Assembly (NCBI GenBank): GCA_946186225.1
Contig: CAMHMK010000007.1
Coordinates: forward strand, 1 to 32,612
Direction: 5' to 3'
Length of the DNA: 32,612 nt
From: an uncultured Clostridia bacterium
GTDB taxonomy: Bacteria > Bacillota > Clostridia > Oscillospirales > Oscillospiraceae
Positions within the stretch are counted from its first letter, which is position 1. The number at the start of each line of letters is the position of its first letter. The notes below the pieces were generated by a model. It was not told the origin of the DNA. It ran no database searches and saw only the letters and a list, made by a program, of their open reading frames with translations. The position numbers were made by a program, and so were the translations under genes. Of this stretch, positions 1 to 32,612 are shown in pieces.

Positions 1-3
1 GCC

Positions 4-140
4 GTAGGGACAAGCATCGCTTGTCCGGCATTCGGAACGAATGCAATTTGCCGGAAGCAAATCCCGATCGACACGCGGCATGATTGCCCTGCGGGCAATT
101 GTTTGCTTCGCAAACGCGGACGAGCGATGCTCGTCCCTAC
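4..140. repeat. Intergenic hairpin-train element with terminal inverted repeats
   Basis: Ends GTAGGGACAAGCATCGCTTGTCC (4-26) and GGACGAGCGATGCTCGTCCCTAC (118-140) are near-perfect inverted repeats; between and within them lie six short perfect hairpins (8-26, 28-44, 46-62, 83-99, 101-115, 118-136), mostly with 3-nt loops. Confidence 0.8.
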
Positions 141-155
141 ATCTCACGAAGCAAC

Positions 156-196
156 GGAGCCGTAGGGCGGCCTGGGTCAGACCGCCCTACGGCTCC
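156..196. repeat. Intergenic inverted repeat (GGAGCCGTAGGGCGG / CCGCCCTACGGCTCC)
   Basis: 15-bp perfect arms 156-170 and 182-196 around an 11-nt loop; shares GCCGTAGGG with the start of the window. Confidence 0.85.
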
Positions 197-242
197 TATT
201 GCCGAATGCCTGCTGCCGATTGCCTAATCTCCCGCGGTGGGT

Positions 243-2009
243 TTATTCCTCCACGCCTGCCAGCTGCAGGAACTGGTCTACGCGGTCCTTGAAGATCTCC
301 AGACTGGAGCGCCAGAAGTTGACGTCGCCGAGATCGATGTCGGCCATCTTCGCCACGTCCTCCACCGAGCAGACCGTGGTCGCCTTGAGCAGAGCGCGGT
401 ACTTGGGCAGGAAGGCCTCGCCCTCGCGGCGGTACTGGGCGTAGAGACCCGCGGCGAACAGGCCGCCAAAGGCGTAGGGGAAGTTGTAGAAGCTCAGTCC
501 CGCGGAGTAGTAGTGGCTCTTGCAGACCCACATATAGGGGTTCAGGGTATCCAGGTCCAGACCGTCGCCGTAGCCGCGCTTCTGAGCCTGCTTCATCATC
601 TGGCAGAGCTCGTCGGGGAAGGCGAAGCCCTCCTTGGCCTTCTCAAACACAGCGGTCTCGAACCAGTAGCGGCTCATGATGTCGCACATGATCTGCGTGG
701 TGTCCTGGAGCTGGCTTTCCAGCAGGCCCAGCTTGACCTCGGGGTCGGTCGCCTCAGCCAGGGCCGCGTTCATGACCACGGTCTCGTTGAAGGTGGAGGC
801 CGTCTCGGCAACGGGCATCGAGTAATCCAGATTCAGCGGGCGGTGTTCCTCGATCATCATGCCGTGGAAGGCGTGGCCGAGCTCGTGGGCCAGGGTAACG
901 ATGTCGCCGAAGGCTCCGTCGAAGTTCGTCAGCACGCGGCTCTGGCGGATCATCGAAAGGTTGGCGCAGAAGGCGCCGCCCACCTTGCCCGCGCGGGGGT
1001 AGAAGTCGATCCAGGCGTCGTCAAAGGCCTGCTCCATCATGTCGGCCATGTCGGGGGCGAAGGGGCGGAAGTGATCCAGCAGATACTGCTTGGCATCCTC
1101 GACGGTGTAGGTGGCGGTGTTCTTACCCATCGGGGCGAAGAGGTCCCACCATTTCAGTCCGCCCTCGTAGCCCAGGAGCTTCGCCTTGGCGCGGAGGTAC
1201 TTCCAGAACACGGGCAGATATTCCTCGATGGCCCGGATCATCGCGTCCAGGGTGGTCTTCTTCATCCGGCTGGCGCGGAGGGTCATCTCCAGCGGGGAGC
1301 CGCCCTTGCGGAGCTCGCATTCGGTGGTGACCTGCTGCTTGAGGGAGTTCAGGGCAAAGCAGACGCCGTCGCGGATCTTGTCGTAGCAGGCAACCTCGGC
1401 GTCATAGGCGTCCTTGCGGACGGCGGGATCGGGGTCGTAGGCCAGATTGCGAACCGCGCTCAGGGTCAGCTTCTCGCCGCGGTAGTCTGCGGTGACGGTG
1501 GAGGTCAGATAGGCCTGCAAATTCTCCCAGGCGGAGCCGCCGGAGAGGTTCATCTTGGCCAGTGCTTCCTCTACCTTCTCGTCGAGGGTGTACTTCGCGT
1601 CGTCCTTCATGGTGCGGAGCAAATAGGCGTATTCGCCCAGGAAGGGGTCTGCGGCGATCAGCTCGTCCAGGTTTTCAGTCTTGCCCACGTAGGTGCGGAA
1701 GGCGGCCTCGGCCGCGCTGGAATCGGCGAGCAGCTTCTGGAGCTTGGCCGTCGCGTTGACCGCGCCCTCGTCGCTGGTGTTCACCGCGCTGCGCAGCTCG
1801 GCGTAGGAGTAGAGACGGTGCGCCTTCTCCGCGATCCTCTCCTGGATCGCCAGGACCTTGTGGATCGCCGCGCCGCGGTCTTCAGCGGGCAGGGCGGCGC
1901 AGAGCGCGTTGAATTCAGCGGAAAGCGCCTCCAGAGCGGCGAAATCCGCCCGGTATTCCGGGCTTTCCAGTCCCGTGTAGAGCGGGGAAAGATCCCATTC
2001 CTTGTTCAT
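243..2009 (-). CDS. pepF: Oligoendopeptidase F (M3 family metallopeptidase)
   Basis: 588 aa ORF with zinc site TLAHELGHAFHGMM and M3-like architecture (MSRYWFETAVFEKA, YYSAGLSFYNFPYAFG). Confidence 0.95.
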   Translation of the reverse strand: MNKEWDLSPLYTGLESPEYRADFAALEALSAEFNALCAALPAEDRGAAIHKVLAIQERIAEKAHRLYSYAELRSAVNTSDEGAVNATAKLQKLLADSSAAEAAFRTYVGKTENLDELIAADPFLGEYAYLLRTMKDDAKYTLDEKVEEALAKMNLSGGSAWENLQAYLTSTVTADYRGEKLTLSAVRNLAYDPDPAVRKDAYDAEVACYDKIRDGVCFALNSLKQQVTTECELRKGGSPLEMTLRASRMKKTTLDAMIRAIEEYLPVFWKYLRAKAKLLGYEGGLKWWDLFAPMGKNTATYTVEDAKQYLLDHFRPFAPDMADMMEQAFDDAWIDFYPRAGKVGGAFCANLSMIRQSRVLTNFDGAFGDIVTLAHELGHAFHGMMIEEHRPLNLDYSMPVAETASTFNETVVMNAALAEATDPEVKLGLLESQLQDTTQIMCDIMSRYWFETAVFEKAKEGFAFPDELCQMMKQAQKRGYGDGLDLDTLNPYMWVCKSHYYSAGLSFYNFPYAFGGLFAAGLYAQYRREGEAFLPKYRALLKATTVCSVEDVAKMADIDLGDVNFWRSSLEIFKDRVDQFLQLAGVEE

Positions 2010-2033
2010 GACGTATCCTCCTTGTGAGTTGTT

Positions 2034-2519
2034 CTATTTCAGACGGCGCAGAACAGCCTGCGCCGCAATGCCTGTGAACAGGCCCGTCACCATGCCGCTG
2101 AGCAGCAGAACGGGCAGATAGCCGAAGATCCCCGGGGTCTGGCTGATCGCGGCTGCCATCGAGAGCTGACCCAGATTGTGGAGCATCGCTCCGATCACGC
2201 TTCCCACCCAGAGCTGCCGGTCGGTCAGAATGGGACGAAGCAGGCACATCCCGCCCAGGCTCAAAAGCCCGCCCGTCAGGGCGTAGGCCACAGCGCCGAG
2301 ATTCCCGGTCAGGGCCGAGCCCAGCAGGACCTTCACCAGCAGGACGGCCAGGGCTTCCTTCCAGCCGTACCGGAAGAGAACGCAGAGCACGATGATGTTC
2401 CCCAGACCCAGCTTGACGCCGGGGACCGGAACGGGAGCCGGGATCTGATTTTCCACCAGATAGAGGATCAGGGAGACGGCGGTCAGCAGGGCCAGCCGGA
2501 GCAGCTTTTTCAGATCCAT
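2034..2519 (-). CDS. Gx transporter family / heptaprenyl diphosphate synthase component I-like membrane protein
   Basis: 161 aa hydrophobic ORF with VENQIPAPVPVPGVKLGLGNII signature typical of the Gx/HepT family. Confidence 0.8.
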   Translation of the reverse strand: MDLKKLLRLALLTAVSLILYLVENQIPAPVPVPGVKLGLGNIIVLCVLFRYGWKEALAVLLVKVLLGSALTGNLGAVAYALTGGLLSLGGMCLLRPILTDRQLWVGSVIGAMLHNLGQLSMAAAISQTPGIFGYLPVLLLSGMVTGLFTGIAAQAVLRRLK

Positions 2520-2520
2520 T

Positions 2521-3621
2521 TCAGTCGCTCATGTCGTTGTCCATCGTGACGCGAAGCTCGTAGTCGGGGTAGGCGGCCCGGACCTCTGCGATGATCTGGT
2601 CGCAGAGGGCGCGGCGGTCCTCGGTCTCGAAGCCGATCACAACGTCGAACTGGATCAGGTTTTCATGCAGATAGAAGCCGTGCATCTGCAAAACATGGTC
2701 GTGGGCCATCACAATCCTGCGGACATTCTCGCGGATCGCGGCGGCCTCGTCGTCGGTGGTGTTGTGGGAGTAGATGCTCACGCCGGTCAGGATGACGCCG
2801 TGCTCGTGCATCACGGCGTCCACCACCTGCCGCTCCAGGGTGTCGATCTCAGCGGCGGTCAGATAGTCCGGGACCTCAACGTGGATCGAGCCCATCGTCA
2901 TCTCCGGGCCGTAGCTGTGCAAAATCAGATCGTAGGCTCCGCCCACGCCGGGCACGGCGGCCGCGGTCTGCTTGATCGCCATGGCCAGCTCGTTGTCCAC
3001 ACGCTCGCCCAGGATCAGGGAGAGGGTGTCGCGCAGCAGCTCCACGCCGGATTTTACGATGACCACTGAGATCACCGCGCCCAGCCAGGCCTCCAGCGAG
3101 ACGTGCCAGAGCAGATAGACCAGAGCGGCGACCAGGGTCGCGGCCGAGATGATCGCGTCGTTCAGAGCGTCCTTGCCTGAGGCGATCAGGGACTCCGAGT
3201 GGACCTTCTCGCCGGTCTTGCCGACGAAGCGGCCCAAAACCAGCTTGACCAAGACCGCCACACCGACGATCACGAGGGCAGCGGTGCCGTAGTCCGGGGT
3301 CTCGGGGTGGATGATCTTCTTGACCGACTCCACCAGGGAGGTCACGCCTGCGTAGAGGACGATGACTGAGATGATCATCGCCGTGATGTATTCGATCCGC
3401 CCATGCCCATAGGGGTGCTTCTTGTCGGGCTTCTTCCCGGCCAGCTTGGTGCCCACGATCGTGATGACCGAGGACAGGGCGTCCGAGAGGTTGTTCACCG
3501 CGTCCAGCACGATGGCGATCGAGTGCGAGATCGTCCCAACCGCAGCTTTGAACGCCGCCAGAAACACATTGGCCAGGATCCCGATGATACTGGTCCGAAC
3601 GATGACCTTTTGTCGATCCAT
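2521..3621 (-). CDS. Cation diffusion facilitator family transporter
   Basis: MDRQKVIVRTSIIGILANVFLAAFKAAVG, SIAIVLDAVNNLSDALSS, KKHPYGHGRIEYI; start trimmed from the longer ORF to the ATG at 3621. Confidence 0.92.
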   Translation of the reverse strand: MDRQKVIVRTSIIGILANVFLAAFKAAVGTISHSIAIVLDAVNNLSDALSSVITIVGTKLAGKKPDKKHPYGHGRIEYITAMIISVIVLYAGVTSLVESVKKIIHPETPDYGTAALVIVGVAVLVKLVLGRFVGKTGEKVHSESLIASGKDALNDAIISAATLVAALVYLLWHVSLEAWLGAVISVVIVKSGVELLRDTLSLILGERVDNELAMAIKQTAAAVPGVGGAYDLILHSYGPEMTMGSIHVEVPDYLTAAEIDTLERQVVDAVMHEHGVILTGVSIYSHNTTDDEAAAIRENVRRIVMAHDHVLQMHGFYLHENLIQFDVVIGFETEDRRALCDQIIAEVRAAYPDYELRVTMDNDMSD

Positions 3622-3693
3622 GAAAAAGCTTCCTTTCCATTCAAACCCGCGCAGCCTGCGCCGGGCGCGTCGGCGGGAGATAATACCGTTCCT

Positions 3694-3721
3694 ATTATAG
3701 CAGAATTCCGTTAAATGACAA
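3694..3721 (-). promoter_or_regulatory. Sigma70-type promoter for the CDF transporter
   Basis: On minus strand TTGTCA-N16-TATAAT. Confidence 0.6.
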
Positions 3722-3769
3722 GAGGGAAATGCGCGGCCTGAGGGCGATGCTGCGCCAGATAATTTTTTC

Positions 3770-3798
3770 TTGCAATCCCACTGCAAACATGCTATGAT
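3770..3798 (+). promoter_or_regulatory. Sigma70-type promoter for the rRNA methylase-dprA-topA-trmFO gene string
   Basis: TTGCAA-N17-TATGAT upstream of the start at 3845. Confidence 0.65.
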
Positions 3799-3844
3799 AA
3801 CTTAGTATGTGTATGACTATTTATCCGAAAAGGGGGCATGGCGC

Positions 3845-4603
3845 ATGGTTGAGCGCGTGACGTCGAAGACCAATTCGACGTTGCAAACCGTCAAAAAGCT
3901 GATTACCAGCCGCAAATACCGCTATGAGCGCCGTGCCTTCGTGGCTGACGGGACCAAGCTCGTGGCCGAGGCCCTTCGCTGGGGCATCCGGATCGAGACC
4001 CTGATCCTGGCCGACGGAGTGGACTTCCCTGTCCCGGATGGTGTCCGTGCGCTCCGGGTGCCGGAGTCCCTGATGCGCGACGTCTCCCGGATGGAGACGC
4101 CCCAGGGCGTCCTGGCCCTGTGTCGGATGCCAGAACAGGAGCCGGTCAAGCTCTCGCCCGGCTGTCTGATCCTGGACGGCATCCAGGATCCCGGCAACCT
4201 GGGAACCATCCTCCGGACTGCCGATGCCTTCGAGATCCCGGTGGTCTTAGCCGACGGCTGCGCCGACCCCTGGTCGGAAAAAACCGTCCGCGCCTCGATG
4301 GGCGCGGTCTTTCGCAATCTGCCCCGGCAGCTCAGCTCCGAGGCCATCCGTGCTGCGTGCCTGGCGCAGGGGATCCCCCTCTGCGTGACGGCCCTGTCCG
4401 ACCGGGCGGAGGATATCCGGACCGTTCCCATTCAGACCTGCGCTGTCGTCATCGGCAGCGAGGGCCGGGGGGTCAGCCCCGCCTTTCTGGCGGCTGCCGA
4501 TCGTGCTGCCATTATTCCGATGTCTCCGCGCTGTGAATCTCTGAACGCCGCCGTGGCGGCGACCGTCGTGCTCTGGCGTCTGCGGGAGGCGAGGGAGAGA
4601 TGA
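3845..4603 (+). CDS. TrmH/SpoU family RNA 2'-O-methyltransferase
   Basis: LILDGIQDPGNLGTILRTADAF, VVIGSEGRGVS, PMSPRCESLNAAVAATVVLW SpoU motifs; start set to the ATG giving MVERVTSKTN. Confidence 0.92.
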   Translation: MVERVTSKTNSTLQTVKKLITSRKYRYERRAFVADGTKLVAEALRWGIRIETLILADGVDFPVPDGVRALRVPESLMRDVSRMETPQGVLALCRMPEQEPVKLSPGCLILDGIQDPGNLGTILRTADAFEIPVVLADGCADPWSEKTVRASMGAVFRNLPRQLSSEAIRAACLAQGIPLCVTALSDRAEDIRTVPIQTCAVVIGSEGRGVSPAFLAAADRAAIIPMSPRCESLNAAVAATVVLWRLREARER

Positions 4604-5787
4604 TCCTGCACTGGATTTGGCTGGCCGAACGACCCAACCTCGGCGCGGTCCGTGCCGGAACCCTTCTGGCCCGCTTCGGCACCGCCGAGGCGATCTATCA
4701 GACCTCCGATGAGGACCTGGCCCGCGCCGGCGTCAGCGCTGCCGTTCGCCGGTCCCTCTCCGACCGGGACCTGTCCAGGGCGGAGGCAATCTATACCGCC
4801 TGCCGCACCGCCGGTATCCGCGTCCTGGTCCCCGGCGACGGGGAGTACCCGGAACGTCTGCGTCAGTTGTCCGACGCCCCGGTGGTCCTCTATGCCGTGG
4901 GCCGGATGCCGGACCCGGAAAAGGCCCCCTGCATCGGCCTGGTGGGCGCGCGGAGGGCGGATGCGAGAGGCCTGACGCTGGCCCGCCGCCTGGGCTGGCA
5001 GATCGCCGGCTGCGGCGGGACCGTCGTCACCGGCATGGCCCTGGGGATCGACGGCGAGGGCGCGCTCGGCGCCCTGGACCGGGGCGGCCCGGTCATCGGC
5101 GTCCTCGGCTGCGGGGTGGACGTGGTCTATCCGAAGAAAAACGCGGCCATCTTTGCCCGCGTGGCCGAATCCGGCTGCCTCATCAGCGAGTACCCGCCCG
5201 GGGCCGCGCCGATCTCCGGGCGCTTCCCGGCCCGCAACCGCATCATCTCCGCCCTCTCGGACGGGGTGGTCGTGGTTCAGGCATCGGCCGACAGCGGCGC
5301 CCTCATCACGGCCCGCTGGGCCGCCGACCAGGGCCGCGACGTCTTTGCCGTCCCCGGTCCTGCGGGAGACCCCCTGAGTCGGGGCTGCAACGACCTGCTG
5401 CGCAGCGGGGCCCTTCTGGCCGAATGCGGCTGGGACGTCCTGCGCGAATACGAATACCGCTATCCCGCGGCCGTCCGCGAGTATCACGGCAGGCCGCCTG
5501 CCGAAGCGGTGTCCGCCGCGGAACCGCCCGCCCCGGCGAAGCTGGCACGGCAGCCCAAACAAACCGCGCAGCCCGCGCCGGAGCCCGCCGCCCCGGCCCG
5601 GGACTGGTCCGGCTTGCCCGAGCCGCAGCGCCGGATCGCCGAATCCCTCTCGAACGGTCCCCTGCAGCTCGACGCTCTGATCGACCGCACCGGCCTGCCT
5701 GCGGCGCAGGTCCTTTCTCAGCTCACTCTGCTGGAGCTCCGCGGCGTTGTCCGCCGTGACCCCGGTAAAATATATACCCTCAAGTGA
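4600..5787 (+). CDS. dprA: DNA-processing protein DprA/Smf
   Basis: GLVGARRADARG, GTVVTGMALGIDGEGALGALD, GRFPARNRIISALSDGVVVVQA, C-terminal winged-helix-like domain; ATGA overlap with the upstream gene. Confidence 0.95.
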   Translation: MILHWIWLAERPNLGAVRAGTLLARFGTAEAIYQTSDEDLARAGVSAAVRRSLSDRDLSRAEAIYTACRTAGIRVLVPGDGEYPERLRQLSDAPVVLYAVGRMPDPEKAPCIGLVGARRADARGLTLARRLGWQIAGCGGTVVTGMALGIDGEGALGALDRGGPVIGVLGCGVDVVYPKKNAAIFARVAESGCLISEYPPGAAPISGRFPARNRIISALSDGVVVVQASADSGALITARWAADQGRDVFAVPGPAGDPLSRGCNDLLRSGALLAECGWDVLREYEYRYPAAVREYHGRPPAEAVSAAEPPAPAKLARQPKQTAQPAPEPAAPARDWSGLPEPQRRIAESLSNGPLQLDALIDRTGLPAAQVLSQLTLLELRGVVRRDPGKIYTLK

Positions 5788-5821
5788 TTTTTATTCTGAC
5801 AGCAACGGAGGAACTGCTTTC

Positions 5822-8158
5822 ATGTCGAAACAAAACCCCGATCTTGTGATTGTGGAGTCCCCATCCAAGGCGAAAACCATCGGAAAATATCTCGGACCGA
5901 ATTACATCGTCAAGGCCAGCATGGGCCATCTGCGCGACCTGCCCAAGAGCACGATGGGCGTCGATCTGGACCATGATTTCCGTCCCGAATACATCCCCAT
6001 GAAGGAAAAATCCGACCTCATCAAGGAGCTCAAAAAGGCTGCCGAGAAGGCCGGCACCGTCTACCTTGCAACCGACCCGGACCGCGAGGGCGAGGCCATC
6101 TCCTGGCACATCAAGGAGCTGCTCCAGCTCCCGGATGAAAAGACCCGCCGTGTGACCTTCAATGAGATCACCCGCAACGTCGTCACCCAGGCCATCTCCC
6201 ACCCGCGCGAGATCGACCGCGATTTAGTCGACGCCCAGCAGGCCCGCCGCATCCTGGACCGGATCGTGGGCTACCAGCTCTCGCCCCTGCTCTGGCGGAA
6301 GATCCGCCGCGGCCTGTCTGCGGGCCGGGTTCAGTCCGTGGCCACGCGGATGGTCGTGGAGCGGGAGCAGGAGATCCGCGCCTTCGTGCCGGAGGAATAC
6401 TGGTCCCTGGACGTGACCCTGCGCTGCATCGACAAGCCGGGTTCCTTCGAGGCGCACTACTATGGCGAGGAGAAGAAGCGCACGCTGAAAACCGAGGCCG
6501 AGGTCGAGTCCGTCAAGCGCGACGTCGAGGGTCAGCGCTTCACCGTGCAGACCATCAAAAAGGCGGAAAAGCACCGCTCGCCTGCCCCTCCGTTCATCAC
6601 CTCCACCCTCCAGCAGGAGGCCTCCCGCAAGCTTGGCATGACCCCGCGCCGCACCATGACCATCGCCCAGCAGCTCTATGAGGGCGTGGACGTCACCGAC
6701 CGCGGCACCATCGGTCTGATCACCTATATGCGAACCGACTCCATCCGCCTGTCGGAGGAGGCCATCGCCGCTGCGCGCGGTCTGATCGCCGAGCGCTACG
6801 GCAAGCCCTACTGCCCGGCCCAGGCCCGCCATTACCGGACCAAGGCCGGTGCCCAGGACGCCCACGAGGCCATCCGGCCCAGCGACGTCCGCCTGGACCC
6901 CGAGACCCTGCAGAAGGACCTGACCCGGGACCAGTACCGTCTCTACCGCCTGATCTGGAGCCGCTTCGTGGCCTGTCAGATGTCCAACGCGGTCTATGAC
7001 ACCGCTGCCATCGACACCGTCTGTGCCGGTCATATCTTCCGCTCCACCCATCAGAGCCTCCGCTTCTCCGGCTTCCTGGCCGTCTACGAGGAGGGGCGCG
7101 ACGATGAGAACGAGGAGAAGCTCGATGCTCTGCCTGAGCTCAGTGAGGGCGAGCAGGTGCAGCATGAGTCCAGCCGCGGCGAGCAGCACTTCACCCAGCC
7201 CCCCGCCCGCTATACCGAGGCCACTCTGGTCAAGGCGATGGAGGAAAAGGGCGTCGGCCGTCCTTCCACCTATGCCACCATCGTCTCCACGATCCAGGAC
7301 CGCGAATACGTCACAAAGCGCGAAAAGCACCTTGAGCCCACTCCTCTGGGCGAGGTCGTGACCCAGCTCATGCTCGACCGCTTCAACGACGTCATCGACG
7401 TGGAGTTCACCGCCGGCATGGAAAACAAGCTCGACGACGTCGAAGCCGGCAAGCGCTCCTATCAGCAGGTCCTGCGCGACTTCTATTCCGGCTTCCACGC
7501 CGAGATGGAATCCGCCGAGGAGGCCCTGAAGGATACCCGCATCAAGGTCCCTGAGGAGGTCACCGACGAGGTCTGCGAATTCTGCGGCCGCAAGATGGTC
7601 GTCCGCATGGGCCGCTTCGGCAAGTTCCTGGCCTGCCCGGGCTATCCCGAGTGCAAAAACGCCAAGCCCATCGTGGAGCATATGCCGGGCCGCTGCCCCA
7701 AGTGCGGGGGCGGCATGCTCAAGCGCAAGTCCAAGAAGGGCTACGCCTACTATACCTGTGAAACCGGAGCCGAGTGCGGCTTCATGACCTGGGACGTGCC
7801 CACGGATCAGGACTGCCCCGTCTGCGGCAAGACGATGTTCAAGCGCTCCGGCAAGGGCCGGATGAAGCCCTTCTGCATCAACGAGAGCTGCTCCAACTTC
7901 CTGCCCGAGGATAAGCGCGGCTATTACCGGAAGCCCACCGCCATTGAGAATCCGGAGACCGCCGAGCCCCCCACAGCCGAAAAGCCTGCAAAAAAGACCG
8001 CGGGGAAGAAGACGACTGCCAAAAAGACCACGGCGAAGAAGCCCGCCGCCAAAAAGACGACCGCCAAAAAGAGCGCGGCGAAGGAGTCTGCCGCGAAAAA
8101 GACGACAGCCAAGAAGCCTGCCGCGAAAAAGACCGCCAAGAAGGAGACCGAGGCATGA
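5822..8158 (+). CDS. topA: DNA topoisomerase I
   Basis: [49 protein letters not shown]-terminal Cys4 zinc ribbons and Lys/Ala-rich tail. Confidence 0.97.
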
Positions 8159-9468
8159 CGACCGTCAAGGTGATCGGCGCCGGCCTGGCCGGATCGGAGG
8201 CCGCCTGGCAGCTGGCCGAGCGGGGCATCCGCGTGGAGCTGCATGAGATGAAGCCCGCACAAATGACTCCGGCCCACCACAGCCCGGCCTTCGCCGAGCT
8301 GGTCTGCTCCAATTCCCTGCGGGGCGACCGTCTGGAAAATGCGGTCGGCCTGCTCAAGGAGGAGCTCCGCCGCCTGGGCAGCCTGATTTTAAGCTGCGCC
8401 GACGCCACCCGCGTGGCGGCCGGCGGCTGCCTGGCCGTGGACCGTCAGGGCTTCTCGGCTCTGGTCACGGAGAAGCTCCGCTCCCATCCGAATATCACGG
8501 TCATAGCAGGCGAGGTCACGTCGGTCCCGGCCGGCCCCGTCATCATCGCCACCGGCCCCCTGACCTCCGACGCCCTCTCCGCCGCCATTGCCGACTACTT
8601 CGGCGGGGATACCTATCTGAATTTCTACGATGCCGCCGCGCCCCTCGTGCGCTTTGACTCCATCGACATGGAAAAGGCCTGGTTCGCCTCCCGCTACGAC
8701 CGGGGGACACCGGATTATGTCAACTGCGCAATGGATGAAGCCCAGTACAAGGCCTTCGTCCGGGCCCTTGCCTCCGCCGAGGAGGCACCGGTCCACGGCT
8801 TCGAGGACAGCAAGGTCTTCGAGGGCTGCATGCCCGTGGAGGTCATGGCCAGAAGGGGAGAGGACACCCTCCGCTTCGGCCCCCTCAAGCCCGTGGGTCT
8901 GAACGACCCCAAAACCGGCAAGGAGCCCTACGCCGTCATCCAGCTCCGCCGCGACAACGCTGCCGGAACGATCTACAACCTGGTCGGCTTCCAGACCCAC
9001 CTGCGCTTCCCGGAGCAGAAACGGGTCTTCTCGATGATCCCCGGCCTGGAGAACGCCGACTTTGTCCGCTGGGGCGTCATGCACCGCAATACCTTCCTGG
9101 ATTCGCCCCGCCTGCTCGATCAGACCTATGCCGACCGGCGGGATCCCCTGGTGGCCTTTGCCGGCCAGATGACCGGTGTGGAGGGCTACGTGGAATCCAC
9201 GGCCTCGGGCTACCTGGCCGCCGTCTGCATGGCCGCCCGCGTCCTGGGTGTGCCGGTCCCGACCTTCCCCGCCGAGACCGCCATCGGCGCCCTGGCCCGC
9301 TATATCTCCGACCCCTCGGTCGTGAAATTCCAGCCCATGAACGTCAACTTCGGCATCCTGCCCCCCCTCGGCCGCCGCGTCAAGGGCAAGGCAAACAAAA
9401 ACCTCGCCCTGGCCGAACGCGCCCTGGAAGCGCTGGAGGAGGCACTGGGCACCGGGCCTGCTTTGTAG
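8155..9468 (+). CDS. trmFO: Methylenetetrahydrofolate--tRNA-(uracil-5-)-methyltransferase TrmFO
   Basis: [60 protein letters not shown] overlap with topA. Confidence 0.96.
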
Positions 9469-9480
9469 TGGTGCACATCG

Positions 9481-9522
9481 AAAACCCGACCCGTCCGGAT
9501 CGCTCCGGACGAGTCGGGTTTT
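9481..9522. terminator. Bidirectional rho-independent terminator between trmFO and the anti-sigma gene
   Basis: AAAACCCGACcCGTCCGGA-TCGC-TCCGGACGaGTCGGGTTTT, A-tract on the left and T-tract on the right. Confidence 0.85.
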
Positions 9523-9579
9523 CTTCCGTTTTTCGCGTGCGCCGCGTCGGACTCATTCGCCTTTTAATAGAATTCAGGA

Positions 9580-10314
9580 TCAGTCGGTGGAGCCGGTCTC
9601 GTCCAACGTAATGGTGACGATCGGTTGGGCGGTGTTGATCGGCTCGTCCAGCTCGCCGACGCGGACGAGGACGCTTCCTGCACCCAGGGGCATACCGTGG
9701 GCGATCAGAGGATCGGAGTCCGCGGGGAGAAACTGCAGGCTTCCGTCCGCCATCCGCTCAAATTGCCAGCTGACATATCCTGTGATTACCGTCCGGTCGG
9801 TTTCATCCTCGTATTTCGCGGTTCTCGTGCGCGCGGTGATCCGGTCGCCGTCGATGCGCAGCTTGCCGATTCGCCGCAAAGAGGAGTAGTCGGATTCAAG
9901 GCCGAAATCGAACAGGCCGTTCTCAAAGTCGAATTTCAGGGCCGACTGCTCGGGATAGGTATGGCCATTGCCATTGATGAGGCAGTATTTTCCGGACTGC
10001 AGAGCGGTCGGCACGGACTCGGTCTCGCTCGGGGTTGCGGGGGAGGGGCCGCCGCGGCTGAGGAGCTTCCAGGCTCCGAGCCCCAGGGCGATGACCAGTA
10101 CGGCGGCTGCGGCGAGCCAGGGCAGGCGGTGCGGCCGGCGGCTGACGATCTGCCGGACGGGTTCCTCTTCCGGCTCTGCCCGTGCTGCCTCGGGCTTCCT
10201 GCCGGTGTGCCGGGTTGCCAAGAATCTGTATTTTGTTTGCTCCATCTCGGGAACCTCTCCCACCAGACTTGGATTCAGTCTGCCGATGGCGTCCATCAGA
10301 TCTTCGGGTCTCAT
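9580..10314 (-). CDS. Putative membrane anti-sigma factor (single TM, unknown extracytoplasmic domain)
   Basis: Start trimmed to MRPEDLMDAIG; overlaps the sigma factor stop; one TM segment LPWLAAAAVLVIALGLGAWKLL; position immediately 3' of an ECF sigma gene. Confidence 0.7.
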   Translation of the reverse strand: MRPEDLMDAIGRLNPSLVGEVPEMEQTKYRFLATRHTGRKPEAARAEPEEEPVRQIVSRRPHRLPWLAAAAVLVIALGLGAWKLLSRGGPSPATPSETESVPTALQSGKYCLINGNGHTYPEQSALKFDFENGLFDFGLESDYSSLRRIGKLRIDGDRITARTRTAKYEDETDRTVITGYVSWQFERMADGSLQFLPADSDPLIAHGMPLGAGSVLVRVGELDEPINTAQPIVTITLDETGSTD

Positions 10315-10871
10315 ATGCTCCATCCCTCCTTGATCAGATGCCGGCGCAGGGATTTCCGCGCCCGGAACAGGCGGCTTTTGATCTTTGTCTCGCTGCAGTC
10401 GAGCAGCGCGGCAATGTCTTGCAGGGAAACCATGTGGTAGTACCGCAGGGAGAAGATGCGTCTGCGCTCCTCCGGCTGGGCGGTGAGCCACCGGGCGACG
10501 GCCTCCGTCAGGGCCTGGGCGTTGATTTGCTCGGCGGGATCTGCGTCCTTGCCGACGCATTCGGCCAGCTCGTCCAGACAGAGCGCATATTGCCCTCCGC
10601 CACGCTTCTCGCTCTGTTTTCGCCGCCGGCAGTCGATCGCTCTGCTCCGCGTCAGACTTCCCAGATAGCCCAGCAGATTCTCCGGCCGCTTGGGTGGGAT
10701 CGTCTGCCAGGCGGAGAAGAGGGCGTCATTCACACACTCCCGGCTGTCCTCCCGGTCGTCCAGAATCCGGTTGGCCAGACCAAGGAGCCGCTTTCCGTAT
10801 TTGCGTTCGCTTTCGGCCAGCGCCTCCTGATCGCGCCGGAAATACAGCGCCACGATCTCGGTGTCTTCCAT
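10311..10871 (-). CDS. ECF-type RNA polymerase sigma factor
   Basis: NDALFSAWQTIPPKRPENLLGYLGSLTRSRAID (region 2) and RRIFSLRYYHMVSLQDIAALLDCSETKIKSRLFRARKSLRRHL (region 4); start set to MEDTEIV with GGAGAAAAG RBS. Confidence 0.92.
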   Translation of the reverse strand: MEDTEIVALYFRRDQEALAESERKYGKRLLGLANRILDDREDSRECVNDALFSAWQTIPPKRPENLLGYLGSLTRSRAIDCRRRKQSEKRGGGQYALCLDELAECVGKDADPAEQINAQALTEAVARWLTAQPEERRRIFSLRYYHMVSLQDIAALLDCSETKIKSRLFRARKSLRRHLIKEGWSI

Positions 10872-10902
10872 AAGCTTTTCTCCTTTTTTGTGCTTCACCC
10901 TG

Positions 10903-10931
10903 ATACACGCAAACGATCTGAAAAGGTTTCG
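10903..10931 (-). promoter_or_regulatory. Candidate ECF-dependent (autoregulatory) promoter
   Basis: Minus strand reads CGAAAC-N16-CGTGTAT, close to the TGAAAC-N16-CGTA ECF consensus, about 30 nt upstream of the sigma gene start. Confidence 0.5.
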
Positions 10932-11077
10932 CAGATTGGGAAAAGATTTCTTCAGTTCTGTGTTTCTGACACCAATTTACCAGAGAAACCAAAGGAAATC
11001 AAGCCATCAAACGCCGAAGCGAAGGATACATCACTGTATGCCCGGTACTTTGCTCCCACATTTTTGTCTGGCGCTGC

Positions 11078-11106
11078 TTGACGGAACCGGGCAAATGTCG
11101 TATAAT
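11078..11106 (+). promoter_or_regulatory. Sigma70-type promoter for maf-mreC-mreD-PBP2
   Basis: TTGACG-N17-TATAAT. Confidence 0.75.
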
Positions 11107-11155
11107 AAAAGTCTATGGAAATCGAATTCTGAAATGAAGGAACAAGGAGCCTGTT

Positions 11156-11743
11156 ATGCAGCTGATTTTGGGCTCTCAGTCGCCCCGGCGGCGGGAGCTT
11201 TTGCAGCAGCTCGGACTGGATTTTACGGTCCGCGCTGTGGATCTGGATGAAACGAAATACGAGACCGATGATCCCGAGCAGACCGTTCGCGCCATCTGCG
11301 CGGCCAAGGCCGCAGCGGTGGCCGCTCTGTCGCAGCCCGGCGAGCTGGTCCTGACCTCCGACACCATTGTGGTCCTGGACGGGCGGATCATGGGCAAGCC
11401 CCACAGCCCCGCCGAGGCTGAGGCCATGCTGACGGCCCTCTCCGGCCGGACCCACCGGGTCTACACGGCCTTCACCCTCCTGCCCGTGGGCGGGACGGCG
11501 CAGACCGACTGCGCGCACACCGAGGTCCGGTTCCGGACCCTGTCTCCGGCGGAGATCCGCGCCTACGTGGCCTCCGGCGAGCCCATGGACAAGGCCGGAG
11601 CCTATGGCATCCAGCGTCTCGGTGCCCTTCTGGTGGAGGGGATCGACGGCGACTACTTTACCGTCATGGGCCTGCCGCTGTGCCGCGTGGCGCTCCGGCT
11701 CCGGGACTATGGCATCTTCGCCCTGAGGGAGGACGGAACATGA
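11156..11743 (+). CDS. maf: Maf family nucleotide pyrophosphatase
   Basis: LILGSQSPRRRELLQQLGLDF, SDTIVVLDGRIMGKP, AGAYGIQRLGALLVEGIDGDYFTVMGLPL. Confidence 0.95.
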   Translation: MQLILGSQSPRRRELLQQLGLDFTVRAVDLDETKYETDDPEQTVRAICAAKAAAVAALSQPGELVLTSDTIVVLDGRIMGKPHSPAEAEAMLTALSGRTHRVYTAFTLLPVGGTAQTDCAHTEVRFRTLSPAEIRAYVASGEPMDKAGAYGIQRLGALLVEGIDGDYFTVMGLPLCRVALRLRDYGIFALREDGT

Positions 11744-12567
11744 AGAAGCACTTCTCCGCCCGGGCCAAGTGGCTGATCGTGATCGCGATCCTGCTGGCCA
11801 TGGGGATCACGGTCTTCCACGCGGTCAGCACCCGCCGGCCGGGTCAGACCGTGGTCCAGACCATCCTGGCGCCCTTCCGCTCGGCGGGCAGCACCCTGGT
11901 CCGCCAGGTCGAGCGCTATTACGACTATGTATTCCAATATGAGAGCCTCCAGGCCGAGAACAAGGCCCTGCGCGAGCAGATCATGGCCATGGAGGAGGAC
12001 GTCCGCAGCGCGGACTCCCTCCAGCGGGAGAACGAGCGTCTGCACCAGCTCCTGGGTCTGGTGGAGGAGCACAAGGACTACAAGCGGAAGGCCGCCTATA
12101 TCATCTCCTGGAACGGCAGCAACTGGAAGAGCGCCTTCACGATCGACAAGGGCACCGGCTCCGGCATCGAGGAGGGCATGGTAGCCATCACCGAATATGG
12201 CCAGGTGGTTGGCCTCGTCACCGAGTCCGGCCCCAACTGGTCCACCGTGACCACGGTCCTGGACTCCGCCCTGGGCATCTCTGCCAGCGTGGCCTCGTCG
12301 GGCTACACCGGCAAGGTCGAGGGCGCGTTGGCCACCGGCTCCGAGGGCCTGCTCCGCATGAACTACCTGCCCACGGATTCGGTCCTGCGAAACAACGACC
12401 AGGTCCTGACCACGGGCTCCACGGTCTACCCCCGTGGACTGATCATCGGCTACATCACGAATGCCGGCTTCGATGAGACCGGCGTGGCCAAATACGCGCT
12501 GCTCCGTCCCGCCGCCGATCTGGACAATCTGGAGCAGGTCTTCATCATCACCGACTACGAGAACTGA
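11740..12567 (+). CDS. mreC: Rod shape-determining protein MreC
   Basis: N-terminal TM, coiled coil, INKG-like AFTIDKGTGSGIEEGMVAI and MreC beta domains; start trimmed to MKKHFSARAK. Confidence 0.93.
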   Translation: MKKHFSARAKWLIVIAILLAMGITVFHAVSTRRPGQTVVQTILAPFRSAGSTLVRQVERYYDYVFQYESLQAENKALREQIMAMEEDVRSADSLQRENERLHQLLGLVEEHKDYKRKAAYIISWNGSNWKSAFTIDKGTGSGIEEGMVAITEYGQVVGLVTESGPNWSTVTTVLDSALGISASVASSGYTGKVEGALATGSEGLLRMNYLPTDSVLRNNDQVLTTGSTVYPRGLIIGYITNAGFDETGVAKYALLRPAADLDNLEQVFIITDYEN

Positions 12568-12612
12568 CCGCATCCGCGGAACGGCAACACCGGAGGAAAG
12601 GAGGATCACCCC

Positions 12613-13146
12613 ATGCTCAGCCATCTGCATATCACCGCCCGCCAGTGGCGGACAGCCCTCAAGTGGACGCTCTATGCGGCTTCTCTTCTGCTGACCATGA
12701 TCCTGCAGACCGTGATCCTCGCCAAGCATCCGCCCCTGGGGCTCAAGCTCAACCCCGTGCCGCTCCTGCTCGTCTGCGTCTGCGTCCGGGAGGGACCGGA
12801 GGGCGGCGGGCTCTTTGCCCTGCTCTCTGCCCTGTTCTGGTGCCTGTCCGGGGCGGACTACGGCAATCTCTCTGTGGCGATCCTGCCCGTGGGAGCCATT
12901 CTCTCGGCAGTGCTCTGCCGGTCCGTGCTGACCACGCGGTTTTTCCCGACCTTCCTCTGCTGCCTGGTCGTCAGCGCGATCCACGATTCCGTGATTTTCT
13001 GTCTCAAGCTCCTGCTGGCGGCGGGCAGCCCGGCCTATTACACGGCGGTGGTCCTGCCCGGAATCCTGCTGTCCATGGTGCTGATGCCGCTGATCTATCT
13101 GCTTGTCAAGGCAGTGCACAAGACGGGAGGCAGCTATGACCTATAA
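12613..13146 (+). CDS. mreD: Rod shape-determining protein MreD
   Basis: Polytopic membrane protein between mreC and PBP2. Confidence 0.8.
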   Translation: MLSHLHITARQWRTALKWTLYAASLLLTMILQTVILAKHPPLGLKLNPVPLLLVCVCVREGPEGGGLFALLSALFWCLSGADYGNLSVAILPVGAILSAVLCRSVLTTRFFPTFLCCLVVSAIHDSVIFCLKLLLAAGSPAYYTAVVLPGILLSMVLMPLIYLLVKAVHKTGGSYDL

Positions 13147-15208
13147 TCTCCGACTCCGCATCAGCGTCTTTCTGACGGCCTTCGGCCTTCTGATCGGGCT
13201 CTACACCTATCGCCTGATCCGCCTTCAGGTGGTGGACGCGCCGAAGACCGCCAGCCGGACCGTCGGTACCTTCACCTATGACACCCGCGTCACCGCAGCC
13301 CGCGGCGAGATCCTGGACCGGAACGGCAATGTGCTGATTTCCAACCGCGCCAGCTACAACCTGATCCTGATCAACTACGCCCTGTTCAACTCTCCGAACC
13401 CCAACGAGTCTCTGCGCCGTCTGGTGAACCTCTGCCGGGAGCTGGACGTGGAGTACACCGACCATCTGCCCATCACAGAGGCCAAGCCCTTCGAATACAC
13501 CACCGACACGGCCGGCGACACCTGGAACGGCTATTTCCGCCGCTTCCTCAAGGAGAACAACTGGGACTCCGACGTCTCCGCCGCCCAGCTGATCAAGCTC
13601 ATGCGCAGCCGTTTCCGCATCCCCAACGACTGGACCGACGAGGAGGTCCGCGGCGTTCTTGGCCTGCGCTATGAGCTGGACCTGCGCAACTACACCTCCC
13701 TGTCCACCTACACCCTGCTCTCCGACATCGAGGATACCTCCCAGATTACCGAGCTGACCGAGCTCAACATCCCCGGCATGCAGGTCCAGGCCAGCACCGT
13801 CCGCGAGTACAACACCACCTATGCGGCCCACATCCTGGGCCGGACCGGCGCGATCTTCGCCGAGGAGTGGGACAACTACAAGGACAAGGGCTATTCGATG
13901 GACGCCTACGTGGGCAAGGAGGGCATGGAGCTGGCCTTTGAGGAGGAGCTCCATGGCACCGACGGCATCCTCCGCACCACCGTGGACCGCGAGGGCAACA
14001 TCATCTCCCAGGAGTACGTGGTCCCGCCGAAGGCGGGCTCCAACGTGGAGACCACCATTGACATCAACCTGCAGATGACCACCGAGGAGGCCCTGAAGGA
14101 CTACATCCTGAACCTCCGCGCCAACGGCGTGAACGAGGCCGGCGACGGCAAGGACGCCGAGGGCGGGGCCGTGGTCGTGCTGGACATCAAAACCGGCGCT
14201 GTCCTTGCCAGTGCGTCCTACCCGACCTACAATCTCGCCACCTTCTCCAGGGACTTCAAGGCCCTCTCCGAGGACCCGGAATCCCCGCTGATCAACCGCG
14301 CCCTGAATAAGACCTATCCCCCCGGCTCCACCTATAAGATGTCCACCGCCATCGCGGCCATCAACAACGGGGTCATCTCGCCCCTGACCACCATCGAGGA
14401 CAGAGGCATCTATGACTACTACGAGGACTACCAGCCTGCCTGCTATCTCTACACCTCCAGCAAGCTGACCCACGGCGTCGTCAACTGCTCCCAGGCCCTG
14501 ATGGTCTCCTGCAACTACTTCTTCTATGAGGTCGGCAGACTGACCGGCTGGCGGCGCATGGATGAAACCGCAAAGGCGCTCGGCCTGGGCGAGCCCACTG
14601 GCGTGGAGCTGCCCGAGACCGTGGGCCGCCGGGCAAACCCGGAGACCAAGAAGGAGGTCTACGATGACCCGAGCCTCCAGGTCTTCACCGACGGCGATAC
14701 GATCTCCATGGCCATCGGCCAGTCGGAAAACCGCTTCACCCCGATGCAGCTTGCGGTCTACACCGCGACCCTGGCCAACCGCGGCGTCCGCTACAAGGCG
14801 ACCTTCCTCAACCGCATCATCTCCCCGGACTATCAGGATCTGCTCTATGAGATGAAGCCCACCGTGGCCGAGCGGCTGGAAATCAGCGACGAGGCCTACG
14901 AAACCTATACCACCGGCATGCGCATGGTGGCCTCGGAGCGGGCGGGCTCGGCCTACAAGGTCTTCGGCAGCTATGAGATCCCCGTGGCCGCCAAGACCGG
15001 CACGGCCCAGCATGGCGCCCAGGGCTCCGACAACGCCGCCTTCGTCTGCTACGCTCCCTTCGACGACCCGCAGATCGCCGTGGCGATCTATGTGGAAAAG
15101 GGTGCCCAGGGCGGCGCGCTCGGCAATATCGCCAAGGCCATCTTCGACGTCTATTTCGCAACCGAATATGAAAACGACACCGTCAAGGCGGAAAACAGCC
15201 TGAACTGA
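13136..15208 (+). CDS. mrdA: Penicillin-binding protein 2 (class B PBP, elongasome type)
   Basis: AARGEILDRNGNVLISNRASYNL, active-site STYK (PPGSTYKMST), SCN (VSCNYFF), KTGTAQ. Confidence 0.93.
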   Translation: MTYNLRLRISVFLTAFGLLIGLYTYRLIRLQVVDAPKTASRTVGTFTYDTRVTAARGEILDRNGNVLISNRASYNLILINYALFNSPNPNESLRRLVNLCRELDVEYTDHLPITEAKPFEYTTDTAGDTWNGYFRRFLKENNWDSDVSAAQLIKLMRSRFRIPNDWTDEEVRGVLGLRYELDLRNYTSLSTYTLLSDIEDTSQITELTELNIPGMQVQASTVREYNTTYAAHILGRTGAIFAEEWDNYKDKGYSMDAYVGKEGMELAFEEELHGTDGILRTTVDREGNIISQEYVVPPKAGSNVETTIDINLQMTTEEALKDYILNLRANGVNEAGDGKDAEGGAVVVLDIKTGAVLASASYPTYNLATFSRDFKALSEDPESPLINRALNKTYPPGSTYKMSTAIAAINNGVISPLTTIEDRGIYDYYEDYQPACYLYTSSKLTHGVVNCSQALMVSCNYFFYEVGRLTGWRRMDETAKALGLGEPTGVELPETVGRRANPETKKEVYDDPSLQVFTDGDTISMAIGQSENRFTPMQLAVYTATLANRGVRYKATFLNRIISPDYQDLLYEMKPTVAERLEISDEAYETYTTGMRMVASERAGSAYKVFGSYEIPVAAKTGTAQHGAQGSDNAAFVCYAPFDDPQIAVAIYVEKGAQGGALGNIAKAIFDVYFATEYENDTVKAENSLN

Positions 15209-15220
15209 TAACATGAGAAT

Positions 15221-15265
15221 CGCACCGAAGGGGCTGTATCGCAGAGATACAGCCCCTTCGGTGCG
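15221..15265. terminator. Strong hairpin terminator between convergent PBP2 and DUF1846 genes
   Basis: CGCACCGAAGGGGCTGTATC-GCAGA-GATACAGCCCCTTCGGTGCG, 20-bp perfect stem. Confidence 0.85.
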
Positions 15266-15272
15266 GTTTGTG

Positions 15273-16757
15273 TTATTTATGGTACAGTGCCTTGGTCTGG
15301 TACTTGGGCGTGCAGGTCACGCGCAGGCCCAGACGGTTGTAGACGTCGGCATCCGGGCCGGAGAGAATGACCGTCGAGTGGGCCTCGCAGCCCTTGAGGG
15401 TCCCGAGCTGCTCGATGGCCGGAATGGCCATGTCGTTGATCGAGGCCGAGATCGCCAGGGCAATCAGGATCTCATCGCTGTGCAATCGCGGGTTGCGGCT
15501 GCCCAGGCGCTGGACCTTGAGCTTCTGGATCGGCTCCAGGGCGCTGCGGGAGATCACGTGGTAGTGGCGGGGGATCCCGCTCAGCGCCTTGAGGGCGTTC
15601 AGCAGTCCGGCGGCGGACGGTCCCATCAGCTCCGAGGTCCCGCCGATCACGATCTGCCCGTCGGGCAGCTCTATGGCCACGGCCGGAAGGCCGGTCTTCT
15701 CCTCGGCGGCCTCGGCTGCGGCGATCACGGGGCGGATCTCCGAGGTGATGTTGGCCTGCTTCATCAAAAGCTCCAGCTTAAAGACGGTTTCGTCGCTGCC
15801 CACGCCCCTGCGCCGGTCGCAGAGGGCCTTGTAATATCGCCGGACGATCTCCTGCAGGGAGGCGTCGCAGCAGGCCTGCTCGTCCATGATGCAGCTGCCG
15901 ATCATGTTCACGCCCATGTCGGTGGGGGACTGGTAGGGGCTGTGGCCCATGATCTGCTCGAAGATCGCCTGCAAAACCGGGAAGACTTCGACGTCCCGGT
16001 TGTAGTTGACCGTGGTCACGCCGTAGGCGGCCAGATGGAAGGGGTCGATCATGTTGACGTCGTTGAGATCGGCGGTGGCGGCCTCGTAGGCCAGGTTGAT
16101 CGGGTGCTTGAGCGGGAGGTTCCAGACCGGGAAGGTCTCAAACTTTGCGTAGCCTGCCACAATGCCGCGGCGGTAGTCGTGGTAGAGCTGGCTCAGGCAG
16201 GTGGCCATCTTGCCGGAGCCGGGGCCGGGCGCGGTCACAACGACCAGGGGCTTGGTGGTTTCGATGTAGTCGTTTTTTCCGAAGCCTTCCTCGGATACGA
16301 TCTGCTTGACGTTGTGGGGGTAGCCCTCGATGGGGTAGTGGAGATAGACCCGGATGCCCAAAGCGTCCAGATGGCGGCGGAAGGCGTCAGCCCCGCGCTG
16401 CCCGGCGTACTGGGTGATGACCACGCCGCTGACCAGCAGACCCTGGCCGCGGAAGGCGTCGATGAGGCGCAGCACGTCCTCCTGATAGGTGATGCCCAGG
16501 TCGCCGCGGACCTTGTTCTGCTCGATGGCGCTGGCATTGATGGGGATCACGATCTCTGCGCTCTCCCGCAGCTCCAGCAGCATCCGGATCTTGCTGTCCG
16601 GCGCAAAGCCGGGCAGGACCCGGGAGGCGTGATAATCGTCGAATAGCTTGCCGCCGAATTCCAGATAGAGCTTGCCGCCGAATTGGTCGATGCGCTCCCG
16701 GATGCGGGCGGACTGGATTTGCAGATACTTCTGGTTGTCAAAGCCGACGGAATTCAT
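15273..16757 (-). CDS. DUF1846 domain-containing protein
   Basis: GFDNQKYLQIQSARIRERIDQFGGKLYLEFGGKLFDDYHASRVLPGF is the N-terminal signature of the DUF1846 family; start trimmed to MNSVGFDN. Confidence 0.92.
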   Translation of the reverse strand: MNSVGFDNQKYLQIQSARIRERIDQFGGKLYLEFGGKLFDDYHASRVLPGFAPDSKIRMLLELRESAEIVIPINASAIEQNKVRGDLGITYQEDVLRLIDAFRGQGLLVSGVVITQYAGQRGADAFRRHLDALGIRVYLHYPIEGYPHNVKQIVSEEGFGKNDYIETTKPLVVVTAPGPGSGKMATCLSQLYHDYRRGIVAGYAKFETFPVWNLPLKHPINLAYEAATADLNDVNMIDPFHLAAYGVTTVNYNRDVEVFPVLQAIFEQIMGHSPYQSPTDMGVNMIGSCIMDEQACCDASLQEIVRRYYKALCDRRRGVGSDETVFKLELLMKQANITSEIRPVIAAAEAAEEKTGLPAVAIELPDGQIVIGGTSELMGPSAAGLLNALKALSGIPRHYHVISRSALEPIQKLKVQRLGSRNPRLHSDEILIALAISASINDMAIPAIEQLGTLKGCEAHSTVILSGPDADVYNRLGLRVTCTPKYQTKALYHK

Positions 16758-16788
16758 CCCAAGACCCCCTATGAAAAAATACGTACTG

Positions 16789-16817
16789 ATTGTATCACAA
16801 TTCCCGGCCGGAGGCAA
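16789..16817 (-). promoter_or_regulatory. Sigma70-type promoter for the DUF1846 gene
   Basis: Minus strand TTGCCT-N17-TACAAT. Confidence 0.5.
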
Positions 16818-16872
16818 GGCAAAATTCGCGTAATTTTTTGCGCGGAAAATGCAGGAAATCCGCCGGAATCTC

Positions 16873-16901
16873 TTTACAAATCCAGGGAAAAACGTTATAA
16901 T
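16873..16901 (+). promoter_or_regulatory. Sigma70-type promoter for the MATE transporter
   Basis: TTTACA-N17-TATAAT. Confidence 0.65.
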
Positions 16902-16954
16902 GAATAGAATCGTACGCTTTACCGGACTTGAACAGAAAGAACGAGGATCGCTTC

Positions 16955-18355
16955 ATGCCTTTCCACAGATCGCATCTGCACAGTGCGGAGGCCACCCTGA
17001 TGACAAAGGGCGACCCCAAGAAGGTTATCCTGACCTTTGCTGTGCCGATTTTCCTGAGCCAGCTCTTTCAGCAGCTCTATAATACTGCCGACGCCTGGAT
17101 CGTCGGCCACTACCTGGGCGACCAGAATTTTGCCGCCGTCACCTCCTCGGCCAGCCTGATCCATCTGATGATCAGCTTCTTCGTTGGGGCCTCCATGGGC
17201 GCCGGCGTGGTCATCAGCCGCTACTTCGGCGCAGAGGACCCGGACCGGGTCTCCCGGGCCGTCCACACCAGCATCTTGGTCTCTCTGATCAGCGGCCTGC
17301 TGCTCACGGTGGCGGGCGTGATCCTCACGCCCCAGATCCTGCGCTGGATGCACACGGATCCGAAGATCCTGCCGCACTCCATCGACTATCTGCGCTACTA
17401 CTTCCTCGGCTCCCTGGCCCTGGTCATGTACAATATGCTCAAGGGCGTCATGAATGCGGTGGGCGACAGCCGACGGCCCCTGTATTATCTGATCTTCTCC
17501 TCGGTCCTGAACATCCTGCTGGACTGGCTGTTTGTCGGCCCGCTGGGCAAGGATATTCGCTGGGCGGCCATCGCCACCATGATCTCCCAGTTTGCCTCCG
17601 CGATGCTCTGTCTGCTGCAGCTCTCCAAGAAGGGCACGGTCTACGCCCTGTCCTGGCGGAAGCTCCGCATCGACGGGAAGCTGCTCAAGGAGATCCTCCG
17701 TTTCGGCATCCCCACCGGCATCCAGAACAGCGTGATCGGTCTGGCCAACGTCATGGTCCAGTCGAACATCAATACCTTCGGCGACATCGCCACGGCGGCC
17801 TGCGGGGCCTACTCGCGCATCGAGGGCTTCGCCTTCCTGCCCATCACCTCCTTCTCCATGGCTCTGACCACCTACATCGGCCAGAATCTCGGCGCCCGGG
17901 AGTACGGGCGCGCCCGGAAGGGGGCCCGGTTCGGCATCCTGACGGCGGTTGTGATGGCGGAGCTCATCGGCGTGACCGTGATGATTTTCGCCCGGCCCTT
18001 CATCTCCGCCTTCGTGGAGAACCCGGCCTCGATTGAGATCGGCGTCACCCAGGCGCGAACGGAGTCTCTGTTCTTCTGCCTGCTCTCCTTCTCCCACTGC
18101 ATCGCGGGCATCTGCCGCGGCGCGGGCAAGGCCTTTGTGCCCATGACCATCATGCTGGCGGTCTGGTGCGTGTTCCGCATTGCCTACATCACGATCGCCA
18201 TGCGGATCTCCCACAACATCGTTCTCCTGTTCTGGGCCTACCCGATCACCTGGACCATCAGCTCTGTGATCTATCTGATCTACTATCTGAAGTCCGACTG
18301 GATCCACGGCTTTGAAACGCCGGAGGAGCGGGCCGCTCGGCTGGCCCGGGCCTGA
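16955..18355 (+). CDS. MATE family efflux transporter
   Basis: TLMTKGDPKKVILTFAVPIFLSQLFQQLYNTADAWIVGHYLG and 12-TM pattern. Confidence 0.93.
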   Translation: MPFHRSHLHSAEATLMTKGDPKKVILTFAVPIFLSQLFQQLYNTADAWIVGHYLGDQNFAAVTSSASLIHLMISFFVGASMGAGVVISRYFGAEDPDRVSRAVHTSILVSLISGLLLTVAGVILTPQILRWMHTDPKILPHSIDYLRYYFLGSLALVMYNMLKGVMNAVGDSRRPLYYLIFSSVLNILLDWLFVGPLGKDIRWAAIATMISQFASAMLCLLQLSKKGTVYALSWRKLRIDGKLLKEILRFGIPTGIQNSVIGLANVMVQSNINTFGDIATAACGAYSRIEGFAFLPITSFSMALTTYIGQNLGAREYGRARKGARFGILTAVVMAELIGVTVMIFARPFISAFVENPASIEIGVTQARTESLFFCLLSFSHCIAGICRGAGKAFVPMTIMLAVWCVFRIAYITIAMRISHNIVLLFWAYPITWTISSVIYLIYYLKSDWIHGFETPEERAARLARA

Positions 18356-18387
18356 TTGAAAATATTCTTACCAGAGAGGTATCATAT

Positions 18388-19749
18388 ATGTTAGTTGTAG
18401 TCGTCGGCTGCGGAAAAATCGGCGAAACCATCATCGGCGCCCTGGCCCATGAGGGCCATGACCTGGTGGCGGTGGACAACCGGGATACCGTCATCAATGA
18501 TATTGTCAACCGATATGACGTCATGTGCGTCTGCGGCAACGGGGTGGACACCGACGTCCTTTCCGAGGCCGGGGCCAACCGGGCCGAGCTGTTTATCGCG
18601 GTCACGGGCTCAGACGAGCTGAATATGCTCTGCTGCTTCCTGGCCAAGCGCATGGGCGCGCGGCACACCATCGCCCGAATCCGGAATCCGGAGTACAATG
18701 ACAGCTCCCTGGGCTTCATGCGCGAGCAGCTGGACCTGTCCATGGTCATCAATCCGGAGCTTCTCACGGCAAACGCCCTCTATCACATGCTCAAGCTCCC
18801 GGCCGCGGCCAAGGTGGAGACCTTCTCCCGCCGGAACTTTGAAATGATCGAGCTTCGGCTCAAGGACGACTCTCCCTTCTGCGGCGTCCCCCTGGCGACC
18901 CTGCGGGAGCGGCGGAAGGCGAAGTTCCTGATCTGTGTGGTCCAGCGGGGCGAGACTGTCTTCATCCCGAACGGCGACTTCGTCCTCCAGGGCGGCGACC
19001 GGATCGGCCTGACTGCCAAGCCCTCGGAGATGCAGAAGCTCCTGCGCTCGCTGAACATGAGCAAGAAGCAGGCACGGAGCGTTATGCTCCTGGGCGGCAG
19101 CCGGATTGCCTTCTACCTTGCCCGGCAGTTGATCACCTCCGGTTCCGACGTCAAGGTCATCGACAAGGACCGAGCCACCTGCCGCCACTTCAGCGAGGAG
19201 CTGCGCGGGATCTCCGCCATCTGTGCCGACGGCACCCACCAGGAGATCCTCCTGGAGGAAGGGCTGCGCGAGCAGGACGCCTTCCTGGCTCTGACCGGCA
19301 TGGACGAGGAAAACATCCTGGTCGCCTGCTACGCAGCCAGCCAGAAGGGACCGCAGGTCATCGCCAAGGTCAACCGCGACGAGATGGTCCAGATGGCCGC
19401 CCAGGTGGGGCTGGAATCCGTGGTCTCGCCCAAGAATATCACGGTCAACGTGGTCCTGCGCTACGCCCGTGCCCTGCAGAGCTCCATGGACTCGGCCAAG
19501 ATCGAGACCCTCTATCAGCTCATGGACGGCAAGGCGGAGGCGGTGGAGTTTGCTGTGAACGAGGCCTCCTTCATCACCCACAAGCCGCTCAAGGACCTGC
19601 CCACCCACAAGGACACCCTGATCGCCGGCATCGTCCGCCACCGGACGCCCATCATCCCCGGCGGCAATGATATGATCCTGCCCGGCGACCACGTGGTCGT
19701 CATCTCCAGCGAGCATCGGCTCAACGAGCTGACCGACATCCTCAGATGA
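18388..19749 (+). CDS. trkA: Trk system potassium uptake protein TrkA (two RCK domains)
   Basis: MLVVVVGCGKIGETIIGALAHEGHDLVAVD and second Rossmann repeat VMLLGGSRIAFYLARQL; adjacent to trkH. Confidence 0.93.
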   Translation: MLVVVVGCGKIGETIIGALAHEGHDLVAVDNRDTVINDIVNRYDVMCVCGNGVDTDVLSEAGANRAELFIAVTGSDELNMLCCFLAKRMGARHTIARIRNPEYNDSSLGFMREQLDLSMVINPELLTANALYHMLKLPAAAKVETFSRRNFEMIELRLKDDSPFCGVPLATLRERRKAKFLICVVQRGETVFIPNGDFVLQGGDRIGLTAKPSEMQKLLRSLNMSKKQARSVMLLGGSRIAFYLARQLITSGSDVKVIDKDRATCRHFSEELRGISAICADGTHQEILLEEGLREQDAFLALTGMDEENILVACYAASQKGPQVIAKVNRDEMVQMAAQVGLESVVSPKNITVNVVLRYARALQSSMDSAKIETLYQLMDGKAEAVEFAVNEASFITHKPLKDLPTHKDTLIAGIVRHRTPIIPGGNDMILPGDHVVVISSEHRLNELTDILR

Positions 19750-19762
19750 GGGAGGCGCAGCG

Positions 19763-21208
19763 ATGAACCGAAAAATGGTCTATTACATGACGGGCCGCAT
19801 CATCCTCCTCGAGGGTGCGCTGCTGCTTGTCCCGCTGATCGTCTCGTTCATCTACCGGGACGTCGGCACGGTGCCGTTTCTGATCACGATCGGCGTCTGC
19901 GCCGTGGTCGGCGGCGCGCTGAGCTACTTCTTCCGCAATACCAGCCAGGTCATCTTTGCCAAGGAGGGCTTTTTGATCACGGCCCTCGCCTGGCTCACCG
20001 TCTCCGCCATCGGCGCCATTCCCTTCGTCCTGGCCCATCAGATCCCCAGCTACATCGACGCCTTTTTTGAGACGGTTTCCGGCTTCACCACCACCGGCGC
20101 CTCGATTCTGACCCATGTGGAATCCATGTCCCACTCCCTCCTGTTCTGGCGGAGCTTCACCCACTGGATGGGCGGCATGGGCGTGCTGGTGCTGATGGTG
20201 GCCGTGATGCCGAATCTCTCGAGCCGGACCATCCACGTCCTGCGCGCCGAGATGCCCGGCCCCACCATGGGCAAGCTGGTGCCCCGTCTGCGGGACACCG
20301 CCAAGCTCCTCTACATCCTATATTTCTTCCTGACCGCAGCGGAATTCCTCCTCCTGCTCCTGGGCGGGATGCCGGCCTTTGACAGCGCCATCCATGCCCT
20401 CGGCACCGCCGGCACCGGCGGCTTCGGTATCAAGGGCGACTCCATCGCGTCCTATAGTCCCTATCTGCAGTGGGTCATTGCGGTCTTCATGATGCTCTTC
20501 GGCGTCAACTTCAACCTCTACTATCTGATGGTTCTGCGGCGCTTCCGCTCGGTCTTCCGCAGTGAGGAGCTCTGGACCTATGTGGTCGTGGTTCTGGCGG
20601 CCACGGGCCTGATCACCTGGAACATTCTCCCGCTCTATCAGAATCTCTCCGAGGCCACGCGTCAGGCCTTCTTCCAGGTGAACACCATCACCAGCACCAC
20701 GGGCTTTTCCACCGCGGACTTCAACCAGTGGCCGGAGCTGTCCAAGACCCTCCTGGTCCTGCTGATGTTCATGGGCGGCTGCGCGGGCTCCACCGCCGGC
20801 GGCCTCAAGGTCTCGCGGCTGGTCCTGCTCTATAAGATCGTTCGCCGCGAGCTGCGCCACCTGCTCCATCCCCGCTCGGTCGGCGCGGTCCGCTTCGAGG
20901 GCAAGACCGTGGACAACACCACCCTCATCAGCGTCGCCAACTACTTTGCGCTCTACGTGGGCCTGTTCGCGCTCTTCCTCGTCCTCGTCTCCTTCCAGCC
21001 GGGCTTCAACCTCCAGTCGAATTTCACGGCCGTGGCCTCCTGCTTCAACAACATCGGCCCCGGCCTGGATCTGGTTGGCCCCGCCGCAAACTTTGCGGCC
21101 TACAAGCCCGTTCTGAAGCTGGTTTTGTCCTTTGCGATGCTCTTTGGCCGCTTGGAGATCTACCCCATGCTGATCTCCATGTCCCCCTCCACCTGGCTGC
21201 GTAAGTAA
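19763..21208 (+). CDS. trkH: Trk/Ktr potassium transporter membrane subunit TrkH
   Basis: FFETVSGFTTTGASIL, LFWRSFTHWMGGMGVLVL, TITSTTGFSTADFNQWP, MFMGGCAGSTAGGLKVSR selectivity-filter repeats. Confidence 0.95.
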   Translation: MNRKMVYYMTGRIILLEGALLLVPLIVSFIYRDVGTVPFLITIGVCAVVGGALSYFFRNTSQVIFAKEGFLITALAWLTVSAIGAIPFVLAHQIPSYIDAFFETVSGFTTTGASILTHVESMSHSLLFWRSFTHWMGGMGVLVLMVAVMPNLSSRTIHVLRAEMPGPTMGKLVPRLRDTAKLLYILYFFLTAAEFLLLLLGGMPAFDSAIHALGTAGTGGFGIKGDSIASYSPYLQWVIAVFMMLFGVNFNLYYLMVLRRFRSVFRSEELWTYVVVVLAATGLITWNILPLYQNLSEATRQAFFQVNTITSTTGFSTADFNQWPELSKTLLVLLMFMGGCAGSTAGGLKVSRLVLLYKIVRRELRHLLHPRSVGAVRFEGKTVDNTTLISVANYFALYVGLFALFLVLVSFQPGFNLQSNFTAVASCFNNIGPGLDLVGPAANFAAYKPVLKLVLSFAMLFGRLEIYPMLISMSPSTWLRK

Positions 21209-21219
21209 GGAGGCCCCCA

Positions 21220-22080
21220 ATGGAAGGCAACAACAAATCAAACCGGAAAACCGTCTGGATCCTGGTCCTGGCCCTCAGTCTGGTCCTTTTGGTGGGCGTC
21301 GGCATCCTGCTGATGGTCCTCCGCGGCGCGCGGCGCTTCTCGCCGGAGGTCTATCACGGCACCGATCCCACCCTGCCCTCCCAGACCGTTCCTCTTGCGT
21401 CCCCGACCGCGCAGACCGAATCCCAACCCGACGAGACCGAGGAGCACCCCACCACGGAGCCGGAGCCGGCGGATAATCCCGTCGACTTTGAAGCTCTGCA
21501 GGAGCGGAATCCCGACGCCTATGCCTGGCTCTATCTTCCGATGGGCAAGAAAAAGTGGACCGTGGATCTGCCCATCCTCCAGTCCCGCCTGGAGGATGAC
21601 GACAACTACTACCTCCACCACAACATCGACCGGGTCTATGAATTCACCGGTGAGCTCTACACCCAGAAGAAGAACCACAAGGACTTCACAGACCCCGTGA
21701 CCGTCATCTACGGCCATAATATGTATGACGGCGTTACCATGTTTTCCAGCCTGGTCAACTTCCAGGACGCCGATTTCTTCGAAAAGCATGACGTCTTTTA
21801 CATCTACACGCCGGGCCATATCCTGACCTACCGCATTGCCTGCGCCATCCAGTTTGACACCCGCCACATCCTCAATTGCTTCGATTTCAGCGACGAGACG
21901 GTCTTCGCAAACTGGATCGAGAACTATGTGCTCCACCCCAAGACCACGGTGCAGCAGGTCCGCGAGGGCCTGGAGATCACCACCGAGGACCGGCTCGTGG
22001 TGCTCAGCACCTGCCTGGAGCACAGCTCGGCCCGCTACCTGATTCAGGGGGTATTGATCCAAGATGAACCAACCAAGTGA
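21220..22080 (+). CDS. Class B sortase
   Basis: N-terminal TM, catalytic VIYGHNM and VVLSTCLEHSSARYLIQGVLI motifs. Confidence 0.88.
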   Translation: MEGNNKSNRKTVWILVLALSLVLLVGVGILLMVLRGARRFSPEVYHGTDPTLPSQTVPLASPTAQTESQPDETEEHPTTEPEPADNPVDFEALQERNPDAYAWLYLPMGKKKWTVDLPILQSRLEDDDNYYLHHNIDRVYEFTGELYTQKKNHKDFTDPVTVIYGHNMYDGVTMFSSLVNFQDADFFEKHDVFYIYTPGHILTYRIACAIQFDTRHILNCFDFSDETVFANWIENYVLHPKTTVQQVREGLEITTEDRLVVLSTCLEHSSARYLIQGVLIQDEPTK

Positions 22081-23215
22081 ACGCGGCTACGCCGGGCACT
22101 TCGAGGCCCGGCCCCAGCCCCGCCGCCGGAGCACCGGGCCGGTGGCCCTGCTGATCCTGATCCTTGTTCTGGTGCGCGGGCTCGCCACCGGCTTCAAGGC
22201 AGTCTCTCTGGCAGACCATTTCATCGGCGGCAGCGGCCTGCTGATCTACGGCGACCGGATCGGCGCCGATGCCGGTGACGCCCTGCACTCCGGCGACAAG
22301 GTCATTCCCATCATCGACGGCGGCACCGGGGATGAGAACGCCATCATCCGCCGCGACAACGGCAAGACCTGGATCTACCGCGGCCATACCTACGTGCTCA
22401 ACGAGAACCTGGCCACGGTCCTCTTTCTCGGCGTGGACTCCACCCTCAATACGGAGACCGAGACCGTCGACGTTGATTCCACCCAAGCCGACGTCATCCT
22501 CCTGGTGGGCATCGATACCGTCACCGGAAAGAGCACGGTCCTGAACATCTCTCGCGACACCTACGCCCAGGTGGACGTCTACACGGCGGGCGGCTCCTTC
22601 CTCGAAACCCGGTATGAACCGCTGGCCCTGGCCTTCGCTTATCAGGAAGGGCTTGCCAGCTGCGAGAACACCAAAGCCGCAGTCTCCCGTCTGCTCTACG
22701 GTCTTCCCATCAGCTCGGTCATCGCCCTGGACCTGCGCGGGATTCAGGCGGCAAACGATGCAGTGGGTCACGTGACCGTGAAGTCGCTGATCGACTACGA
22801 TCGCGAAGACTATGACATCCATATCCGCAAGGGCGAGATGGTCGAGCTCGAGGGCAAGACCTTGGAATACTACATCCGCACCCGCTCTCACTATGACCTG
22901 GCCGCCAACACCGCCCGAATGGAGCGGCAAAAGCAGTACGTGACGGAGTTTTCCAAGCTCGTCGTACAAAAATCCAAACGCAATCTGACCTTCCCCGTAG
23001 ATGTTTTCTCCTCGCTTTCAGACTACATGGTCACGGACCTGACGCTTCCGGACGTGACCTTCCTGAGCACCTGCTTCCTGGATAACGGCGCGAACTTCGA
23101 CTTCCGCACCCTGGATGGCACCTATGATCGGAACGGGAAGAACGCGATCTTCCACCCGGACGACATCGATCTGTTCGAGGCAATCCTGCAGGTATTCTAT
23201 CTCCGGATCGACTGA
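22064..23215 (+). CDS. LytR-CpsA-Psr (LCP) family protein
   Basis: VLFLGVDS, ADVILLVGIDTVTGKSTVLNISRDTYAQVDVY, IRTRSHYDLAANTARMERQKQYV; overlaps the sortase gene by 17 nt. Confidence 0.85.
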   Translation: MNQPSERGYAGHFEARPQPRRRSTGPVALLILILVLVRGLATGFKAVSLADHFIGGSGLLIYGDRIGADAGDALHSGDKVIPIIDGGTGDENAIIRRDNGKTWIYRGHTYVLNENLATVLFLGVDSTLNTETETVDVDSTQADVILLVGIDTVTGKSTVLNISRDTYAQVDVYTAGGSFLETRYEPLALAFAYQEGLASCENTKAAVSRLLYGLPISSVIALDLRGIQAANDAVGHVTVKSLIDYDREDYDIHIRKGEMVELEGKTLEYYIRTRSHYDLAANTARMERQKQYVTEFSKLVVQKSKRNLTFPVDVFSSLSDYMVTDLTLPDVTFLSTCFLDNGANFDFRTLDGTYDRNGKNAIFHPDDIDLFEAILQVFYLRID

Positions 23216-23240
23216 CGGTCCGGAAAAAGGAGGAATTCCC

Positions 23241-23711
23241 ATGCGGCAAACCGAACAGGAACGCGCCTTCCTTCGAGCCAACGGCCAGCGGACCTGGCTG
23301 GCTGCGCTCTGTGCTCTGCTGACCTGCCTGCCCATCGGCGCGGTGACGTACTTTGTGACGGACGCTCCCGTGCTGATCGGCTTTCTGAGTCTGATTGCTG
23401 CTCTGCTGAGCTTCCAGATCTGGAACCGGGTCGCCCGGTATCCGAATACTCAGGCCGGCCATCTGATCACGGCGGTGATCAGTCTGGCCGTGTGCATGCT
23501 GGGTCTGTATGTGGCCTACTGTCAGCTGCTCTATGAGGAAAACGAAACCCTCGGCTTCACGATCGGCGAGATCCTCGCCATGCTTCCCTCCGCCCTCTCG
23601 AGCCCGGACCAGCTCCACAACACCGGCTGGGCACACGTCGCCCTTCTGCTCGGCGCCGCCCTGGGCTTCTATATCAACTCCCGCCTCCGCCGCGCGGCGA
23701 TCCGCGAATAA
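23241..23711 (+). CDS. Hypothetical multi-pass membrane protein
   Basis: Good RBS (aaaggagg) before ATG at 23241; hydrophobic segments; same strand string as the LCP gene. Confidence 0.7.
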   Translation: MRQTEQERAFLRANGQRTWLAALCALLTCLPIGAVTYFVTDAPVLIGFLSLIAALLSFQIWNRVARYPNTQAGHLITAVISLAVCMLGLYVAYCQLLYEENETLGFTIGEILAMLPSALSSPDQLHNTGWAHVALLLGAALGFYINSRLRRAAIRE

Positions 23712-23732
23712 AAAAGCGCCCCCTCGGGGCGC
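23711..23732 (-). terminator. Rho-independent terminator for the minus-strand HAAS/DUF4097 gene
   Basis: Minus strand GCGCCCC-GAG-GGGGCGC followed by TTTTTT. Confidence 0.6.
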
Positions 23733-23783
23733 ACTCCGTAAAGAAACTGTTTTGAGGCGGCAATTACCGGCTCAAAAGGACAT

Positions 23784-23818
23784 GAAACCGGCGTGACCGC
23801 TGCGGTCACGCCGGTTTT
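23784..23818. terminator. Bidirectional terminator hairpin
   Basis: AAACCGGCGTGACCGC-T-GCGGTCACGCCGGTTTT. Confidence 0.75.
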
Positions 23819-23845
23819 ATCTCTTGGATGGGGAAGCTCAATTTT

Positions 23846-24979
23846 TTATGCCTCTGTCACGCAGATGTCTCCGCTGACCGTGTGGATGGAGCAGAGGTCC
23901 GCGTCCGGCGCTGCGCTGCCGGGGAGGCTGACGTCGCCGCTGAGGGTGTGGGGCTCAAAGCGCATCGGACGCAGGAACTCGGCGTCCACGTCGCCGCTGA
24001 CGGTGCGGAGGGTGGCCCCGTGGGCGTCGCAGCCCGCCAGCCGCAGGTCGCCGCTGGCGGTCACGGCAGTCAGCGGGCCGGCACAGATCACGCGCTCCAG
24101 GTCCAAATCGCCGCTGGCGGTTTTCAGCTCGGCCCGGTCGCAGGAGAGCAGCTCGATCCCCAGGTCCCCGCTCGCGGTCTGGAGGGTCGCGGCGCGGCAG
24201 CGGAGGTTTTCTCCGTTCACGTCGCCCGAGGCCGCGCCGACCCAAAGCTCGCCGGAGAGCTCCGTGCCCTCGAGCTTGACGTCGCCGGAGGCGGTCTCGA
24301 TCCGCATCTGCCCGCCGGAGAAGCCCTCCACGTCCACGTCGCCGCTGACCGTCTTCAGCGCGACGTTCCCAATGCGGAAGCCGCCGGTCAGGTCAAAGTC
24401 GCCGGACGTGAGCGAGACGCGCAGGCTTTCGTAGTCCGTCCCGGGCAGCCAGAGGGTGATCCGCTCGTCCGTCGAGAAGTCGGTTTCCAGCCGGGAGAAC
24501 AGCTTCTCGACCCAGCTTCCCCGCACCTCCCGGGTCAGGCCGCGCTCGCCGCGGATGCAGAGGGTTCCGTCCTCCACCACGACCTCCCGCGGCGCGTTTC
24601 TGCCGTTGCCCTCGTAGGTCACGTGGCAGTCTGCGTCGGGGGAGTGCTCCAGGCGCACGTCGGCGGCGCGGTTCTGGACCGAAATGGCCCGGAAGCCGCC
24701 GGGGACCGTCCAGTTGTCGCCCTCCCGGGCGGCTTTTTTTGTTTCCTGCCTGGGCTGCATATACTTTTGGATCAGCCCGGTCACGGGCCGGTCGGCCAGC
24801 ACGGCGGCGGCCAGCTCGTCCACGCTGCCCAGGGCCGCCACAGCGGCCTCCTCGTCCATGCCCTCGTCCACGCGGTCATCAATGAACTCACCGTAGTAAT
24901 CCAGGACGTTCTGCGCGTCCCCCTGGGGCAGATCGGCGAGACTGCGTCGCAGGGCGTCAAAAAAATCAGCCTTCTTCAT
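23846..24979 (-). CDS. HAAS/DUF1700-like N-terminal domain fused to DUF4097-like beta-solenoid repeats
   Basis: MKKADFFDALRRSLADLPQGDAQNVLDYYGEFIDDRVDEGMDEEAAVAALGS plus ten (T/A/V/L)SGD(V/L/F/I) repeats. Confidence 0.85.
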   Translation of the reverse strand: MKKADFFDALRRSLADLPQGDAQNVLDYYGEFIDDRVDEGMDEEAAVAALGSVDELAAAVLADRPVTGLIQKYMQPRQETKKAAREGDNWTVPGGFRAISVQNRAADVRLEHSPDADCHVTYEGNGRNAPREVVVEDGTLCIRGERGLTREVRGSWVEKLFSRLETDFSTDERITLWLPGTDYESLRVSLTSGDFDLTGGFRIGNVALKTVSGDVDVEGFSGGQMRIETASGDVKLEGTELSGELWVGAASGDVNGENLRCRAATLQTASGDLGIELLSCDRAELKTASGDLDLERVICAGPLTAVTASGDLRLAGCDAHGATLRTVSGDVDAEFLRPMRFEPHTLSGDVSLPGSAAPDADLCSIHTVSGDICVTEA

Positions 24980-25289
24980 GTTCCGTACCTCCGCATACAA
25001 AATTGTAGATGGAAGCGACTTCCTTCCATTCGTTCCGGAACTGGTCCAGACGGTCCAGCCCGGTTTGGGTGATGTGGTAATACTTGCGCAGCCGCCCGTT
25101 GTATTCCGCCGAGCGGACGGTGAGCTGGCCGGCGGTCTCCAGCCGCCGCAGGATCGGATAGAGCGTCGATTCCGCGATCTGGATGTAGGGCTTCACGTCC
25201 TTGATGATCTGATAGCCGTAGGAGTCCTCGTCCTTGATCGCCGCGAGCACGCAGACGTCCAGCAGCCCGCGCTTGAGTTGAATATCCAT
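24966..25289 (-). CDS. PadR family transcriptional regulator
   Basis: LLDVCVLAAIKDEDSYGYQIIKDVK, ESTLYPILRRLETAGQLTV, GRLRKYYHITQTGLDRL; 14-nt overlap with the downstream gene. Confidence 0.93.
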   Translation of the reverse strand: MDIQLKRGLLDVCVLAAIKDEDSYGYQIIKDVKPYIQIAESTLYPILRRLETAGQLTVRSAEYNGRLRKYYHITQTGLDRLDQFRNEWKEVASIYNFVCGGTEHEEG

Positions 25290-25306
25290 CGAATGCCCCC
25301 TTTCGT

Positions 25307-25333
25307 GTTATACTATACCACGCATAGTATAAC
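25307..25333. promoter_or_regulatory. Perfect palindrome, putative PadR operator
   Basis: GTTATACTAT-ACCACGC-ATAGTATAAC, 10-bp arms. Confidence 0.75.
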
Positions 25334-25340
25334 ATGTCAA
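25312..25340 (-). promoter_or_regulatory. Sigma70-type promoter for the padR operon
   Basis: Minus strand TTGACA-N17-TATAGT overlapping the palindrome. Confidence 0.75.
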
Positions 25341-25398
25341 GAGGGATTTTGTATTTTTTTCGGCAGAAGGCCGGATTCGCAACAGTTCAGCCCTGCGA

Positions 25399-25426
25399 AC
25401 AGTTGACAGTGGACAGTTGACAGTGG
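25399..25426. repeat. Tandem 14-bp repeat (ACAGTTGACAGTGG x2, plus partial third)
   Basis: 25399-25412 and 25413-25426 identical, followed by ACAGT. Confidence 0.85.
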
Positions 25427-25427
25427 A

Positions 25428-25533
25428 CAGTCACCAGGGACAAAGGACCGCCCTTCCAAATGCAGCAGCGAACACTGTTCGCCACGTCCGCCTTTGGCGG
25501 ACAAGTTCCTGCAGAAAAAATCCCTGGTGACTG
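25428..25533. repeat. Intergenic element with 13-bp terminal inverted repeats and internal short hairpins
   Basis: CAGTCACCAGGGA (25428-25440) vs TCCCTGGTGACTG (25521-25533); internal GCGAACA-C-TGTTCGC (25468-25482) and GTCCGCC-TTT-GGCGGAC (25486-25502). Confidence 0.75.
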
Positions 25534-25550
25534 GTCACTCACACGCAAAA

Positions 25551-25591
25551 CCTCCCCCGACAAGGGGAGGGGACCGCGAAGCGGTGGAGGG
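25551..25591. repeat. GC-rich short hairpin pair (CCTCCCC..GGGGAGG; ACCGC-GAA-GCGGT)
   Basis: Two adjacent hairpins in the same noncoding tract; resembles an interspersed repeat style seen in gut Clostridia. Confidence 0.6.
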
Positions 25592-25691
25592 ACAGGCTGC
25601 CGACGAGTGCGTGCTCAATTCCGCCGCAGGACTTGGGGTTGGACTGTTACGAGTGACCACATGAAAATTGCGAAAAACAGCCAAAAGCGGA

Positions 25692-25720
25692 TTGACTTTT
25701 CCCCGGGTTTTTGATAAAAT
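25692..25720 (+). promoter_or_regulatory. Sigma70-type promoter for the ATPase/oxidoreductase operon
   Basis: TTGACT-N17-TAAAAT. Confidence 0.7.
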
Positions 25721-25730
25721 AAGAACGATA

Positions 25731-25761
25731 GTCAGACATCTTGCAAAAGTTGTCTGACAAC
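25731..25761. promoter_or_regulatory. Paired operator-like motifs (GTCAGAC and GTTGTCTGACAAC)
   Basis: GTTGTC-T-GACAAC palindrome at 25749-25761, related inverted copy GTCAGAC at 25731-25737; centres 21 bp apart. Confidence 0.6.
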
Positions 25762-25781
25762 TGACAGGGAGGTCATCCGAG

Positions 25782-26498
25782 ATGAAAGACTACTGGGTCC
25801 TGATGGGCAGCTTCGGCAGCGGCAAGAGCGAGCTTGCGATCAATATGGCGCTGCAGGCGAGGAAGTCCGGGCCCTGTACCTTGGTCGATCTGGATGTCAT
25901 CAACGCCTATTTTCGCTCCAGCGAGCGTGCCGCGGATCTGGAGGCCGCGGGCGTGGAGCTGATCTCTCCGCCGTTTGCGATGGATAAGATCGAGATCCTG
26001 GCGCTGTCCCCGCGGGTCTACTCCGTGTTCACCCCGGGCGATGGGACCGTGATCTTTGACATCGGCGGCGACGACATCGGCACCGTCGCCCTTGGCCAGT
26101 ACAAGCCCAATTTCGCGAACATCCCGCCGGAGCGTCTTCACGTTCTGTTCATTGTCAACCCCCTTCGACCGATGGCGGCGAACGTGCCCAGCGCCCTGGC
26201 TGTGCTTGGCAATCTGCAGATCGCGGGCCGCATGGAGGTGACCGGCATCGTCAACAACGGCAACCTGGCCGGAATGACCGACTTCAGCCATCTTGTCATG
26301 GGCTACGATCTGGTGAAGGGTCTGTCTGAGCAGACCGGCATCCCGGTCTGGGGCACAGTGGGCACACAGAACGTGCTGGACGAATTCCGGAAGTACGCGC
26401 AGGAACACGATCTGGACGACGCGTATATCGGTCGGTATCAGCCGATCGAGGTGATGATGCACAGAAGCTGGGACAAGTACCTGTCAGAAGGCCTTTAA
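25782..26498 (+). CDS. P-loop NTPase/ATP-binding protein of unknown function
   Basis: Walker A GSFGSGKSE, TLVDLDVINAYFRSSE, Walker B-like VIFDIGGDDIG. Confidence 0.8.
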   Translation: MKDYWVLMGSFGSGKSELAINMALQARKSGPCTLVDLDVINAYFRSSERAADLEAAGVELISPPFAMDKIEILALSPRVYSVFTPGDGTVIFDIGGDDIGTVALGQYKPNFANIPPERLHVLFIVNPLRPMAANVPSALAVLGNLQIAGRMEVTGIVNNGNLAGMTDFSHLVMGYDLVKGLSEQTGIPVWGTVGTQNVLDEFRKYAQEHDLDDAYIGRYQPIEVMMHRSWDKYLSEGL

Positions 26499-26532
26499 AC
26501 CGTATTTCAATTATGGAAAGCGAGGAAATGCC

Positions 26533-26739
26533 ATGATTAAAGTAACCATCCTGGAGAACACCTGCAAGGGCTGCGGACTCTGCGTCCGTGCCTGCCCCAA
26601 GGGTGTGCTGGCAATCTCCACCTCCCACCTGAACGCCAAGGGCTATTATCCGGCCGAGGTCGTCAACGGGGAGGCCTGCATTGCCTGCACGTCCTGCGCC
26701 AAGACCTGCCCGGATGTCGCCATCCGGATCGAGAAGTAA
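26533..26739 (+). CDS. 2x[4Fe-4S] ferredoxin subunit of 2-oxoacid:ferredoxin oxidoreductase
   Basis: CKGCGLCVRACPKG and CIACTSCAKTCPD clusters, 68 aa. Confidence 0.92.
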   Translation: MIKVTILENTCKGCGLCVRACPKGVLAISTSHLNAKGYYPAEVVNGEACIACTSCAKTCPDVAIRIEK

Positions 26740-26752
26740 GGAGGAAGAGAGA

Positions 26753-27820
26753 ATGGCTTTGAAACTGATGAAGGGCTGCGAAGCGATTTCCGAAGCCGCC
26801 ATCCAGGCCGGCTGCCGTTATTTCTTCGGCTACCCGATTACCCCGCAAAACGACGTCCCCGAGTACATGTCCCGCCGTCTGCCTGAGGTCGGCGGCTGCT
26901 TCCTGCAGGCCGAGTCCGAGCTCGCGGCCATCAACATGGTCTACGGCGCGGGCGGCGCCGGCGCCAGAGCGATGACCTCCTCCTCCAGCCCCGGAATCTC
27001 CCTGAAGCAGGAAGGCATCTCCACCATTGCCGCTGCTGAGATCCCCGCTGTCATCGTCAACATGATGCGCGGCGGCCCCGGCCTTGGCAACATCCAGGCC
27101 TCCCAGGGCGACTATTTCCAGGCCGTCAAGGGCGGCGGTCACGGTGACTATCACGCTGTCGTCTACGCTCCCTCCTCCATCCAGGAGACCTGCGACATGA
27201 TGCAGCGCGCCTTCGACACCGCGGATACCTACCGCACCCCGGTCATCATCCTTGCCGACGGTCTGATCGGCCAGATGATGGAGCCCGTGGAGCTCAAGGA
27301 GAACCCCAACCCCACCATGCCCGACAAGCCCTGGGCCGCCACCGGCTACGATCCCAAGGGCACCAAGCCCCGCGCGGTCCTCAACTCCCTGTACATCGAG
27401 ACCGAGGACCTCAACACCCTGATCGACCGTCTGCATGCCCGCTACGAGGTCATCAAGCAGAAGGAAGTCCTGGTTGAGTGCTACAACACCGAGGGCGCCG
27501 AAATCGTTCTTTGCGCCTACGGCACCGTCGCCCGCGTCTGCAAGGCTGCGGTCAACGAGCTCAACGAAAAGGGCATCAAGGTCGGCCTGGTTCGCCCGAT
27601 CACCCTGTGGCCCTTCCCGACCGAAGCGGTCCACGACGCGGTTGCGCAGGATTCCGTCAAGGGCGTCCTGACCGTCGAAATGAGCGACGGCCAGCTCCTC
27701 GAGGACATCCGTCTGGCGGTCAACGGCGTCAAGCCCGTGGAGTTCATGGGCAAGGCCGGCTCCATCATGCCGACCACCGAAGGCATCATCGAGCGCATTA
27801 TGAAAATGAGGGAGGCATAA
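26753..27820 (+). CDS. 2-oxoacid:ferredoxin oxidoreductase alpha subunit (VorB/KorA-like)
   Basis: [62 protein letters not shown]; start trimmed. Confidence 0.93.
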
Positions 27821-27824
27821 GAGT

Positions 27825-28559
<735 letters not shown>

Positions 28560-28562
28560 TCC

Positions 28563-29099
28563 ATGATTGAGAAGAATATTTTCGCAGGATTCGGCGGCCA
28601 GGGCGTTCTGCTCATGGGCCAGCTTCTTGCCGCTGCCGCGATGCACGAAGGCAAGCACACCACCTGGGTCCCCTCCTACGGCCCCGAAATGCGCGGCGGC
28701 ACGGCCAACTGCTCCGTCATCCTCTCCGACAAGGAGATCGACAGCCCGATGGTCACCCGTCCCACCGCTCTGATCGTCATGAACCGCCCGTCCCTGGAAA
28801 AGTTTGAGGACACCGTGCTTCCCGGCGGCTCCATCTTCGTCAACAGCTCCATGATCGACGTCAAGGTGCAGCGCACCGACGTCAAGGCCTACTACGTTCC
28901 CTGCAACGAGCTGGCCGCGGAGCTCGGCAACAACAAGGTCGCCAACATGATCATGCTCGGCGCCTACCTGGGCTACTCCAAGTGCGTGGACATCGAAACC
29001 GTCCTCAAGGCCCTGCTGGAGAAGCTCGGCGAGCGCAAGGCCAAGCTGATCCCCCTGAACCGCGAGGCTCTGCTCAAGGGCGCTGCCTGCGTCAAATAA
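28563..29099 (+). CDS. 2-oxoacid:ferredoxin oxidoreductase gamma subunit
   Basis: NIFAGFGGQGVLLMGQLLAAAAMHEGKHTTWVPSYGPEMRGGTANCSVILSD. Confidence 0.95.
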   Translation: MIEKNIFAGFGGQGVLLMGQLLAAAAMHEGKHTTWVPSYGPEMRGGTANCSVILSDKEIDSPMVTRPTALIVMNRPSLEKFEDTVLPGGSIFVNSSMIDVKVQRTDVKAYYVPCNELAAELGNNKVANMIMLGAYLGYSKCVDIETVLKALLEKLGERKAKLIPLNREALLKGAACVK

Positions 29100-29121
29100 T
29101 CTGCCTTACGGCGCCTAAACG

Positions 29122-29153
29122 TATCGCCGCTTTGCTGCGGCAAAGCGGCGATA
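29122..29153. promoter_or_regulatory. Intercistronic hairpin between gamma subunit and CoA-transferase genes
   Basis: TATCGCCGCTTTGC-TGCG-GCAAAGCGGCGATA, 14-bp perfect stem, no T-tract. Confidence 0.65.
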
Positions 29154-29182
29154 TGATTCATCAAACACGGAGGAATACTTCT

Positions 29183-30715
29183 ATGCCTCAATTCATCTCC
29201 CCCGCGCAGGCAGTGGACCTGATTCGCGATGGACAGGAGATCATTTTCAACAACTTCCTCGGCATGTACAATGCCGAGCAGCTTCTGATCGCCCTGGATA
29301 AGCGCTTCGTGGAAACCGGTCATCCGAAGGACCTCACCGTCTACTGCACCGCCGGTCTGGGCGGCTGGACGATCGGCTCCCCCTGCGAGCAGTTCATCGT
29401 CCACGGTGCGGCCAAGACCCTTATCATGTCGCACTACGCCTCCATGCCCGAGACCGCGCAGATGATCCTCGACAACAAGATCGAGGCCTATAACCTGCCC
29501 TTCGGCGCGATGTCGCACTGCGTCCGCGCTGCGGCCAGCGGTCAGGACTACATCATCTCCGACGTGGGCCTGAACCTCTTCGTGGACCCGAAGCACAACG
29601 GCTATCAGCTCAACGAGCGGTCGAAGCAGGAGCTGGTCCAGGAGATCGTCATCGACGGCAAGCGCCGCCTGAAGTACAAGACCCCCAAGCCCGAGGTGGC
29701 TCTGCTCAAGGCCAGCAGCTGCGACGAGTACGGCAACATCTCTTTTGAAAACGAGCCCGTCCTCGGTGACCCGCTCTCCATCGCCCAGGCCACAAAGCGC
29801 CGCGGCGGCATCGTCATCGTCCAGGTCGAGCGCAAGCTGGAACAGCCGCGCCGTCCCCTGGAGGTCATTGTCCCCTCCGTCCTCGTGGACTACATCTGCG
29901 TGACCCCGGAGCAGACCCAGATCCAGGGCATCCCCGGCACCGACGTCCACTACACCGGCGAGATCCCCATGACCGACGAGGAGCTGGAAGCCTACGCCAA
30001 GGATCACGCCTCCAACAAGCCGAAAGACCTGGCCAAGCGCCTGATTGCCCGCCGCGCAGCCCGCGAGCTCCGCGAGGGCGACGTGGTCAACATCGGCGTC
30101 GGCGCGCCCGAGTTCGTAGCTGTGGAAGCGGCCCGCACGGGCATGCTCTCCAAGGTTGCCCTGACCGTGGAGGCCGGCTCCATGAAGGGCCTGCCCGCCG
30201 GCGGTCTGGCCTTCGGCGCTGCCATGGGCGCGCAGAGCATCTGCACCACCGCCGAGCAGTTCGACCTCTATGACGGCGGCGGCCTGTCCATCTGCTTCAT
30301 CGGCGCCCTCGAGGTGGACGCCGAGGGCAACGTCAACGGCCACTACAACCCGAAGAAGCTCTCCGGCATCGGCGGCTTCATCAACATCACCCAGTTCACC
30401 CATAAGGTCGTCTTCTGCACCACCTTCTCCGCGGGCGGCCTGGAGATCGAGCACTCCGACGAGACTGGCCTGAAGATCCTCAGCGAGGGCCGTTTCCCGA
30501 AGTTCACCAAGCACGTCACCGCGCTCAGCTTCTCCGCCGAGAACGCCCACGCCAACGGCCAGGAGGTCGTCTACGTGACCGAGCGCTGCGTCTTCCGTCT
30601 GGGTCAGAACGGCCTGGTCCTCACCGAGGTTGCCAAGGGCGTGGACGTCCAGAAACAAATCCTCGACCTGCTCCCGTTTACCGTGGAAGTGGCCGAGGAT
30701 CTGAAGGAGTTCTAA
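29183..30715 (+). CDS. Acyl-CoA:acetate/3-ketoacid CoA-transferase (single-chain alpha+beta fusion)
   Basis: MPQFISPAQAVDLIRDGQEIIFNNFLG, TAGLGGWTIGSPCEQFIVHGAAKTLIMSHYA, NIGVGAPEFVAVEAARTG...LTVEAGSMKGLPAGGLAFG; start trimmed to ATG with aggag RBS. Confidence 0.9.
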   Translation: MPQFISPAQAVDLIRDGQEIIFNNFLGMYNAEQLLIALDKRFVETGHPKDLTVYCTAGLGGWTIGSPCEQFIVHGAAKTLIMSHYASMPETAQMILDNKIEAYNLPFGAMSHCVRAAASGQDYIISDVGLNLFVDPKHNGYQLNERSKQELVQEIVIDGKRRLKYKTPKPEVALLKASSCDEYGNISFENEPVLGDPLSIAQATKRRGGIVIVQVERKLEQPRRPLEVIVPSVLVDYICVTPEQTQIQGIPGTDVHYTGEIPMTDEELEAYAKDHASNKPKDLAKRLIARRAARELREGDVVNIGVGAPEFVAVEAARTGMLSKVALTVEAGSMKGLPAGGLAFGAAMGAQSICTTAEQFDLYDGGGLSICFIGALEVDAEGNVNGHYNPKKLSGIGGFINITQFTHKVVFCTTFSAGGLEIEHSDETGLKILSEGRFPKFTKHVTALSFSAENAHANGQEVVYVTERCVFRLGQNGLVLTEVAKGVDVQKQILDLLPFTVEVAEDLKEF

Positions 30716-31398
30716 TCCAGCTCGATGGAGAACTCCCGCATGGTATTGATGATGTGCAGATACATCGCGGCCTTTGCGCCTTCGGCGTTTCGCTCGCGCA
30801 GATACTGCATGATCAGCCGATGATCGTAGATCGTCATCTCTGACACCTGCGGGGACTCATTGGCCAGGATGATGCCGCGGTGGATCGCGCGATTGAAGAT
30901 CGGCAGCAGCGACGTGATGAACGGATTGTGCGTGGCCGAGGCGATCGCGTTGTGAAACTGCTGCTCGCTCTCGTCCCACTGGGGGTCGCGCCGCCGGATC
31001 ATCTGCTCGTCCAGCTGGCCGAAGCGGAGGATCGTTTCGATCTCTTCGTCGGTGGCCCGCAGACAGGCGTACCGCGCGGCCTGGGGCTCAAACATCAGGC
31101 GCATCTCATAGAGGTCCTTGGTGTTGACGTTGGTGTTCTGGATCCTTAAAACGTCGTAGTCGGCGTGAATGCTCTGGCTGCGCGTCACGAAGGTCCCCAC
31201 GCCGCGCCGCACCTCCACCAGTCCTCTGGTGGCCAGGATCCGCAGCGCCTCGCGCAGGGTCGTGCGGCTGATCTCCAGCTCCCCGGCCAGTTCCATCTCG
31301 TTTGGCAGCTTGTCGCCGGGACGGAATCTCCCGTGGGTGATCATCTCCATGATCCGGTCCGCTGCGCGGACGGAAAGGGCGTTGCCCGCATAGGCCAT
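30712..31398 (-). CDS. FadR/GntR family (FCD domain) transcriptional regulator
   Basis: VRAADRIMEMITHGRFRPGDKLPNEMELAGELEISRTTLREALRILATRGLVEVRRGVGTFV wHTH, C-terminal FCD helices. Confidence 0.94.
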   Translation of the reverse strand: MAYAGNALSVRAADRIMEMITHGRFRPGDKLPNEMELAGELEISRTTLREALRILATRGLVEVRRGVGTFVTRSQSIHADYDVLRIQNTNVNTKDLYEMRLMFEPQAARYACLRATDEEIETILRFGQLDEQMIRRRDPQWDESEQQFHNAIASATHNPFITSLLPIFNRAIHRGIILANESPQVSEMTIYDHRLIMQYLRERNAEGAKAAMYLHIINTMREFSIELD

Positions 31399-31421
31399 AT
31401 GTCCCACCTCCCAATACCTGC

Positions 31422-31450
31422 ATTTTATCCCAAATCTGTTCGAAAATCAA
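31422..31450 (-). promoter_or_regulatory. Sigma70-type promoter for the FCD regulator
   Basis: Minus strand TTGATT-N17-TAAAAT. Confidence 0.6.
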
Positions 31451-31479
31451 CGGAAAAAATACGAAAAGAGGTTACTATC

Positions 31480-32556
31480 GTGAAAGGTCTCACCATTATC
31501 AAAACCGAACACCCCAAGGAAAAGCCCGCCAAGGGCGCGAAGCTCGGCTTCGGCTCGGTCTTCACCGACCACATGATGCTCATGGAATACGACGAGGGCA
31601 AGGGCTGGCATGACGCCCGCATCGTCCCCTTCGGCCCCATTACGCTGAGCCCGGCCTCCACCGTCCTGCACTATGCGCAGGAGACCTTTGAGGGTATGAA
31701 GGCCTACCGTGCCGAGGACGGCCGCGTCCTGCTGTTCCGGCCCGAGGAGAACTTCAAGCGTCTGAACATCTCCAACGAGCGCCTCTGCATCCCCCAGCTG
31801 GACGTGGACTTCTGCGTCGAGAGCCTGAAGGAGCTTGTCAACCTCGATAAGGAGTGGATCCCCGAGGATCCCGCCGCTTCCCTCTACATCCGCCCGATGG
31901 TCATCGGCAACGAGCCGAAGCTGGGCGTCAAGGAAGCCAGCTCCTATATCTACGCCGTTCTGCTCAGCCCCTCCGGCGCCTACTATGAGAGCGGCCTGAA
32001 GCCCGTTCCCATCTACGTCGAGGAAGAGTACGTCCGCGCGGTCCGCGGCGGCACCGGCTTTGCCAAGACCGGCGGCAACTACGCCTCCTCCATGCGCGCC
32101 CAGGAGGTTGCCCACTCCAAGGGTTATTCCCAGGTTCTGTGGCTCGATGGCGTCGAGCGCAAGTACATCGGCGAGGTCGGCGCGATGAACATCTTCTTCG
32201 TCGTGGACGGCGAGGTCCTGACCCCCGAGCTGGACGGCTCCATCCTCTCCGGCATCACCCGCAAGTCCATGATCCAGGTCCTGCGCGACAAGGGCTACAA
32301 GGTCACCGAGCGCCAGATCACCATCCAGGAGATCGCCGACGCCTATGACGCCGGCAAGCTGAACGAAGTCTTCGGCACCGGTACCGCCGCTGTCATCAGC
32401 CCGGTCGGCGAGCTGAAGTGGGGCGACAAGGTCATGAAGATCAACAACGGCGAGATCGGCCCGATCTCCGCCTACGCCTACAAGACCCTCACCGATATCC
32501 AGTGGGGCCGCGTCAAGGATCCGTACGGCTGGTCCGTCGAAATCGGCCATATGTAA
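31480..32556 (+). CDS. ilvE: Branched-chain-amino-acid aminotransferase
   Basis: GTG start after aagagg; PASTVLHYAQETFEGMKAYR, FAKTGGNYASSMRAQEVAHSKGYSQVLWLDGVERKYIGEVGAMNIFFV, FGTGTAAVISPV. Confidence 0.93.
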   Translation: MKGLTIIKTEHPKEKPAKGAKLGFGSVFTDHMMLMEYDEGKGWHDARIVPFGPITLSPASTVLHYAQETFEGMKAYRAEDGRVLLFRPEENFKRLNISNERLCIPQLDVDFCVESLKELVNLDKEWIPEDPAASLYIRPMVIGNEPKLGVKEASSYIYAVLLSPSGAYYESGLKPVPIYVEEEYVRAVRGGTGFAKTGGNYASSMRAQEVAHSKGYSQVLWLDGVERKYIGEVGAMNIFFVVDGEVLTPELDGSILSGITRKSMIQVLRDKGYKVTERQITIQEIADAYDAGKLNEVFGTGTAAVISPVGELKWGDKVMKINNGEIGPISAYAYKTLTDIQWGRVKDPYGWSVEIGHM

Positions 32557-32571
32557 TTTCATCCCGACCCA

Positions 32572-32612
32572 ACGCAAAGGGGGCTGGCGCCAAGCGCCAG
32601 CCCCCTTTGCGT
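32572..32612. terminator. Strong hairpin at window end, probable terminator of ilvE
   Basis: ACGCAAAGGGGGCTGGCGC-CAA-GCGCCAGCCCCCTTTGCGT, 19-bp perfect stem reaching the last base. Confidence 0.75.

Follow-up and report, generated by a model that had tools for sequence, protein, structure and literature searches.

Regulators of the GntR family that belong to the FadR subfamily (FCD), among them LldR, PdhR, GlcC and DgoR, recognise palindromes of the form TKGT-NNN-ACMA with a gap of 3 nt (Suvorova et al. 2015, PMC4494728), and an arginine in the place of FadR R35 is correlated with a G as the K of this motif (PMC4494728). In systems of the LldR/PdhR/GlcC/DgoR type the regulator gene adjoins its targets, and the paired sites stand at a constant distance and are described as cooperative (PMC4494728). 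LhgR, a GntR regulator of the lhgO locus, footprints on TTGTCTGACAA and TAGTCTGACAA (PMC8206213).

We considered here a doublet of candidate operators in the leader of a 2-oxoacid oxidoreductase operon, located in a stretch of 32,612 nucleotides from an uncultured Clostridia bacterium (hereafter the window; Table 1). From sequence comparison, with a probability of about 85%, we take this doublet to be the double DNA operator of the FCD regulator of the operon (GntR family, FadR subfamily). Like the LldR/PdhR/GlcC/DgoR-type operators, the sites are paired palindromes of the TKGT-NNN-ACMA type accompanied by an adjoining regulator gene; those operators, however, are located centrally between two divergent genes, whereas the doublet lies past the -10 of a single operon. 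The core of site 2, TTGTCTGACAA, fits the subfamily motif exactly, with 3 nt between GT and AC, and is identical to the footprinted LhgR site (PMC8206213). In site 1, TAGTCAGACAT, GT-NNN-AC is kept and the outer letters partly are not; its centre and its last base are not those of the second LhgR site, TAGTCTGACAA. LhgR is also unlike the present system in its ligand, L-2-hydroxyglutarate, in the genes concerned and in having its sites at two promoters, not in tandem (PMC8206213).

Compared with FadR (PDB 1HW1/1HW2; the residue numbering offset of 7 relative to PMC4494728 is a mapping made in the present analysis), the winged helix of the window regulator keeps R45, T46, T47, R49 and G66 and has M in place of R35, consistent with a TTGT rather than a TGGT half-site. 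Its DNA-contact residues are compatible with a TTGT/ACAA half-site. The C-terminal domain of the window regulator is a Pfam FCD domain, whereas that of E. coli FadR is of the acyl-CoA-binding type. The E. coli FadR site has the core GTCNGAC, which is common to the present sites. Such a regulator-operator pair is of a kind already well known, and its metabolic setting is informative; in the literature searched, we found neither a branched-chain 2-oxoacid oxidoreductase operon as a FadR-subfamily target nor a description of the regulon of this operon.

Table 1. Features of the operon and its leader (positions in the window)
Feature	Position	Strand	Basis or remark
-35 hexamer TTGACT	25692-25697	+	promoter search; TTGACT or TTGACA in related leaders
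-10 hexamer TAAAAT, TG directly 5'	25715-25720	+	TAAAAT, TACAAT or TAGAAT in relatives
Candidate operator site 1 (weaker), ATAGTCAGACATC	25728-25740	.	family consensus NNNGTNNGACANC
Spacer between sites, 8 bp	25741-25748	.	length constant, sequence variable in 38 leaders
Candidate operator site 2 (strong), GTTGTCTGACAAC	25749-25761	.	family consensus GTTGTCNGACAAC
Ribosome-binding site AGGGAGG	25766-25772	+	sequence
P-loop ATPase, first gene, preceded by the doublet	25782-26498	+	ATG at 25782; no Pfam or NCBIfam family matched
4Fe-4S ferredoxin-like subunit	26533-26739	+	Fer4
2-oxoacid oxidoreductase alpha subunit, VorB family (3-methyl-2-oxobutanoate)	26753-27820	+	NF005507, 522 bits, cut-off 399
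2-oxoacid oxidoreductase beta subunit	27825-28559	+	family profile matches
2-oxoacid oxidoreductase gamma subunit	28563-29099	+	family profile matches
CoA-transferase	29162-30715	+	PF01144; nearest NCBIfam model FadX, below cut-off
FCD/GntR regulator, proposed binder of both sites	30712-31407	-	PF07729 and PF00392; start codon GTG 31407 or ATG 31398
Branched-chain amino acid aminotransferase ilvE	31480-32556	+	TIGR01123, 410 bits, cut-off 250

Leader layout and predicted mode of action

Between 25500 and 25800 a single promoter-like site was detected, against 0.1 expected in shuffles; it is of the sigma-70 type with 17 bp between the -35 and the -10, and transcription probably starts near 25727. 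The original prediction had placed GTTGTC-T-GACAAC at 25749-25761 and a related copy upstream, with centres at 25734 and 25755 lying 21 bp apart and both sites just 3' of the -10, and we could confirm these positions in the sequence, together with a good -35/-10 pair upstream. A minor amendment concerns site 1: its last base is T and not A, so that every fixed position of TNGTNNNACNA except one is matched. Site 1 begins eight bases past the -10 and has its core at 25729-25739; its outer left arm is non-palindromic in this genome and the site is degenerate. Further upstream, the segment 25380-25640 is an interspersed repeat, parts of which are found elsewhere in the genome at 72-93% identity (contigs C17, C50, C71, C86 and C87), and which contains a 14-bp tandem repeat, ACAGTTGACAGTGG, at 25399-25431.

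We infer that one regulator dimer would bind each palindrome, probably cooperatively, and would repress rather than activate. As 21 bp corresponds to two helical turns, the neighbouring dimers would share one face of the DNA and cover approximately +1 to +35 of the transcript, so that, once bound, they would prevent the promoter from opening or elongation from getting under way; this position suggests repression. The ATPase-Fer4-oxidoreductase-CoA-transferase genes would then be held off until the protein is released by a small carboxylate that the pathway produces or consumes. As a first guess, the most likely ligand is a branched-chain 2-oxoacid, since such a compound is shared by ilvD, the oxidoreductase and ilvE.

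The same protein could instead bind and activate, or it could be a repressor that responds to an abundant end product and not to a substrate, in an operon for amino acid synthesis; we hold this to be rather improbable. FCD proteins of both signs exist, CitO activating when citrate is present (PMC4746285), and a biosynthetic role is plausible in a genus without ilvC and a typical ilvD; by established promoter logic, however, sites past the -10 are in a repressing and not an activating position.

The FCD gene and its link to the doublet

The FCD/GntR regulator that had been announced at the other end of the operon is indeed encoded there (Table 1). The usual order in the genus, all in one direction, is doublet-ATPase-Fer4-VorB-beta-gamma-CoA-transferase-FCD-ilvE, and throughout the order the genes for the ferredoxin and the VorB-type oxidoreductase are repeatedly preceded directly by such a P-loop ATPase gene. 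With its gene inside the operon, the regulator would form a feedback loop. The FCD gene is inverted in this genome, in G020, G011, G026 and in several others, where it carries its own promoter-like sequence; no operator was found in the FCD/ilvE intergenic region of this inverted arrangement, in which it differs from many autoregulated members of the family.

All 17 leaders of operons with FCD carry the doublet, with best matrix scores of 20.0-21.2, a count that includes G002 and G014, incomplete genomes in which the FCD gene was not found and contigs end within or near the operon. By contrast, none of the 24 homologous operons without an FCD ortholog (absence judged per genome at 1e-50 in a family sample) has it, their best matrix score being at most 7.3; these operons are distant (ATPase 40-44% identical), so that the association of FCD gene and doublet is confounded with descent, and the presence of both shares one phylogenetic split with few independent events.

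The nearest FCD paralogs, from other genera of the same bacterial family, are 41-49% identical to the window regulator, and ten of them are divergent to ilvD, this neighbour being NCBIfam-confirmed in two cases. As the matrix was built solely from operon leaders, these loci provide a fair test: the motif is present in 9 of the 10 FCD-ilvD intergenic regions, with at most 1 of 300 shuffles reaching the match, and the second-best match is exactly 19 bp off. The paralog loci thus have the same motif, likewise doubled, but with a 19-bp spacing, between divergent genes, and with genes of branched-chain amino acid synthesis. On sequence grounds, this motif is an independent line for the predicted FCD assignment. 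The doublets at these loci (L161-L163, L167-L171, L173 and L073) are TTGTCTGAC(A/T)A-like, with ilvC also nearby in some, and we found no description of FCD regulators divergent to ilvD in the literature searched.

The proposal that the twin sites are likely bound by the FCD regulator is therefore supported by genome comparison as a predicted binding, given the operon linkage, the lack of any site where the FCD ortholog is missing, the motif at the ilvD paralogs and the DNA-contact residues. Operators of another regulator, such as the PadR-family protein (gene at 24966-25289) or a different member of the GntR family, would be an improbable explanation of the sites. This genome has the PadR gene about 400 bp upstream, and G020 has one near the operon, but PadR adjoins the operon only in these two sister genomes, whereas the sites are present in all FCD operons; moreover, the motif is of the FadR-subfamily type (PMC4494728), and no regulator gene other than FCD was seen to accompany the operon. 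PadR was rejected as the binder, being unlinked to the operon in relatives.

Conservation of the doublet

Both sites were retained, without exception 21 bp apart, in all 38 distinct related leaders; the pattern used for collection itself fixes this spacing for most of them, and the leaders found by protein homology show the same spacing. Every leader of a close ATPase ortholog keeps both sites. In site 1, the bases G, T, G, A, C and A are invariant in the 38 leaders, of which 37 also share the final C; in site 2, invariance extends to 9 of 13 columns, with a perfect palindrome in 32 of the 38. Information per column reaches 1.81 bits in site 2 and 1.33 in site 1, against 0.48 in the spacer, 0.32 before site 1 and 0.60 downstream; mean pairwise identity falls from 0.93 in site 2 to 0.81 in site 1 and to 0.40 in the spacer and upstream sequence. 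Relatives differ by a few bases in how far site 1 lies from the -10. A spacer of fixed length and free sequence suits two protein dimers on one DNA face. Conservation upstream of orthologous operons, the lack of which had been named as a refutation of the original prediction, was thus found, the sites and the 21-bp spacing outlasting their diverged surroundings.

The full site, TTGTCNGACAA, has a single occurrence in the 1.8-Mb genome, which is the one described here. The family consensus of site 2, GTTGTCNGACAAC, was found in 16 of 118 genomes searched, 14 of these at the orthologous leader; in two further members of the genus, G005 and G019, the doublet is present but the strong site deviates by one base. 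When about 85,000 bacterial and archaeal genomes were scanned for the doublet, with 18 bases fixed and an estimated chance expectation of about 7.5, 47 matches were returned, of which 36 lie 51-113 bp before an ATPase ortholog and 11, approximately the chance number, elsewhere. The 36 operon matches all belong to uncultured Clostridia/Oscillospiraceae-type genomes and, where the host is named, mostly to those from ruminants. When other regulon targets were sought with TTGTCNGACAA across 23 genomes of the genus, matches were not above the backward control; the contexts viewed beyond the operon resemble coding sequence, terminators and unrelated leaders, and no second target was found among them.

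The two inverted repeats might also act in the transcript, as a leader hairpin controlling translation or elongation, and we regard this as quite unlikely. The fold GTCAGACAtCTT-GCAA-AAGtTGTCTGAC is spelled as had been proposed, and energy minimisation of the leader gives this structure (-18.1 kcal/mol, z -2.5), but two copies of any one palindrome fold in this way, and an RNA role appears weak as covariation is not convincing. The overall covariation score was reached by only 13 of 500 shuffles and the inner pair 11:18 is altered on both sides in 9 of 33 sequences; however, sequence relatedness may explain this two-sided change, and neither two-sided changes nor further pair types exceed the shuffles. 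Six of the eight outer pairs are invariant, 3:26 is broken in 6 of 33 sequences and 4:25 in 12 of 33, and pair 9:20 is mismatched in most. No terminator-like T-run was found after the hairpin, an Rfam search of 25300-26000 gave no match, the spacer is unconserved and the strong site is nearly a perfect palindrome by itself. That the palindromes arose by chance and have no function is refuted by their conservation and near-exclusive placement in relatives, even though TNGTCNGACNA, with one mismatch allowed, shows no enrichment in the window (12 matches vs 10 expected in shuffles).

Metabolic setting and doublets outside the operon

A DNA operator of the FCD regulator would place a branched-chain oxoacid pathway of uncultured rumen and gut Oscillospiraceae under a testable regulator-operator pair, which started as a hunch from raw sequence. 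ilvC is absent across the genus, including the 100%-complete G020, and ilvD is absent across the genus except for a sub-threshold dehydratase in this genome (contig C131, 102-1775; 511 bits vs a cut-off of 618); for both genes the 14 control genomes were positive. Without ilvC and a typical ilvD, the operon could supply, rather than degrade, branched-chain amino acids, and the oxidoreductase/CoA-transferase/ilvE operon may be the route of the genus to these amino acids, from branched fatty acids. Tentatively, the FCD clade could be a switch of branched-chain amino acid supply which controls ilvD/ilvC in relatives and which, in these rumen bacteria, possibly moved together with its operator to an operon of CoA-transferase, 2-oxoisovalerate oxidoreductase and aminotransferase, which would make the amino acids through reductive carboxylation of branched short-chain fatty acids, and would there sense a branched-chain 2-oxoacid. 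The dependence of many rumen bacteria on branched volatile fatty acids is a long-established trait, and both switch and ligand would bear on its causes if the operon does convert branched fatty acids into branched-chain amino acids, as the lack of ilvC and a typical ilvD suggests.

Doublets of a similar kind were also seen in other bacteria. A contig of Asaia bogorensis (L131:2658-2691) has two perfect GTCGTTGTCTGACAACGAC palindromes 21 bp apart. In Pluralibacter, a reverse-strand doublet (L125:3466-3496) precedes by about 70 bp an ORF that begins like a TRAP-type substrate-binding protein; instead of a chance match, this doublet may be a genuine operator for a different FCD regulator.
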